A stretch of DNA of 64,000 nt from Solirubrobacteraceae bacterium (GTDB lineage Bacteria; Actinomycetota; Thermoleophilia; Solirubrobacterales; Solirubrobacteraceae). The position numbers and the translations under genes are program-made. Of the stretch, positions 1-64,000 are shown one piece after another. Each line of letters starts with the position of its first letter. The first letter of the stretch is position 1. The stretch spans positions 1 to 64,000 of the forward strand of contig JAUXSD010000211.1 of the NCBI GenBank assembly GCA_030681525.1, read 5' to 3'. The notes under the pieces are model-generated. The model saw only the letters and a program-made list of their open reading frames with translations. It was not told where the DNA came from and searched no databases.

Positions 1-315
1 CACCGCGGCGATGACCGCGAGCAGCACGTCCTCGTCGAGCGTTCCCGCGAGGTAGCCGCCCGCGACGGCGCCCGCGATCGACGGCGGCGCCATCCACCAG
101 AACAGCCGCCAGTGCATGCGCCCGGCGCGGATGTGCGCGGCGGCGGCCGCGGCGGCCGCCGCGCCGCTGATGAGGAGGTTCGCGCCGCCGGCGGCCGCGA
201 CGTTGGGGCTGACGAGCAGCGTCGCGGGCAGGCGGATGTTGCCGAGCACGAGCCCGACGAGGCCGCCCGCGAGGGCCACGAGGAAACACCAGACCGCAAA
301 TGCCGCGAGCTCCAA
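1..315 (-). CDS. TauE/SafE-family membrane transporter, N-terminal part (runs off the window)
   Basis: Not in the ORF track because it is truncated by the window edge. Reading the minus strand from a TTG at 315 gives 105 codons with no stop: a hydrophobic N-terminus rich in Gly/Ala/Val, then LGNIRLPATLLV and an Ala-rich helix. This is the usual first-helix region of sulfite-exporter-like TauE/SafE permeases. The family moves sulfonates, sulfite or related anions across the membrane; the substrate here cannot be told. It is divergent from rarA, with only about 25 nt between the starts. A GTG at codon 13 is an alternative start but would cut the first helix. Confidence 0.6.
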   Translation of the reverse strand, partial: MELAAFAVWCFLVALAGGLVGLVLGNIRLPATLLVSPNVAAAGGANLLISGAAAAAAAAAHIRAGRMHWRLFWWMAPPSIAGAVAGGYLAGTLDEDVLLAVIAAV

Positions 316-339
316 GGCCCGCGCGACGATACTTGCGCG

Positions 340-1650
340 ATGAGCGACCAGCTGTTCGATCTCGGTGACGAGGAGCCCGCCCGCACGACGACGCCGGTGC
401 CGCGCGCCGACGCGCCGCTGGCGGTGCGCATGCGCCCGCGCACGCTCGACGAGCTCGTCGGCCAGGAGCACCTGCTCGGCACGCCCGAGGAGCCGACCGC
501 GCTGCGCCGCGCGATCGCCGACGGCCGCCCACACTCGATGGTCCTGCACGGCCCGCCCGGCAGCGGCAAGACGACGCTCGCGCGGATCGTCGCCGGCTCG
601 GCGAAGGCGGCCTTCGAGGAGCTCAGCGCCGTCCAGGCCGGCCGCGCCGAGGTCCGGGCGGTCATCGAGCGCGCGTCGCACCGGCGCAAGGCCGGGCAGG
701 GCGGCACGGTCTTCTTCCTCGACGAGATCCACCGCTTCAACAAGGCCCAGCAGGACGCGCTGCTGCCGGCCGTCGAGGAGGGGCTGGTCACGCTCATCGG
801 GGCGACGACCGAGAACCCGTACTTCGAGGTCAACTCGGCGCTGCTGAGCCGCACGCAGGTCTACGAGCTGCACGAGCTGACGCCGGACGAGATCGAGACG
901 CTGCTACGCCGCGCCCTGCAGCGGGGCGAGTGCGGGGCCGCGGTGCCCGACGACGCGCTGGGGTTCCTCGCCGCGCGCGCGGGCGGCGACGCGCGCACGG
1001 CGCTGGCCGCGCTCGAGCTGGCCTGCGCGACGGCGGCCAGCGCGGGCGAGGCGAGCGTCACGCTGGAGGGCGCGCAGGAGGCGCTGCAGCGCAAGGCGAT
1101 CCGCTTCGACCGCGCGGGCGACCAGCACTACGACTACATCTCGGCCTGGATCAAGGCCACCCGCGCCTCGGACCCGGACGCCGCCCTGTACTACCTCGCG
1201 GTGATGCTCGAGGGCGGCGAGGACGCCCGCTTCCTCGTGCGCCGGATGGTGATCTTCGCCTCCGAGGACATCGGCAACGCCGACCCGCAGGCGCTCGTCG
1301 TGGCCACCGCGGCGGCGGCCGCGGTCGAGCATGTCGGCATGCCCGAGGCCGTCCACGCGCTCTCGCAGGCGACGATCTACCTGGCGCTCGCGCCGAAGTC
1401 CAAGGCCGCGACGATCTCGATCGGCAAGGCGATCCGCCACGTCCGCGAGCACGGCGCCGCCGCGCCGCCGCCGCAGATCCGCTCGCACCCGGTCGACTAC
1501 GACAGCCCGCACAACCATCCCGGCCACCTCTCGCCGCAGGAGGTCGCGCCCGACGAGGTCGTCGGCGCGCGCTTCTACGAGCCCGACGAGATGGAGGCCG
1601 ACCTGCTGGCGCGAAACGAGGACATCCGGCGGCGGAGAGGACGCGCGTGA
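340..1650 (+). CDS. rarA: Replication-associated recombination protein A (RarA/MgsA), AAA+ ATPase
   Basis: A 436-residue AAA+ ATPase of the RarA/MgsA/WRNIP1 family, which acts at stalled replication forks with SSB. Walker A GPPGSGKT is at about residues 71-78 and Walker B FFLDEIHRF at about 125-133. A sensor segment GATTENP and the C-terminal MgsA tetramerisation region (SEDIGNADPQ, then HPVDYD...PGHLSPQ) follow. The ORF track opens at 112, but the stretch before 340 is the divergent transporter; ATG 340 (MSDQLFDL) gives the usual family length. The stop overlaps the next start as GTGA, so the aldehyde dehydrogenase homologue is probably translationally coupled. Confidence 0.93.
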   Translation: MSDQLFDLGDEEPARTTTPVPRADAPLAVRMRPRTLDELVGQEHLLGTPEEPTALRRAIADGRPHSMVLHGPPGSGKTTLARIVAGSAKAAFEELSAVQAGRAEVRAVIERASHRRKAGQGGTVFFLDEIHRFNKAQQDALLPAVEEGLVTLIGATTENPYFEVNSALLSRTQVYELHELTPDEIETLLRRALQRGECGAAVPDDALGFLAARAGGDARTALAALELACATAASAGEASVTLEGAQEALQRKAIRFDRAGDQHYDYISAWIKATRASDPDAALYYLAVMLEGGEDARFLVRRMVIFASEDIGNADPQALVVATAAAAAVEHVGMPEAVHALSQATIYLALAPKSKAATISIGKAIRHVREHGAAAPPPQIRSHPVDYDSPHNHPGHLSPQEVAPDEVVGARFYEPDEMEADLLARNEDIRRRRGRA

Positions 1651-3263
1651 GCCGGTCGCGCGCGAACCTCGGCGTCGCCGCCCCCGGCATCCGGATGGAC
1701 TCGTTCAGCCCGATCGACGGCGCCCGTCTGGGCAGCGTCGCCGCGACGGCGCCCGCCGATGTCGCCGCCGCCGTGAGCGGCGCGGCCGAGGTGCAGCAGC
1801 TGTGGGCGCAGCTGCGGGCGGCCGACCGCGCGCGCTACCTCGCGCGCGCCGCGCAGGCGGTCATCGACGAGTGGGACGACCTGCTGCGGATCCTCGTCGC
1901 CGAGCAGGGCCGGCCGGTCGCCGAGGCGCAGACCATGGAGCTGCTGCCGGCGGTCGAGACGCTGCTGTGGCTCGCCGAGCACGGGCCGCGCATCCTGGGC
2001 CCCGAGCGCGTCGGCCTGTCGCGCTCGCTGCAGATCGCCAAGCGCGCGCGGCTGACGTTCGAGCCGCTCGGCGTCGTCGCGGTGCTCACGCCGGGCGCCG
2101 AGCCGTTCGCGACGCCGCTGGGCGACGTGGCGATCGCGCTGATGGGCGGCAACGGCGTGGTCCTGCACCCGTCGCCGCTCGCCGCGCTGGCCGGGGAGCG
2201 GATCGCGCGCGCGTTCGCGCGGGCCGGGCTGCCCGAGGGCCTGCTGCAGGTCGTCCACGGCGACCCGCCGACGGCGCGGGCGCTCGTGTCGGCGCCGGAC
2301 ATCGCGCACGTGCGCTTCACGGGCTCCTCGCAGGCCGGGCGCGACGTCGGCGAGGCCTGCGCCCAGGGGCTCAAGCGCGCGACGATCGAGGTCGGCGGCA
2401 AGGACCCGATGCTCGTCCTCGCCGACGCGAACATCCCGCGCGCCGTGGGCGGCGCGATCTATGGCGCATTCGCCAACGCCGGCCAGTCGGGCGGCAGCCT
2501 GGCGCGCGCCTACGTGCTGCGCGAGCGCCACGACCGCTTCCTGGCCGGCGTCGTCGCGCGGGCTCGCGCGCTGCGCGTCGGCCACCCCGCCGGGCCGGCC
2601 ACCGAGATCGGGCCGCTGCTGGCGCGCGACCGCCTCGAGCGGCTCGTCGCGTTCATCGACGAGGCCGTCGCGGGCGGGGCGACCCTGCACTGCGGCGGGC
2701 CGGTCGACGTCGACGGGCACAGCGGCGCGTTCTTCGCCCCGGCCGTGCTGACCGGAGTGCCGGCCGACGCGCGGCTCCTGCACGAGGACGCGCCCGGCCC
2801 GTGGATCGCCGTGCAGGCCGTCGACAGCGAGCAGGAGGCGATCGCGCTGTGCAACGCGGGCGTCGGCGGCGGGCTCGGCGCCTCGGTATGGACGGCCGAC
2901 CAGTACAAGGGCGCGCGGATCGCGCGCGAGATCCGCGCCGGGATGGTGTGGATGAACGACCACGTCGTCTCGCGCACCGAGCCGCAGCTGCCCTGGGGCG
3001 CGGTGCACGGCGCCGGCATCGGGCGGGCTCGTGGCGACGGGGCGCTGCGCGCGATGGTGGAGCCCAAGCTCGTCACCTGGGACCCGCCGGGCGGGCGGAT
3101 CGCCTGGTGGCAGCCCTACGACAGGTCGCTCGTCGACGCCTGGCGGGCGCTCGCCCGGCTGCGCTCCGCGCGCGACTCCGACCGCCAGCTGGGCTGGCGC
3201 ACCGGCATCCGGCCGCTGGCGCGCGTGGCGGGTCGCACGCTGCGATCGGTGCGCCGGCGATGA
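1647..3263 (+). CDS. Aldehyde dehydrogenase superfamily protein lacking the catalytic cysteine
   Basis: A 538-residue ALDH-fold protein starting at GTG 1647 within the rarA stop. The Rossmann and cofactor region is recognisable, with VRFTGSSQAGRDVG and then IEVGGKDP, which supplies the general-base Glu. The catalytic loop, normally NxGQxC, reads NAGQSGGS, so the nucleophilic Cys position (residue 282, codon 2490-2492) is Gly. Oxidation through a thiohemiacetal should therefore be impossible. It may bind NAD(P) or aldehyde without turnover, or do another reaction. The C-terminal 50 residues are an Arg-rich extension. The downstream acetyltransferase start overlaps its stop (ATGA). Confidence 0.85.
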   Translation: MSRSRANLGVAAPGIRMDSFSPIDGARLGSVAATAPADVAAAVSGAAEVQQLWAQLRAADRARYLARAAQAVIDEWDDLLRILVAEQGRPVAEAQTMELLPAVETLLWLAEHGPRILGPERVGLSRSLQIAKRARLTFEPLGVVAVLTPGAEPFATPLGDVAIALMGGNGVVLHPSPLAALAGERIARAFARAGLPEGLLQVVHGDPPTARALVSAPDIAHVRFTGSSQAGRDVGEACAQGLKRATIEVGGKDPMLVLADANIPRAVGGAIYGAFANAGQSGGSLARAYVLRERHDRFLAGVVARARALRVGHPAGPATEIGPLLARDRLERLVAFIDEAVAGGATLHCGGPVDVDGHSGAFFAPAVLTGVPADARLLHEDAPGPWIAVQAVDSEQEAIALCNAGVGGGLGASVWTADQYKGARIAREIRAGMVWMNDHVVSRTEPQLPWGAVHGAGIGRARGDGALRAMVEPKLVTWDPPGGRIAWWQPYDRSLVDAWRALARLRSARDSDRQLGWRTGIRPLARVAGRTLRSVRRR

Positions 3264-3691
3264 CGGTCCGCGAGCTGGGCCCCGGCGAGACCGCCTCGGC
3301 GTTCGGGGCGATGCGGGCGCTGCGGCCCCGCCTCGCGGAGGAGGGCGAGTTCGTGCGGCGCGTGGACGAGCTGCAGCGCCCGCAGGGCTATCGCCTCGCC
3401 GGGGTCGTCGAGGACGACGGGGCGGTGAGCGCCGTGGCCGGCTTTCGCGTGCTGGAGATGCTCGCCTACGGCCGCATCCTCTACATCGACGACCTCTCGA
3501 CGCTGCCGGCGGCGCGGCGGCGCGGGCACGGGCGCGCGCTGCTGCGGTGGTGCGCCGACGAGGCCGTGCGCGCAGGGTGCGTCGCGCTGCAGCTGGACTC
3601 GAACGTCGGGCCGGAGCGTCAGGAGGCGCACCGGCTGTACTTCAACACCGGCATGCGGATCAGCTCCTACCACTTCGCGCGCGAGCTGTAG
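3260..3691 (+). CDS. GNAT-family N-acetyltransferase
   Basis: 143 residues with a GNAT fold. The acetyl-CoA pyrophosphate loop is RRRGHGRALL around residues 88-97, preceded by the beta-4 strand ILYIDDLSTLP and followed by ALQLDSNVG and HRLYFNTGM, the usual C-terminal GNAT elements. The substrate is unknown. The start ATG overlaps the stop of the ALDH homologue by 4 nt, so the two form an operon with rarA. Possible roles range from small-molecule detoxification to protein acetylation; the sequence does not discriminate. Confidence 0.85.
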   Translation: MTVRELGPGETASAFGAMRALRPRLAEEGEFVRRVDELQRPQGYRLAGVVEDDGAVSAVAGFRVLEMLAYGRILYIDDLSTLPAARRRGHGRALLRWCADEAVRAGCVALQLDSNVGPERQEAHRLYFNTGMRISSYHFAREL

Positions 3692-3732
3692 GTCGTCGCC
3701 GGAGCGGGCGCGGCGGGCGACGCCACGCCGTC

Positions 3733-4050
3733 TCAGCTCGGGTTGCGCCAGCTGACGCGCCGCTTGGCGGTGACGCAGCGGACCGACTCGAACGTCACGG
3801 ACACGGTGCACGTCCAGCGGCGGCCGCGGAAGCTGTGGCGACAGGTGCGCTCGTTGAGAAAGCACTTGACGTCGAGGGTGCGCTGCGCGAGGGCGCGCGC
3901 GCTCGCGCAGGGCAGGTTCTTGCTGCGCAGGTCGAGCACGCCGTTGGCGGGAACGCCGGCGCACCGCCGAAACACGTCGGCGCCCGAGGCGGACGTCGCC
4001 GGGACCAGAACCGCGAGGACGACCATCACCGACAGCAGGCGCGCGCGCAT
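3733..4050 (-). CDS. Small secreted cysteine-containing protein, function unknown
   Basis: 105 residues. An N-terminal signal peptide is clear (MRARLLSVMVVLAVLVP, then a SASGA cleavage region near residue 24). The mature part is short, basic and holds six Cys (RRCAGVP, LPCASA, VKCFLN, RTCRHS, WTCTVS, VRCVTA), suggesting a disulfide-linked exported domain. No family was recognised. It is convergent with the GNAT gene. A TACGAT box lies 11 nt before the start, compatible with a very short leader. Confidence 0.6.
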   Translation of the reverse strand: MRARLLSVMVVLAVLVPATSASGADVFRRCAGVPANGVLDLRSKNLPCASARALAQRTLDVKCFLNERTCRHSFRGRRWTCTVSVTFESVRCVTAKRRVSWRNPS

Positions 4051-4146
4051 AATCGGCGGGCATCGTAGCCAGCGTGCCGGCCGGCCACAACCGCCCGCAA
4101 AGCGAAGGGCTGCCCCGCGGCCGCTCGGGTCTCGCGGGTGGGCGGC

Positions 4147-4380
4147 TCAGGCCGCGACGAGCCCGGCGACCGTGTCCGGAACGCCCTCGAACGCTCCGAT
4201 CGAGTCCAGCTCACCCGTGTCGGAGACGCTCGGGCCGAAGCCGTAGGGGGTCCGGCCGGCGGCGCCGATCGTCGTCGGGCCGCTGGCGAGGCCGCGCTCG
4301 TCGACCGCGTAGGTGCTGATGCTGTCGGTCCCCCGCTCGGTCACGGCCAGCGTGGCGCCGTCGGCGCTGCGGAGGTCCGT
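4147..4380 (-). pseudogene. Relic of a beta-propeller (lactonase/YVTN-like) protein
   Basis: The minus-strand reading frame contains LAVTERGTDSISTYAV followed by GPTTIGAAGRTPYGFG. This is a typical inter-blade stretch of secreted seven-bladed propeller proteins annotated as lactonase or 3-carboxymuconate-cyclase-like. Homologous-looking sequence begins before the GTG at 4344 (TDLRSADGAT) without a start codon, and after PYGFG the frame diverges and stops. What remains is about one blade of a protein normally more than 350 residues long, so it is called a decayed fragment. Family assignment is from memory of the motif only. Confidence 0.42.
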
Positions 4381-4396
4381 CGAGGGCCGCCGGCGT

Positions 4397-4426
4397 GACG
4401 TCCCGCTCGCATCCCGAAGGGACGTC
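4397..4426. repeat. Short inverted repeat upstream of the TSP3-repeat protein
   Basis: GACGTCCC at 4397-4404 is mirrored by GGGACGTC at 4419-4426 with a 14-nt loop. It lies about 100 nt before the TSP3-protein start, between that gene and the propeller relic. It could be a terminator stem or an operator; there is no T-tract. Confidence 0.3.
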
Positions 4427-4529
4427 GGACCACCCCTTGGGGGGCTACTGACCGGCGCGGCACGACGCGAGGGTGGTCCTGTCCATCCGATCAGCCCACC
4501 GCTCGGCGGGCGACAGAAAGAAGGCAGAC

Positions 4530-5231
4530 ATGCGCACAGGCATGAACCATCTCGCGATCCACCGTCGGCTCGGCGTCCTGCTCACCGTGGGCGCGCTCGC
4601 GGCCGGCGCCGCCGTCCATGCTGCTCCCGCCTCAGCCCAGGAGCGGCCCTCCGGGGCCCCGAACGAGGCCGGCGCGGAGCTGCCGCCCATCACCTGCGGG
4701 GGCTGCTCGCTGCCGGCGGTCGACAACGACTACGACGACGACGGGCTGTCCAACCACGCCGAGAGGGGAACCGGCTACCGGCCCCCGGCGGGCGGCGCGG
4801 GAACGCTCTACGCCACCGATCCGCGGGACCCGGACACCGACAGCGACGGACTGCTCGACGGCTTCGAGGTCCGCGCACGCTACGACTACGCGCGCTACGG
4901 GACCCGCCTGCGCGACCGCACCAGCCCGACGGTGTGGGACACCGACGGGGACGGGTACTCCGACGGCCTCGAGGTCAAGTACGTCAAGACCAACCCGGTC
5001 AAGCACGACAGCGACGGCGACGGCCTCTCGGACGGCGCCGAGGGCAGGACCCACCGCACCAACCCGAACAAGAAGGACACCGACGGCGATTGCATGTCCG
5101 ACGGCGCCGAGGTGCGCGCGGGCACCAACCCGACGAAGCGCTCGACGGTGAGGCCCCTCGGCTGCGGCGGGCCGAAGAAGCTCGTGCCACGCGCCCCCCG
5201 CGTGCCGCAGCCCGTCCCTCCGCCGGCCTAG
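4530..5231 (+). CDS. Secreted calcium-binding thrombospondin type 3 (TSP3) repeat protein
   Basis: 233 residues from ATG 4530, which is preceded by a good ribosome site (GAAGG, about 6 nt). The ORF track's start at 4473 lacks one. A signal peptide (hydrophobic LGVLLTVGALAAGAAV, then APASAQ) leads to a mature protein with five Asp-rich TSP3-type repeats of the form DxDxDGxxDGxE: NDYDDDGLSN, DTDSDGLLDG, DTDGDGYSDG, HDSDGDGLSD and DTDGDCMSDG. Such repeats bind Ca2+ and usually form rigid extracellular linkers. The C-terminus is Pro-rich. A CGGC pair near the N-terminus and single Cys residues in the last repeat and tail could form disulfides. It is convergent with the ZIP transporter and followed by a strong hairpin. 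Confidence 0.82.
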   Translation: MRTGMNHLAIHRRLGVLLTVGALAAGAAVHAAPASAQERPSGAPNEAGAELPPITCGGCSLPAVDNDYDDDGLSNHAERGTGYRPPAGGAGTLYATDPRDPDTDSDGLLDGFEVRARYDYARYGTRLRDRTSPTVWDTDGDGYSDGLEVKYVKTNPVKHDSDGDGLSDGAEGRTHRTNPNKKDTDGDCMSDGAEVRAGTNPTKRSTVRPLGCGGPKKLVPRAPRVPQPVPPPA

Positions 5232-5234
5232 CGG

Positions 5235-5277
5235 TCGTGACGCGCCGGGTGCGGTATCCGCACTCGGCGCGTCACGA
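5235..5277. repeat. Dispersed palindromic element, copy A (also a likely bidirectional terminator)
   Basis: A near-perfect hyphenated palindrome: arm CGTGACGCGCCGGGTGCGG, loop TAT, then the complementary arm with a single G-T mismatch. It sits between two convergent genes (TSP3 protein and ZIP transporter). Recognisable relatives occur at about 34982 and 47616. There is no T-tract, but the stem is strong enough to terminate in either direction. Confidence 0.7.
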
Positions 5278-5289
5278 TCGGCCCGACGC

Positions 5290-6042
5290 TCAGGCCGCGA
5301 GGATGAACGACAGGAAGAAGCCCGCCGCGCACGCGAACGCGTTGTACGGACGGCCGCGCTCGAAGGCCTCCGGCATGAGCGTGTCGGCGAGCGACGCCAG
5401 CACCGCGCCGCCGGCGAAGCCGAGCGCGACCGCGAGGACCTCGTCGCTCATCGGCTCGGCGAGGGCGCGCCCGGCGACGACCGCGATCGCCAGCAGCGCG
5501 GCGCAGACGACCCACGTGCCGACGACGGAGCGCATGTGCTGGCCGCCCGCCCGCATCGCGACGGCGCCGACGAGCGACTCGGGCAGGTTGGAGAAGAAGA
5601 TCGCGACGAGGAGCGCCAGCGACGCGTCGTCGACGAGCGAGACGCCGAGCGCGAGGTTCTCCGGCACGCCGTCGAGCGTGACGGCGGCCAGCAGCGCGAA
5701 GCCGACCGTGCGCTGCGCTCCGCTCGTCGCCTGCGCCGCCGCCTTCCCGGCGACCTCGCGCTGCTCTGGCCCGGCCTGGCCGGTGACGCGCCGGTCCAGC
5801 CAGGTGTCGGCGGCGACGAACGCGGCGGCGCCCGCCAGCAGCGCCAGCCCCGAGCGCGCGGCGCCGCCCAGGTGGTAGGCCTCCTCGAAGAGCTCGAACG
5901 CCAGCGCGGAGATGAGCGCCCCGCTGGCGAAGGCCAGCAGCACGCCGGTGACCTCGCGCGGGGGGTCCCACAACGAGCCGACGATCGCGCCGATGACGAG
6001 CGCGCTGGAGGCCGCCAGGCCGAAGAGGATCGCCGTCAGCAC
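5290..6042 (-). CDS. ZIP-family metal transporter, non-canonical metal-site motifs
   Basis: About 250 residues and eight predicted membrane segments. Positions that normally read HNxPEG in ZIP helices 4 and 5 are LDGVPENLALG and SNLPESLVGA: the Pro-Glu cores are kept while the His residues are replaced by Asp/Ser. Homologues in actinobacteria are annotated as ZIP transporters for divalent metals such as Zn2+; the changed ligands make specificity uncertain. GTG 6042 is chosen because the hydrophobic protein begins there (VLTAILFGLAASSAL). ATG 6123, which follows AGGAGG at only 2-nt spacing, would add 27 residues. The ORF-track start at 6360 runs into the divergent gene. Confidence 0.75.
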   Translation of the reverse strand: MLTAILFGLAASSALVIGAIVGSLWDPPREVTGVLLAFASGALISALAFELFEEAYHLGGAARSGLALLAGAAAFVAADTWLDRRVTGQAGPEQREVAGKAAAQATSGAQRTVGFALLAAVTLDGVPENLALGVSLVDDASLALLVAIFFSNLPESLVGAVAMRAGGQHMRSVVGTWVVCAALLAIAVVAGRALAEPMSDEVLAVALGFAGGAVLASLADTLMPEAFERGRPYNAFACAAGFFLSFILAA

Positions 6043-6155
6043 GTTGCGCTTGTGCCCTGACGGCCGGATCGGTGAACCCTGCCGCGCCACGGGCAGGTCC
6101 GAGCGGCTTCGCAGGATCCCCATCCCCTCCTGACACGACGGCCAAGGGCGCTGCC

Positions 6156-6161
6156 TAGGAT
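6156..6161 (+). promoter_or_regulatory. -10 box (TAGGAT) for the 6170 membrane-protein gene
   Basis: TAGGAT ends 8 nt before ATG 6170 and no ribosome-binding site intervenes. This is the arrangement expected for a leaderless mRNA. Confidence 0.45.
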
Positions 6162-6169
6162 CGCGCCGG

Positions 6170-6739
6170 ATGACGCGCATCGCAGTCGTCGCCGGCGCGC
6201 TGCTGGGCGTGCTGAGCCGGGTCGAGGAGACGACCGACGGGCTGTCGCTCGGCGTGAGCGCGAACGCGACGTGGCTCGGCGTGGCGTTCGCCGCCGGCGT
6301 GCTGCAGCGCCAGGCGCCGCCGCTGCGCGGTGCGGCCGCCGGCGCGCTGGCCCTCGCCACGGCGAACCTCGCCTACTACGCGTGGATCGCCGCGACCGAG
6401 CCCGGCGTCGCGCTGGCGAGCGTGGCGGGCTCGCCGCTATCCTGGCTCGCGCTCGGGATCGGCGGCGGCGCGGTGTTCGGCGCGGCGGGCCGGGTGTGGA
6501 CCCAGGCCGTCGGGATCACGCGCGTGCTGGCCGGCCTGCCGCTGGCCGGGGTCTGCATCGCGGAGGGCATCCCGGCCGTGCTCGGCGGGCCGGCGACCGA
6601 TGGCGTGGCGCTCGTGGTGGGCGCGGCGCTCCCCGTGGCGTCCGGCCGCGGCACCCGCGAGCGCGCGCTCGGCGCGGCGCTCTCAGCGGGCGTGATCGCG
6701 GTCGCCCTCAGCGGCCGGCTCGAGTCGCTGATGCCGTGA
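6170..6739 (+). CDS. Polytopic membrane protein, function unknown (DUF6518-like)
   Basis: 189 residues, mostly hydrophobic, with about six membrane segments separated by short Arg/Gly loops. No catalytic motif was seen. Length and the pattern (LSLGVSANATWLGVAFAAG near the N-terminus, a conserved-looking AGLPLAGVCIAEG segment) recall the DUF6518 membrane family, but that call is weak. It is divergent from the ZIP gene and its start sits 8 nt after a TAGGAT box. Confidence 0.6.
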   Translation: MTRIAVVAGALLGVLSRVEETTDGLSLGVSANATWLGVAFAAGVLQRQAPPLRGAAAGALALATANLAYYAWIAATEPGVALASVAGSPLSWLALGIGGGAVFGAAGRVWTQAVGITRVLAGLPLAGVCIAEGIPAVLGGPATDGVALVVGAALPVASGRGTRERALGAALSAGVIAVALSGRLESLMP

Positions 6740-6789
6740 GCGTCGGCGTCCCCGCTGCCGGCGTCACGGCGCCGATGCGGACCGCCGCG

Positions 6790-7587
6790 CTACACCCGCG
6801 CGCCGGACACGAAGCGCAGCCGCTCGGGCGCCAGCGGCACGAGCACGCGCTTGGCGTACTCCGCGCCGCCGCGCAGCATGAGCGCGCGCAGCGGATCCCA
6901 CGACAGGCCGAACTGGCGGCGCAGCCGCGCCGGCAGCAGCCCGACCGTGACGAAGTTCACGACCTCGAGGATCGGCCGCTTCGTCAGCCCGACCGGCGGG
7001 CGCATGACGATCTGCAGGGCGAGCTCGCGCGCCGCCGAGGTGACGAAGAGGTCGTCGCCCTCGAGCATCCCGCGCATGTACGCGTCGAAGGCGCGGATGT
7101 CGGCCGGCATCTCGTCGTCCCTGAGCCCGAACAGGCCGCCGATGACGCGGTAGTCCTGCCAGTAGGCCTCGCGCCCGGCCCGCGACAGCGACTCGACGTA
7201 CGTGTCGTAGAAGACCAGCGCGGAGTCCACGAGCGTCGCCAGCACCCAGAGCAGCAGCGCGGGGTCGTCGGCGGCGAACGGCGTCCCGGCGGGAAAGCGG
7301 CCGGCCGGACGCTCGAGCTCGCCGCGGACCTTGCCGTGCATCGAGCGCACGCGGCGCGTGGCGCGGTCGGCGTCGGCGCGCGCGCCGAAGCCGATCGTGT
7401 TCATCACGTCGGCCGTCCGGCGCAGCCGCTCGTAGGGCTCGTCGAGCGCGCCGCTGTGCGCGAAGAACCCCTCGAACGCGACCGGGTGGGCGGCCTGCAT
7501 GAGCAGCGCGCGCGGGCCGGACAGCGCCACCGCGAACTCGCGGTGCACGCGGCGCAGCATCGAGGTGTCGTCGAAGTACGAGTCCAT
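6790..7587 (-). CDS. Oxygenase MpaB / rubber-oxygenase-like family protein (DUF2236)
   Basis: About 265 residues. The family hallmarks are present: an N-terminal helix with REFAVALSGPRALLMQAAHPVAFEG (the His is the likely haem ligand region), RRTADVMNTIGFG, then MHGKVRGE, and further on YDTYVE and VNFVTVGLLP. MpaB-type proteins are haem b oxygenases/peroxygenases, typified by MpaB' and latex clearing protein; the substrate here is unknown. ATG 7587 is preferred over the ORF-track 7617 because GGAG lies about 9 nt upstream. Its position beside haem and siroheme genes fits a haem enzyme. It is divergent from the precorrin-2 dehydrogenase. Confidence 0.78.
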   Translation of the reverse strand: MDSYFDDTSMLRRVHREFAVALSGPRALLMQAAHPVAFEGFFAHSGALDEPYERLRRTADVMNTIGFGARADADRATRRVRSMHGKVRGELERPAGRFPAGTPFAADDPALLLWVLATLVDSALVFYDTYVESLSRAGREAYWQDYRVIGGLFGLRDDEMPADIRAFDAYMRGMLEGDDLFVTSAARELALQIVMRPPVGLTKRPILEVVNFVTVGLLPARLRRQFGLSWDPLRALMLRGGAEYAKRVLVPLAPERLRFVSGARV

Positions 7588-7637
7588 GATTAACGCTCCG
7601 GAAACCGTAGGGGCCATCCCCTGCCATTACGGCGCAT

Positions 7638-7643
7638 TACCCT
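7638..7643 (+). promoter_or_regulatory. -10 box (TACCCT) for the precorrin-2 dehydrogenase gene
   Basis: TACCCT ends 7 nt before ATG 7651. The spacing matches other leaderless-looking genes in the window and favours the 7651 start over the internal ATG at 7732. Confidence 0.45.
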
Positions 7644-7650
7644 TGGACGG

Positions 7651-8391
7651 ATGCCAGCACAGGCCTATGCCGGGAAGAACTGCGTCTGCCAGTTGCGCAA
7701 GGGCATCTGCGACCAGTCCTGCGTCCAGGGGATGCTCGACACCCCGTTCTACATCGCCTGCCTGAAACTCACGGGGCGGCGCTGCGTCGTGGTCGGCGGC
7801 GGCGAGATCGGCCTCGAGAAGACCGAGGGCCTGCTCGCCTGCGACGCCGACGTCACGCTCATCTCGCCCGATGCGGTCGGCGCGCTGCGCTCGCTCGCCG
7901 CCGAGGGCTCGATCGCCTGGGAGCAGCGCGAGTACGGCGGGCGCGAGGACCTCGAGGGCGTCTTCATGGTCATCGCCTGCACCGACGACACCGACATCAA
8001 CATCCGCGTGTTCGACGACGCCGAGCGGCGCGCGATGCTCGTGAACATCGTCGACGTGCCGCCGCTGTGCAACTTCATCCTGCCCGCGATCGTGCGCACC
8101 GGCCCGCTGGCGATCGCGATCTCCACGGCCGGGGCGTCGCCCGCGCTGGCCAAGCGCATGAAGGCCGAGGTGTCCGAGCTCTTCGGCGAGGAGTACGCGC
8201 GCCTGGCGATCATGCTCAACGACGCGCGCGGCTGGGCGAAGGGGACGCTGCCGACCTACCAGGACCGCAAGGCGTTCTTCGAGTCGATCGTCAACGGCGA
8301 TCCCGACCCGATCGCGCTGCTGCGGGCCGGCGACGAGGCCGCCGTGCTCGACCTCATCGCGGCCGCCCAGCGCACGCACGCTCCGGCCTAG
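7651..8391 (+). CDS. Precorrin-2 dehydrogenase / sirohydrochlorin ferrochelatase-like (Met8/SirC) with a Cys-rich N-terminus
   Basis: 246 residues. After residue 27 it is a standard Met8/CysG-N domain: NAD-binding [12 protein letters not shown], then [16 protein letters not shown] with the catalytic-Asp-type VD motif, and [16 protein letters not shown]. It oxidises precorrin-2 to sirohydrochlorin for siroheme or haem d1. The first 27 residues are unusual: four Cys spaced C-x-C-x6-C-x3-C before an internal Met (7732) where most relatives would start. The upstream -10 box argues that the long form is made. The methyltransferase that makes precorrin-2 is encoded 6 kb downstream as the CobA-HemD fusion. 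Confidence 0.85.
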
Positions 8392-8401
8392 CCCCGGGCC
8401 G

Positions 8402-9514
8402 CTGAGCCCGCGGGCGGCGATCACGGCGGTCTTCGCCGCCAACGGCGCGGCGTTCGCGAGCTTTGCATCGCGCCTGCCCGCCTTCCAGCGCGAGCACGAC
8501 CTGTCCGACGCCGGCCTCGGGATCGTGCTGCTCATCGGCTCGCTCGCGCTCATGGCGGCGCAGCCGCTGGCCGGCGCGCTCGCCGTGCGGATCGGCAGCC
8601 GGCCGCTCGTGCTCGCGGGCGGCCTCGTCTACACCGCGGGCCTGCCGCTCGTCGGGCTCGCGCCGACGCTCGCCCTCTTCGTCGCCGCGTTCGTCACGAT
8701 CGCGATCGGCTCGAGCGTCATGGACGTGAGCATGAACGCGCAGGGGGTCGCGCTCGACCAGCGGACCGAGCGCCCGATCTTCGCCTCGTTTCACGCGGCG
8801 TTCTCGTTCGGCGCGATGGCCGGCGCGGGCGCGGGCGGGCTCGCCGCCGGAGTGGGTCTCGAACCGGCCGCGCACCTGCCGATCGCGGGCCTGCTGCTCG
8901 CCCTCGTCGTTCTCGCCGCACGACCCGGCCTGCTGCCGGCGACGACCGACGCGCGCTCGGACGGGCCGCTCTTCGCGCGCCCCTCGCGCGCGCTCGCGAG
9001 CCTCGGGCTGCTCGCGTTCTGCGCGCTGCTTGCCGAGGGCGCGGTGAGCGACTGGAGCGCGATCCTGCTCGATCGCGAGACCGACGCCGGGCCCTCGCTG
9101 GCGGCGCTCGGGCTGGCCGCCTTCTCGCTGACGATGGGCTTCGGGCGCCTGGCGGCGGACCCGCTGGCGGGGCGCTTCGGCCGGGTCGCGGTCGTCCGCG
9201 GCGGCGGGCTGCTCGCGGCGGCCGGCCTCACGCTGGCGCTGTTGAGCACCGGCGCCGTCATCGGCATCGCCGGCTTCGCGCTCATGGGCGCCGGCCTGGC
9301 GGGCCTGTTCCCGCTCGCGCTGAGCGCGGCGGGCGAGACCGACGGCCCCGCGGCGCCCGCCCTCGCCGCCGTCGCCACGAGCGGCTACGGCGCGTTCATC
9401 GCGGGGCCCGCGCTCATCGGGCTGCTCTCGGAGGCGACGAGCCTGCCGCTCGCGCTGTCGCTCGTCGTGGTCCTGTGCCTGGCCGCCGCGGCGCTCGCGC
9501 CGGCCGCCCGCTGA
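8402..9514 (+). CDS. MFS transporter with an apparent non-canonical (CTG) start
   Basis: About 370 residues and 11-12 membrane helices in the major facilitator fold (SLALMAAQPLAGALAVRIGSRP between helices 2 and 3; MDVSMNAQGVALDQ, typical of the ynfM/fucose-permease-like branch). Coding clearly begins before the first ATG/GTG (8525), because the missing first helix AAITAVFAANGAAFASF is readable upstream. No ATG, GTG or TTG exists in that extension; CTG 8402 is the best candidate. The substrate is unknown. The cluster position between siroheme and ccm genes suggests a linked but unproven role. Confidence 0.72.
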   Translation: MSPRAAITAVFAANGAAFASFASRLPAFQREHDLSDAGLGIVLLIGSLALMAAQPLAGALAVRIGSRPLVLAGGLVYTAGLPLVGLAPTLALFVAAFVTIAIGSSVMDVSMNAQGVALDQRTERPIFASFHAAFSFGAMAGAGAGGLAAGVGLEPAAHLPIAGLLLALVVLAARPGLLPATTDARSDGPLFARPSRALASLGLLAFCALLAEGAVSDWSAILLDRETDAGPSLAALGLAAFSLTMGFGRLAADPLAGRFGRVAVVRGGGLLAAAGLTLALLSTGAVIGIAGFALMGAGLAGLFPLALSAAGETDGPAAPALAAVATSGYGAFIAGPALIGLLSEATSLPLALSLVVVLCLAAAALAPAAR

Positions 9515-9528
9515 GTAGCGTCCCGCCC

Positions 9529-10218
9529 GTGGCCGACACCGACCTCGCGATCGAGCTGCGCGGCGCGGGCCGTCGCTACGGCGAGCGCGCGGCCCTGCGC
9601 GACGTCACGCTCGAGCTCGAGGCCGGTCGCACGCTCGTCGTCTTCGGCCCCAACGGCGCGGGCAAGACGACGCTGCTGCGGATGCTCGCCACGCTGCTGC
9701 GCCCGCACGCCGGCGAGGTGCGTGTGCTCGGCCGCCCGCTGCCCGACGACGGCTACGCCGTGCGCGGGCGGATCGGCTTCCTCGGCCACGAGGCGATGCT
9801 CTACCGGGAGCTGAGCGGGCGCGAGAACCTGCGCTTCTACGCGCGCCTGTACGGGGTGGCGCCCGCCCGCGTCGAGGAGGTGCTCGCGGCCGTCGGCATG
9901 AGCGCCCGCGCCGACGACCCGGTGGCGGAGCTCTCGCGCGGGATGGTCCAGCGCCTGGCGATCGCGCGTGCGGTGCTGCACGAGCCGGCGCTGCTGCTGC
10001 TCGACGAGCCGCTGGCCAACCTCGACCCGGCCGCGGCGGCACAGGTAGCGCCGCTCATCGGGGCCGGCAGCCACGCCACGCGCGTCGTCACCAGCCACGA
10101 CCCGGCCGGTGGGCTGCGCGGCGCCGACCTGGCGCTGGGGCTGAAGGCCGCGCGCGTCACGTTCCTCGCCCCGGCCGGCGAGATCCGCGCCGCGCAGATC
10201 GCCGAGCTGTACTCGTGA
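9529..10218 (+). CDS. ccmA: Haem exporter ATP-binding protein CcmA-like
   Basis: 229 residues from GTG 9529. ABC ATPase with Walker A GPNGAGKTTLL, Q-loop region GFLGHEAMLY, signature LSRGMVQRLAIARA, Walker B LLLLDEPLANLD and switch His TSHDP. With the overlapping ccmB, ccmC and a ccmD-like gene it forms the haem-handling module of cytochrome c maturation system I. The exporter is thought to drive release of holo-CcmE rather than pump haem. The ORF-track start at 9475 lies in the MFS gene. The stop overlaps ccmB (GTGA). Confidence 0.88.
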   Translation: MADTDLAIELRGAGRRYGERAALRDVTLELEAGRTLVVFGPNGAGKTTLLRMLATLLRPHAGEVRVLGRPLPDDGYAVRGRIGFLGHEAMLYRELSGRENLRFYARLYGVAPARVEEVLAAVGMSARADDPVAELSRGMVQRLAIARAVLHEPALLLLDEPLANLDPAAAAQVAPLIGAGSHATRVVTSHDPAGGLRGADLALGLKAARVTFLAPAGEIRAAQIAELYS

Positions 10219-10889
10219 AATCGACGGTCGCCGCGCTGCTGGCCAAGGAGCTCACGCTGGAGTGGCGCACGCGCGAGTCGGTGCCGGCGATGGTGCTGTT
10301 CAGCATCGCGACGTACGTCGTCTTCCATTTCGGGCTGGACCGCGACCGCGTCGCCGGCGACCTCGCCGCCGGCGTGCTCGTCGTGACGCTGCTGTTCGCG
10401 GCGATCCTCGGCGTCAACCGGCTGTTCGTCGCCGAGCACGAGCAGGGCGGCTTCGACGGCTTCCTGCTGGCGCCCGTCGACCGCACGGCGATGCTCGTGG
10501 CCAAGGCCGTCGCGCTGTTCGTGTTCCTCTGCGTCGTCGAGCTCGTAGCGATCCCGGCGTTCGCGCTGCTGCTGCTCGGCCCGCCGCTGACGCAGGCGCT
10601 GGGCCCGCTCGTGCTCGTGCTGCTGCTCGCCAACGCCGGCATCGCGGTGATCGGCACGCTCGTCGCGGGCCTGGCGATCCAGACCCGCGCGCGCGACCTC
10701 ATCGTCCCGCTGCTCGCGCTGCCGCTGCTCGTGCCGGTCGTGCTCGCCACCGCGCGCAGCGCGACGCCGCTGCTGCAGGACGGCGGCGCCGGGCCGCTGC
10801 CGGGTAACTGGATGGCAATACTGGCCATCTATGATCTGCTCTTCGCGCTGATCGCCTTCGCGGTCTTCGACTTCCTGCTGGAGGACTGA
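10215..10889 (+). CDS. ccmB: Haem exporter membrane protein CcmB
   Basis: 224 residues, six membrane helices, CcmB family. It has an N-terminal KELTLEWRTRE amphipathic segment, FVAEHEQGGFDGFLLAPVDR between helices 2 and 3, and a C-terminal YDLLFALIAFAVFDFLLED. It forms the permease of CcmAB. The GTG start overlaps the ccmA stop by 4 nt. Its 3' end carries GGAGG, placed to serve the next gene. Confidence 0.9.
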   Translation: MKSTVAALLAKELTLEWRTRESVPAMVLFSIATYVVFHFGLDRDRVAGDLAAGVLVVTLLFAAILGVNRLFVAEHEQGGFDGFLLAPVDRTAMLVAKAVALFVFLCVVELVAIPAFALLLLGPPLTQALGPLVLVLLLANAGIAVIGTLVAGLAIQTRARDLIVPLLALPLLVPVVLATARSATPLLQDGGAGPLPGNWMAILAIYDLLFALIAFAVFDFLLED

Positions 10890-10892
10890 GCA

Positions 10893-11624
10893 ATCGTCTA
10901 CGGAAAGGGCCTGCGCGCCCTCTCACTGGCCACCCCCCTCGTGCTGACGGGCGCGTTCGCCATGGTCTTCTTCTACGCGCCGCTGGACGCCGACCAGGGC
11001 TTCGTGCAGAAGATCTTCTACGTCCACGTGCCGATGGCGATCGTCGCGCTGATCGGCTTCATGGCCGGCGGGATCTGCGCCGTCATGTACCTGCGCACCC
11101 GCGAGACGAAGTGGGACATGCGCTCCTACGTCTCGATCCACCTGTCGGTCATCCTCGCCGTCGGCGTGCTCGTCACGGGCTCGATCTGGGCGCGCGCCTC
11201 GTGGGGCCAGTGGTGGGTCTGGGACGAGCCGATGCTCGTCTCGTTTCTCATCGTCTTTCTGCTGTACGCCACGTACTGGCCGCTGCGCTTCTCGCTGGAG
11301 GACAAGGAGAAGCAGGCGCGCTACGCCTCGGTCTTCGCGATCGTCGCCGGCGCCTTCGTGCCGCTGAACTTCGCCGCCGTGCGGATGGCCGAGGCCTACA
11401 TCCACCCGGCGACGGGCGCGACGGTCGCCGGCGGGCTGCCGCCGAAGATGGGCCTGACCTTCGCCGTCGCGATGCTCGGCATGGGACTGCTGTTCCTCAC
11501 GCTCGTCAAGTACGAGATGGCCTCCAAGCACGCGACGTTCCGCCTGCGCGCGCTGCGCCGCCGGCTCGCCGGTGACGACGACGACCTCATGCTCCCCGGC
11601 CGCAGCGCCGCGCCCCAGCTCTGA
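10893..11624 (+). CDS. ccmC: Cytochrome c biogenesis protein CcmC/CcsA, probable AUC start
   Basis: Six-helix haem-handling protein. The WWxWD haem motif reads WGQWWVWDEPML, and His-containing loops YVHVPMAI and SIHLSV supply the axial ligands. The ORF track starts at GTG 10941, which cuts the first helix (LSLATPLVLTGAFAMVFFYAPLD). Upstream only ATC 10893 follows a perfect GGAGG with 8-nt spacing; no ATG/GTG/TTG occurs between the ccmB stop and 10941. The product would be 243 residues. The stop overlaps the ccmD-like start (TGATG). Confidence 0.8.
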   Translation: MVYGKGLRALSLATPLVLTGAFAMVFFYAPLDADQGFVQKIFYVHVPMAIVALIGFMAGGICAVMYLRTRETKWDMRSYVSIHLSVILAVGVLVTGSIWARASWGQWWVWDEPMLVSFLIVFLLYATYWPLRFSLEDKEKQARYASVFAIVAGAFVPLNFAAVRMAEAYIHPATGATVAGGLPPKMGLTFAVAMLGMGLLFLTLVKYEMASKHATFRLRALRRRLAGDDDDLMLPGRSAAPQL

Positions 11625-11863
11625 TGCTGCCCGCCCTGCCACTCGACGAGGCCGGCAAGTACGTCGCGGGCGCCTACCTGGTGTTCCTCGCGCTCATCCT
11701 CGTCTACGTCGCGATCATGGCCGCCAAGCTGAGCCGGATCGAGCGTGAGGTCGTCGACCTCGCCGAGCTCGTCGAGCGCAAGGACGCCGCCGAGGCCGCC
11801 GCTCCCGCCGCCGCCGCACCGCCGGCCGCGCCGCGCGCGGCGAAGCAGGAGCCGGTGCGATGA
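11624..11863 (+). CDS. ccmD: CcmD-like small membrane protein
   Basis: 79 residues. There is one N-terminal membrane helix (KYVAGAYLVFLALILVYVAIMA), then a charged coiled-coil-like stretch (KLSRIEREVVDLAELVERKDAAE) and an Ala/Pro tail. Size, topology and position directly after ccmC match CcmD, which helps release holo-CcmE. Sequence conservation in this family is poor, so the call rests on context. It overlaps both neighbours (TGATG and ATGA). Confidence 0.7.
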   Translation: MLPALPLDEAGKYVAGAYLVFLALILVYVAIMAAKLSRIEREVVDLAELVERKDAAEAAAPAAAAPPAAPRAAKQEPVR

Positions 11864-13218
11864 CGGCCGAGCTCATCACGCTGGGGATCTCGCACAAGAC
11901 CGCCTCCGTCCAGCTGCGCGAGCGCCTGGCGTTCACGCAGGCCGCGGTCACCGACTTCCTGCACGACGTCGCCGCGCACCCCGAGGTGCACGAGGCCGTC
12001 GTCATCTCGACCTGCAACCGCACGGAGCTGACGCTCGTCGTCGGCGACCCCGTCGCCGCCGAGAGCGCGGTCCTCGGGATGCTCGCCCAGCGCGCGCAGG
12101 TGCGCCCGACCGAGCTGGCCGAGCGGATGTACTCGCCGCGCAACTGCGACGCCGCGCGCCAGCTCTTCCGCGTCACCGCGGGCCTGGAGTCGATGATCGT
12201 CGGCGAGGCCGAGATCCAGGGACAGGTCAAGCGCGCCTACGAGGTCGCGCTCGCCGCGGGCACGACCGGGCCGCTGACCAACCGCCTTTTCACCGCCGCG
12301 CTGCAGACCGGCAAGCGCGTGCGCTCGGAGACCTCGATCGGCCTGGGTCGCGCGTCGATGTCGTCGGTCGCCGTCGAGCTGGCGCACGCGATCATGGGCG
12401 ACCGGCCCGAGCCGCGCGTCGTCATCATCGGCGCCGGCGAGACGAGCGAGCTGACGGCCCGGGCGTTCGCCGCGCACGGCGTCTGCACGATCTTCGTGGC
12501 CAACCGCCACGCCGACCGGGCCCGCTCGCTGGCCAACCGCTTCGGCGGCCGGGTCGTCGCGCTCGACGACCTGCCCGCGCAGCTCGAGGACGCCGACGTC
12601 GTCGTCGCGTCCACCGCCTCGCCGCATCCGATCGTCGGCCAGGAGGAGCTCGAGCTCGTCATGCGCGTGCGGCGCGGCCGGCCGCTGCTGCTCATCGACC
12701 TCGCCGTGCCGCGCGACATCGACCCCGCCTGCGCCGACCTCGACGGCGTGACGCTGTTCGACATGGACGGCCTGCAGGCGCGCGTCGCGCACACGATCTC
12801 CGTCCGCGAGGCCGAGGCGCTGCGCGCCGAGTCGATCGTCGAGGACGAGATCAAGCGCTTCGCGGCGTGGCTGGGCACACTCGCCGTGCAGCCGACGATC
12901 CGCGCCCTGCGCGAGTACGGCGACGCGATCGTCGAGCAGGTGCTCGACGAGAACAGGGCGCGCTGGGAGCTCGCCTCCGAGCGCGACGTCGCGCGCGCCG
13001 AGGCGATCGCGCGCTCGGTGATGAACCGCCTGCTGCACGAGCCGACGCTGCGCCTGCGCACGATGACCGAGGGGCGCTCGCACGGGCGCCTGCAGATCAT
13101 GCGCGAGCTGTTCGGACTCGAGGGCGCGCCGGAGGGCGACGAGCAGATCGCCGATGGGGCGGAGCCGGGCGCCACCGGGGACAACGTGCGCCCGCTGCCC
13201 CGTCGCGCTTCCTCGTAG
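11860..13218 (+). CDS. hemA: Glutamyl-tRNA reductase
   Basis: 452 residues; the first committed step of C5 tetrapyrrole synthesis, reducing Glu-tRNA to glutamate-1-semialdehyde with NADPH. The N-terminal catalytic domain starts LGISHKTA and holds the nucleophilic Cys in STCNRTEL (about residue 51). GEAEIQGQVK precedes the NADPH-binding domain (VIIGAGETSELTA), and the C-terminal helical dimerisation domain is complete. The ATG overlaps the ccmD-like stop, linking haem synthesis to cytochrome c maturation. Its last 3 nt overlap the hemC start. Confidence 0.95.
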   Translation: MTAELITLGISHKTASVQLRERLAFTQAAVTDFLHDVAAHPEVHEAVVISTCNRTELTLVVGDPVAAESAVLGMLAQRAQVRPTELAERMYSPRNCDAARQLFRVTAGLESMIVGEAEIQGQVKRAYEVALAAGTTGPLTNRLFTAALQTGKRVRSETSIGLGRASMSSVAVELAHAIMGDRPEPRVVIIGAGETSELTARAFAAHGVCTIFVANRHADRARSLANRFGGRVVALDDLPAQLEDADVVVASTASPHPIVGQEELELVMRVRRGRPLLLIDLAVPRDIDPACADLDGVTLFDMDGLQARVAHTISVREAEALRAESIVEDEIKRFAAWLGTLAVQPTIRALREYGDAIVEQVLDENRARWELASERDVARAEAIARSVMNRLLHEPTLRLRTMTEGRSHGRLQIMRELFGLEGAPEGDEQIADGAEPGATGDNVRPLPRRASS

Positions 13219-14111
13219 TGCGCGTCGGGACGCGCGGCAGCGCGCTGGCGCTGGCGCAGGCGCGAACCGTCGCGCGGCTGCTCGGTTCCGACGTCGAGCT
13301 CGTGACGGTGACGACGAGCGGGGACCGCGGCTCGGCCGCGGGGCGGCCGGTGCACGACAAGGAGCGCTGGGTCAAGGAGCTCGAGGTCGCCCTGCTGGCG
13401 GGCGAGATCGACCTCGCGATCCACAGCGCCAAGGACGTGCCCAGCGTGCTGCCCGAGGGGCTCGAGCTGGTCGGCGCGCCCGCGCGCGGCAACCCCTTCG
13501 ACGCGCTGGTCGGCGCCGATGCGCTCGCGTCGCTGGCCGGCGGGGCCCGCGTCGGCACGGCATCCCTGCGCCGGGCGGCACAGCTGCTCGCGCTGCGCGA
13601 GGATCTCGCGGTGAGCGCGCTGCGCGGCAACGTCGACACCCGCCTGCGGCGCCTCGCCGAGGGCGAGGCCGACGCGCTCGTGCTCGCCGCCGCCGGCCTC
13701 GAGCGCCTCGGCCGCGGCGAGGAGATCGGCTGCCTGCTCGACGAGCTCGTCCCCGCACCGGGCCAGGGGACGCTCGTGCTCGAGGCGCGCGCGGGCGATG
13801 CGGCCGCCGCCGACGCGGTGCGCGCGATCACCGACGCCGCGACGTGGGACGCGCTGCTCGCCGAGCGGGCCTGCGTGGCGGCCCTGGATGCGAGCTGCAA
13901 CACGCCGCTCGGCGTGCATGCCCGCATCTGCGCCGACGGCACGATCGTCATGCGGACGTTCGCCGGCCTGCCCGACGGCTCGTCCTGGCTGCGCGACGAG
14001 ACCCCGCCCTGCGCGACGCCGGAGGCGGCGGGCGCGCTGGCCGCCGAGCGGCTGCTGGCCGCCGGCGGCGCGGAGCTGCTCGCGCGCGCCGAGGCGGTCG
14101 CCGCGCCGTGA
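13218..14111 (+). CDS. hemC: Porphobilinogen deaminase (hydroxymethylbilane synthase)
   Basis: 297 residues from GTG 13218, whose G is the last base of the hemA TAG. Family motifs: VGTRGSALALAQ at the N-terminus, DLAIHSAKDVP with the catalytic Asp region, GTASLRRAAQL and LRGNVDTRLRRL. The dipyrromethane-cofactor Cys lies in DASCNTPLG, where GGCxxPxG is commonest, so the flanking residues differ but the Cys is kept. It polymerises four porphobilinogens to hydroxymethylbilane, the HemD substrate made by the next gene. Confidence 0.94.
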   Translation: MRVGTRGSALALAQARTVARLLGSDVELVTVTTSGDRGSAAGRPVHDKERWVKELEVALLAGEIDLAIHSAKDVPSVLPEGLELVGAPARGNPFDALVGADALASLAGGARVGTASLRRAAQLLALREDLAVSALRGNVDTRLRRLAEGEADALVLAAAGLERLGRGEEIGCLLDELVPAPGQGTLVLEARAGDAAAADAVRAITDAATWDALLAERACVAALDASCNTPLGVHARICADGTIVMRTFAGLPDGSSWLRDETPPCATPEAAGALAAERLLAAGGAELLARAEAVAAP

Positions 14112-15565
14112 CCGTCTTTCTCGTGGGCGCGGGCCCGGGCGACGCGGGCCTCATGACGGCGCGCTCGCTGGAGCTCATCGCGAGCGCCGACGTGATCCTC
14201 TACGACCGCCTCATCCCCGACGGCGCCCTGGACGGCGCGCGCGACGACGCGGAGCTCATCGACGTCGGCAAGGTCGGCGGCGGGGCGCAGGTGCCCCAAG
14301 AGGCGACGAACGGGCTGCTGCTCGAGCACGGCGCCGCGGGGCGCGCGGTCGTGCGGCTGAAGGGCGGCGACCCGTTCGTCTTCGGTCGCGGGGGCGAGGA
14401 GGCGCAGCTGCTGCGCGCGGCCGGGATCGACGTCGAGGTCGTCCCCGGCGTCACCGCCGGCGTCGCGGCGCCGGCCTACGCCGGGATCCCGGTCACGCAG
14501 CGCGGGATGGCCGCGGCGGTCGCGTTCGTGACCGGCCACGAGGATCCGGACAAGGACGACTCGCAGGTCGACTGGCCCGCGCTCGCCGCGTTCCCCGGGA
14601 CGCTCGTCTTCTACATGGGCGTGCGCAAGCTCGGCCGGATCGCCGAGCGGCTCGTCGCGGGCGGGCGCCCGCCGAGCGAGCCGGTGGCGATCGTCGAGCG
14701 CGGCACCTTCGCCGATCAGCGCACGGTGAGCGGCACGCTGGCCGACATCGCCGCGCGCGCAGCGGCGGCGGGCGTGCGCGCTCCCGCCATCACCGTCGTC
14801 GGGGCGGTCGCGGCGCTGCACGAGGAGCTGGCCTGGTTCGCCGCCGGTCCGCTGCTCGGGCTCAGCGTCGCGGTCACGCGCGCTCGCGCCCAGGCCAGCG
14901 CGCTGGCCGCCCGGCTCGTCGCGCTCGGCGCGCACGTCGTGGAGGCGCCGGCGATCCGCATCGAGCCGCTGGAGGCCGCGCTGCCGGCTGATCTGGCGGC
15001 GTACGACCTGCTGTGCGTGACGAGCCCCAACGGCGCGCGGCGGCTGCTCGAGGTCGCCCGCGACGCGCGGGACCTGGCGGGGCCGGCGATCGCCGCGATC
15101 GGGCCGGGGACGGCCGACGCGCTGCGTGCCGGCGGGATCGAGCCCGACGTCGTCCCGCCGCGGGCCGTCGCGGAGTCGCTCGTCGAGGCGCTCGCCGAAC
15201 GGCCCGTCCGGCGCGTGCTCATCGCCCGCGCCGAGCGGGCGCGCGACGTGCTGCCCGACGCGCTGCGCGCGCGCGGCGCCGAGGTCGAGATCCTCGCGCT
15301 GTACCGGACCGTGGCCGAGCCGCTCTCACCCGCGGCGCTGGAGTCGGCGCTCGGCGCGGACTACGTCACGTTCACGTCGGCGTCGGCGGTGCGCTTCTTC
15401 CTCGAGGCGGCGGGCCAGCCGTCCGAGGGACAACGGGTCGTGTCGATCGGCCCGATCACGAGCCGGGCGCTGCGCGAGCGCGGCCTCACGGTCGACGTCG
15501 AGGCCGCCGAGCACACGCCCGACGGGCTGATCGCGGCGCTGCTGGAGGACGCCGCCCGCGGCTGA
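14108..15565 (+). CDS. Uroporphyrinogen-III C-methyltransferase / uroporphyrinogen-III synthase fusion (CobA-HemD)
   Basis: 485 residues from GTG 14108 (GTGA overlap with hemC). The N-terminal half is a SUMT/CobA methylase (VGAGPGDAGLMTARSLELI, LKGGDPFVFGRGGEEA, VPGVTAG, YMGVRKL), turning uroporphyrinogen III into precorrin-2. The C-terminal half, from about residue 255 (LSVAVTRARAQASALAARL), is HemD, which cyclises hydroxymethylbilane; VTFTSASAVRFF is its signature. One polypeptide thus makes uroporphyrinogen III and can divert it to siroheme, with the SirC-like enzyme acting next. No hemB, hemL or hemE follows. Confidence 0.93.
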   Translation: MTVFLVGAGPGDAGLMTARSLELIASADVILYDRLIPDGALDGARDDAELIDVGKVGGGAQVPQEATNGLLLEHGAAGRAVVRLKGGDPFVFGRGGEEAQLLRAAGIDVEVVPGVTAGVAAPAYAGIPVTQRGMAAAVAFVTGHEDPDKDDSQVDWPALAAFPGTLVFYMGVRKLGRIAERLVAGGRPPSEPVAIVERGTFADQRTVSGTLADIAARAAAAGVRAPAITVVGAVAALHEELAWFAAGPLLGLSVAVTRARAQASALAARLVALGAHVVEAPAIRIEPLEAALPADLAAYDLLCVTSPNGARRLLEVARDARDLAGPAIAAIGPGTADALRAGGIEPDVVPPRAVAESLVEALAERPVRRVLIARAERARDVLPDALRARGAEVEILALYRTVAEPLSPAALESALGADYVTFTSASAVRFFLEAAGQPSEGQRVVSIGPITSRALRERGLTVDVEAAEHTPDGLIAALLEDAARG

Positions 15566-15580
15566 CCGGCGGCTCGCGGG

Positions 15581-15733
15581 TCAGCCCGCGGTGTCGATGT
15601 CGCCCTCGGGGAAGCCCGGCAGCTCGCGCTCGGGCTCCTCGTCGTCGGGCGGCACCCCGAGCGGGGCGCCCTCGGCCTCACCGTCCTCCGGCAGGCCGGT
15701 CGGCGCCTCGGGCTCCTCCGCCTCGCCGCTCAC
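15581..15733 (-). CDS. Small acidic Pro/Glu-rich protein, unknown
   Basis: 50 residues, below the ORF-track cut as a separate gene. GTG 15733 overlaps the stop of the upstream 135-residue gene (GTGA on the minus strand), the same coupling used elsewhere here. The product is strongly acidic and low-complexity (runs of E, P, D and G) with no fold signature. It may be a disordered partner of the upstream protein, or not a gene at all. It is convergent with the CobA-HemD fusion. Confidence 0.4.
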   Translation of the reverse strand: MSGEAEEPEAPTGLPEDGEAEGAPLGVPPDDEEPERELPGFPEGDIDTAG

Positions 15734-16137
15734 ACCGCCACCCCGGCGTCCTGCAGCCAGGCGGTGACGTCCTCGGGCGCGTTCTCGCCGAATTCGGCGC
15801 GCGCCGCGAGGCGCAGCAGGTTCGCGTCGTCGTCGGGCGGACCATCGCGCCGGAACGCGAGGTAGGTGGCCACGGCGGCGGCCATCTGGACGCTCGCGCC
15901 GGGCAGCGAGCCCTGCACGCGCTCGGCGACCTCGAAGAACTCGCGGTCGCGCCCCTCGAGCGCCGTGACCGGCTCGTCGCGATCCTCGTAGGCGAGCAGG
16001 AAGTCGCTGACGAGGTCGTCGGCGCCATCGGGGTCGCAGAGCGACGTCGCGCGACGGACGACCTCGGCGACGGATGGTGTCTCGGCAGGGTTTCCGGGCC
16101 GCATCCACTTCGGGTACCCGGTCGCCCAGCCATACAC
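15730..16137 (-). CDS. Conserved-looking helical protein of unknown function
   Basis: 135 residues from GTG 16137; an internal ATG at 16104 (MRPGNPAE) is a possible shorter start. The sequence is mostly helical and acidic (TSLCDPDGADDLVSDFLLAYEDRDEPVT, then a second helical segment ending in TAWLQDAGVAV). No family was recognised and there is no signal peptide. It is divergent from the SAM hydrolase gene with overlapping 5' regions, and coupled to the 50-residue acidic ORF. Confidence 0.6.
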   Translation of the reverse strand: MYGWATGYPKWMRPGNPAETPSVAEVVRRATSLCDPDGADDLVSDFLLAYEDRDEPVTALEGRDREFFEVAERVQGSLPGASVQMAAAVATYLAFRRDGPPDDDANLLRLAARAEFGENAPEDVTAWLQDAGVAV

Positions 16138-16138
16138 T
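16133..16138 (+). promoter_or_regulatory. -10 box (TACACT) for the SAM hydrolase gene
   Basis: TACACT ends 10 nt before ATG 16149, with no Shine-Dalgarno between them. It overlaps the first codons of the divergent 135-residue gene. Confidence 0.4.
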
Positions 16139-16148
16139 CGACCGGCGC

Positions 16149-16985
16149 ATGGCCCTTGTAAACATTGAGCGTGCGCCTGCAGCAGCGTTGGTCGTGACGT
16201 TCCTCAGCGACTACGGCCTCGACGACGACTTCGTCGGCGTCTGCCACGGGGTGGTCGCGCGGATCGCGCGGGGCGTGCGGGTCATCGACGTCACCCACGG
16301 CATCGAGCGCCACGACGTTCGCGCCGGCGCGCTCGCATTGCGCCGCGCGCTCGAGTACCTGCCGGCCGGCGTGCACCTGGCCGTCGTCGACCCCGGCGTC
16401 GGCTCGCCGCGCCGCGCCGTGGCGCTGCGCTGCGCCGCCGGCGAGCACCTGCTCGTGGGGCCCGACAACGGGCTGCTGTGGCTCGCCGCCGAGGGCTGCG
16501 GCGGCGTCGCCGAGGCGGCGGACATCGGCGCCTCGCCGCTGCGGCTGCAGCCGGTCTCGGCGTCCTTCCACGGCCGCGACATCTTCGCGCCGGTGGCCGC
16601 CCACCTCGCGACCGGCACGCCGCTCGGGCATACCGGAGAGCCGCTCGACCCCGCGACGCTCGTCCGGCTCGAGCTGCCCCGCGCCCGGCCGACCGGCGAC
16701 GGGGTCGTCGCCCACGTGCTGCACGCCGACCGCTACGGCAACGTCGCGCTGGACGCGCAGCGTGAGGATCTCGCGGCGGCCGGCCTGCGCGTCGGCGAGA
16801 CGATCACGGTGCACCGCCGGCGGGCGCGCTACGCCACGACGTTCGCCGACGTCCTGCCCGGCGAGCTGCTGCTGTACGAGGACGGCTACCGCGTCCTCTC
16901 GCTCGCCGTCAACCGCGGCTCGGCGCTCGCCGCGCTCGGGCTGGCGCGCGACGACGAGATCCTCATCGCGCCCGGCGCGCCGTGA
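16149..16985 (+). CDS. S-adenosyl-L-methionine hydrolase (adenosine-forming), DUF62 family
   Basis: 278 residues from ATG 16149. DUF62/SAM hydroxide adenosyltransferase motifs: FLSDYGLDDDFVG, DVTHGIERHDV, VVDPGVGS, GPDNGLL and FHGRDIFAPVAAHLA. Family members split SAM to adenosine and methionine using a water/hydroxide; fluorinase is the known relative. No chlorinase/fluorinase-specific insertion was seen. It overlaps birA (GTGA), so the SAM- and biotin-related genes are co-transcribed. Confidence 0.9.
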   Translation: MALVNIERAPAAALVVTFLSDYGLDDDFVGVCHGVVARIARGVRVIDVTHGIERHDVRAGALALRRALEYLPAGVHLAVVDPGVGSPRRAVALRCAAGEHLLVGPDNGLLWLAAEGCGGVAEAADIGASPLRLQPVSASFHGRDIFAPVAAHLATGTPLGHTGEPLDPATLVRLELPRARPTGDGVVAHVLHADRYGNVALDAQREDLAAAGLRVGETITVHRRRARYATTFADVLPGELLLYEDGYRVLSLAVNRGSALAALGLARDDEILIAPGAP

Positions 16986-17686
16986 GCGGGCCGCTCGGCC
17001 GGCCGCGGCTGCACCACCGCGTGACCGACTCGACGAGCCTCGTCGCGCGCACGCTGGCCGCGGCGGGCGCGCCGCACGGGACGCTCGTCACGGCGGGCGA
17101 GCAGCGCGCCGGGCGCGGCCGCCAGGGCCGCACCTGGAGCGCGCCGCCGGGGCGCGCGCTGCTCATGTCGCTCGTCCTGCGCGAGTGGCCGCCGCTCGTG
17201 CCGGTCGTCGGCGCGCTGGCCGTGGCCGACGTCGCGGCCCGCGTGGCGGGTGCGCAGGCCGTCGCGATCAAGTGGCCCAACGACGTGCTGCTCGGCGGGC
17301 GCAAGCTGGCCGGGGTGCTCGGCGAGGGCCGCACCCACGAGGGCTGGGCGGTGCTCGGCATCGGCCTCAACGTGGCGGTCCGCGTCGCGGACCTGCCGCC
17401 CGAGCTGCACGACCGCGCGGCGACGCTCGGCCTCGATCCCGCCGCGATCGAGCCGACGCTGGAGGCGCTGCTGCGCGCGCTCGAGCAGCGCCTCGCCCAG
17501 CCGACGGGCGAGGTGCTCGACGCGCTGCGCGCACGCGACGCGCTGCGCGGCCGGCGCGTGCGCTGGGCGAAGGGCGAGGGCGTCGGTTGCGGGATCGACG
17601 ACGCCGGCCGGCTGCTCGTCGACACGGGCGACGGCGACCCAATCGCGCTCGAGGCCGGCGAGGTGCACCTCTTGCCGGGCACATAG
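16982..17686 (+). CDS. birA: Biotin--[acetyl-CoA-carboxylase] ligase, monofunctional BirA
   Basis: 234 residues. Biotinoyl-AMP loop GRGRQGRTW (about residues 43-51), then the catalytic KWPNDV and KLAGVLGE, and a C-terminal SH3-like domain ending GEVHLLPG. There is no N-terminal helix-turn-helix, so it modifies biotin carboxylase carrier proteins but should not repress biotin genes. The GTG start lies in the SAM hydrolase stop. Confidence 0.92.
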   Translation: MSGPLGRPRLHHRVTDSTSLVARTLAAAGAPHGTLVTAGEQRAGRGRQGRTWSAPPGRALLMSLVLREWPPLVPVVGALAVADVAARVAGAQAVAIKWPNDVLLGGRKLAGVLGEGRTHEGWAVLGIGLNVAVRVADLPPELHDRAATLGLDPAAIEPTLEALLRALEQRLAQPTGEVLDALRARDALRGRRVRWAKGEGVGCGIDDAGRLLVDTGDGDPIALEAGEVHLLPGT

Positions 17687-17750
17687 CCCGGCAGCAACCT
17701 CGCTGCACCCGGGGCAGACCCGACATGCCAGGCCCGCGGCGGCCGATCTC

Positions 17751-17756
17751 TACGCT
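17751..17756 (+). promoter_or_regulatory. -10 box (TACGCT) for the PAP2 phosphatase gene
   Basis: TACGCT ends 6 nt before ATG 17763; the mRNA would begin at or next to the start codon. Confidence 0.45.
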
Positions 17757-17762
17757 CTACGG

Positions 17763-18596
17763 ATGGCCCGCCGACCGCTCGCCCTCGGGGCGCTCGCCCT
17801 GCTCAGCGCCGCTGTCGCGCTGGCGGTGTGGCTCATCGCGCTCGGGATCCCGCGCGGCCGCGCGCTCGACGCCAGCGCGATGCTGACGTTCGGCGGCGTC
17901 GCGGCACCGCCGCTGCAGCCGTCGATCATGGGCGTCGCGCATCTCGCCGATCCCCTGCCGTTCGTGATCGGAGGGATCGCGCTCGTGGTCGTCGCGCTGC
18001 TGCGCCGGCGGTGGTTGATGGCGGCTCTCGTTCCGGTGATCCTCCTCGGCGCGAACGTCACGACGCAGCTCCTCAAGCCGGCGCTGGCCGACGTGCGGCT
18101 CATCGAGCTCTACGGCGTCGGCACGGTGTATCCGGGCTCGTGGCCGAGTGGGCACGCCACCGCGTCGATGTCGCTCGCGCTGTGCCTCGTGCTCGTCGTC
18201 GGGCCACGGCTGCGGGCGCCCGCCGCGCTGCTCGGCGCCGGGTACGCGATCGCGGTCGGCTACGCGCTCGTGGCGCTCGGCTGGCACCTTCCGAGCGACG
18301 TGCTCGGCGGCTACCTCGTCGCCGCGACGTTCACGCTGCTGGGCGCGGCCGCGCTCGCGGCGCTCGAGGCGCGCCGGCCCGCGCACGCCCCTGCCGGGCC
18401 GTCCACGGTCCCGCTGCCGGCGCTCGCGGCCGGCGCCGGTGCGCTGCTCGCGCTGGCCGGCGCCGTCGCGCTGATCGGGGCGCCCGGCATGACGCTGAAC
18501 GCGCTCGAGCACCCGACGGCGCTGGCCGCCGGGGCCGGGATCGCCGCCCTCGGCTTGACGCTGACGGCCGGCCTCGCGCTCGTGCTGCGCCGCTGA
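17763..18596 (+). CDS. PAP2-superfamily membrane phosphatase
   Basis: 277 residues from ATG 17763. The three PAP2 phosphatase motifs are visible: a basic motif in LLKPALADVR, PSGHATASMS, and GWHLPSDVLGGY with the second catalytic His. About seven membrane helices, plus two extra C-terminal helices. Likely substrates are lipid phosphates such as undecaprenyl pyrophosphate or phosphatidate. It is convergent with the helicase, only 12 nt away. Confidence 0.88.
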   Translation: MARRPLALGALALLSAAVALAVWLIALGIPRGRALDASAMLTFGGVAAPPLQPSIMGVAHLADPLPFVIGGIALVVVALLRRRWLMAALVPVILLGANVTTQLLKPALADVRLIELYGVGTVYPGSWPSGHATASMSLALCLVLVVGPRLRAPAALLGAGYAIAVGYALVALGWHLPSDVLGGYLVAATFTLLGAAALAALEARRPAHAPAGPSTVPLPALAAGAGALLALAGAVALIGAPGMTLNALEHPTALAAGAGIAALGLTLTAGLALVLRR

Positions 18597-18608
18597 GCGC
18601 GCTCGGCC

Positions 18609-21600
18609 TCAGGCGGCCGACTCGACGTCGCCGCCGAGCGGATCCGCCCCGGCCGGGGCGTCGTCCGACGCGATCGGCTTCTTCTTCACCGACGCCCGCC
18701 GCGGGGCGGCCTTCGGCTTCGGCTTGGCCTTGGCGGGCGCGCGGCGCCGCGCGGGCTTCATCGGCGCCGCCGACTCGTCGCCGGGCGCAGCCGCGGCGGC
18801 GGCGGCGGGCTTCTTGGCGGGCGGTCGCTTGCGAACCGGCTTCGGCTTCGGCGTCTGCGCAGCGTCGTCGTCGGGCCCGGCCGCGGGCGTGGCCGTCTCG
18901 GCCTTCGGGCCGCGCGCGGCGGCGAGGGCGGCCGCCGCATCGGCGATCGCGGACACCGCCTGGGCATCGTCGACCGGTCGCTCGGCAGGACGCGGGCGGG
19001 TGCCCGCCCGGGCGGAGGGCGGCGCGCTCTCCTGCGCCGCGGCCTGCGGCCCGCGCTGCGCGTCGTCGTCGGACGGGCCGCCGTTGGCGCCGGCCGCGTC
19101 GTCGGCCGGGGACCCGTCGTTGGCGCTCTGGACGCGATCGGGATCGGCGTTGCGCGCGCGGCCGTTGCGCGAGCGACGCGAGCGGCGCCGGGAGGAGCCC
19201 GACCGCCCGTCGCTCCCGCCGCCGTCCGAGCGCGACTGCACCGACGCGGACTCGTCGGCCATCGCGTCCGCCCCGTTCTGCGCGACGGCGACGTTCGGCG
19301 CGACGCCATCGCCGCCGCTCTCGCCGGCGCCCTTCTTGCGCCGGCGGCGGTTGCCGCGCCGGCCGCGGGCCTTGGGGAAGTTGCGCAGCAGCTCGCGCGA
19401 CAGCGCGCTGGGCTTGCGCGCCAGACGCGTGCGGGCGCCGCGCAGGATCTCCTCGCCCTCGGGCGAGTGCGCGATCGCGGCGGCCAGGATGGCGGCCGAC
19501 AGGCGGCGGTCCTGCTTGCGGGCGGCGTGCACGAGCCGCCGGGCGTTGCGGGCGTGCGCGGCGCCGGAGGAGTTGACCAGCAGCCCGAGCAGGCGCTTGG
19601 TCTCGGGCCAGCGCTGGACGGCGTACTCCTCGTGGATCTCGCGCGTGTAGGAGGCCAGCCGCCAGATCCAGGCGTTGGCCTGGTCGCGGCGCCCGATGCG
19701 CTTCTCGGCCAGTGCCAGCAGCATGACCTTCGTGCCCTCGCGGCGCTCCTCGCGCGTCCAGGTGCCGATGACGTCGATCGCGGTGTCGAAGGCCTCGGCG
19801 TCGTGCAGCGCGGCGATCTCCTGCAGCGCGCGGATGCGCAGCTGCGGGTTCTTGTTGCGCTGCACGGCGGTCAGCAGGAAGGCGCGCTTGAACTCGCCGC
19901 CGCGGTCGAAGTGCAGCATCGCGCGGGCGCGGCGCCATCCGCTGGGCGCGACGCGCGCGCCGGCCAGGGCGGCCCACTGGATCTGCTCGCCGTAGGGCAG
20001 GTGCTCGACGGCGATGCGCCACAGCTCGCGCTCGAAGACGTCAATCCGGCGGTCCTCGTCGGCGGTTACCGGCAGCACGCGCCGCTCGACGCGCACGCGC
20101 CGGCCGCGGCCGCGGCGCACGGGACCGACGACGATCGCGCCGCCGCGGTAGACGTCGCGGTCCAGCAGCGAGTGCAGCGTGACGACGGGATCGTCGTTCT
20201 TCGTGTCCGGTGCGACGAAGTCGACGACGAGCCCCGCCTCCTTGCCCGGATGGCGGCGCGTGACGCGGCCGACGCGCTGCTGGTAGATGCGCTTGGAGGC
20301 GGTCGGCGCGAGGTGCATGCAGACCGTCGCGCGCGGTGAGTTCCAGCCCTCGGCGAGCAGCTGGGCGTTGACGAGCACGTCGATGTCGCCGCGCTCGTAG
20401 CTGGCGAGGATCTCGGCCAGCTCGCGCTTCTTGGTCTCGCCGGAGACGGCCATCGCCTTCATGCCCTGCTCGCGAAACGCCGCCGCGACGTTGTAGGCGT
20501 GGCGCACGCCGGCGGCGTACACGACGCCGGGCACGCCGTTGAAGCGCACCTTGTAGAGGTCGGCCACGGCGTAGTTGAAGGGTCCCTGGTCGAGCAGCTC
20601 GGCCAGCATCTCCTGGTCGAACTCGACGTCGACCTCGCCGCGGCGCAGCGGCACCTTGGCGATCGTGCGCACGCCGGGACCGGGCGGGATGCGCACGCAG
20701 CGCAGCGGCGAGATGACGCCGCGGCGGGCGGCCTGCGCGAGGTCGAAGCGCGAGGTCTGCGTCGGGAAGAGGTCGGTGACGTGGCGGGCGATGAGCGCGC
20801 CGGTCGCGGTCATGCCGATGAACACCGGGCCGGTCCACTCGCGGATCGCGGCGCTCGTCTTCTCGCCGAGCGCGGTGTGGGCCTCGTCGCAGATGACGAT
20901 CGAGTAGGCCGAGGAGATGTTGCCGGCGTTGCGGACGAACCACTGGTAGGTCTCGACGGTGACCGGGCCGTTGGCGGCGTCCTGGCCCTTGAGCAGCGCC
21001 GGCGTCACGCGTTTGGAGTAGCCGCGCTGCTTGAGCTCGCCGTGAAACTGGTCGACGAGGTTGCGCCGGTGGGTGAGGATGAGGATGCCGCCGGTGCGCG
21101 AGGCGTCGACGAAGCCCATCGCCGCGACGGTCTTGCCGGCGCCCGTGGCGTGCTCGAACCAGAAGCGCTTGTGCGCGTTGGGATCGTCGGGGGCCTCTTC
21201 GAGCTGGTCCTCGTCGAGGTCGGCCTCCGCTGCGTCGTCGTCGTCGGGCTCGGGCTCCTCCTCGTCCTCGTCGTCGTCGTCGCCGATGTCGATCTCGATG
21301 TCGAGCGGGGACAGGTCCTCGGGCTCGTCGTCGTCCTCGTCGTCCTCGTCGTCGGGCTCGTCGTCGTCCGCGATGGCGGACGGCACGGCGAAGTCGCTGT
21401 CGTCGAGCTCGTCGTCGTCGACCGCCAGCACGGGGGCGGCGGCGGGGGCCGGCGCGGCGCCGCCGTTGCGCTGGGCCTCGGCGAGCAGCGCGGTCAGCGT
21501 GCCGGACAGCGCGTCGACCTGGTGAGGGTTCAGCGACGTCCCGTCGGCGAGCTTGGGCTCGTCGTCGGAGAGCACCCGCTCGAGGCCGAGCATGAGCGAG

Positions 21601-21821
21601 TAGCGCCGCCGCCACTCCGTCGACGGCACCTTGCGGCCGGCGTCGATCTCCAGCAGCGCAGCGTCGAGCGCGCGCCGCCGGGCGGTGCCGGGCGCGAGGG
21701 CGTCCGCGACCGACTCGCCCGCGTGGACGAACGACTCGCGCGTGAACTTCTCCGCGCGCTTGATGTCGGAGGACTTCGGAACGGAAGTGGCCACGACGGC
21801 CACTGGCGTGGGATCAGCCAA
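18609..21821 (-). CDS. Large superfamily 2 DEAH helicase with an acidic insertion and basic tail
   Basis: 1070 residues from TTG 21821, preceded by AGGAA at 7 nt; GTG 21803 is the alternative and the ORF-track start at 22124 runs into a divergent gene. An N-terminal helical segment ends in a Q-motif-like NPHQVDALSG (about 98-107). An extremely acidic stretch of about 80 residues (134-212) follows, then Walker A HATGAGKT (about 224-231), DEAH in VICDEAHTAL, TATG, and motif VI QQRVGRVTRR. After the helicase core comes a helical, HEAT-like region, then a long low-complexity Arg/Ser/Ala and finally Lys/Pro/Ala tail resembling histone-like tails. Substrate (DNA or RNA) and partners are unknown. 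Confidence 0.82.
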   Translation of the reverse strand: MADPTPVAVVATSVPKSSDIKRAEKFTRESFVHAGESVADALAPGTARRRALDAALLEIDAGRKVPSTEWRRRYSLMLGLERVLSDDEPKLADGTSLNPHQVDALSGTLTALLAEAQRNGGAAPAPAAAPVLAVDDDELDDSDFAVPSAIADDDEPDDEDDEDDDEPEDLSPLDIEIDIGDDDDEDEEEPEPDDDDAAEADLDEDQLEEAPDDPNAHKRFWFEHATGAGKTVAAMGFVDASRTGGILILTHRRNLVDQFHGELKQRGYSKRVTPALLKGQDAANGPVTVETYQWFVRNAGNISSAYSIVICDEAHTALGEKTSAAIREWTGPVFIGMTATGALIARHVTDLFPTQTSRFDLAQAARRGVISPLRCVRIPPGPGVRTIAKVPLRRGEVDVEFDQEMLAELLDQGPFNYAVADLYKVRFNGVPGVVYAAGVRHAYNVAAAFREQGMKAMAVSGETKKRELAEILASYERGDIDVLVNAQLLAEGWNSPRATVCMHLAPTASKRIYQQRVGRVTRRHPGKEAGLVVDFVAPDTKNDDPVVTLHSLLDRDVYRGGAIVVGPVRRGRGRRVRVERRVLPVTADEDRRIDVFERELWRIAVEHLPYGEQIQWAALAGARVAPSGWRRARAMLHFDRGGEFKRAFLLTAVQRNKNPQLRIRALQEIAALHDAEAFDTAIDVIGTWTREERREGTKVMLLALAEKRIGRRDQANAWIWRLASYTREIHEEYAVQRWPETKRLLGLLVNSSGAAHARNARRLVHAARKQDRRLSAAILAAAIAHSPEGEEILRGARTRLARKPSALSRELLRNFPKARGRRGNRRRRKKGAGESGGDGVAPNVAVAQNGADAMADESASVQSRSDGGGSDGRSGSSRRRSRRSRNGRARNADPDRVQSANDGSPADDAAGANGGPSDDDAQRGPQAAAQESAPPSARAGTRPRPAERPVDDAQAVSAIADAAAALAAARGPKAETATPAAGPDDDAAQTPKPKPVRKRPPAKKPAAAAAAAPGDESAAPMKPARRRAPAKAKPKPKAAPRRASVKKKPIASDDAPAGADPLGGDVESAA

Positions 21822-22018
21822 GATCGGCTTCCTGCTCGAAACGTGAGGTGGATCGCGCTCACAATCCGTCGCGATCCAGACAACCGAGACCGGCTCGGCG
21901 TGGCGGGTTGAGGCGTCTCCGGCGGAGACGGGCCCTCCACCCGCGTCACCGGTGAGGATAGCGAAAGCGCTGGACACGACATACCCCGAGATCGCCGTCT
22001 GCGACCCTTCTTCGCCGG

Positions 22019-22612
22019 ATGCGCAAAGCGTTGCTCGTGCTCGGGACCCTGGCCCTCGTCGTGGCGGTCGTCGTCGGCCTGCGGCAGGCGGACGACAGCG
22101 ACCCCGCCGCCGGGGCGTCCGCACGCCCGCTGACGCTCGCCGAGGTCTCGCGCCCGCTCCCGGCGAACGCGCCCGCGAAGCTCGCCGCGCTGCACGAGCG
22201 CGTCAACGAGCTCGTGCCCGGCGGCAAGCGGGCGCTCGAGGCACAGCTGCGCGCGCTGCGCGGTCATCCCGTCGTGGTGAACCTGTGGGCCTCGTGGTGC
22301 GGCCCGTGCCGCAACGAGCTGCCCTACCTTCAGCGCCAGGCGGTCAAGCGCGCCGGGAAGGTCGCCTTTCTCGGGGTGAACTCCAACGACAGCGACGAGG
22401 CCGCGCGCCAGCTCGCCGCGCGCTTTCCGATGCCCTACCCGTCGTTCGTCGACCCACGCCTCAACGTCGCCGGCGGCTACGGCGCCCGCGGGCTGCCGGT
22501 CACCGCGTTCTACGACGCGCGTGGCAAGCGCGTGCTCGTTCACCAGGGTGAAATCCGCTCAGAGGCCCAGCTCGCGAGGGAGATCGACCGCTACGCGCTG
22601 GGCCGCGGGTGA
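22019..22612 (+). CDS. Membrane-anchored TlpA/ResA-like thioredoxin
   Basis: 197 residues. An N-terminal signal anchor (LLVLGTLALVVAVVVGL) precedes a periplasm-facing thioredoxin fold with the redox pair WCGPC in NLWASWCGPCRNELP and a cis-Pro loop in GLPVTAFYD. TlpA/ResA-type proteins reduce apocytochrome c CxxCH thiols or act in other extracytoplasmic thiol exchange, which fits the ccm genes 11 kb upstream. The last 4 nt overlap the next gene. Confidence 0.85.
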   Translation: MRKALLVLGTLALVVAVVVGLRQADDSDPAAGASARPLTLAEVSRPLPANAPAKLAALHERVNELVPGGKRALEAQLRALRGHPVVVNLWASWCGPCRNELPYLQRQAVKRAGKVAFLGVNSNDSDEAARQLAARFPMPYPSFVDPRLNVAGGYGARGLPVTAFYDARGKRVLVHQGEIRSEAQLAREIDRYALGRG

Positions 22613-23484
22613 CGCCCGCACCGGACGGCATGCCTGCGGGTAGTGACGGTGAAACCGCCGTGCACGAGATCCGCATCGACCCCCTGTCCGGCCTTCGCGC
22701 GATCGTCGCGGGTGGGGAGCCGCCGCCCGCCGGCGCGCCGCTGCTCGCGCCCGATCTCCCCGCGCCGGCCCCCGATGCGCAGCCCGCCCTCTACACGGCG
22801 CTCGCGGCCGGCGGCGCGCACGAGCTGATCGTCAACCATCCGCTGCCGGTCACCACGCTCGGCGAACTCGCGCCGGAGCAGGTGCAGGCGATCGTCGAGG
22901 TCTGGCGCGAGCGCATGCGCGCGCACGCCGGCGCCGCCTACGTGCACCTGTGCGTCGACGAGCCGGCCGCGGCGGGGGACGGACCGGCCGAGCCGTCGCA
23001 GGCGCAGCTCTACGCGCTGGACTTCGTGCCCGCGGTCGTCGCCCGCGAGCGCGAGCGCTTCAGCGCCCACGCCCAGCGCACGATGGGCTCCAACCTGCTC
23101 GAGGACCTCGTCCAGGAGGAGGTCCGCCGCCGCGAGCGGATCGTCGCGATCGACGACGAGGCGGTGCTGCTGTGCCCCTACGCGTCGAGCGCGCCGTACG
23201 CACTGATGCTCGCGCCGCGCCGCCGCCGCGAGCGCTTCGAGGACGACGGGCCCAGCGGGGCCGCGCTGCTGCACGACGCGCTGTCGCGCCTGGCGCGCCA
23301 CTTCGGGGGCAGCCCGCCGCTGAGCCTGTGGGTGCGCACCGCCCCGCGCGACGCCGAGCGCTTCTGCTGGCGCATCGACATCGTGCCGCGGCTCGCGCCG
23401 GCGCCGGGACTCGAGCTCGGCGCGGGGCTGCACCGCAACGACGTCGCGCCCGAGCGCGCGGCCGGCGAGCTGCGCGCCGCCTGA
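22609..23484 (+). CDS. GalT/DUF4921-like protein lacking the catalytic His-x-His
   Basis: 291 residues from GTG 22609 (GTGA overlap); ATG 22630 is an alternative. The framework follows the galactose-1-phosphate uridylyltransferase fold: DPLSGLRAIVA at the N-terminus, HELIVNHP, QLYALDFVPA, and a C-terminal RIDIVPRLAPAPGLELGAG. Where active relatives have P-H-x-H-x-Q-L-Y, this protein reads PSQAQLY, so both active-site His residues are gone. No zinc-binding CxxC is seen in the N-terminal part either. It is probably not a nucleotidyltransferase; it may bind sugar nucleotides or be structural. Confidence 0.7.
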   Translation: MTPAPDGMPAGSDGETAVHEIRIDPLSGLRAIVAGGEPPPAGAPLLAPDLPAPAPDAQPALYTALAAGGAHELIVNHPLPVTTLGELAPEQVQAIVEVWRERMRAHAGAAYVHLCVDEPAAAGDGPAEPSQAQLYALDFVPAVVARERERFSAHAQRTMGSNLLEDLVQEEVRRRERIVAIDDEAVLLCPYASSAPYALMLAPRRRRERFEDDGPSGAALLHDALSRLARHFGGSPPLSLWVRTAPRDAERFCWRIDIVPRLAPAPGLELGAGLHRNDVAPERAAGELRAA

Positions 23485-23487
23485 GCC

Positions 23488-24393
23488 GTGCCCGCGCTCG
23501 CGCTGGCGATCGCCGCCTCGGTCGCCGTCGGCGTGTGGGCTCACCGCCGCTACGGCGAGGGCGCGCTGGCGCTCACGCGGCGGCTGCTGGACGCGATGCT
23601 CTACGTCGCGCTGCCGCTCATCATCTTCTTCGTCGTCGCGCGCGCCGACCTGACCGCCGGGGCCGGCGCCGGGATCCTGCTCGCCTACGTCGCGCTCACC
23701 GTGACCGGGCTCGCCGCGTGGGTGGCCGCCACGCGCGTGCTGCGCCTCCCCCCGCGCAGCGCGGCGATGGTCGTCATCGCGGCGATCATGGCCAACACGG
23801 GGTACTTCGGCACGCCGGTGGTCGCGACGCTGCTGGGCCACGACGAGCTCGGCGCGGCGGTCACGTTCGACGCGCTGGTCTCCAGCCCGGTCTTCTACGT
23901 CGCCGCCTTCCTCATCGCGGCGATCCTCACCACCCAGGGCCAGCCGCCGGGCGCGCGGCTGCGCACCTACGTGCTGCGCAACCCGCCGCTGATCGCCGTC
24001 GCCGCGGCAGTCGTCGCACCCGACGCGCTCGCGCCGGACGTGCTCGTCGACGCGGCGCGCGTCGCGGTGATCGTGATCGCGCCGGTCGGCTTCTTCGTCG
24101 TCGGCGTGCGCCTCGCCGCCGAGCGCGTCGGCTTCCCGCCGCCGCTCGGCGCGCCCGTCGCCGTCGTCGTCGGGCTGCGGATCGTCGTCGCGCCGCTCGT
24201 CCTGCTCGGCCTCGCGACGCTCGCCGGCGGCGTGCCCGACGCCTACCTGCTGCAGGCCGCGATGCCGGTCGGCGTCAACACGCTCACGGTGGCGCACGCC
24301 TACGACCTCGACGAGACGCTGGCCGCCGCGGCGCTCGCCTGGTCGACGGCGCTGACGCTCGTCGCGGCGCTCGTCGGGGCGGCCCTGACGTGA
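23488..24393 (+). CDS. AEC-family (auxin-efflux-carrier-like) transporter
   Basis: 301 residues, about ten membrane helices. The family pattern is present: an N-terminal LLDAMLYVALPLIIFFVVARADL, an unwound-helix region MANTGYFGTPVV and a C-terminal AMPVGVNTLTVAHAYDLD. AEC proteins export carboxylates such as malate or other anions; the substrate is unassigned. The GTG start sits 3 nt after the preceding stop, so it belongs to the TlpA-GalT-like transcription unit. Confidence 0.85.
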   Translation: MPALALAIAASVAVGVWAHRRYGEGALALTRRLLDAMLYVALPLIIFFVVARADLTAGAGAGILLAYVALTVTGLAAWVAATRVLRLPPRSAAMVVIAAIMANTGYFGTPVVATLLGHDELGAAVTFDALVSSPVFYVAAFLIAAILTTQGQPPGARLRTYVLRNPPLIAVAAAVVAPDALAPDVLVDAARVAVIVIAPVGFFVVGVRLAAERVGFPPPLGAPVAVVVGLRIVVAPLVLLGLATLAGGVPDAYLLQAAMPVGVNTLTVAHAYDLDETLAAAALAWSTALTLVAALVGAALT

Positions 24394-24441
24394 GGTGAGG
24401 GTGCCGACGGCTGACGGGGTGTGCGTGGCAGGATGGCTCGC

Positions 24442-25479
24442 ATGGCACGAATCGGACTTCTGACAGGCGGCGGCGACTGCCCCGGCCTCAACCCCGTCAT
24501 CCGCGGAATCGTCCGCAAGGGGATCGACCACTACGGGCACGAGATCTTCGGCTTCCGCAAGGGCTGGAAGGGCGTGCTCGACAACGACGCGATCGAGCTG
24601 ACACGCGAGAACACGAGCGGCATCCTGCACAAGGGCGGCACGATCCTCGGCACCTCGCGCACGAACGTCTACAAGACCGACAACGGCGAGGAGCGCGTGC
24701 TGGCCTCGCTGAAGGAGCGCGGCATCGACGTGCTCATCCCGATCGGCGGCGACGACACCCTCGGCGTGGCGCGCAAGCTCTTCGAGGCGGGCTTTCCGAC
24801 CGTCGGCGTGCCCAAGACGATCGACAACGACCTCAACGCGACCGACTTCACGTTCGGCTTTCAGACCGCGGTGCAGATCGCCACGGAGGCGATCGACCGC
24901 CTGCACTCGACGGCCGAGTCACACGACCGCGTGATCATCTGCGAGGTCATGGGCCGCGACGCGGGCTGGATCGCCTGCTACTCCGGCATGGCCGGCGGCG
25001 CCGACGTCATCCTCGTCCCGGAGCGCCCGTTCGACCTCGACGACGTCTGCGGCCACATCACCCACCGCCACGAGACGACCGGCCGGACGTTCTCGATCGT
25101 CGTGGTCGCCGAGGGCGCGACGCCGGCCGAAGGCGGCGAGGCCGCGACCGCGGCGGACACCGTGGACTCCTTCGGCCACGCGCGGCTGGGCGGGATCGCC
25201 AACCAGCTCGAGACGCAGATCGAGGAGAAGACCGGCTACGAGTGCCGCGCCACGGTGCTCGGCCACATCCAGCGCGGCGGCTCGCCGATCGCCTTCGACC
25301 GCATCCTGGGGACGCGCTTCGGCGTCGCCGCGGTCGATGCCGCCTCCAACGGCGACTTCGGGAAGATGGTGGCGCTGCACGGCACCGCGATCGAGCTCGT
25401 GGCCCTCGAGGACGCGCTGAGCGAGCCGAAGCTGCTCGACGACTCGCTGTTCGAGACCGCGCAGGTCTTCTTCGGGTAG
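24442..25479 (+). CDS. 6-phosphofructokinase, predicted pyrophosphate-dependent
   Basis: 345 residues from ATG 24442; a nearby in-frame ATG at 24433 is possible. PFK family motifs: [11 protein letters not shown] at the N-terminus, [10 protein letters not shown] (102-110) and PKTIDND (124-130). ATP-dependent enzymes usually carry GGDGS and PGTIDND; the second Asp of GGDD and the Lys of PKTIDND are the residues that mark pyrophosphate-dependent enzymes. The prediction is therefore reversible PPi:fructose-6-phosphate phosphotransfer, usable in glycolysis and gluconeogenesis. It is followed closely by dtd. Confidence 0.88.
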
Positions 25480-25489
25480 TCGCCGCGCC

Positions 25490-25906
25490 GTGCGAGCGCT
25501 CGTGCAGCGGGTCTCGCGCGCGGAGGTCCGCGTCGACGGCGAGATCGTCGCGCGGATCGGCCCCGGGCTGCTCGTGCTGCTCGGGATCACGCACGACGAC
25601 GACGCGGCGCGCGCCGACCGGCTCGCCGACAAGGTCCGCGCGCTGCGCGTCTTCGCCGACGCCGAGGGACGGATGAACGAGCCGCTCGGCGAGCGAGAGG
25701 TGCTGTGCGTCAGCCAGTTCACGCTCTACGGCGACGCCCGCAGGGGCAACCGGCCGTCGTACGTGGCCGCCGCGCCGGGGTCCGTCGCCGAGCCGCTGTA
25801 CGAGCGCTTCCGCGCGCGGCTGGGCGCCCAGGGCGGGGTGTTCGGCGCCGCCATGGCCGTCGAGCTCGTCAACGACGGGCCGGTCACGCTCCTGCTCGAG
25901 GCCTGA
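25490..25906 (+). CDS. dtd: D-aminoacyl-tRNA deacylase
   Basis: 138 residues, slightly below the usual 145-150. It opens [18 protein letters not shown], with the active-site [15 protein letters not shown] around residue 78 and the cross-subunit Gly-Pro motif in [10 protein letters not shown] at the C-terminus. It hydrolyses D-amino acids, and Gly mischarged on tRNA(Ala), through the 2'-OH of the tRNA. GTG start, 10 nt after the phosphofructokinase. Confidence 0.93.
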
Positions 25907-25908
25907 CC

Positions 25909-25914
25909 TAGACT
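25909..25914 (+). promoter_or_regulatory. -10 box (TAGACT) for the 25922 gene
   Basis: TAGACT is a near-consensus actinobacterial -10 and ends exactly 7 nt before ATG 25922, so the transcript should be leaderless. Confidence 0.5.
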
Positions 25915-25921
25915 GCCCGCC

Positions 25922-26578
25922 ATGCCCGTCGAGCCCCGTTTCGTTCCGCGCTTCGTCGCCGAGCCTCCGCAGGAACCGCTGCCCTACGGTCGCTGGGCGG
26001 GAACGCTCGAGCGCCACTTCCTCGGCGCATGCGACGCGATCGACCTCGACGAGGACGAGGACATCGGCGATCCCGGCGAGATCGCGTTCTACCCCGACCG
26101 CACGTGGCACGGCCGGACGTTCGTCCCGGCGACGGCGCGCACGTCGAAGGGCTACGAGCTGTTCGGCTACGTCTCCTTCCGGCCCGCCACCGAGGACCGC
26201 GAGCCGACCGACTTCGACGCCGTCGCCGACTTCACCGAGGACACCGCCGACGCCAACCCCGGCTGGGAGCTCGACCTCTGCGACGAGGTCGTCGGCACCT
26301 GGCGCGGCGAGGGCGGCAAGACCGCGCACATGACGCTCGTCTGGGGTCGCCCGCTCGTCCCCGACGGCGCGATCGTCACCGCCGAGCTGGCCGACCTGAC
26401 CGTCGACCAGTGCGAGCTGGTCATGGAGCGCTTCACGCTGCTGGCGCCCGACGCCTACCGCGGCGACACGCTCGACGCCAAGCTCTACGACGCCAAGGGC
26501 CAGGAGATCGCGCGCGAGTCGCTCTACGAGGACGACGGCGAGGGCGACGAGGCCGCCGACGAGGACGAGGACGCGTAA
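25922..26578 (+). CDS. Acidic cytoplasmic protein, unknown function
   Basis: 218 residues, no signal peptide or membrane segment. The N-terminal part is Pro-rich (FVAEPPQEPLPYGRWAGTLERHF). The middle reads as beta-rich (GYELFGYVSFRP, WELDLCDEVVGTWRGEGGKTAHMTLVWGRP) and the C-terminus is a strongly acidic tail. No family was recognised. It has its own leaderless-type promoter and lies just upstream of a nitroreductase gene. Confidence 0.7.
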   Translation: MPVEPRFVPRFVAEPPQEPLPYGRWAGTLERHFLGACDAIDLDEDEDIGDPGEIAFYPDRTWHGRTFVPATARTSKGYELFGYVSFRPATEDREPTDFDAVADFTEDTADANPGWELDLCDEVVGTWRGEGGKTAHMTLVWGRPLVPDGAIVTAELADLTVDQCELVMERFTLLAPDAYRGDTLDAKLYDAKGQEIARESLYEDDGEGDEAADEDEDA

Positions 26579-26582
26579 CGCG

Positions 26583-27095
26583 GTGGAGCTCGAGCACGCG
26601 ATCCGCACGCGGCGCACGCACAAGGCCTACGGGCCCGAGCCGCTGGACCGCACCACGCTCGACGAGCTCTTCGAGCTGGCCCGCTGGGCGCCGAACCACA
26701 AGCTGACGAACCCGTGGCGCTTCCGCGTGCTCGGGCCGGCCGCGCTGGAGCGCCTCAAGGCGGCCGCCGGCGACCCGATCGCCGCCGCCAAGCTCGACCG
26801 CGCGCCGACGCTCGTGCTCGTGTCCGCGACCCAGACCGGCGATCCCGTCATGGACGAGGAGGACGTGCTCGCCGCCGCGACCGCGGCCTACGTCGTGCTG
26901 CTCGCCGCGCACGGCCGCGGGCTCGCCGGCTACTGGCGCACGCCCGGCGTCGTCCGCACCCCGGCGGGGCGGGCCGCGCTCGGCGTCCCCGAGGACGAGC
27001 GCGTCCTCGGGCTGCTGCATCTGGGCCATCCGCGCCAGGAGCCGCGGGTGCCCGAACGAGCGCCGGTGCAGGACGTCGTCAGCTACCTGGAGTGA
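26583..27095 (+). CDS. Nitroreductase-family flavoprotein
   Basis: 170 residues from GTG 26583. N-terminal FMN-binding RTRRTHKAYGPEPLDR, then ELARWAPNHKLTNPWRFRV, and the C-terminal GLLHLGHPRQEPRVPER in the usual FMN phosphate/dimer region. It resembles the compact YdjA-like nitroreductases. It reduces nitro, quinone or other electrophilic groups with NAD(P)H; the physiological substrate is unknown. It starts 4 nt after the acidic orphan's stop. Confidence 0.87.
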   Translation: MELEHAIRTRRTHKAYGPEPLDRTTLDELFELARWAPNHKLTNPWRFRVLGPAALERLKAAAGDPIAAAKLDRAPTLVLVSATQTGDPVMDEEDVLAAATAAYVVLLAAHGRGLAGYWRTPGVVRTPAGRAALGVPEDERVLGLLHLGHPRQEPRVPERAPVQDVVSYLE

Positions 27096-27243
27096 TGTGA
27101 CCCCGCGGGCTGCGTCAGCTGAACGTCTGTGTGCATCTCAAGCGCGGCCCGGGGCACAGGAGTACGCTGAACGCGCCAGATCGGGTAGAGGACACCAGTC
27201 GCCTCGGCACATCGCCGGGGCCTGTCGAGGAGGACTTCTAGGT

Positions 27244-28929
27244 ATGCAAAGGACCCTGAGAGGCATGTTGTGCCTCACGTTCGCGTGCGCAGCCACACTG
27301 GGGCTCGCGGCGTGTGGTGGCGACGACGACGACGGCGGCACGTCGACCGGCGGTGCCGCGGCGACCGACGACGGCGCAGGCAAGACCGGCGGCACGATCT
27401 CCACCGCCTACACCTCGTTCCCCGATTACCTCGATCCTGCGCTGTCCTACACGCAGGAGGGCTGGCAGTCGATGTGGACCGTCTACACCCCCCTGCTGAC
27501 CTACAAGCACGAAGAGGGCGCCGAGGGCGCGACCGTCGTGCCCGGTCTGGCCGAGGCGATGCCCGAGATCTCCGAGGACGGCAAGACCTACAAGCTCAAG
27601 CTGCGCTCCGGCCTGAAGTACTCCGACGGCAAGGCCGTCAAGGCCTCGGACTTCGAGCACACGATCAAGCGCGTACTGAACCTCGAGTCCGGCGGATCGT
27701 CCTTCTACCAGGTCATCGAGGGCGCCGAGAAGTACCTCAAGGACGGCAAGGCGCGCGCCGACATCTCGGGCATCGTCACCGACGACGCGACGGGCGACAT
27801 CACGATCAACCTGACCGAGGCCGACGGACGCTTCCCGTACATCCTGGCGATGAACTTCGCCGGCATCGTGCCGAGCGACACGCCGTTCGAGAACCAGACG
27901 AAGAACCCTCCGGTCGGCGTCGGGCCGTACAAGTTCGAGAACGTGCGCATCAACCGCGGCTACGACCTCGTCAAGGTGGCCGACTTCAACGTGCCCGACC
28001 AGGCGGTCGGCAAGGCGGACACGCTCAGGGTCTCGATCATCAAGAACCGCCGCCGGCAGACGCAGGACACGATCCAGAACAAGATCGACTACATGAACGA
28101 CCCGCCGGCGCCCGACCAGCTGCGTGACGTGCGTGCGGAGTACACGGACAAGCGCTACAAGGAGTTCGTCACGAACTCGACGTATTACTACTTCCTCAAC
28201 AACGACATCGCTCCGTTCAACAAGCCCGAGGCGCGCCAGGCCGTCAACATCGCGGTCGACAAGCGCTCCCTGGCCCGCCTGTTCGGCGGCCTGCTCGAGC
28301 CCGGCTGCAACTTCCTGCCGCCCGGCATGAAGGGCTACGAGAAGATCGATCCCTGTCCGTGGGGCGATCCGACCGCGGCACCGGACATCGCGAAGGCCAA
28401 GCAGCTCGTCCAGGACTCCGGCACCGCGGGTCAGACCGTGACGGTGTTCGGCAACGACGAGCCGGAGTCCAAGTCGCTGGCGGAGTACCTGTCCGACGTC
28501 CTCAACGACATCGGCTACAAGGCGCGTCCGCGGATCATCGAGGGGTCGGTGTACTTCACGACGATCGGCAACCAGAAGACGAAGGCGCATGCCGGCTTCG
28601 CCAACTGGTTCCAGGACTTCCCGCACCCGGGCAACTTCATGTTCCTCGTGGACGGGGACTCGATCCAGGCGACGAACAACCAGAACTTCGGAAACGTCAA
28701 CAACTCCGAGGTCAACCAGATCCTGGACGAGGCCAACAAGAACGCGGACATCGACGAGGTCGCCGATGACTACGCCCGCGCCGACCGGCTGATCGTCGAG
28801 GGCGCGCACGTCGTCCCGTACGGCCACCGCAAGCTCACGGTGTTCTACTCCGACCGGGTGGACTTCGAGAACTGCACCTCGTGGCACCCCGTGTACAACC
28901 TCGACTTCACGCAGCTCTGCCTGAAGTAG
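27244..28929 (+). CDS. Peptide ABC transporter substrate-binding lipoprotein (SBP family 5)
   Basis: 561 residues from ATG 27244. An upstream GAGGAGG lies about 11 nt before the start; the ORF-track start at 27097 has no site. A lipoprotein signal ends in GLAACGG with Cys at about residue 24. The mature protein has the DppA/OppA fold: FPDYLDPALSYTQEG, GLAEAMPEISEDGKTYKLKLR, then FNKPEARQAVNIAVDKRSL. It should bind oligopeptides or similar solutes outside the membrane. It heads an operon with both permeases and both ATPases. The 148-nt leader has a CCTCG/CGAGG stem around the ribosome site. Confidence 0.9.
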   Translation: MQRTLRGMLCLTFACAATLGLAACGGDDDDGGTSTGGAAATDDGAGKTGGTISTAYTSFPDYLDPALSYTQEGWQSMWTVYTPLLTYKHEEGAEGATVVPGLAEAMPEISEDGKTYKLKLRSGLKYSDGKAVKASDFEHTIKRVLNLESGGSSFYQVIEGAEKYLKDGKARADISGIVTDDATGDITINLTEADGRFPYILAMNFAGIVPSDTPFENQTKNPPVGVGPYKFENVRINRGYDLVKVADFNVPDQAVGKADTLRVSIIKNRRRQTQDTIQNKIDYMNDPPAPDQLRDVRAEYTDKRYKEFVTNSTYYYFLNNDIAPFNKPEARQAVNIAVDKRSLARLFGGLLEPGCNFLPPGMKGYEKIDPCPWGDPTAAPDIAKAKQLVQDSGTAGQTVTVFGNDEPESKSLAEYLSDVLNDIGYKARPRIIEGSVYFTTIGNQKTKAHAGFANWFQDFPHPGNFMFLVDGDSIQATNNQNFGNVNNSEVNQILDEANKNADIDEVADDYARADRLIVEGAHVVPYGHRKLTVFYSDRVDFENCTSWHPVYNLDFTQLCLK

Positions 28930-28979
28930 TGCGTGAAACCCGGCGATCGGTGACCGTGGCCAGCTGAGGCCTGACCGCG

Positions 28980-30020
28980 ATGTCGATCGCCGACTCATCC
29001 GTCTCGTCAGATCTGTCCCCCGTCGTCGACGGGGGACAGATCGAGGCGGCGCCCGGCCCCGGGATCAGCCCCGGGGCGCTGGCGCTGCGCAGGCTGCGGC
29101 GCAATCGCGCGGCGCTGGCCTTCGGAGCGCTGTTCATCGTCCTCGTCGGCCTGGCGCTGGCCGCGCCCCTGTACGCGGACATCGCCGGCACCACGCCGGC
29201 CAAGAACCACCTGTCGGACACGATCGTCGTGGACGGCAAGCAGCAGCAGGTCGTCACGTTCGACGGCGTGCCGATCAACCCGACGTGGCAGAAGAAATTC
29301 TTCTTCGGCGCCGACACGAACGGTCGTGACGTCGCCGTGCGCCTGCTCTACGGGGCGCGCAACTCGCTGTTCATCGGCATCACCGCCGCGCTGATCACGA
29401 CCTTTCTGGCCGTGCTGCTCGGGACGCTGGCGGGCTACTTCCGCGGGTGGGTGGACGCGGTCATCTCGCGCAGCCTCGACGTCCTGTGGGCGTTTCCCGT
29501 CCTGCTGCTGGGCGTCGCGCTCGGCGTCGCGCTCGCGCTCGGCGGCCTGAAGATCGGCCCGCTGGAGATCCAGGGCGACTCGAAATGGATCCCGACGCTC
29601 ATCATCGGGGTCGTCGGCGTCGTCTACCTCGCGCGGCCGGTCCGCGGCCAGGTGCTGTCGCTGCGCGAGAAGGAGTTCGTCGAGGCCGCACGCGCGCAGG
29701 GCGCCGGGCCGATCCGGATCATGGTCGGCGAGCTGCTGCCGAACCTCGCCTCGACGCTGCTCGTCTTCTTTCCGCTGCTCGTGGCCAACTCGATCCTGCT
29801 CGAGGCGGCGCTGTCGTTCCTCGGCGCCGGTGTGCAGCCGCCCGAGCCGTCGTGGGGCACGATGCTCGCGGAGGGCATCACCCTGCTGGCGACCTCGCCG
29901 CACCTGACGATCGTGCCCGGCCTCATGCTCGTGCTCACGGTCCTGTCGCTGAACATCTTCGGCGACGGCGTGCGCGACGCGCTCGACCCCCGCGCCAAGG
30001 TCCGGCTGGAGCACAGCTAG
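28980..30020 (+). CDS. Peptide ABC transporter permease (DppC/OppC type)
   Basis: 346 residues. A variable cytoplasmic N-terminus of about 40 residues precedes LRRLRRNRAALAFGALFIVL, the first helix and a periplasmic loop. The binding-protein-dependent transport domain follows, with the ATPase-coupling EAA loop EFVEAARAQGAGPIRIMVGELLPN. The OppC-type C-terminus (SFLGAGVQPPEPSWGTML, RDALDPR) is complete. An exact 33-bp palindrome lies within codons 11-21. Gene order is permease C before B, reversed from many opp operons. Confidence 0.9.
   Translation: MSIADSSVSSDLSPVVDGGQIEAAPGPGISPGALALRRLRRNRAALAFGALFIVLVGLALAAPLYADIAGTTPAKNHLSDTIVVDGKQQQVVTFDGVPINPTWQKKFFFGADTNGRDVAVRLLYGARNSLFIGITAALITTFLAVLLGTLAGYFRGWVDAVISRSLDVLWAFPVLLLGVALGVALALGGLKIGPLEIQGDSKWIPTLIIGVVGVVYLARPVRGQVLSLREKEFVEAARAQGAGPIRIMVGELLPNLASTLLVFFPLLVANSILLEAALSFLGAGVQPPEPSWGTMLAEGITLLATSPHLTIVPGLMLVLTVLSLNIFGDGVRDALDPRAKVRLEHS
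29010..29042. repeat. Perfect 33-bp palindrome inside the permease coding sequence
   Basis: GATCTGTCCCCCGTCG, one T, then the exact reverse complement: 16-bp perfect arms with a 1-nt centre. It encodes SDLSPVVDGGQI in the variable N-terminus of the permease, 30 nt after the start codon. In RNA it would form a very stable stem near the initiation region. Confidence 0.85.
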
Positions 30021-30966
30021 TGGGCCGCTTCGTCATCCGCCGGATCGTCGGGATGGTGATCGTGATGTTCGCGGTCTCCGTGCTGACCTTCCTGATCTTC
30101 AACGTCATCCCCAACGGCGACCCCGCCGACCGGATGGCGGGCAAGAACTCCACGCCCGCGCAGATCGAGGCGATCAAGAAGGAGTGGGGCTTCGACCAGC
30201 CGGTCTACACGCAGTACCTGACGACGATGGAGAAGGTCGCCACCGGCGACCTCATCTCCTACGCCAACCAGACCAACGTCGTCGACGAGATCAAGCGCGG
30301 CATCCCGCGGACGTTCGCGCTGGCGATCGGCGCCGCGTTGCTGTGGTTTGCCATGGGCACCGCGCTGGGCCTCTACACGGCGATGCGCGCGGGGCGCTGG
30401 ACGGACACGCTCGTCACCGTGCTCGCGCTCATCGGCGTCTCGATGCCGGTGTTCTGGCTCGGCGCGCTGGCGAGCTACTACCTGGGCTTCAAGGCGGGGC
30501 TGTTCCCCAACGGCGGCTACTCGGAGATCGGCGAGGCCGGGCTGTGGGAGTGGGTCAAGCACATGATCCTGCCCTGGACGGTGCTGGCGACGCTGTTCAT
30601 CGGCGTCTACTCGCGCGTGCTGCGCTCCAACGTGCTGGACACGATCAACGACGACTACGTGCGCACGGCGCGGGCGAAGGGGCTGACCGAGCGGCGCGTG
30701 ATGATCCACCACGTCCTGCGCAACTCGCTGATTCCGATCGTGACGCTGTGGGGCCTGGACTTCGGCGCGGTGCTCGGCGGCGGCGCGATCCTCACCGAGA
30801 CCGTCTTCGACCTGCAGGGGGTCGGCCAGTACTTCGCGGAGTCGATCGGCCAGCTCGACGTCCCGCCGGTGCTGGCCGTGACGATGTTCGGCGCGTTCTT
30901 CATCGTGCTGCTCAACACGCTCGTCGACATCGTCTACGCCGCGCTGGACCCGCGGATCCGCCTGTC

Positions 30967-30970
<4 letters not shown>
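30020..30970 (+). CDS. Peptide ABC transporter permease (DppB/OppB type)
   Basis: 316 residues from GTG 30020, whose G ends the previous TAG. Six membrane helices in the OppB pattern: FVIRRIVGMVIVMFAVSVLTFLIF, a periplasmic segment with the DPADRMAGKN motif, the EAA loop DYVRTARAKGLTERRVMIHHVLRN and ALDPRIRL at the end. It pairs with the DppC-type permease. It overlaps the next ATPase gene by 4 nt (ATGA). Confidence 0.92.
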
Positions 30971-33154
<2,184 letters not shown>

Positions 33155-33164
<10 letters not shown>

Positions 33165-33227
33165 CTCAGTGGACAGAGCGACCGCCTCCTAAGCGGTAGG
33201 CCGCAGGTTCGACTCCTGCCTGGGGCA
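33155..33227 (+). tRNA. tRNA-Arg (anticodon CCT)
   Basis: A complete cloverleaf can be drawn: acceptor GCCCCAG with CTGGGGC, D-stem GCTC/GAGC, anticodon stem ACCGC/GCGGT around loop CTCCTAA (anticodon CCT, reading AGG), T-stem GCAGG/CCTGC with loop TTCGACT, and discriminator A; 73 nt. CCA is not encoded. Its first 10 nt overlap the end of the upstream ATPase gene, and the Fic remnant begins directly after it. Confidence 0.95.
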
Positions 33228-33566
33228 TGCGCCGAAAGGGCCGCCGCCGGCGCGGACGTCCGCATCTCGGCGATCCGTCGGATCGTGAACATGATCGAGA
33301 CGGACCGGCAGAAGATCCACGGCATGGGTCGGGGCGCAGCCACAGCGCACCGCGTACACGACCACGCCGCGAGATATGTGGTCATCCGCCCCGCCGCTAC
33401 CGCTCGCTCTCTTGTGCTGACCGATCCTCCGGTCTACGCCGCCATCAGTCGCCTCGAGGAGGCCGGCATCCTCCGGGGGGTCACGGGGCGCCAGCGCGGC
33501 AAGATCTACGTCGACGATCGCTACCTCGCACTGCTCAACGAGGGCACCGAGCCGCAGTCGACTTGA
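33228..33566 (+). pseudogene. 3' remnant of a Fic-family gene, directly after tRNA-Arg
   Basis: The plus-strand frame from just after the tRNA reads AERAAAGADVRISAIRR, then TDRQKIHGMGRGAATAHRVH, and ends with a winged-helix segment containing TDPPVYAAISRLEEAGIL and VTGRQRGKIYVDDRYLALLNEGTEP. This is the characteristic C-terminal helical plus wHTH part of actinobacterial Fic/DOC proteins (AMP transferases). The whole Fic domain with HPFxxGNGR is missing, and there is no proper start codon beyond ATG 33285/33291. The remnant begins within a few bases of the tRNA 3' end, suggesting truncation by recombination at the tRNA. Confidence 0.7.
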
Positions 33567-33616
33567 GGTCGCCGATGCAAGCCGGTCGGAGTTGATCCAT
33601 GGCTGCGCGCGCGAGG

Positions 33617-34816
33617 TCAGCCGCGCGCCCGCGCGGTCAGCACGCGCGACGGCTTGCTGACGGCCTTGATGTCCGTCGCCAGCCGCGCCGCTACGCCGAT
33701 ATGCCTCGGGCCACCGCGCAGCAGGACGGCGACCCGCGTGACCCGGTGGCGCGGACGGGCGATGCTGATCCGCTGCGTCGGGCCGGTGATCTGCCGCGTC
33801 ACCCGCACGAGCGCCATGTTGTGCTTCAGCAGGCTGATGCGCGCCTCGCGGGGCTCGTCGGACTGCAGGTCCAGGCGCACGTGCACGCGCGAGCGCGTCA
33901 CCCGCTCGACGGTGACCCGCAGCGACGCGGCCGGGTCGACCCCCGGCGTCGAGAAGTCCCACGACAGCGCGAAGGGGTGCGGCGTGACCGTGCCGTCCTC
34001 GGCCCGGCCGGCGACCGTGCCGCTGACGGCCGCGACGTAGGTCGTGCCGTAGCGCAGCGGGCGGCGCGGGATGAGCACGATCCCGCCCCGCAGCACGCGC
34101 TCGCGCGTCTGCACGATGACATCGACCGGGGGGCGCCCGGCGGCCGCCACCGTGGCGCTGTCGACGTCGACGCCGGCGATCGTCGCCCACGGGCCGTTGA
34201 ACTGGACGGAGATGTTGAAGCCGGTCGGTGTGCGGCCGTCGTTGTTGGGGACGGCGTCGCAGGGGTTGGGGATCTCCCGGCAGTCGAAGCTCGGCGCGAC
34301 GCCGCGCTGGCCTCGGACCGGATAGGTGTACGCCGTCAGCGCCGGCGTCCGCAGGGTGGCGTCGAGCGCCGTCGCCTGCATGCAGCTCAGGCCGAACTCG
34401 CTCCAGAACCCGCTGGCGGCGAGGCGCGGCTCCAGCAGCGCGAGGCGGTGGTAGGGCGCCGGCTCCCACGGTGCGACGCCGGCCGTCGGCGCCTCCTCGT
34501 AGGCGAGCACGCTCGCGCGCGCCGCGCGATCGCCGGACTCGCTGTAGCCCGGCAGCGACGGCTTCTCCCGGTGCCCGCGCTCGGTCGGGTTGAGCCGGTA
34601 GTAGGAGGCGTGGCTGCGGCACTGGCGGCTGAGCGACGCGTCGTGCGCGACCGGCGGCACGCCGACCATCGAGCGCCAGGCGTTCAGCTGGTCGATCGCC
34701 GCATCGGGCGACGGGGCCGACGCCGCGCGCGCCGGCGCGGCGCCGCCCAGCAGGCCGAGCAGCACGCATCCGAGCAGCACGCAGCGTCGCGCCCGCCAGC
34801 CCCCGTACACATCCAT
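33617..34816 (-). CDS. Secreted CAP/SCP-domain protein
   Basis: 399 residues from ATG 34816. A signal peptide (CVLLGCVLLGLLGGAAPARA) leads into a CAP-like domain: AIDQLNAWRSMVGVPPVAHDASLSRQCRSHASYYRLN, then APYHRLALLEPRLAASGFW. Folds of this type occur in extracellular nucleases, lipid binders and cell-wall proteins. A second part contains an Ig-like beta segment (VLIPRRPLRYGTTYVAAVSGTVAG) and the tail is basic. Paired Cys suggest disulfides. The start is 6 nt after a TAGCGT box. Confidence 0.78.
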   Translation of the reverse strand: MDVYGGWRARRCVLLGCVLLGLLGGAAPARAASAPSPDAAIDQLNAWRSMVGVPPVAHDASLSRQCRSHASYYRLNPTERGHREKPSLPGYSESGDRAARASVLAYEEAPTAGVAPWEPAPYHRLALLEPRLAASGFWSEFGLSCMQATALDATLRTPALTAYTYPVRGQRGVAPSFDCREIPNPCDAVPNNDGRTPTGFNISVQFNGPWATIAGVDVDSATVAAAGRPPVDVIVQTRERVLRGGIVLIPRRPLRYGTTYVAAVSGTVAGRAEDGTVTPHPFALSWDFSTPGVDPAASLRVTVERVTRSRVHVRLDLQSDEPREARISLLKHNMALVRVTRQITGPTQRISIARPRHRVTRVAVLLRGGPRHIGVAARLATDIKAVSKPSRVLTARARG

Positions 34817-34822
34817 GGGCAG

Positions 34823-34828
34823 ACGCTA
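34823..34828 (-). promoter_or_regulatory. -10 box (TAGCGT, minus strand) for the CAP-domain gene
   Basis: TAGCGT on the minus strand ends 6 nt before the ATG at 34816, a leaderless-type arrangement. Confidence 0.4.
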
Positions 34829-34981
34829 TAGGCACGCTACATCTAGCGGGGGAAAGTTTTCGTCGCGCACGGCGCGGGACGCCGTCAGCGCCGCCGCAAC
34901 TCCCCCCGGCCGACGCGCTGCGCGAGATCGGCGCGAACACGGTGCGCGCCCACAGCGAGTCGGTCTCGAACCAGCGGGTTC

Positions 34982-35020
34982 TGACGCGCCGGGTACGGAT
35001 ATCGCACCTGGTGCGTCATC
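34982..35020. repeat. Dispersed palindromic element, copy B
   Basis: The left arm TGACGCGCCGGGT is identical to copy A; the right arm ACCTGGTGCGTCA pairs with two G-U wobbles, around a GGATATCG centre. It lies 35 nt beyond the stop of the minus-strand carboxypeptidase gene, so it may end that transcript. The rest of the 34817-35054 gap shows only the CAP-gene promoter. Confidence 0.6.
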
Positions 35021-35054
35021 ACCGTCCACGTTGCGGCCGCCGATCCTTCCGGTG

Positions 35055-38000
35055 CTACCTTCGCCCGCCCCCGAGCAGCCCGTTCAGCGCCCGGCTCATG
35101 AGCTCCGCGCGCTTGGCGTCGCTCTCGAGCTGCTCGAAGCCGAAGCCCAGCAGCAGCGTGTCGCGCGTCGCCGTGGCCGCGTAGAAGTTCAGCAGCCGCG
35201 GGCCGATGACCCAGTTGGCGCCGATGTCGGGGCTGCCGGCCGGCGGCGCAGCGGGCGTCCAGCTGCTCGTCGTGCCCTCGAAGCCGTCGGCGTCCGTGAC
35301 GCCGTCGACGACGATCCGGGTGTCGTCGACGAACGCGCCGACGCCGCCGGTGAACGGATCGCTGACGTACGTCAGCACGATCTCGACCTCGCCGCCGTTG
35401 AAGGCCGACAGGTCATAGGCCACCTGCTGCCAGCCGTCCGTCGCCCCCGTGATCGAGTTCCACGTGCCGCTCGTGCCGGCATTCGCACAGCCCGGGCCGC
35501 TGAAGTAGTGGCGCAGGTTCGGGTGGATCGCCAGCAGGAAGCCGGGGTCGTCGCACTCGGCCGGCCGGTCGGTGGACGTCGCGCCGCCGATCTCGGCCAG
35601 GGTCGTCCAGTTGTCCTGGCCGACCGTGTGGGCCTCCACGATGAAGTGGTCGTAGTCCTCCTCGGAGCTCAGCGAGAGCCCGAACTGCAGCTGCGCGCTC
35701 GTCGCCGTCGTCAGGTCGACGGTCTTCGACAGGCGCATGTACGCGTTGTCGGCGTGCGACGCGTACGCGAAGCGCTCGCCCTCGACCGGCTCGAACGGCC
35801 GGTTGCCGCCGTCGTAGGCCGCGACGCCGCGACTGGCGAACTGCGGGAACTGCGCCACCGGCAGGACGTCGCTCGTCGGCTGGAAGTAGCCGGCCTCGTC
35901 GAGCGGGTTGTCGCCCTCCGCGACCGGGCCGCCGAACTGGCTCGCGAAGCCGCTGAGCGGGGTGTCGGTGCCGCGAACCCCCGTCGGACCCTCGATGCTC
36001 GTCCGGACGTACCCGCCGAGGTAGTACTGGCGGAAGTCGTCGGCCAGGATCAGGCAGTCCTCGAAGAACCCGGGCACGGACGAGACGACGCACTCGGCCG
36101 TCGGGTCGCCGTTGAGCCCGTAGTACAGGCCGCCGACGGCGTCGCTGATGCCGGGCCGGCCCTCGTACTGCGCGGTCTCGCCGGCATGGACGAGCTTGCC
36201 GCCCTCGTTGAGGAAGTCGCGCACCGCCAGCGTGAGGTACTGCTGTTCCTCGGCGACCGAGAGGTCGGGCAGGTTGCCGAACGGCGTCGAGGTCAGCACG
36301 TCCGCGGGATCCTGCGTGATCCGGTTGTCTCCGAGGTACCAGACGATCGCGTCGTAGTGGCTCAGGACGCCGAGGTCGTGCGGCACGCCCTGCGCGTCGA
36401 CGTCCCAGACGTCGGCCCCGCGGCCGGACGCCTCGATCGCCGCCACGTGCTGGGCGACGTACTTCGGCGCGCTCGTGCCCGCCGGGTAGGTCGGGTTGAC
36501 GCCGGTGTAGTCCTCGTTGGCGATCACGAGCACGTCGTCGCCCGTGTCGCTCTGCACGGTGTAGGTAAAGCGCTCGCTGCGCACGAAGCCCCTGCGCAGG
36601 TTCAGCCCGGTGAACCAGACCTCGACCTCGTCGCCCGGTCCGGCCCCGCGGACGGTGCCGCGCCGCTCGGCGTAGTAGTCGTCGTTCTCGTCGCCGTAGC
36701 GCTCACCGCCCTGCCACTCCGGCGCGCTCGAGATGCGCGTCCGGCCGCCGTTGACGCGGTACTGCATCGTCACGGCCTTGAGCGCCCGCTTGGCGATGAC
36801 CGCCACCTTCTGCGGGTCGCCGTAGGAGACGTCGAAGCTGTCGATGCGGAAGTCCTCGGCGGTGCGGCCGACGACCGAAACGGGGTCGTCGGGGTCCTTG
36901 GCCGACTGCGCCACCGAGAGCGCGAACGGGATGTTCTTCTCGAACTCCGCCTGCACGAGCGCCTCGTCGTCGGGGAACTCAAAGCCGGTGAGGCCCGCGC
37001 AGTCCGCGAGGTCCCACTCGTCGTCGGGACGGGACTGCACGGCGGCCTCGCACGTCGACATCTCGGGCGTGAAGCCGAGCGTGCGGTACCGCGCGGTCAT
37101 GTGCGTGTCGGTGTCGCCGTTGGTGGTGTACAGCTCGGCCGAGATGTCGGGGTCGTAGCCGGGCACGGCGGGGTTGGCGTCGTCGCCGGCCATCGCCTCG
37201 TAGATGACGTCGTCCGGCGTCGGCGTGGCCACCTGCCAGCCGGTGCCGTACAGCAGCAGCTCCGCCGCCGAGTGGTAGTTGACGAGGAACTCGAAGCCGA
37301 CGCGCCGCGCGAGGGAGTCCAGGCCCTTCGTCTCGGGCTCGGAGTTCGGCGAGGGCCCGCGGTAGGTGTCGCTGGCGGGATCGGGCGAGGAGCCCTCGTT
37401 GTCGTAGCCCCACTTCGTCGCGAAGTTGCGGTTGAGGTCGACGCCGTCGCCGACGGTGATCTGGCCGTCGCCGTTGTTGTCGCGCAGGTTCTTGCGCCAC
37501 AGGCGCTGGTCCTCCTGGAAGGTCCAGTCGTAGCCGTCGGGGTTGGCGACCGGCACGAACCACAGCTCGTTGGCGTCGACGAGCCGGCGGATCGTGCTGT
37601 CGGCGGCGTAGTTGTCGACGAAGTGGTGCATGAGGCGGCGGATCATCTCCGGCGTGATCCACTCGCGGGCGTGCTGCGCGCCGAGGTACAGCACGGCGGG
37701 CCGGCTGCCGTCGCGTGTCGTGCGCGCGTTCTTGGCGACCTTCAGCGCGATGATGTCCTGGCCCTGGACGGTCTTGCCGTAGGTGACGAGCTTCGTGATC
37801 TTCGGGTTCTGGCTCGCGACCTGCGTGAACTCCTCCCGCAGACCGCCCGCCCCGCTGTACGGGCGAAACACGTTCAGCCCCGCCTGGATCTGCGCCGTCG
37901 CGCGCTGGGCCGCGGTCTGGCCGCCGACCGTCTTCGGGGCGAGCTCGATGCCCTCGCGGCGCAGCGACCGGGCCTGGCGGCCGCTGAGGATCGTCTCGAC

Positions 38001-38225
38001 GCGCAGGCGTGCGCCGTTGGCGGCGCCGGCGCGACCGACCTTCATCTCGTGGCGGTCGATGCCGAGCGCCGTGATCTCGTCGAGCTGGTCGGCGTCGACG
38101 ACGCCCGTATAGACGTCGAACCGATCGCGCTGCGGGCTCGGCGCCTGCGGCGCGGCGTTGGCCGCGGCGCTGCCGACCAGCAGCGTCGCGAGCATCGAAA
38201 CGGTCGCGAATGAGAACCTGGACAC
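35055..38225 (-). CDS. Secreted M14-family zinc carboxypeptidase, multidomain
   Basis: 1056 residues with an N-terminal signal peptide (MLATLLVGSAAANA). A prodomain-like region precedes the M14 domain: zinc ligands H185 and E188 in GAQHAREW, H318 in NYHSAAE, and catalytic E388 in GFTPEMS; the substrate-binding VDLNRNF is present. The catalytic domain ends near residue 450. Beyond it are a beta-rich domain, a glutamine-amidotransferase-like Rossmann stretch (DVLVIANEDYTG, WYLGDN, GGKLVHAGET) and a C-terminal MAM/jelly-roll-like domain (FGLSLSSEEDYDHFIVEA). It should cleave C-terminal residues from extracellular peptides, which could feed the peptide transporter nearby. Confidence 0.9.
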   Translation of the reverse strand: MSRFSFATVSMLATLLVGSAAANAAPQAPSPQRDRFDVYTGVVDADQLDEITALGIDRHEMKVGRAGAANGARLRVETILSGRQARSLRREGIELAPKTVGGQTAAQRATAQIQAGLNVFRPYSGAGGLREEFTQVASQNPKITKLVTYGKTVQGQDIIALKVAKNARTTRDGSRPAVLYLGAQHAREWITPEMIRRLMHHFVDNYAADSTIRRLVDANELWFVPVANPDGYDWTFQEDQRLWRKNLRDNNGDGQITVGDGVDLNRNFATKWGYDNEGSSPDPASDTYRGPSPNSEPETKGLDSLARRVGFEFLVNYHSAAELLLYGTGWQVATPTPDDVIYEAMAGDDANPAVPGYDPDISAELYTTNGDTDTHMTARYRTLGFTPEMSTCEAAVQSRPDDEWDLADCAGLTGFEFPDDEALVQAEFEKNIPFALSVAQSAKDPDDPVSVVGRTAEDFRIDSFDVSYGDPQKVAVIAKRALKAVTMQYRVNGGRTRISSAPEWQGGERYGDENDDYYAERRGTVRGAGPGDEVEVWFTGLNLRRGFVRSERFTYTVQSDTGDDVLVIANEDYTGVNPTYPAGTSAPKYVAQHVAAIEASGRGADVWDVDAQGVPHDLGVLSHYDAIVWYLGDNRITQDPADVLTSTPFGNLPDLSVAEEQQYLTLAVRDFLNEGGKLVHAGETAQYEGRPGISDAVGGLYYGLNGDPTAECVVSSVPGFFEDCLILADDFRQYYLGGYVRTSIEGPTGVRGTDTPLSGFASQFGGPVAEGDNPLDEAGYFQPTSDVLPVAQFPQFASRGVAAYDGGNRPFEPVEGERFAYASHADNAYMRLSKTVDLTTATSAQLQFGLSLSSEEDYDHFIVEAHTVGQDNWTTLAEIGGATSTDRPAECDDPGFLLAIHPNLRHYFSGPGCANAGTSGTWNSITGATDGWQQVAYDLSAFNGGEVEIVLTYVSDPFTGGVGAFVDDTRIVVDGVTDADGFEGTTSSWTPAAPPAGSPDIGANWVIGPRLLNFYAATATRDTLLLGFGFEQLESDAKRAELMSRALNGLLGGGRR

Positions 38226-38278
38226 GGTTGGCGCCTCCCCTGGGGCATCGACCTGCTCTTGCCCGGGAGGCTTTCAGC

Positions 38279-38294
38279 TGTGTCAAGTGACACA
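38279..38294. promoter_or_regulatory. Perfect inverted repeat TGTGTCA-AG-TGACACA, candidate operator
   Basis: Seven-base perfect arms around a 2-nt centre, 54-69 nt upstream of the carboxypeptidase start and about 100 nt upstream of the divergent reductase gene. The minus strand contains TTGACA overlapping one arm, so a dimeric regulator bound here could cover a -35 element. Confidence 0.4.
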
Positions 38295-38396
38295 AGGCCG
38301 GTTTTCGGTGCATCGCCGTGAGCGCTGGCGTACACGGGTTCACGTGCCCAGACCCGGCGCGATCGCAGCCTGCTCGGCTGCGAGACTCGCCCGCGG

Positions 38397-38822
38397 ATGG
38401 TCCGCAAGCGCAAGCTCGTCACCCGGCTGCAGGTCCGGCTGCTCAACCCGCCGGTCCGCGCGCTGGCGGCCCACGGCCTGGCGCCGGGCGTGGTGCTGCT
38501 GGAGACCACCGGCCGCAGGAGCGGCGAGCCGCGCACTACGCCCGTCTCCAACGGCCTCGAGCCGGGCACCGACACGTTCTGGATCGTCGCCGAGATGGGT
38601 CGCCGGGCGGCCTACGTGCGCAACATCGAGGCCGACCCGCGCGTGCGGATCCGCCTGCGGCGCGGCTGGCGCACCGGCACGGCGCACGTCGTCGACGGCG
38701 ACGACCCGCGCGCCCGCCTGCGCACGCTCTCGCGGCTCAACGCGGCGGGCGTGCGAGCGATGGGCACGGAGCTGCTCGTCGTCCGCGTCGACCTCGACGC
38801 GGTGACCGACACACGGCGCTAG
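38397..38822 (+). CDS. Deazaflavin (F420)-dependent nitroreductase-family oxidoreductase (DUF385)
   Basis: 141 residues. The family signature LLETTGRRSGEPRTTPV (about residues 33-49) is clear, followed by YVRNIEADPRVRIRLRRGWRTGTAHVV, matching the Ddn-like split-barrel fold. Ddn-type proteins use F420H2 to reduce quinones, nitroimidazoles and other compounds; actinobacteria of this type usually make F420. The stop codon is shared with that of the convergent pyrE (CTAG). Confidence 0.85.
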   Translation: MVRKRKLVTRLQVRLLNPPVRALAAHGLAPGVVLLETTGRRSGEPRTTPVSNGLEPGTDTFWIVAEMGRRAAYVRNIEADPRVRIRLRRGWRTGTAHVVDGDDPRARLRTLSRLNAAGVRAMGTELLVVRVDLDAVTDTRR

Positions 38823-39370
38823 CCGCGGTCGGGACGGTCCGGGTAGATGTCGTCGATCGTGACGAGCGCGGCGTAGGGCGCCCCGGCGGCGTCCGCGATC
38901 CGCTCGCCGCCGCCGGCCAGCCGGTCGAGCACGCTGACGACGCCGCAGATCTCGTGGCCGGCCTGCTGCAGCGCCTCGATCGCCGCTATCGTCGAGCCGC
39001 CGGTGCTGACGACGTCCTCGACGACGAGGCAGCGGTCCTGCGCGGAGAGCAGCGGCCCCTCGATGCGGCGCGACAGGCCGTGCGCCTTGGCCTCCTTGCG
39101 CACGAAGAAGCCCTTGACGTCGGCGCCGCCCGCGAGCGCCGCGCACGTCACGGCGTCGGCGCCCATCGTCATCCCGCCGACCGCGGTGGCGTCCCACGCG
39201 CGCGCACGCTCGGCGAGCAGCTCAGCGAGCGCCGCAAAGCCGTCCGGCAGCAGGATCGCGCGCTTGGCGTCGACGTAGTACTGCGCCTTCAGACCGCTCG
39301 TGAGCGTGACCTCGCCGAGTACTAGCGCGTGCTCGCGCAGCGCCTCGATCAAACGTCCATGGGCGTTCAT
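38819..39370 (-). CDS. pyrE: Orotate phosphoribosyltransferase
   Basis: 183 residues. N-terminal GEVTLTSGLKAQYYVDAKR binds orotate, FFVRKEAKAHGL is the flexible catalytic loop, and CLVVEDVVSTGGSTI is the PRPP-binding motif. It makes orotidine-5'-phosphate in pyrimidine synthesis. It stands alone here, away from other pyr genes. The start is 9 nt after a TAAGGT box that overlaps the divergent gene's -10; the stop overlaps the convergent reductase stop. Confidence 0.93.
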   Translation of the reverse strand: MNAHGRLIEALREHALVLGEVTLTSGLKAQYYVDAKRAILLPDGFAALAELLAERARAWDATAVGGMTMGADAVTCAALAGGADVKGFFVRKEAKAHGLSRRIEGPLLSAQDRCLVVEDVVSTGGSTIAAIEALQQAGHEICGVVSVLDRLAGGGERIADAAGAPYAALVTIDDIYPDRPDRG

Positions 39371-39378
39371 CGCTCGCG

Positions 39379-39385
39379 TACCTTA
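39379..39385. promoter_or_regulatory. Overlapping divergent -10 boxes between pyrE and the 39391 gene
   Basis: TACCTT on the plus strand ends 6 nt before GTG 39391; TAAGGT on the minus strand, made of almost the same bases, ends 9 nt before the pyrE ATG at 39370. One 7-bp sequence therefore seems to serve as -10 in both directions. Confidence 0.5.
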
Positions 39386-39390
39386 GAGGT

Positions 39391-39783
39391 GTGCTCGAGC
39401 GTCCACTTCGTTACCTGGCCATCGCCCTCAGCCTGGTCATCGCGATCGGCTTCACGCTCTTCGCGCTGGAGGACATCGGCCGTGCCTCCGAGCAGTCCGA
39501 GCACCGCGTGGCCGGCTTCACCGCCGCGAACCCCTCGCCGGCCGGCGAGCGCGAGCGCGAGCGCCGTCACGGCCAGCCGCGCGAGGCCATCGACGACGTC
39601 AACGACATGCTGCTCTCGCCGTTCGCCGGCATCACCGCCAACGAGACCAGCCGCTGGGCGCGGCGCGGCGTTCCCGCCCTGCTCGGGCTGCTCGTCTACG
39701 GCTTCGGCCTCGGCTACCTCGCGCGCTGGATGACGGCGCGCGGCGGGCCGCACCCGCGCCCCGTGCGCCGCCGCACGGCGTAG
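39391..39783 (+). CDS. Two-helix membrane protein, unknown function
   Basis: 130 residues from GTG 39391. An N-terminal helix (LAIALSLVIAIGFTLFAL), a polar stretch of about 70 residues with a run of Glu/Arg, a second helix (GVPALLGLLVYGFGLGYLARW) and a basic tail. No family was recognised. It has its own leaderless-type promoter divergent from pyrE. Confidence 0.65.
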   Translation: MLERPLRYLAIALSLVIAIGFTLFALEDIGRASEQSEHRVAGFTAANPSPAGERERERRHGQPREAIDDVNDMLLSPFAGITANETSRWARRGVPALLGLLVYGFGLGYLARWMTARGGPHPRPVRRRTA

Positions 39784-39798
39784 TACGCCTCAGCCTGA

Positions 39799-40779
39799 TC
39801 AGCGGTACACGTCGACGGGCGTGCCGATCTTGATCCAGTTGAACACCGTGCGCGCGTCCGGGATCGGCAGGCGGAAGCAGCCGTGGCTGGCCGGGTAGAT
39901 CGGCACCGACGGGTAGCCGTGGGTCGCGTAGCCGCGGATGAAGTACGCCGAGTCGACCATCCCCTTGCCGTTCGTGCCGGGCGTCTTGAGGTAGACCCGG
40001 AACGAGCCGAGGATCGTCGGCGTGGCGGGCGCGCCCGAGGACGTGTGGTAGATCCGCACCGCCCGGCCCTTGTCGATGAGCGCGAGCACCTGCCGTGAGA
40101 GGTCGCCCTCGATGTGGCGGCCGTGCTGCGGGAAGCGGACCTTGAACGTGCCCTTGCCGCGGGCCAGCGCGCGCATGACCGCGACCGAGGCGTTCGTCGT
40201 GCGCGCCATGCCGGTCACCTTGCGAAAGGCGAGCACGGCGCGCGCCGTGCGCCCGTCGAAGGCGCCGGACCGGCCGGTGACGTAGCCCAAGCGCTTGAGA
40301 CGACGCTGCAGCGCGCGGATCGAGGCGCGCCCGCTGCGCGGCGCCACGCGCCGCGGCAGCACGTCGATCGTCGTCGCGCGCGCGGCCAGCCCGCCCAGCT
40401 GCGGCGTCGGGTCGTGGAAGGCGCGGATGCTGAGCGGCCCGGGTGAGGCGGGCCGGTAGGAGAGCACGAAGGCGCCGGTTCCCGCGGGTCCCGGGCCGAG
40501 CGTGACGCGCCGCGCGCCGCGCTTGCGGCCGCGCTCGTAGAAGCGCACGATGACGGTCTGGCCGGCCGCGAACGCGGTCGTCGTCCCGCGCACCAGCACG
40601 CTGGAACCGGTCAGCGCGGTGGCGCGCGCCCCGCCGACGCGCTCCACCTTCAGCGTCAGCTGCGCCTCGACCGGCGGCGGCGGGCTCGTCGCGGGCGGCG
40701 TGACCGGCGACTGCGCGTGGGCGGCCGCCGGCGCGAGCGCCGTCAGCAGGAAGATCAGCAGGACGAGGGGGCGGCGCAT
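39799..40779 (-). CDS. L,D-transpeptidase (YkuD) with peptidoglycan-binding domain
   Basis: 326 residues from ATG 40779; the ORF-track GTG 40788 adds three residues. Signal peptide (LLIFLLTALAPAAAHA), a Pro-rich linker, a beta-sandwich region, a peptidoglycan-binding domain (RALQRRLKRLGYVTGRSGAFDGRTARAVLAFRK) and a C-terminal YkuD domain with HGYPSVPIYPASHGCFRLP, which supplies the catalytic His and Cys. It forms 3-3 crosslinks in, or anchors proteins to, peptidoglycan. Confidence 0.92.
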   Translation of the reverse strand: MRRPLVLLIFLLTALAPAAAHAQSPVTPPATSPPPPVEAQLTLKVERVGGARATALTGSSVLVRGTTTAFAAGQTVIVRFYERGRKRGARRVTLGPGPAGTGAFVLSYRPASPGPLSIRAFHDPTPQLGGLAARATTIDVLPRRVAPRSGRASIRALQRRLKRLGYVTGRSGAFDGRTARAVLAFRKVTGMARTTNASVAVMRALARGKGTFKVRFPQHGRHIEGDLSRQVLALIDKGRAVRIYHTSSGAPATPTILGSFRVYLKTPGTNGKGMVDSAYFIRGYATHGYPSVPIYPASHGCFRLPIPDARTVFNWIKIGTPVDVYR

Positions 40780-40819
40780 CGCGGCCACTATGCCAGGCGC
40801 CGACGGCGGAGGGAACCGC

Positions 40820-41746
40820 TCACACCGGCTGGTGCGCGGCGGCGCTTGCCGGCGGCCCCTGGCGGCGCTGGCCGATCAGGCGCGCCAGCAGCCGCGCGCA
40901 CAGCAGCGAGACGACCGTCGAGGCGACCATCATCGCGAGGATGACCCCGACGCCGTACTTCTGGTTGGCGCCGAGGGCGATCGAGTTGTTCAGCGCGTGC
41001 AGCGCGATCGGCGGATACAGCGAGCCGGTCCACTCGTACAGCAGGCACAGGCCGATGCCGAAGAACGCGAGCGGCACGAGGTAGCCGATCGGCGAGGAGC
41101 CGAGGTGGACGCCCCCGAAGACGGCGCCGCTGAGGATCGCGGCGAGCGCCGGACCGCGCCAGTTGCGCAGCGCGCCGTAGAAGAAGCCGCGGAAGAACAG
41201 CTCCTCGCCGAGCGGCGCGATCACCGTGACGAGCCCGATCACCACGAGCGCGTTGAACAGCGAGCCGTCGGCGCCGAGCTCGTCGGGCAGCGTCTGCTGC
41301 TCCTCGAGGTCGAGCGCGACCGCCCAGATCGCGCTGACGACGTAGAACCCGACCCAGATCGCGACGAGCAGGCGCACGCTGCGCCACAGGCGCGCCGGGC
41401 GCAGGCCGAAGTCCGCGGCGGTGGGCCGCCCGCCGAGCATCGCGAAGAAGTACGCCGCGCCCACGAGCGCGAGGTTCTGGACGACCGTCAGGCCGATGTT
41501 GACGCCGGGCGGCGGGTCCTGCGTCGACGCGCCGAAGGCGCTTGCGAAAACGAGCACGACCAGACCGAGCACGATCGTCGTGCCGTAGCCGGCGAGCAGG
41601 CCCGCGACCGACAGCCACGCCGGCCAGCGATCGCGACCGGACTGCTCGTGCGGCTCGAGCTGCGCCGCGGCGGCGTCCGGGTCCGGGTCCGGCGACGGCA
41701 AGGGCGCCGGCAGGTCGGGCTGGAACTGGGGCGGGACGTTGGACAC
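40820..41746 (-). CDS. CPBP-family intramembrane glutamic/metalloprotease (Rce1-like)
   Basis: 308 residues from GTG 41746. A Pro/Asp-rich cytoplasmic N-terminus of about 40 residues precedes about eight membrane helices. The CPBP motifs are all present: EExxxRG as EELFFRG, FxxxH as FGGVH, and HALNN near the C-terminus. Family members process membrane-bound peptides or prenylated proteins. Its -10 box lies inside the stop of the upstream HAD gene. Confidence 0.9.
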   Translation of the reverse strand: MSNVPPQFQPDLPAPLPSPDPDPDAAAAQLEPHEQSGRDRWPAWLSVAGLLAGYGTTIVLGLVVLVFASAFGASTQDPPPGVNIGLTVVQNLALVGAAYFFAMLGGRPTAADFGLRPARLWRSVRLLVAIWVGFYVVSAIWAVALDLEEQQTLPDELGADGSLFNALVVIGLVTVIAPLGEELFFRGFFYGALRNWRGPALAAILSGAVFGGVHLGSSPIGYLVPLAFFGIGLCLLYEWTGSLYPPIALHALNNSIALGANQKYGVGVILAMMVASTVVSLLCARLLARLIGQRRQGPPASAAAHQPV

Positions 41747-41755
41747 CGTCGCCTC

Positions 41756-41761
41756 AGGTTA
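41756..41761 (-). promoter_or_regulatory. -10 box (TAACCT, minus strand) for the CPBP protease gene
   Basis: TAACCT on the minus strand ends 9 nt before GTG 41746 and includes the TAA stop of the HAD gene, so the CPBP gene can be transcribed independently. Confidence 0.35.
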
Positions 41762-42466
41762 CGCCGCGAGGGCGGCCAGCCCGTTCAGCGAGCCGAGCAC
41801 GGCGACGTCACCGGGGACCCCCGCCGGGACGCCCTCGCGGGCGATCAGCACCGCCTCCAGGCCGGCCGCCCGCGCCCCCGCGACGTCGAGCTCGAGCGAG
41901 TCGCCGGCGTGCAGCGGCGCGCGGCCGGCGCCGCCCGGCGCGCCGGCCAGCGCGAGCGCGCGACGGAAGATCGCCGGATCGGGCTTGCGGACGCCGGCCT
42001 CGGCCGAGCTGATCGCCGCGTCGACGAGGACGCCGAGGCCGGTCGTGCGCAGCATGTCGTGCAGCGACACATCCCAGTCCGAGACGACGACGAGCCGGTG
42101 CCCGGCGGCGCGCAGGTCGGCCAGCGCATCCGGGACGTCGGGGTACGGCGTGAAGCGCAGCGCGCCGAGCAGCGCCTCGACCATCGCGTCCTCGCCGACG
42201 GCGCCCACGTCGGCGCCCGCGCGCTCCAGGCCGGCGCGCAGCACCGCGGCGCAGCGCGCCCGCAGCCGCGCCAGCGTGACGGCGTCGACCGCCGCGTCGA
42301 GGCCGGCGCGGTAGAAGGCGATCTCCTCGGCCAGCGCGGCCGCGGCCTGCGCCTCGGCCACGACCGCGCCGCGGTCGGCCAGGCCGGCGACCAGGCGCGG
42401 CACGGGATCGTCGAGCGCGACGAGCGTGCCCAGCGCGTCGAGCGTGATCACGCGGCCGCGGGCCAA
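41759..42466 (-). CDS. HAD-superfamily hydrolase
   Basis: About 235 residues from TTG 42466; GTG 42451 is a slightly shorter option, while the ORF-track start at 42553 lies in the upstream gene. Motif I is ITLDALGTL, with the nucleophilic Asp but Ala where phosphatases usually have the second Asp. Motif II is VVVSDWD, the motif III Lys is in VRKPDPAIF, and motif IV is HAGDSLELDVAGARAAG. An all-helical cap lies between motifs I and II. The substrate is unknown. The start overlaps the end of the mannosyltransferase gene. Confidence 0.8.
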   Translation of the reverse strand: MARGRVITLDALGTLVALDDPVPRLVAGLADRGAVVAEAQAAAALAEEIAFYRAGLDAAVDAVTLARLRARCAAVLRAGLERAGADVGAVGEDAMVEALLGALRFTPYPDVPDALADLRAAGHRLVVVSDWDVSLHDMLRTTGLGVLVDAAISSAEAGVRKPDPAIFRRALALAGAPGGAGRAPLHAGDSLELDVAGARAAGLEAVLIAREGVPAGVPGDVAVLGSLNGLAALAA

Positions 42467-42470
42467 CGCC

Positions 42471-43748
42471 CTACGCCACCCAGTGCCAGGTCGCGAAGAT
42501 CCCGGAGTACACGGCCAGCGCGACGGCGAAGGCGGCGAGCACGAGGCGCTCACGCAGCGCGCGGCCGGTCATCCACAGGCTGAGCCAGATCGCGAGCGGA
42601 AAGAGCACGGCGACGAAGCGCGGCAGCGACATGAGCGGCTGCGGGGCGACCGGATAGGACAGCGGCAGCGCGAGCGCCGCGACGACGTACGCGCCGTACG
42701 CGGCCGGCAACCGCCGCAGCACGCCCGTCGTGGCCACGAGCGCCAGCACGAGCCACGCGAACAGCTCGATGTTGTGGCGCGCGCCGAGAAACGGGTCTCC
42801 CCCCCACGCGGTGAAGAGGATCGGCTCGCGCGAGCCCGAGAGCAACTGGCGGGCGCCCTGCCACGCCGCCACGAGCCCGTCCCAGGCGCCGACGAACGGC
42901 CCCGCGAACGAACGAAACCACACCTCCTGGGCGCGAAACGGCGCCAGCGCGTCGTGGCCGTCGAGGGCCAGCAGCGCGCAGTACAGCCCGAGACCGACGG
43001 GCACGAGCGCCAGCCAGAGGACGTCCGGGCGCAGCGGGCGGCGCGCGCGCAGGCTCGGCCGCCCGACGTCCCAGAGGTAGATCATCGCCAGCGGCACCAG
43101 CAGCAGCACGCCGGCGCTGCGGGTCGTCGCGGCGAGCAGGCCGAGCAGGCCGGCCCAGGCCCAGCGCTCGCGCCGCGCGGCGTACAGCGCGCCGATCGAC
43201 ACGCTGAGAAACAGCGACTCGCTGTAGACGGCGGAGAAGAAGAACGACATCGGAAAGAGCGCCGTGACGAGCACGGCGTTGCGGGCGACGGCGCGGTCGT
43301 GGTCGAGCGCGACGAGCCGGTGCAGGAGCACGAGCGCGGCGCCGAGCAGGGCCGTCGACAGCAGCGCGCCGCCGATCAGCCCGGACCCGAACGGCGCGCC
43401 GGCGATCCGCACGAGCAGCGGATAGAGCGGAAAGAACGCGGTGCGAGCGCCGTCGTCGTAGCCGTCCTGCGCGATCGCCAGAAACCAGACCGAGTCCCAG
43501 CGCCCGAGCGGCGCGGCGAGCACGTCGCCCGTGGCGCCGAACGGCACCGTCAGCCCGGCGGGATCGAAGTCGCCGGCGCGGTCGGACAGGCCGAAGATCA
43601 GGACGGCGGCGATCGCCGACGCCCACACGAGCAGGCGCGAGACCCACAGCGCCCGCCAGGCGTCGGCCAGCGCGGCGTCGGCGGCCACGGTCGCGCGGAC
43701 CGACCGGGCGGAGCGCACGGACCGGTCGGGCACGACACGCGGCAGCAT
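42471..43748 (-). CDS. Polytopic glycosyltransferase, PIG-V/GT-C mannosyltransferase-like
   Basis: 425 residues from ATG 43748; the ORF-track start at 43973 overlaps the divergent PBP. About eleven membrane helices. The first extracytoplasmic loop has RWDSVWFLAIAQDGYDDGARTAFFPLYPLLVR, the pattern of PIG-V-type GT-C enzymes with the catalytic Asp in RWDS. TRSAGVLLLVPL follows. GT-C enzymes use polyprenyl-phosphate sugars to glycosylate lipids or secreted proteins. It is divergent from the penicillin-binding protein. Confidence 0.82.
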   Translation of the reverse strand: MLPRVVPDRSVRSARSVRATVAADAALADAWRALWVSRLLVWASAIAAVLIFGLSDRAGDFDPAGLTVPFGATGDVLAAPLGRWDSVWFLAIAQDGYDDGARTAFFPLYPLLVRIAGAPFGSGLIGGALLSTALLGAALVLLHRLVALDHDRAVARNAVLVTALFPMSFFFSAVYSESLFLSVSIGALYAARRERWAWAGLLGLLAATTRSAGVLLLVPLAMIYLWDVGRPSLRARRPLRPDVLWLALVPVGLGLYCALLALDGHDALAPFRAQEVWFRSFAGPFVGAWDGLVAAWQGARQLLSGSREPILFTAWGGDPFLGARHNIELFAWLVLALVATTGVLRRLPAAYGAYVVAALALPLSYPVAPQPLMSLPRFVAVLFPLAIWLSLWMTGRALRERLVLAAFAVALAVYSGIFATWHWVA

Positions 43749-43816
43749 CCGGCCATCTTGGCAAGGGCCGTGCACCGGCAGGGACGGGGCGTGACGAGCC
43801 CGAAGACCCCGTCCAC

Positions 43817-43822
43817 TAGAAT
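43817..43822 (+). promoter_or_regulatory. -10 box (TAGAAT) upstream of the penicillin-binding protein
   Basis: TAGAAT fits the actinobacterial -10 consensus and lies 50 nt before ATG 43873, so this gene should have an ordinary untranslated leader. No clear -35 was seen. Confidence 0.35.
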
Positions 43823-43872
43823 CGACCCCCGCGCTGCCGCCTGCATCCTCGGCGCACGCGACCCACGATCCG

Positions 43873-46113
43873 ATGTCCGCTCGCCGCGAACGCCAGCGTC
43901 GACGCCGCCGCAGAGGCGGGGCCGCGCGCGTCATCATCATCACGGTCTCCGTCCTGGTGGCCGCGACGATCATCGGCGCGCTCAGCGCCGTCGGCTACGT
44001 CGTCGGGATCGCCAACTCGGCCCCCGACCTGGACGCGCTCAAGCCGCAGGCGCCGGGGCGCTACTCGACGGTCTTCGCCTCCGACGGCAAGACCGAGCTC
44101 GGCAAGATCTCCAACGACATCCTCAGCGATCCGATCCGCAGCGATCAGATGCCGCAGGACGTCCGCGACGCGACGGTCGCGATCGAGGACCAGCGCTTCT
44201 ATCGCCATCGCGGCGTCGACTTCGAGGGGATCGTCCGGGCCGCGTTCAAGAACGCCAACTCCGGCAAGACGATCCAGGGCGGGTCGACGCTGACGATGCA
44301 GCTCATCCGCACGCTCTACACGGGTGACCGCGATCGCTCCCTGAAGCGCAAGGTGCGCGAGGCCAAGCTGGCCGAGGAGCTCGAGAACGCGCACCCCGGC
44401 CGCGAGGGCAAGAAGTGGATCCTCACCAAGTACCTCAACTCCGTGCCCTACGGGACCAACGACGGCAAGGAGGCGATCGGCATCCAGGCCGCGGCGCGCG
44501 CCTACTTCAACAAGCGCGCCAGGGACCTCACGCTGTCGGAGTCCGCGCTGCTGGCCGGCCTGCCGCAGGCGCCCAGCGAGTACAACCCGTTCAAGTCGCC
44601 CGGCGCGGCGACGGCGCGCCGCAACGAGGTGCTGCGCAAGATGGCCGACCTCGGCTACATCTCCGACAGCGACGCCCAGGCCGCGATCGCCGAGCCGCTG
44701 GAGCTGCACCGCAACACGTTCTTCCGGCAGAAGCGCGAGAGCTTCTTCTTCGACTACGTCACCGACGAGCTGATCAAGAAGTACGGCCAGCGCGACGTGC
44801 GCGGCGGTGGCCTGCGCATCCGCACGACGATCGACCTCGGCCTGCAGCGCAAGGCGCGCGAGTCGATCGCCAAGAGCCTGAGCTTCGACGGCGCGCCATC
44901 GTCGGCGATCGTCAGCATCGACCCCCGCAACGGCTACATCCGCGCGATGGCCTCGTCGGCCAAGTACACCAACTCGCAGTTCAACCTCGCGGCCGACGGC
45001 AAGCGCCAGCCGGGCTCGGCGTTCAAGATCATGGCGCTGGCCGCCGCCGTGCGCGACGGCCTGAACCCCGCGTCGACGAGCTTTCAGTCCGCGCCGCTGC
45101 AGCTCGGGCCGCAGTACGGCAGCCCGCTGATCAACTGCTACGGCGGCAAGTGCTCGGGTGGCTCGAAGAACCTCATCTCGGGCACCCTGTCCTCCGACAA
45201 CGGCGTCTACATCCGCCTCGCGCTGGCGCTCGGCCCGAAGAAGGTCGCCAAGGCGGCCAAGGACCTCGGCATCACGTCCAAGCTCGACGGCTACCCGTCC
45301 GAGACGCTGGGCGGCCTCGAGAAGTGCTGCTCGCCGCTGGAGATGGCCAACGCCTACGCGACGATCGTCAACGGCGGCTATCGCAACACCCCGAAGGCGA
45401 TCACCGAGGTGCGCTTCCCCGGCGGCAAGACCGACGACCTCTCCAAGCCCGTCCGCAAGAAGGTCTTCGGTGCGGCGGCGATGTACGAGATCGTGAAGAT
45501 CCTCGAGATGAACATCAGCCGGCCCGGCACGGGTGGTCGTGCGAAGACCGGCTGCCCCGTCGGCGGCAAGACCGGCACGACCGACAAGAACTCCGACGCC
45601 TGGTTCGTCGGCTTCTCGCCGCGCCTGGCGACGTCGACATGGGTCGGCTTCCCGCAGGGCCGCGTCCCGATGGGCCCGCTCTTCCACGGCGCCAACGTCG
45701 ACGGCGGCACGTTCCCGGCCGAGATCTGGGGCCGGTACATGAAGGCCGCCGCCGGCAAGTTCTGCGGCAAGTTCAAGGCACCGAAGGAGAAGTTCGAGTC
45801 CAAGCGCTTCAAGGGACGCAACGGTCAGCAGCCCGGTCAGGGCGAGCGGGTGCCGATCGTCCCGGTGACGCAGGACCAGCTCGACGCGGCGCAGCGCGAG
45901 CTCAACGAGGCGCTCGCGCGCCAGCGCGCCAACCAGCGTCAGATCAAGCCGCGCCCCGGCACCCCGCAGACCGGCGGCAACGGCTACGACCCCGGCGCCT
46001 ACGTTCCCAACCCGCCGCCGGCGCAGCCGGAGGTCGAGGATCCGGGCCCGGCGCCGTCGGGTGAGGGGCAGGCGACGCCGAACGACAACGGCGCGGCCGT
46101 GCCCCAGCCGTAG
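43873..46113 (+). CDS. Bifunctional penicillin-binding protein (GT51 transglycosylase / transpeptidase)
   Basis: 746 residues. A basic N-terminus and one membrane anchor ([26 protein letters not shown]) precede a GT51 domain with [14 protein letters not shown] (catalytic Glu) and GGSTLTMQL. The transpeptidase domain follows: SxxK as PGSAFKIMA (Ser 382), SxN as SSDNGVY, and KTGT as [13 protein letters not shown] Pro/Gln-rich tail of about 110 residues ends the protein. It polymerises and crosslinks peptidoglycan outside the membrane (PBP1a/PonA type). Confidence 0.94.
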
Positions 46114-46138
46114 GTCCCGATCCCCGTCGTGGGTGCGC

Positions 46139-46144
46139 TACCGT
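46139..46144 (+). promoter_or_regulatory. -10 box (TACCGT) for infA
   Basis: TACCGT ends 10 nt before ATG 46155, with no ribosome-binding site between them. Confidence 0.35.
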
Positions 46145-46154
46145 AGCGGCGCGT

Positions 46155-46373
46155 ATGGCCAAAGAGGAAAAAGTCGAGTTCGAGGGCGAGGTCGTCGAGG
46201 CTCTGCCCAACGCGATGTTCCGCGTGAAGCTCGACAACGATCACATGGTGCTCGGGCACGTGGCGGGCAAGATGCGCCGCTTCCGGATCCGCATCCTCCC
46301 GGGAGATCGGGTGCGCGTCGAGTTGTCGCCGTACGACCTCGACCGCGCACGCATCGTCTACCGCCACCGCTAG
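46155..46373 (+). CDS. infA: Translation initiation factor IF-1
   Basis: 72 residues, the standard IF-1 length: [33 protein letters not shown], then [27 protein letters not shown]. It is an OB-fold protein that occupies the ribosomal A site during initiation. It is placed away from the usual adk-map-infA-rpsM ribosomal neighbourhood, between a PBP and thiL, so it may be a paralogue. The residues RRFRIR replace the more usual MNFIR. Confidence 0.93.
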
Positions 46374-46390
46374 AGGGCTCGCGGACGCAG

Positions 46391-47332
46391 GAGTTCGACC
46401 TCATCGCCGCCCTGCGGGAGCGCTTCGCGCCTCCCCCGGAGCGCGTGCTCGTGGGGTCCGGGGACGACGCTGCCGTCGTGCGCGCACGCGCGCTGTCGGT
46501 CACCTCGGCCGACGCGATGGTCGACGGCGTGCACTTCCGCCTCGGCAAGACCGCCAGCGCCGCCGACGCCGGCCACCGCGCGCTGGCCGGCGCGCTGTCG
46601 GACCTCGCCGCGATGGGCGCCGACCCCGGCGAGGCCTACGTCGTGCTCGGCGTGCCGGCCGGCTTCGCACGATCCGACGCGCTCGCGCTCGGCGATGCGA
46701 TGGCCGCGCTGGCCGAGCGCTGCGGCGTCGCGCTGATCGGCGGCGACGTCACCGCGGCGCCCGTGCTGACGCTCGCGATCACGGTCGTCGGCTGGGCCGA
46801 CGAGCCGGCGCAGCTCGTGCGACGCTCGGGCGCGCGGCCGGGCGACCTCGTCGGCGTGACCGGTACGCTGGGCGCCTCGGGCGCGGGCCTGGAGATCGTC
46901 GAGGGCCGGGCGAGCGGGCCGGACGCGCTGGCCGAGCGCCACCGCCGCCCGCAGCCGCGCCTGAAGGAGGGTCGCGCGCTGGCTCGCGCCGGCGCGCACG
47001 CCATGATCGACCTGTCCGACGGCCTGGCTTCCGATGCCGGCCACGTCGCGCGCGCCAGCGGCGTCACGCTGGAGATTGACCTCGACGCGCTGCCGCTGGC
47101 CGCCGGCGTGGCCGATGTCGCGCGCCAGCTCGGCCGGCCGGGCTGGGAGCTCGGCGCCGCCGCGGGCGAGGACTACGAGCTGCTCGTGTGCGTCGCGCCC
47201 GCGGACCGCGCCGCCGCGCAGTCGGCCGCGCCGCTGACCTGGATCGGCACCGTCGGCGACGGCCCGCCCGAGGTCAGGCTGCTGGCGGACGGCATGGCGC
47301 AGACGACGCGCGGGTTCCAGCACCGCCTCTGA
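46391..47332 (+). CDS. thiL: Thiamine-monophosphate kinase, start codon uncertain
   Basis: About 310 residues. ThiL motifs: [12 protein letters not shown] at the N-terminus, [43 protein letters not shown] and the C-terminal [16 protein letters not shown] and [10 protein letters not shown]. It phosphorylates thiamine monophosphate to the diphosphate. The conserved EFDLI lies upstream of the first usable GTG (46445), and no ATG/GTG/TTG is found in frame before it down to and inside infA. ATC 46403 follows GGAG at 9 nt but would remove EFDL. The given 5' coordinate marks where family similarity begins. Confidence 0.82.
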
Positions 47333-47478
47333 CTGACCGCGTGACGCAGCATGGCCGCCGCGACGAGCGCGGGGTCGATGACGTAGTCCGCGCGCTGTAC
47401 GCACAGCTTGAGTTCTTGCAATCGCATCCCAGCGGGGGTATCGAGCGCATCGGCGTCGTGCTTGAGAGGCGCGTCCAT
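47173..47478 (-). CDS. FlgM-like anti-sigma factor domain, small protein (possibly decayed)
   Basis: From ATG 47478 the minus strand encodes [17 protein letters not shown], then [29 protein letters not shown]. This resembles the C-terminal helices of FlgM/anti-sigma-28 proteins (pattern ELKxxIxxxxYxVDPxxVAxAML). After CWNPR the frame continues about 160 nt into sequence antisense to thiL, where the residues look non-conserved. Either the gene ends in a non-conserved tail, or a frameshift removed the true stop. No flagellar genes lie in the window. Confidence 0.4.
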
Positions 47479-47947
47479 CGGCTCCGCAAGTGTTGCGCGC
47501 CGCGTGTGGAACGACCTGCGCGCTGTCGCGCTCAGTTGTCGTCGCTGCCGCCGAACTGCATCTCTGACGGTGAGAGCTTGTCCGGCGGCGGCGTGCGCGC
47601 CGGGTTTGGCGTGGTCATGGCGCGCCGAGTACGGATATCGGACCGGGCGCGTCACAACCGCCCGCGTGGGGCGGGGTGTGTCGGATAACTCGCGCGGGGC
47701 CGCGATGATCCGACTCACCCCCGCAGCGACGCGGGCCCTTGCCCGGCGGCCCGCAACCGCACAGACCCACACCCTCAGTGATGCCGTTCAGCGGCCCGCC
47801 ACCGAATCAGACGCCGCGCGCGAAGCGCCCGCCACGCCGGCACGCCCGCCGCCAACCCGCTCGCCGAGACCAGCGATGGGCTTCCTGACCGCGTGACGGA
47901 CGAGCGCACATCACGATGACCGACCCCGCCGGCTGCGCGCGCGCTCG
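47479..47947. other. Non-coding stretch between the FlgM-like ORF and the sortase
   Basis: About 470 nt without a supportable gene; the ORFs reported here have unconserved Arg/Ala/Pro-rich translations. It contains palindromic repeat copy C, and its composition is less third-position biased than the flanks. No tRNA, riboswitch or T-tracted terminator was recognised. Confidence 0.55.
47616..47657. repeat. Dispersed palindromic element, copy C
   Basis: It reads GGCGCGCCGAGTACGGATAT followed by CGGACCGGGCGCGTCAC, sharing the GCGCGCC...GGCGCGTCA frame of copies A and B and the GTACGGATATCG centre of copy B. The arms hold more mismatches than in copy A. It stands alone in an intergenic gap. Confidence 0.55.
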
Positions 47948-48637
47948 TCAGAGCCGTGCGGCGCCGCGCGCCTGGGCGCCGACGAGGCGAGCGAACACGA
48001 TGATCCGCTTCGCGGCGCTGTAGAGCGGGTGGCAGGCCGAGAGCACGAGGCGGTCGTAGCTCACGCGGCGGATCACCTCCAGCGCCGTGGGCTTGACGAT
48101 CTGCGTCTTCTCGACCTCGTAGGTGAACGTGCCGTACGGCATCTCGAGGACGATGTCGTCGCCGCGCCGGATCTTGTCGACCTTGCGAAACGGCGCCCCG
48201 TAGGTCGTCCGGTGCCCGGCGATCGCGGTCGTGCCCGGCATGCCGGGGAACGGCACGTCGTCGTAGATCCCCGGGGCCTTGCGCAGCGAGTCGGGGTCGC
48301 TGCCATGGACGATGACCTTGTCGAGCTTGATCCGCTCGATCTTGATCCGGCCGGCCGCGTCGCCCGGGTCCAGATCGGCGCGCAGCCGGCGCGCGAGAAA
48401 CGCCATCCGGCGCTTCTCGCTGGCGAGCTTGCGCAGCGCCGCCAGGTCCAGCGCGTCGGCCTGCGCCGTCTCGAGCTTGCGCAGGTCGTCGCCCAGCCCG
48501 TCCTGCACGACGCTGGCGTAGACCGCGGAGAGCGGCTCCTGCCAGACGAGCGTCAGCCCGGCGTCGGCGAGCATGAGCACGCCGGAGATGATCAGCACCG
48601 TCGAGAGGCTGCGCAACGCGCGCCGGGTCGACGTCAT
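47948..48637 (-). CDS. Class E-type sortase
   Basis: 229 residues. An N-terminal membrane anchor (LSTVLIISGVLMLADAGLTLVW) and a helical stalk precede the sortase beta-barrel: catalytic His in TTAIAGHRTTYGAPF, catalytic Cys in LVLSACHPLYSAAKRIIVFA with the Arg seven residues later. The ACHP context after LVLS resembles actinobacterial class E enzymes. It transfers LPxTG/LAxTG-like proteins to the cell wall; no sorted substrate was seen in the window. The ATG overlaps the stop of the M28-like gene. Confidence 0.9.
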   Translation of the reverse strand: MTSTRRALRSLSTVLIISGVLMLADAGLTLVWQEPLSAVYASVVQDGLGDDLRKLETAQADALDLAALRKLASEKRRMAFLARRLRADLDPGDAAGRIKIERIKLDKVIVHGSDPDSLRKAPGIYDDVPFPGMPGTTAIAGHRTTYGAPFRKVDKIRRGDDIVLEMPYGTFTYEVEKTQIVKPTALEVIRRVSYDRLVLSACHPLYSAAKRIIVFARLVGAQARGAARL

Positions 48638-50436
48638 CGGCGCAGCGCCGACTCGGTGCCGCCCAGCGAACCGGGCCCGGCATAGCTGCGCGGACCGCGC
48701 ACGGTGATCGGCACGTCGCCGGCGGCGGCCGGCGCCTCACCGGCGGCCGCGACGAGCAGCGCGCTCACGCCGCAGCCCGCGACAAGGCTCCAAAGCAGCA
48801 GGCTGACCGGCGAGATGTGGCCGCCGGCAGCCAGCAGCAGCAGCTCCCACGCGGCGTCGACGGCGCCGAGCCCCAGCGAGCGCGCGAGCGCGAGCCCGAC
48901 GAGCGCGATCGGCAGCAGGCCCAGCGCGGCGAGCAGCAACCGCGCCGCGCGCGGAATGCGCAGGTCCGGTGCCAGCGCGAAGAGCCAGATGTGCAGGGCG
49001 GGGATGAGCAGGGCGGCGGCGTAGGGGTTGGAGATCCACATGACACACGCGACCGCGGCCGCGACGAGCACGATGATGACGCCTGCGGCCTGCTCGCTGC
49101 GCACCGCCTCGGCGGCGCGCAGCACGCGCAGCACCGCGGGTCGCAGCCACGCCCAGCCGAGCGCGAACACGAGGACGATCGCCAGCAGGCCGGCGGCGCG
49201 CGCGGGCAGCGCCTGCGGCGGGACCGGCGCGTCGGGCACCGGGCCGAGCAGACCGACGGCGGCGAGCGCGATCGCAAAGAGCGCCGTGAGCACGAACGGC
49301 AGCGCGTTGGCGAGCGTCCAGCGCAGGTGGACGCTGATGCGCGCGCGCTGGCGCTTGCGCAGCAGCGCGGCGAACGCGTCGACGGCGGTGATGAGCACCG
49401 TCAGCAGCAGCGCGCCGGTGAACAGCCGCACCGCCCAGAGCGGCACGATCTTGCGGCTCGTCAGCAGGTCGCGCTCGGAGACCTGCTCGACGATCGGTCG
49501 CGCCGCGGGGGCCGCGTCGAGCACGGTCACGGTGCGCAGCGCGGCGCGGCCGTAGGCCTGCAGCCGCGCGCGCGAGATCGGCGCGTCGGCGGTCGGCGGG
49601 CGGTCGCCGCCGATCGACAGCAGGACGGCGGGCAGGCCGCCGGCCAGCAGCGGCCCCTGCTCGCCGAACGTCACCGGCATCGCGTAGCGGGCGAACTGGC
49701 TCAGTGCGCGCGGCGCGCCGGCCCCCGATCCGGTCTCGACCTTCACCGCCTCCTGCACCGTCGCGCGCAGGCGCTGGGGCGTGGCGCCGAAGCCGTTGGA
49801 CCAGGCGGTCACGAGCGGCGCGCGCACGTTGCGCGAGGCGAGGTCGCCGAGCACGAGCACGGCGCCGACCGGTCCGGTCAGCTCCTCGGTCAGGCGCGCC
49901 GCGCCGGCGGCGCCGCCGCTGCCGCCGCTCGTCGAGACGAGCGTGATCGTGCGCCGGGTCTGGCGCGGGGCGCCGAGGACGCGCGCGAGCTCGAGCAGCG
50001 CGGCGGTGCCCGACAGCTCGGCCTCGGCGCGGGTCCCCGCCGCGTCGCGGTGCGCGACGACGACGACGCGCTCGTCGATCGTGCCCGGACGCTCGGCGAT
50101 GACCGTGCGCAGCGCGCGGCGCCCGTCGATCGTCTCGGCCTCGTGCGTCTCGGTGCGCGCGCGGAAGCCGGGGGCCCGGCCCATCTGCCGCGCGACCTCC
50201 GCGGCGAGGCGGTTGTCGTCGGCCGAGCCCGGCCGGCGGTCGGGGAAGCGCTCGGAGAGCCCGCGCACGGCGCCGCCGTCGCCGTACGCGCGATCAAACG
50301 CGCGCTTGCCCTGGAACGCGTCGGGCGCCAGCGCGGTGCGCAGCGGCTGCGGCCGGTTCTCCAGCGAGAACGCCAGCAGCACGAACGCGAACAGCACCGG
50401 GATGAGCGCGGCGCGGTAGATGCGCGGGTCGATCAT
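48634..50436 (-). CDS. Membrane protein with a degenerate M28 aminopeptidase-like domain
   Basis: 600 residues from ATG 50436; the ORF-track start at 50481 overlaps the divergent regulator. One N-terminal helix, an extracytoplasmic domain of about 290 residues, then eight or nine membrane helices. The domain follows the M28 layout: VVVVAHRDAAGTRAEAELSGTAALLELARVL corresponds to AHxDs...GAxDNaSGxAxLLE. The second Asp ligand is missing, and the catalytic Glu-Glu pair after the next strand is replaced by STSGGSGGAAG. It is probably not a working zinc peptidase. It is coupled to the sortase (ATGA). Confidence 0.72.
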   Translation of the reverse strand: MIDPRIYRAALIPVLFAFVLLAFSLENRPQPLRTALAPDAFQGKRAFDRAYGDGGAVRGLSERFPDRRPGSADDNRLAAEVARQMGRAPGFRARTETHEAETIDGRRALRTVIAERPGTIDERVVVVAHRDAAGTRAEAELSGTAALLELARVLGAPRQTRRTITLVSTSGGSGGAAGAARLTEELTGPVGAVLVLGDLASRNVRAPLVTAWSNGFGATPQRLRATVQEAVKVETGSGAGAPRALSQFARYAMPVTFGEQGPLLAGGLPAVLLSIGGDRPPTADAPISRARLQAYGRAALRTVTVLDAAPAARPIVEQVSERDLLTSRKIVPLWAVRLFTGALLLTVLITAVDAFAALLRKRQRARISVHLRWTLANALPFVLTALFAIALAAVGLLGPVPDAPVPPQALPARAAGLLAIVLVFALGWAWLRPAVLRVLRAAEAVRSEQAAGVIIVLVAAAVACVMWISNPYAAALLIPALHIWLFALAPDLRIPRAARLLLAALGLLPIALVGLALARSLGLGAVDAAWELLLLAAGGHISPVSLLLWSLVAGCGVSALLVAAAGEAPAAAGDVPITVRGPRSYAGPGSLGGTESALRR

Positions 50437-50458
50437 CAGCGTTGTCACACTATTGGGG

Positions 50459-51184
50459 ATGGTGGATCGTGCTCCTCGCATCCTTCTCGTCGACGACGAG
50501 CACGCAATCCAGACGCTGCTCTCCTATCCACTGCGCAAGGACGGCTACGACGTCGTGCAGGCGACCGACGGCCGGGCGGCGCTGGCCCGCTTCTCCGAAG
50601 GCACCTACGACCTCGTCGTGCTGGACCTCATGCTGCCCAAGCTCGACGGGCTGGAGGTGTGCCGCCGCATCCGCGCCCGCAGCACGGTGCCGATCATCAT
50701 GCTGACGGCGCGCGCCGAGGAGATCGACAAGGTCGTCGGCCTGGAGATCGGCGCCGACGACTACATCACCAAGCCGTTCTCGATGCGCGAGTTCCGCAGC
50801 CGCGTGAAGGCCGCGCTGCGACGCGCCGAGATGCAGCCGCACGACCCGTCGGCAGCCGGTGACGGGCGCAACGGGCCGCTCGAGGTGGCCGGCCTGCGGA
50901 TCGACTTCGACAAGCGCGCCGTCGCCGTGCGCGGCGAGGCGGTCCAGACGACGTTCGTCGAGTTCGAGATCCTCGCCGCGCTGGCGACCGCGCCGGGCCG
51001 CGTCTTCACCCGCGAGATGCTGCTGACGCGGATCTGGGGCGACGCCGCCTATCGCGACCCGCGCACGATCGACGTCCACATCCGACACCTGCGCGAGAAG
51101 CTCGAGCTCGACGCCAAGAAGCCCGAGTACCTGTTCACGGTGCGCGGCGTCGGCTACCGCTTCCGCGACGACGGCGAGCGGTGA
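50459..51184 (+). CDS. OmpR/PhoB-family response regulator
   Basis: 241 residues from ATG 50459; GTG 50462 is equally possible. Receiver domain with LVDDE acidic pair, phospho-acceptor Asp in LVVLDLMLPKLDG, Thr in MLTARAEE and Lys in YITKPFSMRE. The C-terminal winged helix has TFVEFEILAALATAPGRVFTREMLLTRIWG and RTIDVHIRHLREKLE. It starts 22 nt from the divergent M28-like gene, so promoters must overlap. It is the first gene of a four-gene coupled operon (GTGA into the kinase). Confidence 0.94.
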   Translation: MVDRAPRILLVDDEHAIQTLLSYPLRKDGYDVVQATDGRAALARFSEGTYDLVVLDLMLPKLDGLEVCRRIRARSTVPIIMLTARAEEIDKVVGLEIGADDYITKPFSMREFRSRVKAALRRAEMQPHDPSAAGDGRNGPLEVAGLRIDFDKRAVAVRGEAVQTTFVEFEILAALATAPGRVFTREMLLTRIWGDAAYRDPRTIDVHIRHLREKLELDAKKPEYLFTVRGVGYRFRDDGER

Positions 51185-52599
51185 GACCGGCGATGGGTCT
51201 CACCCGGCCGCGCTCGCTGCGCGCGCAGCTGACGATCCTGTCGGTCTCGGTCACGCTCGTCGCGCTGCTCGCGGTGCTGTTCTACGTCACGCCGCAGCTG
51301 GAGTCCTCGCTGCGCGACCAGAAGCTGCGCGCGCTGACCGAGACCGCGCGCGCCTTCACGCCGCAGATCGCCGACCTGCTGCGCCGGGACGGCAACGACA
51401 ACGCGATCGACACCCGCGTCTCGAGCGTCAGCGACCGCACGAACGCGCGCGTGACGCTGCTGCTGGTCATCGACGGCACCGAGGGCCTCGAGCTGGCGAT
51501 CTTCTCGGACTCCTACACCGACAACCGCATCACCGACCTCGACCTCGACGTCGCCGAGGTCGCGGCCCGGCGCGGGCGCGTGGCGCGCGGCCTGGGCGCG
51601 TCGCGCGCCGGCGAGGTCGGCCAGGTGGCGGTGCCGATCCGCGACGACGGGACGGTCAGCCGCGTCGCGCTGTTCTCGGCGCCGATGGCCGACGTGCAGG
51701 GCAACGTCACGCTCATCCGGCGCGAGATCCTCATCGCGGGCGGGATCGGGCTGCTGCTCGCGCTGCTCGGCGGCTTTCTCGTCTCGCGCTCGCTGGCGCG
51801 CCGCGTGCGGGCCCTCGAGCGCGGCGCCGGGCAGGTGGCCGGCGGCGACTTCACGGCGGTCTTCCCGACCGCCAAGAACGACGAGCTCGGCCAGCTCGCG
51901 CACGCGCTCGACGACATGCAGCATCAGCTCGCACGGCTGGAGAGCGCCCGCCGGAGCTTCATCGCGACGGCCTCGCACGAGCTGCGCACGCCGATCTTCT
52001 CGATCGGCGGCTTCCTCGAGCTCATGGAGGACGAAGACCTCGACGAGGAGACGCGCCGCCAGTTCGTCGCCACGGTGCGCGAGCAGGTCGCGCGCCTCGG
52101 CAAGCTCGCCACCGACCTGCTGGACCTCTCGCGCCTGGAGGCCGGCTCGCTCGAGCTGCGCCCGGAGCCGACCGACGTCGGCGCGCTCACGCGCGCGGTC
52201 AGCGCGGAGTTCGCGCCCGCGCTGGACAAGCACGATTCGACGCTCGCCGTCCGGCTGCGCGACGAGCGCATCGAGGCGGTCTGCGACCCTGAGCGGGTGG
52301 CCCAGGTCCTGCGCATCCTCATCGACAATGCGCTGACCCACACCCCTGTGGGTACAGGGGTCGTGGTGTCCGCCGTGCGCGACAACGGAGCGGTCCGGCT
52401 GGCCGTCAGCGACGACGGCCCCGGCATCAGCCATGCCGCCGCCGAGCGCGTCTTCGAGCCGTTCTTCACGTCGGACGACGCGCAGGGCTCGGGGCTCGGG
52501 CTGGCGATCGCGCGCGAGCTCGCCGAGCGGATGCAGGGCTCGCTGGAGGTCGACGCGGCGCCGGGCCACACGACGTTCTCGCTGGAGCTGCCGGCGTGA
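51181..52599 (+). CDS. Membrane sensor histidine kinase
   Basis: 472 residues. Two membrane helices (about 18-38 and 182-200) enclose an extracytoplasmic sensor of about 140 residues. Then come HAMP (RSLARRVRALERGAGQVAGGDFT), the dimerisation/phospho-acceptor helix with FIATASHELRTP, and the HATPase domain (N-box LIDNALTHTP, G1 VSDDGPGIS, G2 QGSGLGLAIARELAE). It phosphorylates the adjacent regulator. Its stop overlaps the HtrA start (GTGA). Confidence 0.94.
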   Translation: MRPAMGLTRPRSLRAQLTILSVSVTLVALLAVLFYVTPQLESSLRDQKLRALTETARAFTPQIADLLRRDGNDNAIDTRVSSVSDRTNARVTLLLVIDGTEGLELAIFSDSYTDNRITDLDLDVAEVAARRGRVARGLGASRAGEVGQVAVPIRDDGTVSRVALFSAPMADVQGNVTLIRREILIAGGIGLLLALLGGFLVSRSLARRVRALERGAGQVAGGDFTAVFPTAKNDELGQLAHALDDMQHQLARLESARRSFIATASHELRTPIFSIGGFLELMEDEDLDEETRRQFVATVREQVARLGKLATDLLDLSRLEAGSLELRPEPTDVGALTRAVSAEFAPALDKHDSTLAVRLRDERIEAVCDPERVAQVLRILIDNALTHTPVGTGVVVSAVRDNGAVRLAVSDDGPGISHAAAERVFEPFFTSDDAQGSGLGLAIARELAERMQGSLEVDAAPGHTTFSLELPA

Positions 52600-53795
52600 G
52601 GGCGTGGTGGCCGCTCGTGCTCGCCGCGCTCTTGACGCTCGTCGTCGCGGGCTGCGGCGGCGGAGACGACGACGAGGGCACGGCGCGAGAGGCCGACGGC
52701 GACGCCCCGGCCACGAGCGTCGATCGCACGACGACCGTCGAGGTCGTGCGCGGCGCGGGCGGCGACGACGCCTTCGATCCGGCCCGCATCTACGAGCGCG
52801 ACGCACCCGGCGTCGTGACGGTGTTCAGCGTGCTGCCCGGGCAGACCGACCTGAGCGGCAGCGGCCAGTCGGGGCTCGGCTCGGGGTTCGTGGTCAACGA
52901 GCGCGGCGAGATCGCGACGAACGCCCACGTCGTGACCGAGGGTGAGGGACGCGCGATCCGCCGGGCCAAGGAGGTCTACGTCGCGTTCGCCGACGGAAAC
53001 CAGGTTCCCGCGCGGATCGTCGGCTACGACGCCAACGCCGACGTCGCGCTGCTGAAGATCGACCCGGCCGGGCTGCGGCTGCGCCCGCTGCGCCTGGGCA
53101 CCGCGCGCGACCTGCGCGTCGGCTCGCCGGTGGCCGCGATCGGCTCGCCGTTCGGCGAGCCGCAGTCGCTGTCGGTCGGCGTCGTGTCGGCCACCGATCG
53201 CTCGATCCGGTCGCTGACGGGCTTCGAGATCGCGGGCGCGATCCAGACCGACGCGGCGATCAACCGCGGCAACTCCGGCGGACCGCTCGTCAACGCGGCG
53301 GGCGAGGTGCTGGGGATCAACTCGCAGATCCAGACGACCTCGGGCGGCGGCGAGGGGGTCGGCTACGCGGTGCCCGCCGACATGGTGCGGCGCACACTCG
53401 ACGCCCTGCGCGAGGATGGCGAGGTGCAGTACGCCTACCTCGGCGTCGCGACCACGCGGATCTACCCGCAGCTCGCGCGGCGCTTCCGGCTGCCGGTGAC
53501 CGAGGGCGCGTGGATCCAGGAGGTCGTGCCGGACGGGCCGGCCGACGACGCAGGGCTGCGCGCCGGCACCGACGAGCGCCGCTTCCAGGCCCGCGACGTC
53601 ACGGTCGGCGGCGACATCGTGACGGCCGTCAACGGCGACGAGCTCGAGAACGAGGCGGCGCTCAGCGTGGCGCTGCTGGACTTCCGGCCCGGTCAGGTCG
53701 TGACGCTGCGCGTGTACCGCGGCGGGACGGCGCGCAACGTGCGGGTGCGGCTCGGCTCGCGCCCGCAGCAGACGGGCCCGGCGGGGCGGCCGTGA
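52596..53795 (+). CDS. HtrA/DegP-like trypsin-fold serine protease, lipoprotein, with PDZ domain
   Basis: 399 residues. A lipoprotein signal ends VVAGCGGG, then an acidic linker. The S1C protease domain has its His in ATNAHVV, Asp in NADVALLKID and Ser in RGNSGGPLVN. A single PDZ domain follows (AYLGVATTRIYPQL, WIQEVVPDGPADDAGLRAG, DIVTAVNGDEL). It should degrade or sense misfolded proteins outside the membrane. Being in one coupled unit with the two-component pair suggests an envelope-stress response. It overlaps otsA by 4 nt. Confidence 0.94.
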   Translation: MRAWWPLVLAALLTLVVAGCGGGDDDEGTAREADGDAPATSVDRTTTVEVVRGAGGDDAFDPARIYERDAPGVVTVFSVLPGQTDLSGSGQSGLGSGFVVNERGEIATNAHVVTEGEGRAIRRAKEVYVAFADGNQVPARIVGYDANADVALLKIDPAGLRLRPLRLGTARDLRVGSPVAAIGSPFGEPQSLSVGVVSATDRSIRSLTGFEIAGAIQTDAAINRGNSGGPLVNAAGEVLGINSQIQTTSGGGEGVGYAVPADMVRRTLDALREDGEVQYAYLGVATTRIYPQLARRFRLPVTEGAWIQEVVPDGPADDAGLRAGTDERRFQARDVTVGGDIVTAVNGDELENEAALSVALLDFRPGQVVTLRVYRGGTARNVRVRLGSRPQQTGPAGRP

Positions 53796-55270
53796 GCGGC
53801 AACGGGTCGAGCGCCGCCGCGCCGCTGGTCCTGGTCTCCAACCGCGGGCCGGTGACGTTCGACGTCGACGGCTCGTTCACGCGCGGCACCGGCGGGCTGG
53901 TGACGGCGCTGACCGGCCTGGCCACGCACCGCGACGCGGTCTGGATCGCCTCGGCGATGACCGAGGGCGACGTGCGCAAGTCACGCGAGCGCGGTGGTCG
54001 CGCGTTCGTCGTCGACACGCCGGGCGGCGAGTTCCACGTCCGCCTCGTCGTCTCGGACCCCGAGGCCTACGACCGCTTCTACAACGTCGTCGCCAACCCG
54101 ATGCTGTGGTTCATCCAGCACTACCTGTGGGACCTGTCCAACTCGCCGGACATCCGCGACAACGAGGTGCGCGCGTTCGACGAGGGCTACAAGGCCGTCA
54201 ACGACGACCTCGCGCAGGCGGTCATCGAGCAGATCGAGGGCGACGAGAACCCGGTCGTGATGGTCCACGACTACCACCTCTACACGCTGCCGGCGATCGT
54301 CCGAGAGGCGCGCCCGGACGTCTTCCTGCATCACTTCATCCACATCCCGTGGACCCAGCCCGACGCCTGGCGCGTGCTGCCCAAGCGCGTGCGCGACGAG
54401 ATCTACGACGGTGTGCTGGCCAACGACATCGTCGGCTTCCACACGCGCTCGTACCGCTGGAACTTCCTGCAGTGCTGCCGCGACCTCATGGACTACGCCG
54501 TCGACTTCGGGCGCGGCGTCGTGTGCACCCCCGACGGGCGCGAGGTGTGGGTGCGCCACTACCCGCTGCCGATCGACTACAAGGCGACGCGCAAGGTCGC
54601 CGAGAGCGATCGGACGAGGAACTTCGAGCGCGAGATCGAGCGCCGCCGCCGCGACCACCTCATCCTGCGCGTCGACCGCTCCGACCTGTCCAAGAACGTG
54701 CTGCGCGGCTTCACGGCGTTCGACCAGTTCCTCGAGGAGCACCCGGAGTTCATCGAGAACGTGACGTTCGTCGCCCAGCTCATGCCGTCGCGGATGGACG
54801 TGCCGGAGTATCAGGAGTACCTCGAGCGCATCGAGGCCCTGGTCGCGATCGTCAACCACCGCCACGGCACGCCGGACTGGATGCCGATCCAGCTCAAGCT
54901 GCGCGACGACCTCGAGGAGGCGGTCGCCGCCTACAAGCAGTACGACCTCATGATCGTCAACGCGATGTTCGACGGGATGAACCTCGTGGCCAAGGAAGGT
55001 CCGCTGGTCAACGAGCGAAACGGCGTCTCGATCCTGTCGGAGAACACGGGCGCGCACGAGGAGCTCGGCGAGTGGGCCCTGAGCGTCAACCCGTTCGACA
55101 TCAAGGACACGGCGGACTCGATCTACCGGGCGCTGACGATGAGCGAAGAGGAGCGCGCGCGGCGCTGCCAGGGGCTCAAGGACGCGGTCACGGCGCGGGA
55201 CCCGGGCGACTGGATCGACGAGCAGCTGGCGGACATCAAGGCGAAGAACGCCGCGATGGCCGAGCGGTAG
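53792..55270 (+). CDS. otsA: Trehalose-6-phosphate synthase (GT20)
   Basis: 492 residues from GTG 53792. GT20 motifs: LVLVSNRGPVTF with the glucose-phosphate-binding loop, WFIQHYLWDL, VHDYHLYTLPAIVRE, HIPWTQPDAWRVLP, GFHTRSYRWNFLQCCRDL, and the donor-binding LRVDRSDLSKNVLRG and SENTGAHEELGEWALSVNP. It transfers glucose from a nucleotide sugar to glucose-6-phosphate. No trehalose-6-phosphate phosphatase (OtsB) gene is adjacent. It is coupled to htrA, so trehalose synthesis would follow the two-component system's control. A strong hairpin lies after the stop. Confidence 0.92.
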   Translation: MSGNGSSAAAPLVLVSNRGPVTFDVDGSFTRGTGGLVTALTGLATHRDAVWIASAMTEGDVRKSRERGGRAFVVDTPGGEFHVRLVVSDPEAYDRFYNVVANPMLWFIQHYLWDLSNSPDIRDNEVRAFDEGYKAVNDDLAQAVIEQIEGDENPVVMVHDYHLYTLPAIVREARPDVFLHHFIHIPWTQPDAWRVLPKRVRDEIYDGVLANDIVGFHTRSYRWNFLQCCRDLMDYAVDFGRGVVCTPDGREVWVRHYPLPIDYKATRKVAESDRTRNFEREIERRRRDHLILRVDRSDLSKNVLRGFTAFDQFLEEHPEFIENVTFVAQLMPSRMDVPEYQEYLERIEALVAIVNHRHGTPDWMPIQLKLRDDLEEAVAAYKQYDLMIVNAMFDGMNLVAKEGPLVNERNGVSILSENTGAHEELGEWALSVNPFDIKDTADSIYRALTMSEEERARRCQGLKDAVTARDPGDWIDEQLADIKAKNAAMAER

Positions 55271-55282
55271 TTGGCTGGCCCG

Positions 55283-55352
55283 GGCGGGAGCGGGGAGGGG
55301 GCCGTACCGGGCCTTCGGCTGATTTCCTCTCGGCCCCCTTCCCGCTCGCGCC
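55283..55352. terminator. Large hairpin between convergent otsA and the 55357 gene
   Basis: GGCGGGAGCGGGGAGGGGGCC at 55283-55303 pairs with 55332-55352 over 21 positions with one mismatch and one G-U. The loop is 28 nt. It begins 13 nt after the otsA stop and ends 5 nt before the convergent gene's stop codon, as expected for a shared bidirectional terminator. Confidence 0.65.
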
Positions 55353-55356
55353 CTCC

Positions 55357-55842
55357 TCATCCGAATTCGCTGGCGAACTCGGGCGCTGGACCGCCTGGAT
55401 GGGCTTTGGGGGGCTGGGGAAGCGGGGTTCTTCGGCGGCGTTTCTCGGCTGTCGGCGGCGCGTGGGGCTTCGCGCCGGGTGGTGGTGGTGCGGGTCGGCG
55501 CGCGGTGTGAGGGCGTTTGCCGGACTTGGGGACCTTGCGCGTGGCCTTGGGCGTTTGAGCGCGGGAGCGTCGGGGTCGCTTTGAGGGTGGGCGTTTGGCC
55601 GGGTTGGCGGCGGGCGGGGGTGGCGGGGCGACGGCGGGCGCGGCGGCGGGCGCGGGCGTGACGGGTGGCGGTGGTGTGACCGGCGTCAGCGGGACCGCTC
55701 CGTCCGGCGGGAGCTCGGGCTCGGGGGCGCGCAGGTGGGGCCAGGCGACGACGAGCAGGGCGAGGAGCACGAGCGCGGCGGCGCGCGCGACGTTGCCCCA
55801 GCGGACGCGGGCGTGCCAGGGCAGCGGTTCGTCGGGCTCCAT
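55357..55842 (-). CDS. Single-pass membrane protein with a long Pro/Lys-rich tail
   Basis: 161 residues. A short N-terminus, one helix (VARAAALVLLALLVVAWPHL), then about 110 residues of Pro, Ala, Lys and Arg in low-complexity order with no fold. Codon and base composition of the tail differ from the neighbours (G-rich on the plus strand with GGTGG runs). No family was recognised; it could be a wall-spanning or peptidoglycan-associated linker protein. It is divergent from rpsF. Confidence 0.5.
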   Translation of the reverse strand: MEPDEPLPWHARVRWGNVARAAALVLLALLVVAWPHLRAPEPELPPDGAVPLTPVTPPPPVTPAPAAAPAVAPPPPPAANPAKRPPSKRPRRSRAQTPKATRKVPKSGKRPHTARRPAPPPPGAKPHAPPTAEKRRRRTPLPQPPKAHPGGPAPEFASEFG

Positions 55843-55909
55843 GTCCTCACTAGGCGCCGGAGCCCTCGGTCTCGTCCCCCCACACCGATCGACGTGGGCT
55901 CGTCCTCGC

Positions 55910-55915
55910 TATCCT
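55910..55915 (+). promoter_or_regulatory. -10 box (TATCCT) for rpsF
   Basis: TATCCT ends 9 nt before ATG 55925 and no Shine-Dalgarno lies between, so rpsF would have at most a few leader bases. Confidence 0.45.
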
Positions 55916-55924
55916 TGCCGCCGC

Positions 55925-56332
55925 ATGCCTGCACACGATCCCCTCTACGACCTCGTTCTCATGCTCGACAGCGCCGCTCCCGACGAGCAGCGTCAGCGGG
56001 TGCTGAGCGGCGTCGAGACGACCATCGCCTCCGGCGGAGAGATCGTCAACACGCAGGACTGGGGCGTCCGGCAGATGGCGTACGAGATCCGCCACAAGGC
56101 CGACACCGAGTACCACCTGCTGCAGTTCCACGGCACGCGCGAGGTTCTCGAGACCCTGCAGCGCACGCTGAAGATCGCCGACGGCGTCATGCGCTTTCGC
56201 ATCATCAAGCTCGCGCCGGGCACCCCGGCGCCCCCCGCGAACCGCCCCGAGCCGCGCCCTACGGGCATCGGCGAGACGGTCGCGGCAGAGGCTCCCGCGC
56301 CGGTCGCGGAACCGGCCGACGCCGTCGCGTAG
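55925..56332 (+). CDS. rpsF: 30S ribosomal protein S6
   Basis: 135 residues from ATG 55925. The ferredoxin-like S6 core runs from PLYDLVLMLDSAAPDEQ to VMRFRIIKLAP (about residue 97), followed by an Ala/Pro/Glu tail of about 38 residues that is longer than in most bacteria. It binds S18 on the platform of the small subunit. It heads the rpsF-ssb-rpsR-rplI cluster, but a 182-nt gap with its own promoter separates it from ssb. Confidence 0.93.
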   Translation: MPAHDPLYDLVLMLDSAAPDEQRQRVLSGVETTIASGGEIVNTQDWGVRQMAYEIRHKADTEYHLLQFHGTREVLETLQRTLKIADGVMRFRIIKLAPGTPAPPANRPEPRPTGIGETVAAEAPAPVAEPADAVA

Positions 56333-56473
56333 CGCCCGCTCTCGCTCGACCTGCCGCCGCTCGCCGGCGGCCTCCCGCCGGTCAATCGCCACGGAAGACC
56401 CCCGCTTGCGCGCATCCCCGCGACAAAAGCGCGGAGAGAGCGGCGTGATCCGAAATACCGCCGATCCCCGCCG

Positions 56474-56479
56474 TAGACT
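56474..56479 (+). promoter_or_regulatory. -10 box (TAGACT) upstream of ssb
   Basis: TAGACT lies 35 nt before ATG 56515, and a clear AAGGAG ribosome site follows it. ssb can therefore be expressed from its own promoter with an ordinary leader, unlike many genes here. No -35 consensus was recognised. Confidence 0.45.
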
Positions 56480-56514
56480 GGCTCGCAAGTGGTTCGTCCC
56501 CGAAGGAGATTTGC

Positions 56515-56991
56515 ATGAGCGGCTTTGACATCAACACGGTGACCGTGTCCGGGAACCTCACGCGCGAGCCCGAGCTGCGCAACCTGCCCAACGGCGGACA
56601 GTCCGTGTGCTCGCTGCGGATCGCCCACAACGACCGCTACAAGGACGCCTCGGGCAACTGGGCCGACCGGGCGTCGTACTTCGACGTCTCCGTCTGGGGC
56701 GGCCTCGGCGAGTGGATGGCCAGCAACCTCACGAAGGGCCAGAAGGTCGTCGTCTCCGGCCGCCTGAAGTGGCGCGAGTGGGGCGAGGAGGGCAACAAGC
56801 GCCAGGCGGTCGACATCTCCGCCGACAGCGTCGTGCCGGTCGTGCGCGACGGCTCCCGCGGCCAGGGCGGCGGCGGTCAGTCCAACGGTTTCACCCCGCG
56901 CTCCGATGTGCCCGCCAACACCGACGACTTCCAGACGGTTCCCAGCGGCGGCGCAAACCGCGCGCCGGCCGACGACGACATTCCGTTCTAG
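56515..56991 (+). CDS. ssb: Single-stranded DNA-binding protein
   Basis: 158 residues, preceded by AAGGAG at good spacing. OB-fold: NTVTVSGNLTREPELRNLPNG, FDVSVWGGLGEWMASNLTKGQKVVVSGRLKWREW. A Gly/Ser/Gln linker leads to the acidic protein-interaction tip DDDIPF. It coats ssDNA and recruits repair enzymes, and would be the partner of RarA elsewhere in this window. A palindromic hairpin lies directly downstream. Confidence 0.95.
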   Translation: MSGFDINTVTVSGNLTREPELRNLPNGGQSVCSLRIAHNDRYKDASGNWADRASYFDVSVWGGLGEWMASNLTKGQKVVVSGRLKWREWGEEGNKRQAVDISADSVVPVVRDGSRGQGGGGQSNGFTPRSDVPANTDDFQTVPSGGANRAPADDDIPF

Positions 56992-56992
56992 G

Positions 56993-57022
56993 GGCCTGCG
57001 CCGCGACGTCGCGGCGCGGGCT
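56993..57022 (+). terminator. GC-rich palindromic hairpin after ssb
   Basis: GCGCCGCGACGTCGCGGCGC (56998-57017) is a perfect 20-bp palindrome extended by GGCC/GGGC pairing outside a U-G wobble. It sits 6 nt after the ssb stop and about 60 nt before the GH65 gene. It is a plausible terminator separating the inserted sugar genes from ssb. Confidence 0.5.
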
Positions 57023-57067
57023 TGCGCCGCTTCACAACCCGGCAGCCGGCCGGGGATGATCTTGCGC

Positions 57068-57073
57068 TAGCGT
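57068..57073 (+). promoter_or_regulatory. -10 box (TAGCGT) for the GH65 gene
   Basis: TAGCGT ends 8 nt before GTG 57082. With the hairpin after ssb it suggests the GH65-HAD pair is an independent, leaderless transcription unit. Confidence 0.45.
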
Positions 57074-57081
57074 CACCCCTC

Positions 57082-59532
57082 GTGGACGAGCGCTCGCTGA
57101 CGTACGACGGGTTCGATCCTGGCGAAGAGGGCTTGCGCGAAGCGCTCACCTCGACCGGCAACGGCTACTTCTGCACCCGCGGCACGGCCGAGTGGGAGGA
57201 CACCGACGACGTCCACTACGCCGGCACGTACGCGCACGGGCTCTACAACCGCGAGACGACGATCATGGGCGGCCGGCCCGTGCTCAACGAGGACCTCGTC
57301 AACCTGCCCAACTGGCTCGTGCTCAAGCTGCGCGTCGAGGGCGAGGATGCGATCCGCTTCGGCAACGTCGAGCTGCTCGACTACCGCCACGAGTACGACA
57401 TCGGCACCGCGATGGTCATCCGCGCGCTGCGCTTCCGCGATCGCCGCGGCCGCGAGATGACGCTGCGCAGCCGGCGCTTCATGAGCATGGCGCACTCCCA
57501 CCAGGCGGCGATCGAGTGGACGCTGACCGCGGAGAACTGGTCGGGCTGCGTCGAGGTCGTCGCCGCGCTGGACGGCCGCGTCACCAACACCGGCGTCGCG
57601 CGCTACGGCGACCTCGAGGGCCGCCACCTCGACGCGGTCTCGCCACGCACCTTCGGCCCGGAGATCATCGCGCTGCACGTCGTGACGCGCCAGTCGAACA
57701 TCTACGTCGCGCAGGCCGCCCGCACGCGCGTGTTCCGCGGCGACGAGCAGCTCGACGTCGGGCGCGACCTCTTCCAGGCCGAGGACTACATCCAGCAGGT
57801 CCTGAGCTTCGACATCTCGCAGGGCGAGCCGGTCCGCGTCGAGAAGCTCGTCTCGCTGTACACCTCCCGCGACCGCGCGATCTACGAGCCGCTGACGAAC
57901 GCCGGCAAGTCGGTCGGCCGCTACCCCGACTTCGCCGAGGCGCTGCAGCGCCACACCCGCGCGTGGGACGAGCTGTGGCGCTCCAGCGACGTCGTGGTCC
58001 CCGGCAACGAGCGCGTGCAGCACCTGCTGCGGCTGCACATCTCGCACATCCTGCAGGTCTGCTCGCTGCACACGACCAACCACGACGCCGGCGTTCCGGC
58101 CCGCGGCCTCAACGGCGAGGCCTACCGCGGCCACGTCTTCTGGGACGAGCTGTACGTCTTTCGCTACCTCACCTCGCGCCTGCCGGAGATCACCCGCGAG
58201 CTGATCATGTACCGCTACCGGCGCCTCGGCGAGGCCCGCGCCGCCGCCCGCGAGGCGGGCTACCGCGGAGCGATGTTCCCGTGGCAGAGCGGCAGCGACG
58301 GCAGCGAGGAGACGCAGGTCGTCCACCTCAACCCGCTGTCGGGCCAGTGGGACCCCGACCTCAGCCATCGCCAGCGCCACGTCAACGCGGCGATCTTCTA
58401 CAACGTCTGGCACTACCACCAGGCGACCGACGACCTCGACTTCCTGCGCGACCACGGCGCGGAGATCATGCTGGAGATCGCGCGCTTCTGGAGCTCGATC
58501 GCCCACTACAACCCCGAGCGCAACCGCTACGAGATCCACGGCGTGATGGGCCCGGACGAGTTTCATGAGAAGTACCCGGGCGCCGGCGACAGCGGGCTGC
58601 GCAACAACGCCTACACGAACGTCCTCGTCGCGTGGATCTGCGAACAGGCGCAGGTCGTCCTCGGCCTGCTGACCGAGCGCCGCCGCGACACCCTGCGCGC
58701 CAAGCTCGGCCTCACCGACGAGGAGGTCGAGACCTGGCAGGCGATGAGCGAGAAGATGTACATCCCGTTTCACGGCGACGGGATCATCAGCCAGTTCGAG
58801 GACTACGACGACCTCGAGGAGCTCGACTGGGACGCCTACCGCGCCAAGCACGACAACATCCAGCGCCTGGACCGGATCCTGCGCGCCGACGGCGACGACC
58901 CCGACCGCTACAAGCTCGCCAAGCAGGCCGACACGGTGCTGCTGTTCTTTCTGTTCTCGCCCGACGAGATCGCGGCGATGTTCGAGCGCCTCGGCTACGA
59001 GTGGGGGCCCGACAGCGCGCGGCGCAACATCGACTACTACGACGAGCGCACGTCGCACGGCTCGACGCTGAGCTACATCGCCCACGCCGGCGTGCTCGCG
59101 CCGATCGACCCCGACCACTCGTGGGAGCGCTTCCTCGTCGCGCTCGAGAGCGACATCGGCGACGTCCAGGGCGGCACGACGAAGGAGGGCATCCACCTCG
59201 GCGTCATGGCGGGCACGATCGACCTCGTCCAGCGCGCCTACACCGGCGCGGAGATCCGCGACGGCGTCCTGTACTTCGCGCCGATGCTCACCGACCGCCT
59301 CAACGGGCTGTCGTTTCCCATGCAGGTGCACGGCACGCCGATCCGCGTGACGCTCCGCGACGGCGAGCTGACGGTCGTCATCACCGGCGGCTTCAGCCGC
59401 GCGATCAAGGTCGGCATCGGAGACGACGTGCGCGAGCTGGGCGCCGGCGAGCGCTGCACGTTCACGCTCCAGGCGCCGGCGCGGGCACCGACGGCGGTCG
59501 GACAGGGCAGCGACACCCAGGGGGAGACATGA
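57082..59532 (+). CDS. Glycoside hydrolase family 65 disaccharide phosphorylase/hydrolase
   Basis: 816 residues from GTG 57082. The GH65 layout is complete: N-terminal beta-sandwich starting STGNGYFCTRGTAEW, linker, (alpha/alpha)6 barrel with GEAYRGHVFWDELYVFRYLT, catalytic acid E493 in GVMGPDEFHE, the phosphate-site HGS (residue 659) in RTSHGSTLS, and a C-terminal beta-jellyroll. Presence of HGS favours phosphorolysis over hydrolysis. Substrate could be trehalose, kojibiose, nigerose or maltose; it cannot be decided here. It overlaps the HAD mutase gene by 4 nt, the classic pairing that turns beta-glucose-1-phosphate into glucose-6-phosphate. Confidence 0.9.
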   Translation: MDERSLTYDGFDPGEEGLREALTSTGNGYFCTRGTAEWEDTDDVHYAGTYAHGLYNRETTIMGGRPVLNEDLVNLPNWLVLKLRVEGEDAIRFGNVELLDYRHEYDIGTAMVIRALRFRDRRGREMTLRSRRFMSMAHSHQAAIEWTLTAENWSGCVEVVAALDGRVTNTGVARYGDLEGRHLDAVSPRTFGPEIIALHVVTRQSNIYVAQAARTRVFRGDEQLDVGRDLFQAEDYIQQVLSFDISQGEPVRVEKLVSLYTSRDRAIYEPLTNAGKSVGRYPDFAEALQRHTRAWDELWRSSDVVVPGNERVQHLLRLHISHILQVCSLHTTNHDAGVPARGLNGEAYRGHVFWDELYVFRYLTSRLPEITRELIMYRYRRLGEARAAAREAGYRGAMFPWQSGSDGSEETQVVHLNPLSGQWDPDLSHRQRHVNAAIFYNVWHYHQATDDLDFLRDHGAEIMLEIARFWSSIAHYNPERNRYEIHGVMGPDEFHEKYPGAGDSGLRNNAYTNVLVAWICEQAQVVLGLLTERRRDTLRAKLGLTDEEVETWQAMSEKMYIPFHGDGIISQFEDYDDLEELDWDAYRAKHDNIQRLDRILRADGDDPDRYKLAKQADTVLLFFLFSPDEIAAMFERLGYEWGPDSARRNIDYYDERTSHGSTLSYIAHAGVLAPIDPDHSWERFLVALESDIGDVQGGTTKEGIHLGVMAGTIDLVQRAYTGAEIRDGVLYFAPMLTDRLNGLSFPMQVHGTPIRVTLRDGELTVVITGGFSRAIKVGIGDDVRELGAGERCTFTLQAPARAPTAVGQGSDTQGET

Positions 59533-60323
59533 CCACGCAGGAGGGATTTCGGGGCGCGATCTTCGACGTCGACGGCGTGCTCGTCGACTCGCCGCACGAG
59601 GCGGCCTGGCGTGACGCCTTCGCCGAGCTCATGGAGGGCGACTGGGCCGACATCCGCGACGAGACGAGCTGGACGCCGGACGCGTTCACGGCGCGCGTCT
59701 ACCAGGAGGTCCTCTCGGGCAAGCCGCGGATGGCCGGCGCGATGGGCGCGCTCGAGCACTTCGGCGTGCCCGATCCCGAGTCGCGCGTCGAGGCCTACGC
59801 CGACCGCAAGCAGGAGATGGTCATCGAGCTCATCGAGGCCGGCAAGTTCTCCGCCTACCCCGACGCGCTGCGCTTCGTCATCGCCGTCAAGGACGCCGGC
59901 ATGAAGATCGCGGCGGCCTCCTCGTCGAAGAACGCCGGCCTCTTCCTGCGCAAGATCCGCCTCGACAGCTTCGCCGAGGAGGAGGGCCTGACGCCCGACT
60001 GGATGACGGAGGGGCTCACGCTGCTGGATGCCTTCGACGTCGACATCTCGGGCCGTGAGTTCAAGCAGGGCAAGCCGCACCCGGAGATCTTCCTCACCGC
60101 CGGAAGCGAGCTGGGCATCGGCCCGGCCGCCGCGTTCGTCATCGAGGACGCCGAGTCGGGCATCCAGGCGGCGAAGGCCGGCGACTTCGCCGGGCTCGGC
60201 GTCGCGCGCCACGACGACGAGGCGCTGCTGGAGCGCGCGAACGCCGACATCGTCGTCGCATCGCTCGACGAGATCTCCCTCGAGGCGCTCGCCGAGGGCC
60301 GTCTCGAGCGCCGGCCGGGCTGA
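59529..60323 (+). CDS. HAD hydrolase, beta-phosphoglucomutase-like
   Basis: 264 residues, about 40 longer than classic beta-PGM. The catalytic DxD is FDVDGVLVDS. A helical cap follows, then AAASSSKNA (motif II), QGKPHPEIFL (motif III Lys) and VIEDAESGIQAAKAG (motif IV). The extra length lies mainly before motif III (LTPDWMTEGLTLLDAFDVDISG). Coupled to GH65 it should isomerise beta-glucose-1-phosphate. Because OtsB is missing nearby, a phosphatase role on trehalose-6-phosphate cannot be excluded but is speculative. Confidence 0.85.
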   Translation: MTTQEGFRGAIFDVDGVLVDSPHEAAWRDAFAELMEGDWADIRDETSWTPDAFTARVYQEVLSGKPRMAGAMGALEHFGVPDPESRVEAYADRKQEMVIELIEAGKFSAYPDALRFVIAVKDAGMKIAAASSSKNAGLFLRKIRLDSFAEEEGLTPDWMTEGLTLLDAFDVDISGREFKQGKPHPEIFLTAGSELGIGPAAAFVIEDAESGIQAAKAGDFAGLGVARHDDEALLERANADIVVASLDEISLEALAEGRLERRPG

Positions 60324-60437
60324 CCGCACGGGCCCGCGCGTAGCGCAATCCGCGGACGTCGCGCCGCGTTTGTCACAATGACCGCCCGCGCGCAACGCCG
60401 TGCGCGCTCTCAGCAAGCGACTTAAGGACTTTCGTCA

Positions 60438-60767
60438 GTGGCAAAGCAGCGCAACCGTGGCAAGCCCACGCGCCGACGCGACAAGAAGGGCGGGCCCGGC
60501 ACCGGCCGGCGCAAGCCTTGTCCGTACTGCAAGGACAAGGTCGAGCAGGTTGACTACAAGGACACCGCCGTCCTGCGCAAGTTCATCTCCGAGAAGGGGA
60601 AGATCCGCTCGCGGCGGATCACCGGCGCGTGCCGCCGTCACCAGAGCCAGATCGCCCGCGCGGTCAAGCGCGCCCGCGAGCTGGCGCTGCTGCCCTACGT
60701 CAACGAGGGCGGCCGCGACGACACCGAGCGCGAGGGTGGTCGCGGCGGACGCCGCGGACGCGACTAG
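60438..60767 (+). CDS. rpsR: 30S ribosomal protein S18
   Basis: 109 residues from GTG 60438, with AAGGAC 9 nt upstream. S18 core: [61 protein letters not shown]. The CPYC plus ACRRH residues make it the Cys-containing, potentially zinc-binding (C+) S18 type. A basic N-terminus and an Asp/Glu/Gly/Arg tail extend beyond the usual 75-80 residues. It is separated from ssb by the GH65-HAD pair. Confidence 0.94.
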
Positions 60768-60771
60768 CGCG

Positions 60772-61224
60772 ATGCCGTCAGCCATCCTCATGCAGGACGT
60801 CGAGCACCTCGGCGAGCGCGGCGCCGTCGTCGACGTCTCCAAGGGCTACCTGCGCAACTACCTCATGCCGCGCAAGCTCGCCCAGCCGGCCACGAAGGGC
60901 GCGCTCGACGAGGCCAAGCGCCGCGCCGAGTCGACCGACCGCGCCACCCAGGCGATCGTCGCCAAGGCCAAGGAGGACGCCGAGGTCCTCAGCCGCACGG
61001 TGCTGACGATCAGCCAGCAGGCCGGCGACGACGGCCGCCTGTTCGGCTCGGTCACCAACCAGGACATCGCCGATGCGATCGAGGAAGCGCGCGGCGTGAA
61101 GGTCGACCGGCGCAAGATCCACCTCGAGGAGCCGATCAAGAACGTCGGCACCTACGTCGTCGTCGTCGAGGTCGCCGAGGGCGTCACCGCCTCGGTCAAG
61201 ACGATGGTCGTCGAGCGAACCTGA
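60772..61224 (+). CDS. rplI: 50S ribosomal protein L9
   Basis: 150 residues from ATG 60772. N-terminal rRNA-binding domain ILMQDVEHLGERGAVVDVSKGYLRNYLMPRKLA, a long connecting helix (KRRAESTDRATQAIVAKAKEDAEVL) and the C-terminal domain (LFGSVTNQDIADAI ... KVDRRKIHLEEPIKNVGTYVV). It lies 4 nt after rpsR. Its stop TGA overlaps a CTG that may start the next small gene. Confidence 0.95.
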   Translation: MPSAILMQDVEHLGERGAVVDVSKGYLRNYLMPRKLAQPATKGALDEAKRRAESTDRATQAIVAKAKEDAEVLSRTVLTISQQAGDDGRLFGSVTNQDIADAIEEARGVKVDRRKIHLEEPIKNVGTYVVVVEVAEGVTASVKTMVVERT

Positions 61225-61415
61225 CGCTCCACTCCCTGCTGCCGCTCGCCGCGCTCGCCGACACGATCTGGAGCGTCGTCGGCGTGGCCGGCGGCGCCGC
61301 CGGGATCGCCCTGCTGCTGTGGGCCGCGCGCAGCGGCCCCGTCGAGCGCGACGCGGAGGACGCGGCGCGCGAGTTCTACACCGAGCACGGGCGCTGGCCC
61401 GACGACCCGGCCTGA
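61221..61415 (+). CDS. Small membrane protein downstream of rplI, probable CTG start
   Basis: Too short for the ORF track in canonical form. From CTG 61221, which overlaps the rplI stop as CTGA, 64 residues are encoded: one membrane helix (IWSVVGVAGGAAGIALLLWAA) and an acidic tail ending ERDAEDAAREFYTEHGRWPDDPA. That tail reads like a real amphipathic domain. The only canonical start, GTG at 61284, would cut the helix. Function unknown. Confidence 0.5.
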   Translation: MTLHSLLPLAALADTIWSVVGVAGGAAGIALLLWAARSGPVERDAEDAAREFYTEHGRWPDDPA

Positions 61416-61455
61416 CGCGGTTCGCGGCCGGGGGGCGCCGGGTACGCAGGCGAGC

Positions 61456-61977
61456 ATGCCGCTCAGCGACGCGCCACAGCAGATCGCCGACACCGTCGAG
61501 CGGCCGTTCGAGGGCCACGCCGACCAGTACCGCCCGTTCGGCGGCTACGCCGCGCTCGTCGGCGCGTTCAACCTCTCGCTGGCCGCGTTCCTCGTGGCCG
61601 CGCAGCGCCGCGGCCGGCTGCCCGAGCGCTATCCGCTCGCCGACCTCGCGCTCATGAGCGCCGGGACGTTCAAGCTCAGCCGGCTCATCGCCAAGGACCG
61701 GGTCACGAGCGTGCTGCGCGCTCCGTTCACCACGTTCCAGGACGACGCCGGCCACGGCGAGGTCGACGAGGCGGCGCGCGGCCGCGGGCTGCGCCGCGCC
61801 GTCGGCGAGCTGCTCGTCTGCGACTACTGCCTCGGCCAGTGGGTCGCGGCGGCGTACCTCGCGGGCTACACGGTCGCGCCGCGCCCGACCCGCACCGTCG
61901 CCGCGCTCTTCACGGTCTACGGCGCCGCCGACGTCCTGCAGCTGGGCTACTCGCGCCTGGAGGACAGCAGCTCGTAG
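61456..61977 (+). CDS. DUF1360 family membrane-associated protein
   Basis: 173 residues. Hydrophobic N-terminal helix (YAALVGAFNLSLAAFLVAAQRRG), then LADLALMSAGTFKLSRLIAKDRVTSVLRAPF and the family's Cys motif LLVCDYCLGQWVAAAYLAGY. DUF1360 proteins include Bacillus spore-coat-associated members, but the function is undefined. Its last 31 nt overlap the end of the convergent SDR gene. Confidence 0.85.
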   Translation: MPLSDAPQQIADTVERPFEGHADQYRPFGGYAALVGAFNLSLAAFLVAAQRRGRLPERYPLADLALMSAGTFKLSRLIAKDRVTSVLRAPFTTFQDDAGHGEVDEAARGRGLRRAVGELLVCDYCLGQWVAAAYLAGYTVAPRPTRTVAALFTVYGAADVLQLGYSRLEDSSS

Positions 61978-62936
61978 CCCGCGGCGGCCAGCGCGGCCGC
62001 CACGGCGCCCAGCCGCGCCCGCCGCTTCGTCGCCCACCAGGCGATCGAGCGCGACTTGGCCTCGTCGGAGAAGCGTCCGTGCGCGCCGGGATCGCCCGGC
62101 GCCGGGGCGAAGAGGTAGTCCGGCCGGTCGGGATCGATCGGATCGTCGGTCTGCTGCGCCTCGACGTTCGTGCGCGCCAGGAAGCGGTCGGCCACGCGCG
62201 GCGCGAGCTTGTTGGCGAGGATCGTCATGACGCTCGAGCCGGCGACGAAGAACTCGCGCCGCGGATGGTCGATCGCCCACAGGATCGCGTCGGCGGCGAC
62301 CTCGGGCTGGAAGACCGGGGCGACCGGCCGCGGGTGGCGGCGCAGCGTCGTGCGCACCCAGCCGAACTGCGGGGTGTTCAGGCCGGGCAGGTGCACGGTG
62401 CTGACCTTCACCGCGCTGCCCTCGTGCATGAGCTCGCAGCGCAGCGCGTCGGCGAAGCCGCGGGCCGCGTGCTTGGCGGCGCAGTAGCTGGCCTGCAGCG
62501 GGATCGCGCGATAGGCGAGCGCCGAGCCGACCATCACGATGACGCCGCGGTCGCGGGGGCGCATCCGGCGCAGGGCGGCGAGCGTGCCGTGGACGTAGCC
62601 GAGGTACGTGACCTCGGTGACGCGGCGAAACTCGGCGGCCTGCGTCTCGTGCACGAAGCCGAGCACGGCGCTCATCGCGCAGTTGACCCAGACGTCGATC
62701 GGGCCGAGCTGCGCCTCGACGCGCTCGGCGGCCGCCTCGACGGCGTCGGCGTCGGCGACGTCGACCGGGCAGACGAGCGCGCGGCCGCCGGCCGCCTCGA
62801 CCTCCTGGCGCGCGGCCTCCAGCCGGCCCTCGCCGCGGGCCAGCAGGGCGACCGCGTCGCCGCGGGCGCCCAGCGCGCGGGCGACGGCGCGGCCGACACC
62901 GGCCGACGCCCCGGTCACGACGACGACCCGGCTCAC
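61947..62936 (-). CDS. Short-chain dehydrogenase/reductase
   Basis: 329 residues from GTG 62936; the ORF track runs on into the upstream gene. Cofactor motif TGASAGVGRAVARAL, then the NAG-equivalent VNCAMSAV, catalytic Ser in GSALAYRAIP and YxxxK as YCAAKHA. A C-terminal extension of about 80 residues ends near SIAWWATKRRARLG. This type (SDR with long C-terminus) reduces or oxidises unknown alcohols. The start overlaps the stop of the GH15 gene. Confidence 0.9.
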   Translation of the reverse strand: MSRVVVVTGASAGVGRAVARALGARGDAVALLARGEGRLEAARQEVEAAGGRALVCPVDVADADAVEAAAERVEAQLGPIDVWVNCAMSAVLGFVHETQAAEFRRVTEVTYLGYVHGTLAALRRMRPRDRGVIVMVGSALAYRAIPLQASYCAAKHAARGFADALRCELMHEGSAVKVSTVHLPGLNTPQFGWVRTTLRRHPRPVAPVFQPEVAADAILWAIDHPRREFFVAGSSVMTILANKLAPRVADRFLARTNVEAQQTDDPIDPDRPDYLFAPAPGDPGAHGRFSDEAKSRSIAWWATKRRARLGAVAAALAAAGYELLSSRRE

Positions 62937-64000
62937 GACGCGCTCACCGACTGGCGGTCGCGCGCCTCGCTGATCGCGACCGCGGCGCTGATCAGGCCGA
63001 TGTGCGAGATCGCCTGCGGGAAGTTGCCCAGCGGATCGCCGGTCGCGACGTCGACCTCCTCGGCGAGCAGGCCGAGGTCGTTGGCGCCGGCCGCCGCCCG
63101 CGCGAAGACGTGCTCGGCGCGCTCCAGGCGCCCGGCCAGCGCGTGGCACTCGGCCAGCCAGAACGAGGCGAGCAGAAACGGGCCGTCCTGCGCATCGGAC
63201 CAGCGGCGCAGCAGCCCGTCGTCGCCGAGATGCGCCTCGAGCGCCGCGATCGTGCTCGTCATCCGCGGGTCGTCGGCGTCGACGAAGCCCGACAGCGCCA
63301 TGAGCAGCACGCCGGCGTCGAGATGGTCGGAGCCGAAGGCGCCGGCGAACGCGGAGCGCTCCTCGCACCACGCCTCGCGCAGGATCGTCTCGCGCAGCTC
63401 GTCGCGCACGCTGGCCCAGCGGCGCGGGTCGGCATGCTCGCCGAGGCGGTCGGCCAGCCGCACCGCCCGGTCCAGCGCGACCCAGCAGCCCAGCTTGGAG
63501 ACCGTGTAGTGACGCTCGCCCTCGCGGCCCTCCCAGATGCTCGAGTCGGTCTCGCCCCACTGCTCGGCGGCGCGGTCGGTGAGCTGGCAGAGAAACTCGC
63601 CGGTGAACGCGTCCAGCTCGCCGATCTCGTCGCGGATGGCCCAGGCGCAGTCCAGCACGTGGCCGAGCACGTCGAGCTGCTTCTGCTGCCACGCGGCGTT
63701 GCCGACGCGCACCGGCCGGGCGCCGCCGTGGCCGGCGAGGTGCGCGAGCTCGTGCTCGGACAGGTCGCGCTCGCCCTCGACGCCGAACATGATCTGGACG
63801 TCCTCGGCGCCCGCGCAGGTGACGCCGGCGCGCACGATCCAGTCGAAGTAGCGCCGCGGCTCGTCGCTGCAGCGCGCCACCGAGAGAGCGCGGGCGATCA
63901 TCGCGGCGTCGCGCAGCCAGCCGAAGCGGTAGTCCCAGTTGGAGTCGCCGCCCGGCACCTCGGGCAGCGACGTCGTCGGCGCGGCGACGACGGCGCCGCT
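62933..64000 (-). CDS. Glycoside hydrolase family 15 protein (glucoamylase/trehalase-like), 5' end beyond the window
   Basis: 355 codons are visible and the frame stays open to base 64000; the ORF-track Met (63958) is internal. The upstream residues VVAAPTTSLPEVPGG followed by NWDYRFGWLRDAAM are the start of the GH15 (alpha/alpha)6 barrel. SSIWEGRE carries the general acid Glu, and GDPLGNFPQAISHIGLI ends the barrel. Actinobacterial relatives include trehalases and dextran/maltose glucohydrolases, which fits the trehalose genes 3-10 kb away. It is coupled to the SDR gene. Confidence 0.88.
   Translation of the reverse strand, partial: SGAVVAAPTTSLPEVPGGDSNWDYRFGWLRDAAMIARALSVARCSDEPRRYFDWIVRAGVTCAGAEDVQIMFGVEGERDLSEHELAHLAGHGGARPVRVGNAAWQQKQLDVLGHVLDCAWAIRDEIGELDAFTGEFLCQLTDRAAEQWGETDSSIWEGREGERHYTVSKLGCWVALDRAVRLADRLGEHADPRRWASVRDELRETILREAWCEERSAFAGAFGSDHLDAGVLLMALSGFVDADDPRMTSTIAALEAHLGDDGLLRRWSDAQDGPFLLASFWLAECHALAGRLERAEHVFARAAAGANDLGLLAEEVDVATGDPLGNFPQAISHIGLISAAVAISEARDRQSVSAS

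What the first reader, a model, noticed from the sequence alone, without database searches (positions are those of the whole stretch)
57082..60323. A GH65 phosphorylase-HAD mutase pair sits inside the rpsF-ssb-rpsR-rplI ribosomal cluster
rpsF, ssb, rpsR and rplI are normally contiguous. Here a 3.2-kb coupled pair for alpha-glucoside phosphorolysis lies between ssb and rpsR. A perfect palindromic hairpin follows ssb and a TAGCGT box lies 8 nt before the GH65 start, so the pair looks like its own transcription unit. It could be a recent insertion or a lineage-specific fixed arrangement linking carbon storage to translation.
Basis: partly seen in the sequence, partly recalled or inferred. Interest (0 to 1): 0.6.

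Follow-up and report, generated by a model that had tools for sequence, protein, structure and literature searches.

The report
Sugar-phosphate gene pair splits ribosomal cluster
In some soil bacteria of one Solirubrobacteraceae genus, a two-gene set predicted to split trehalose-6-phosphate sits between two normally adjacent ribosomal-cluster genes and carries its own start signal; relatives keep the same set elsewhere, so its position is a lineage quirk and not a link between sugar storage and protein synthesis.

Summary
Gene order is rpsF, ssb, GH65, HAD, rpsR, rplI, with an ATGA overlap inside the pair. Two other assemblies of the same genus (G087, G152) agree, so it is not a misassembly. 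It is not fixed: G151 has a plain 99-nt ssb-rpsR gap and G011 a gap of about 780 nt, and both carry the pair elsewhere. Sister-genus genomes have close ssb-rpsR spacing and mostly keep the pair behind otsB.

Among the five genus copies, homology begins about 20 nt before the GH65 start and stops at the HAD end. The TAGCGT box lies in that shared block, 7-8 nt before GTG, and fits the TANNNT -10 element of leaderless actinobacterial genes. rpsR keeps its own conserved upstream element, which may explain why the insertion is tolerated.

The HAD is beta-phosphoglucomutase-like. The GH65 carries the published trehalose-6-phosphate phosphorylase fingerprint (DQGQ), not the trehalose, kojibiose or maltose ones. 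In 46 of 80 named relatives OtsB lies directly upstream.

Best reading: a T6P-phosphorylase plus beta-PGM cassette with its own leaderless promoter, relocated within one genus. A link to translation is unsupported. The T6PP-betaPGM-OtsB association is the more interesting residue.

The parts
55925..56332 (+). rpsF (bS6); TATCCT box just before the ATG, the same leaderless -10 pattern (GCTATNNT) in all five genus copies
   Evidence: PF01250; upstream comparison
56515..56991 (+). ssb
   Evidence: PF00436
56994..57021 (+). GC-rich hairpin after ssb, likely terminator or insulator; a different hairpin stands at the same place in G087 and G152
   Evidence: inverted repeat; folds
57063..57073 (+). 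TGCGCTAGCGT, conserved box containing the TAGCGT -10-like element (57068-57073), 8 nt before GTG; shared by all five main genus copies at three different sites
57082..59532 (+). GH65, predicted trehalose-6-phosphate phosphorylase (fingerprint DQGQ; catalytic Glu493; phosphate site Arg341, Ser661, Thr662, His705)
   Evidence: PF03636/PF03632/PF03633; fingerprint and site residues
59529..60323 (+). HAD beta-phosphoglucomutase-like, start overlapping the GH65 stop (ATGA)
   Evidence: PF00702; TIGR02009 117 bits, below its 153-bit cut-off; best PDB hits are beta-PGMs
60368..60407 (+). conserved rpsR upstream element: TTTGTCACAATGAC plus GC-rich inverted repeat, present also where the pair is absent (approximate limits)
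   Evidence: alignment of spacers from five species; gaps of other family members
60438..60767 (+). rpsR (bS18)
   Evidence: PF01084
60772..61224 (+). rplI (bL9)
   Evidence: PF03948/PF01281
53777..55270 (+). otsA-like GT20 (T6P synthase family), a common neighbour of rpsF in this family; potential source of T6P but not part of the cassette
   Evidence: PF00982, below NCBIfam OtsA cut-off; synteny

Best explanation
A bicistronic cassette with its own leaderless promoter encodes a GH65 trehalose-6-phosphate phosphorylase and a beta-phosphoglucomutase. Chemistry (inferred from family and fingerprint, not assayed): T6P + Pi gives beta-glucose-1-phosphate + glucose-6-phosphate, and the HAD turns beta-G1P into a second G6P. 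The likely role is to return T6P to glycolysis without losing the phosphate. Transcription (inferred): RNA polymerase starts at or beside the GTG from the TAGCGT -10 box; the hairpin after ssb stops rpsF-ssb transcripts; rpsR-rplI keep their own upstream element. History: comparison shows that the cassette belongs to the genus, sits between ssb and rpsR in three species and at other sites in two more. Most economically it entered this gap once in the ancestor of G000, G011, G087 and G152 and left it again in G011 (inferred). The spot is tolerated because it lies between two transcription units, not because the functions are coupled (inferred).
For: Same order in three assemblies. 99-nt ssb-rpsR gap in G151 and close spacing in four sister-genus genomes; gap of about 780 nt in G011 with the pair on another contig. 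Cassette homology begins about 20 nt before GTG, includes the box, and ends at the HAD end, with unrelated flanks. TANNNT boxes sit preferentially 6-12 nt before candidate starts in the window, 12 against 2 at the other distances scanned, as published for leaderless Actinobacteria genes (PMC3160421). The first four fingerprint positions (DQGQ) equal those of the published T6PP motif DQGQDE; controls CsKP = EEAP and LbMP = KVFN come out right, and GH65 paralogs of the same genome give TRI(A/G), the trehalose-phosphorylase type (PMC8537180). Phosphate-site residues are phosphorylase-like, not hydrolase-like (PMC8626586). Best solved relative is deposited as trehalose-6-phosphate hydrolase. Among 80 named relatives 73 have a beta-PGM-like neighbour and 46 have OtsB directly upstream on the same strand, median 63 nt.
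Against: No assay and no transcript data. At fingerprint position 416 the residue depends on a one-column alignment choice, and position 585 is D here where T6PPs have E (E in the other genus members). The HAD scores below the curated cut-off of the beta-PGM models. How T6P would be supplied was not settled: no trehalose import route as in Lactococcus was looked for. The species tree rests on two genes that disagree in part, so one insertion plus one departure is not proven over two insertions.
Confidence: 0.7

Rival explanations
1. Synthetic direction: with OtsB (one copy elsewhere in this genome, adjacent in relatives) the pair makes trehalose from glucose-6-phosphate without UDP-glucose: G6P to beta-G1P (beta-PGM reversed), beta-G1P + G6P to T6P + Pi (GH65 reversed), then OtsB dephosphorylation pulls the flow.
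For: T6PP-type GH65, beta-PGM and OtsB are clustered in many relatives, OtsB immediately upstream in 46 of 80. beta-PGM-like HAD and OtsB are fused in L092 and L097; OtsB and GH65 are fused in a Rhodococcus plasmid gene. T6PP is used in the synthetic direction in vitro (PMC13121652).
Against: In the window genome OtsB is not adjacent and an OtsA-like synthase is present. MFS transporter and ROK kinase genes beside many relatives suggest uptake and breakdown. The mutase and phosphorylase equilibria inside cells are unknown.
Confidence: 0.2
2. The GH65 is a trehalose (or other glucobiose) phosphorylase.
For: ROK kinase and MFS sugar transporter next to GH65 in 19-20 of 80 relatives would suit a reaction releasing free glucose.
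Against: The fingerprint is DQGQ and not TRIG, EEAP or KV[MF]N; three other GH65 genes in the same genome carry the TRI fingerprint.
Confidence: 0.12
3. Functional coupling: placing the pair inside the rpsF-rplI cluster tunes T6P metabolism with ribosome supply, or with the nearby otsA.
For: Same direction as the ribosomal genes; an otsA-like gene lies about 1.8 kb upstream and is a common neighbour of rpsF in the family.
Against: G011 and G151 keep the pair elsewhere; own promoter box and a hairpin after ssb; rpsR keeps its own upstream element.
Confidence: 0.06

Closest known systems
Lactococcus lactis trehalose-6-phosphate phosphorylase with beta-phosphoglucomutase
   Same: Predicted same two-step chemistry; GH65 fingerprint of the T6PP subgroup; beta-PGM-type HAD
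   Different: Different genomic site and promoter; in Lactococcus T6P comes from imported trehalose, here an OtsA-like gene is nearby (Lactococcus pathway partly from general knowledge)
OtsB-GH65-betaPGM clusters of Actinomycetota (e.g. Actinomycetospora, Pseudonocardia, sister-genus Solirubrobacteraceae)
   Same: Same GH65 clade (about 65-76% identity) and a similar HAD
   Different: Window genus lacks the adjacent OtsB, ROK and MFS genes and has a leaderless-type promoter box; OtsB is at a separate locus
Mycobacterium tuberculosis OtsB1 (Rv2006)
   Same: By recollection it combines HAD, OtsB and GH65 regions; a Rhodococcus plasmid gene with OtsB+GH65 was confirmed here
   Different: Fused; no T6P phosphatase activity and no obvious phenotype reported, function unknown (PMC11046441). 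Its sequence was not examined here
Canonical rpsF-ssb-rpsR-rplI cluster
   Same: All four genes in order and direction
   Different: Split between ssb and rpsR by 3.2 kb

Membership tests
GH65 | N-terminal, central and C-terminal GH65 domains | tested here: met
   Pfam PF03636, PF03632, PF03633
GH65 phosphorylase (not hydrolase) | General-acid Glu and phosphate site of Lys, His and two Ser | tested here: met
   Glu493, His705 and Ser661 conserved; Thr662 for Ser and Arg341 for Lys are conservative changes shared with 9lb6
Trehalose-6-phosphate phosphorylase subgroup | Fingerprint DQGQDE at CsKP positions 64, 392, 394, 402, 416, 585 | tested here: met
   D, Q, G, Q clear; 416 is D only after the one-column shift that the maltose-phosphorylase control also needs; 585 is D (E in the other genus members)
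Trehalose-6-phosphate phosphorylase subgroup | Phosphorolysis of T6P to beta-G1P and G6P | not testable with these tools
   needs enzyme assay
Trehalose phosphorylase | Fingerprint TRIGPP | tested here: not met
   window protein DQGQ; paralogs L004/L005 give TRIA/TRIG
beta-phosphoglucomutase | NCBIfam beta-PGM curated cut-offs | tested here: not met
   TIGR01990 92.9 bits against cut-off 189.4; TIGR02009 117.3 against 153.35; best PDB hits are nevertheless beta-PGMs, so 'works like' is kept and strict membership is not claimed
Leaderless actinobacterial gene | TANNNT around 12 bp before the start codon | tested here: met
   TAGCGT starts 14 nt before GTG; published distribution is around 12
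Leaderless actinobacterial gene | Transcript 5' end at the start codon | not testable with these tools
   needs 5'-end mapping
Mobile element | Transposase, integrase or terminal repeats around the cassette | tested here: inconclusive
   none seen among the flanking ORFs inspected at the other sites; only a few flanking ORFs were scanned by family, boundaries compared by alignment

The most novel reading that the evidence does not exclude
T6P phosphorylase, beta-PGM and OtsB together form a nucleotide-sugar-free route between glucose-6-phosphate and trehalose in many Actinomycetota, which would also suggest a function for OtsB-GH65 fusions such as OtsB1; the window cassette is a two-gene, self-promoted version that has changed place within one genus.
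Probability: 0.2. Interest if true: 0.65.

Novelty: new variant of a known kind. Interest (0 to 1): 0.4.

Why it matters
It shows a ribosomal-protein cluster that is usually held together being split in one genus, apparently without loss of its control elements, by a metabolic cassette that carries its own leaderless-type promoter. It also gives a testable substrate (T6P) for a GH65 clade widespread in Actinomycetota next to OtsB, and with it a hypothesis for OtsB-GH65 fusion proteins of unknown function.

Tried and rejected
Misassembly: rejected, three assemblies agree. Recent foreign DNA by composition: not supported; GC3 of GH65 (0.973) and HAD (0.962) resembles otsA (0.976) and rplI (0.967), although the cassette's overall GC is 0.698 against 0.733 for the window. 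Fixed arrangement in the lineage: rejected. Trehalose phosphorylase: disfavoured by fingerprint; I leaned to it earlier from the OtsB/ROK/MFS neighbours. Absence of OtsB as a reason for T6P phosphorolysis: rejected, one OtsB is present. Rfam leader in 52.5-62.5 kb: none. Empty-site test at the G011 location: inconclusive, the arginase gene is shared but the genes beyond it differ. The G151 flank query found no close orthologue in the others. Partial extra copies in the own assembly (C332, C197) could not be assigned; their 47-nt overlap is only 89% identical, so they are not one molecule.

Full report
OBSERVATION. The window carries rpsF (55925-56332), ssb (56515-56991), a GH65 gene (57082-59532), a HAD gene (59529-60323), rpsR (60438-60767) and rplI (60772-61224), all on the + strand. 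The HAD start overlaps the GH65 stop as ATGA. The inverted repeat after ssb (56994-57021) is 93% complementary and folds at -29.8 kcal/mol, z -2.4. TAGCGT lies at 57068-57073.

IS IT REAL AND HOW WIDESPREAD. The genome is a 352-contig assembly, 95% complete with 5.35% contamination. In 149 genomes of the class, GH65 orthologues at E <= 1e-120 occur in 15 genomes including this one, but rpsR in 141. Genus-wide, 5 of 7 genomes have the gene, and the two without are 70-77% complete. In G087 and G152 the pair sits between ssb and rpsR exactly as here. In G151 the ssb-rpsR gap is 99 nt and the pair is on another contig; in G011 the gap is about 780 nt and the pair is on another contig. The G011 gap appears to hold a small reverse-strand ORF that I read as ribbon-helix-helix-like by eye; this was not tested by a family search. 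In the sister genus g13, six genomes have 68-76% identical copies on contigs other than that of rpsR, and the four of these that were examined have close ssb-rpsR spacing. Of 80 named relatives across public genomes, only two have rpsR and ssb nearby, and both are members of this genus.

THE CASSETTE BEHAVES AS A UNIT. Alignments between the genus copies begin about 20 nt before the GH65 start and end at the end of the HAD, with unrelated flanks. That 20-nt stretch holds TGCGCTAGCGTC, 7-8 nt before GTG, in all five main genus copies at three different sites. The partial copy C332 lacks it. In the window, TANNNT lies 6-12 nt before candidate start codons in 12 cases and in 2 at the other distances scanned (a crude gene set of 42 ORFs). 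rpsF has GCTATNNT before its ATG in all five species. This is the published leaderless signature in Actinobacteria (PMC3160421). A conserved TGTCACAATG plus GC-rich inverted repeat precedes rpsR with or without the insertion; its fold is significant in G151 but not in the window sequence. Stable hairpins follow ssb in the three genomes with the insertion (z about -2.4 each), not in G151.

DIRECTION OF EVENTS. rpoB groups G000 with G011 (98), and gyrB places them together with G150 (100); G151 is outermost in rpoB. One insertion in the ancestor of G000, G011, G087 and G152 with later departure in G011 is the most economical reading. The concatenated and ribosomal trees are poorly supported, so this remains an inference. 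Codon composition gives no sign of recent import. No transposase was seen among the flanking genes inspected. Homologues on Rubrobacter and Rhodococcus plasmids show that the family can travel.

WHAT THE ENZYMES DO. Pfam gives GH65 in three domains and a HAD; the HAD's best solved relatives are beta-phosphoglucomutases, although it falls below the curated beta-PGM cut-offs. A published six-position fingerprint separates GH65 specificities; examples are TRIGPP for trehalose phosphorylase, DQGQDE for T6P phosphorylase, EEAPxx for kojibiose phosphorylase and KV[MF]NES for maltose phosphorylase (PMC8537180). The window protein reads D, Q, G, Q at the first four positions. Controls read EEAP and KVFN as expected, and the genome's own paralogs read TRIA/TRIG. 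Residue 416 is D if the column follows the shift needed by the maltose-phosphorylase control; 585 is D here and E in the other genus members. 74 of the compared sequences read DQGQ. Phosphate-site residues are phosphorylase-like (PMC8626586). The substrate is thus predicted to be trehalose 6-phosphate.

CONTEXT. In 46 of 80 relatives OtsB lies upstream on the same strand within 400 nt, median 63; 73 have a beta-PGM-like HAD; 19-20 have ROK kinase and MFS transporter genes. Fusions of beta-PGM-like HAD with OtsB, of HAD with GH65, and of OtsB with GH65 occur. The window genome has a single OtsB elsewhere. The large protein OtsB1 of M. tuberculosis has no known function (PMC11046441); its sequence was not examined here.

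VERDICT. The arrangement is real and genus-restricted, but not fixed. The pair is an autonomous-looking, relocating T6P-phosphorylase cassette with a probable leaderless promoter. Coupling to translation is not supported. Shown: gene order, distribution, different sites in different species, conserved box, fingerprint. Inferred: transcription start, substrate, direction of flux, order of events.

Noticed in passing
G000:C311:9072-11240, C23:80105-82234, C198:16315-18385 (L004-L007): Three further GH65 loci in the same genome carry the trehalose-phosphorylase-type fingerprint (TRI-), so both T6P- and trehalose-type phosphorylases seem present.
   Followed up: partly
G000:C332 and C197 (L071, L072): Two partial extra GH65 copies (5' half and 3' half) with non-ribosomal flanks; their overlap is only 89% identical. 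C332 also carries a phosphofructokinase-like ORF 95% identical to the window's at 24442. Likely strain contamination of the assembly, or paralogs.
   Followed up: partly
G151:C7:10992-15098 and G152:C171:35052-39152: The gyrB match is interrupted by about 1.7 kb within one open frame of 1,500-1,600 aa: an intein is likely.
   Followed up: no
G087:C11:433396-436727, G151:C11:2-2140, G011:C9:19387-20859: Second rpoB-like sequences besides the main rpoB.
   Followed up: no
L068:12322-13103 (G011 ssb-rpsR gap): The gap that holds the cassette in relatives holds instead a small reverse-strand ORF that looks ribbon-helix-helix-like by eye.
   Followed up: no
L099:1904-4215 (G201:C518): Degenerate tandem copies of the HAD gene follow the GH65-HAD pair.
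   Followed up: no
window 62933-64000 (-): GH15 protein resembling archaeal trehalases TreH1/TreH2 (272 and 221 bits, below cut-offs), cut by the window end.
   Followed up: no
L264:3816-7379: Rhodococcus plasmid OtsB-GH65 fusion near universal stress protein, flavodoxin and GAF sensor kinase genes, reminiscent of a hypoxia regulon.
   Followed up: partly
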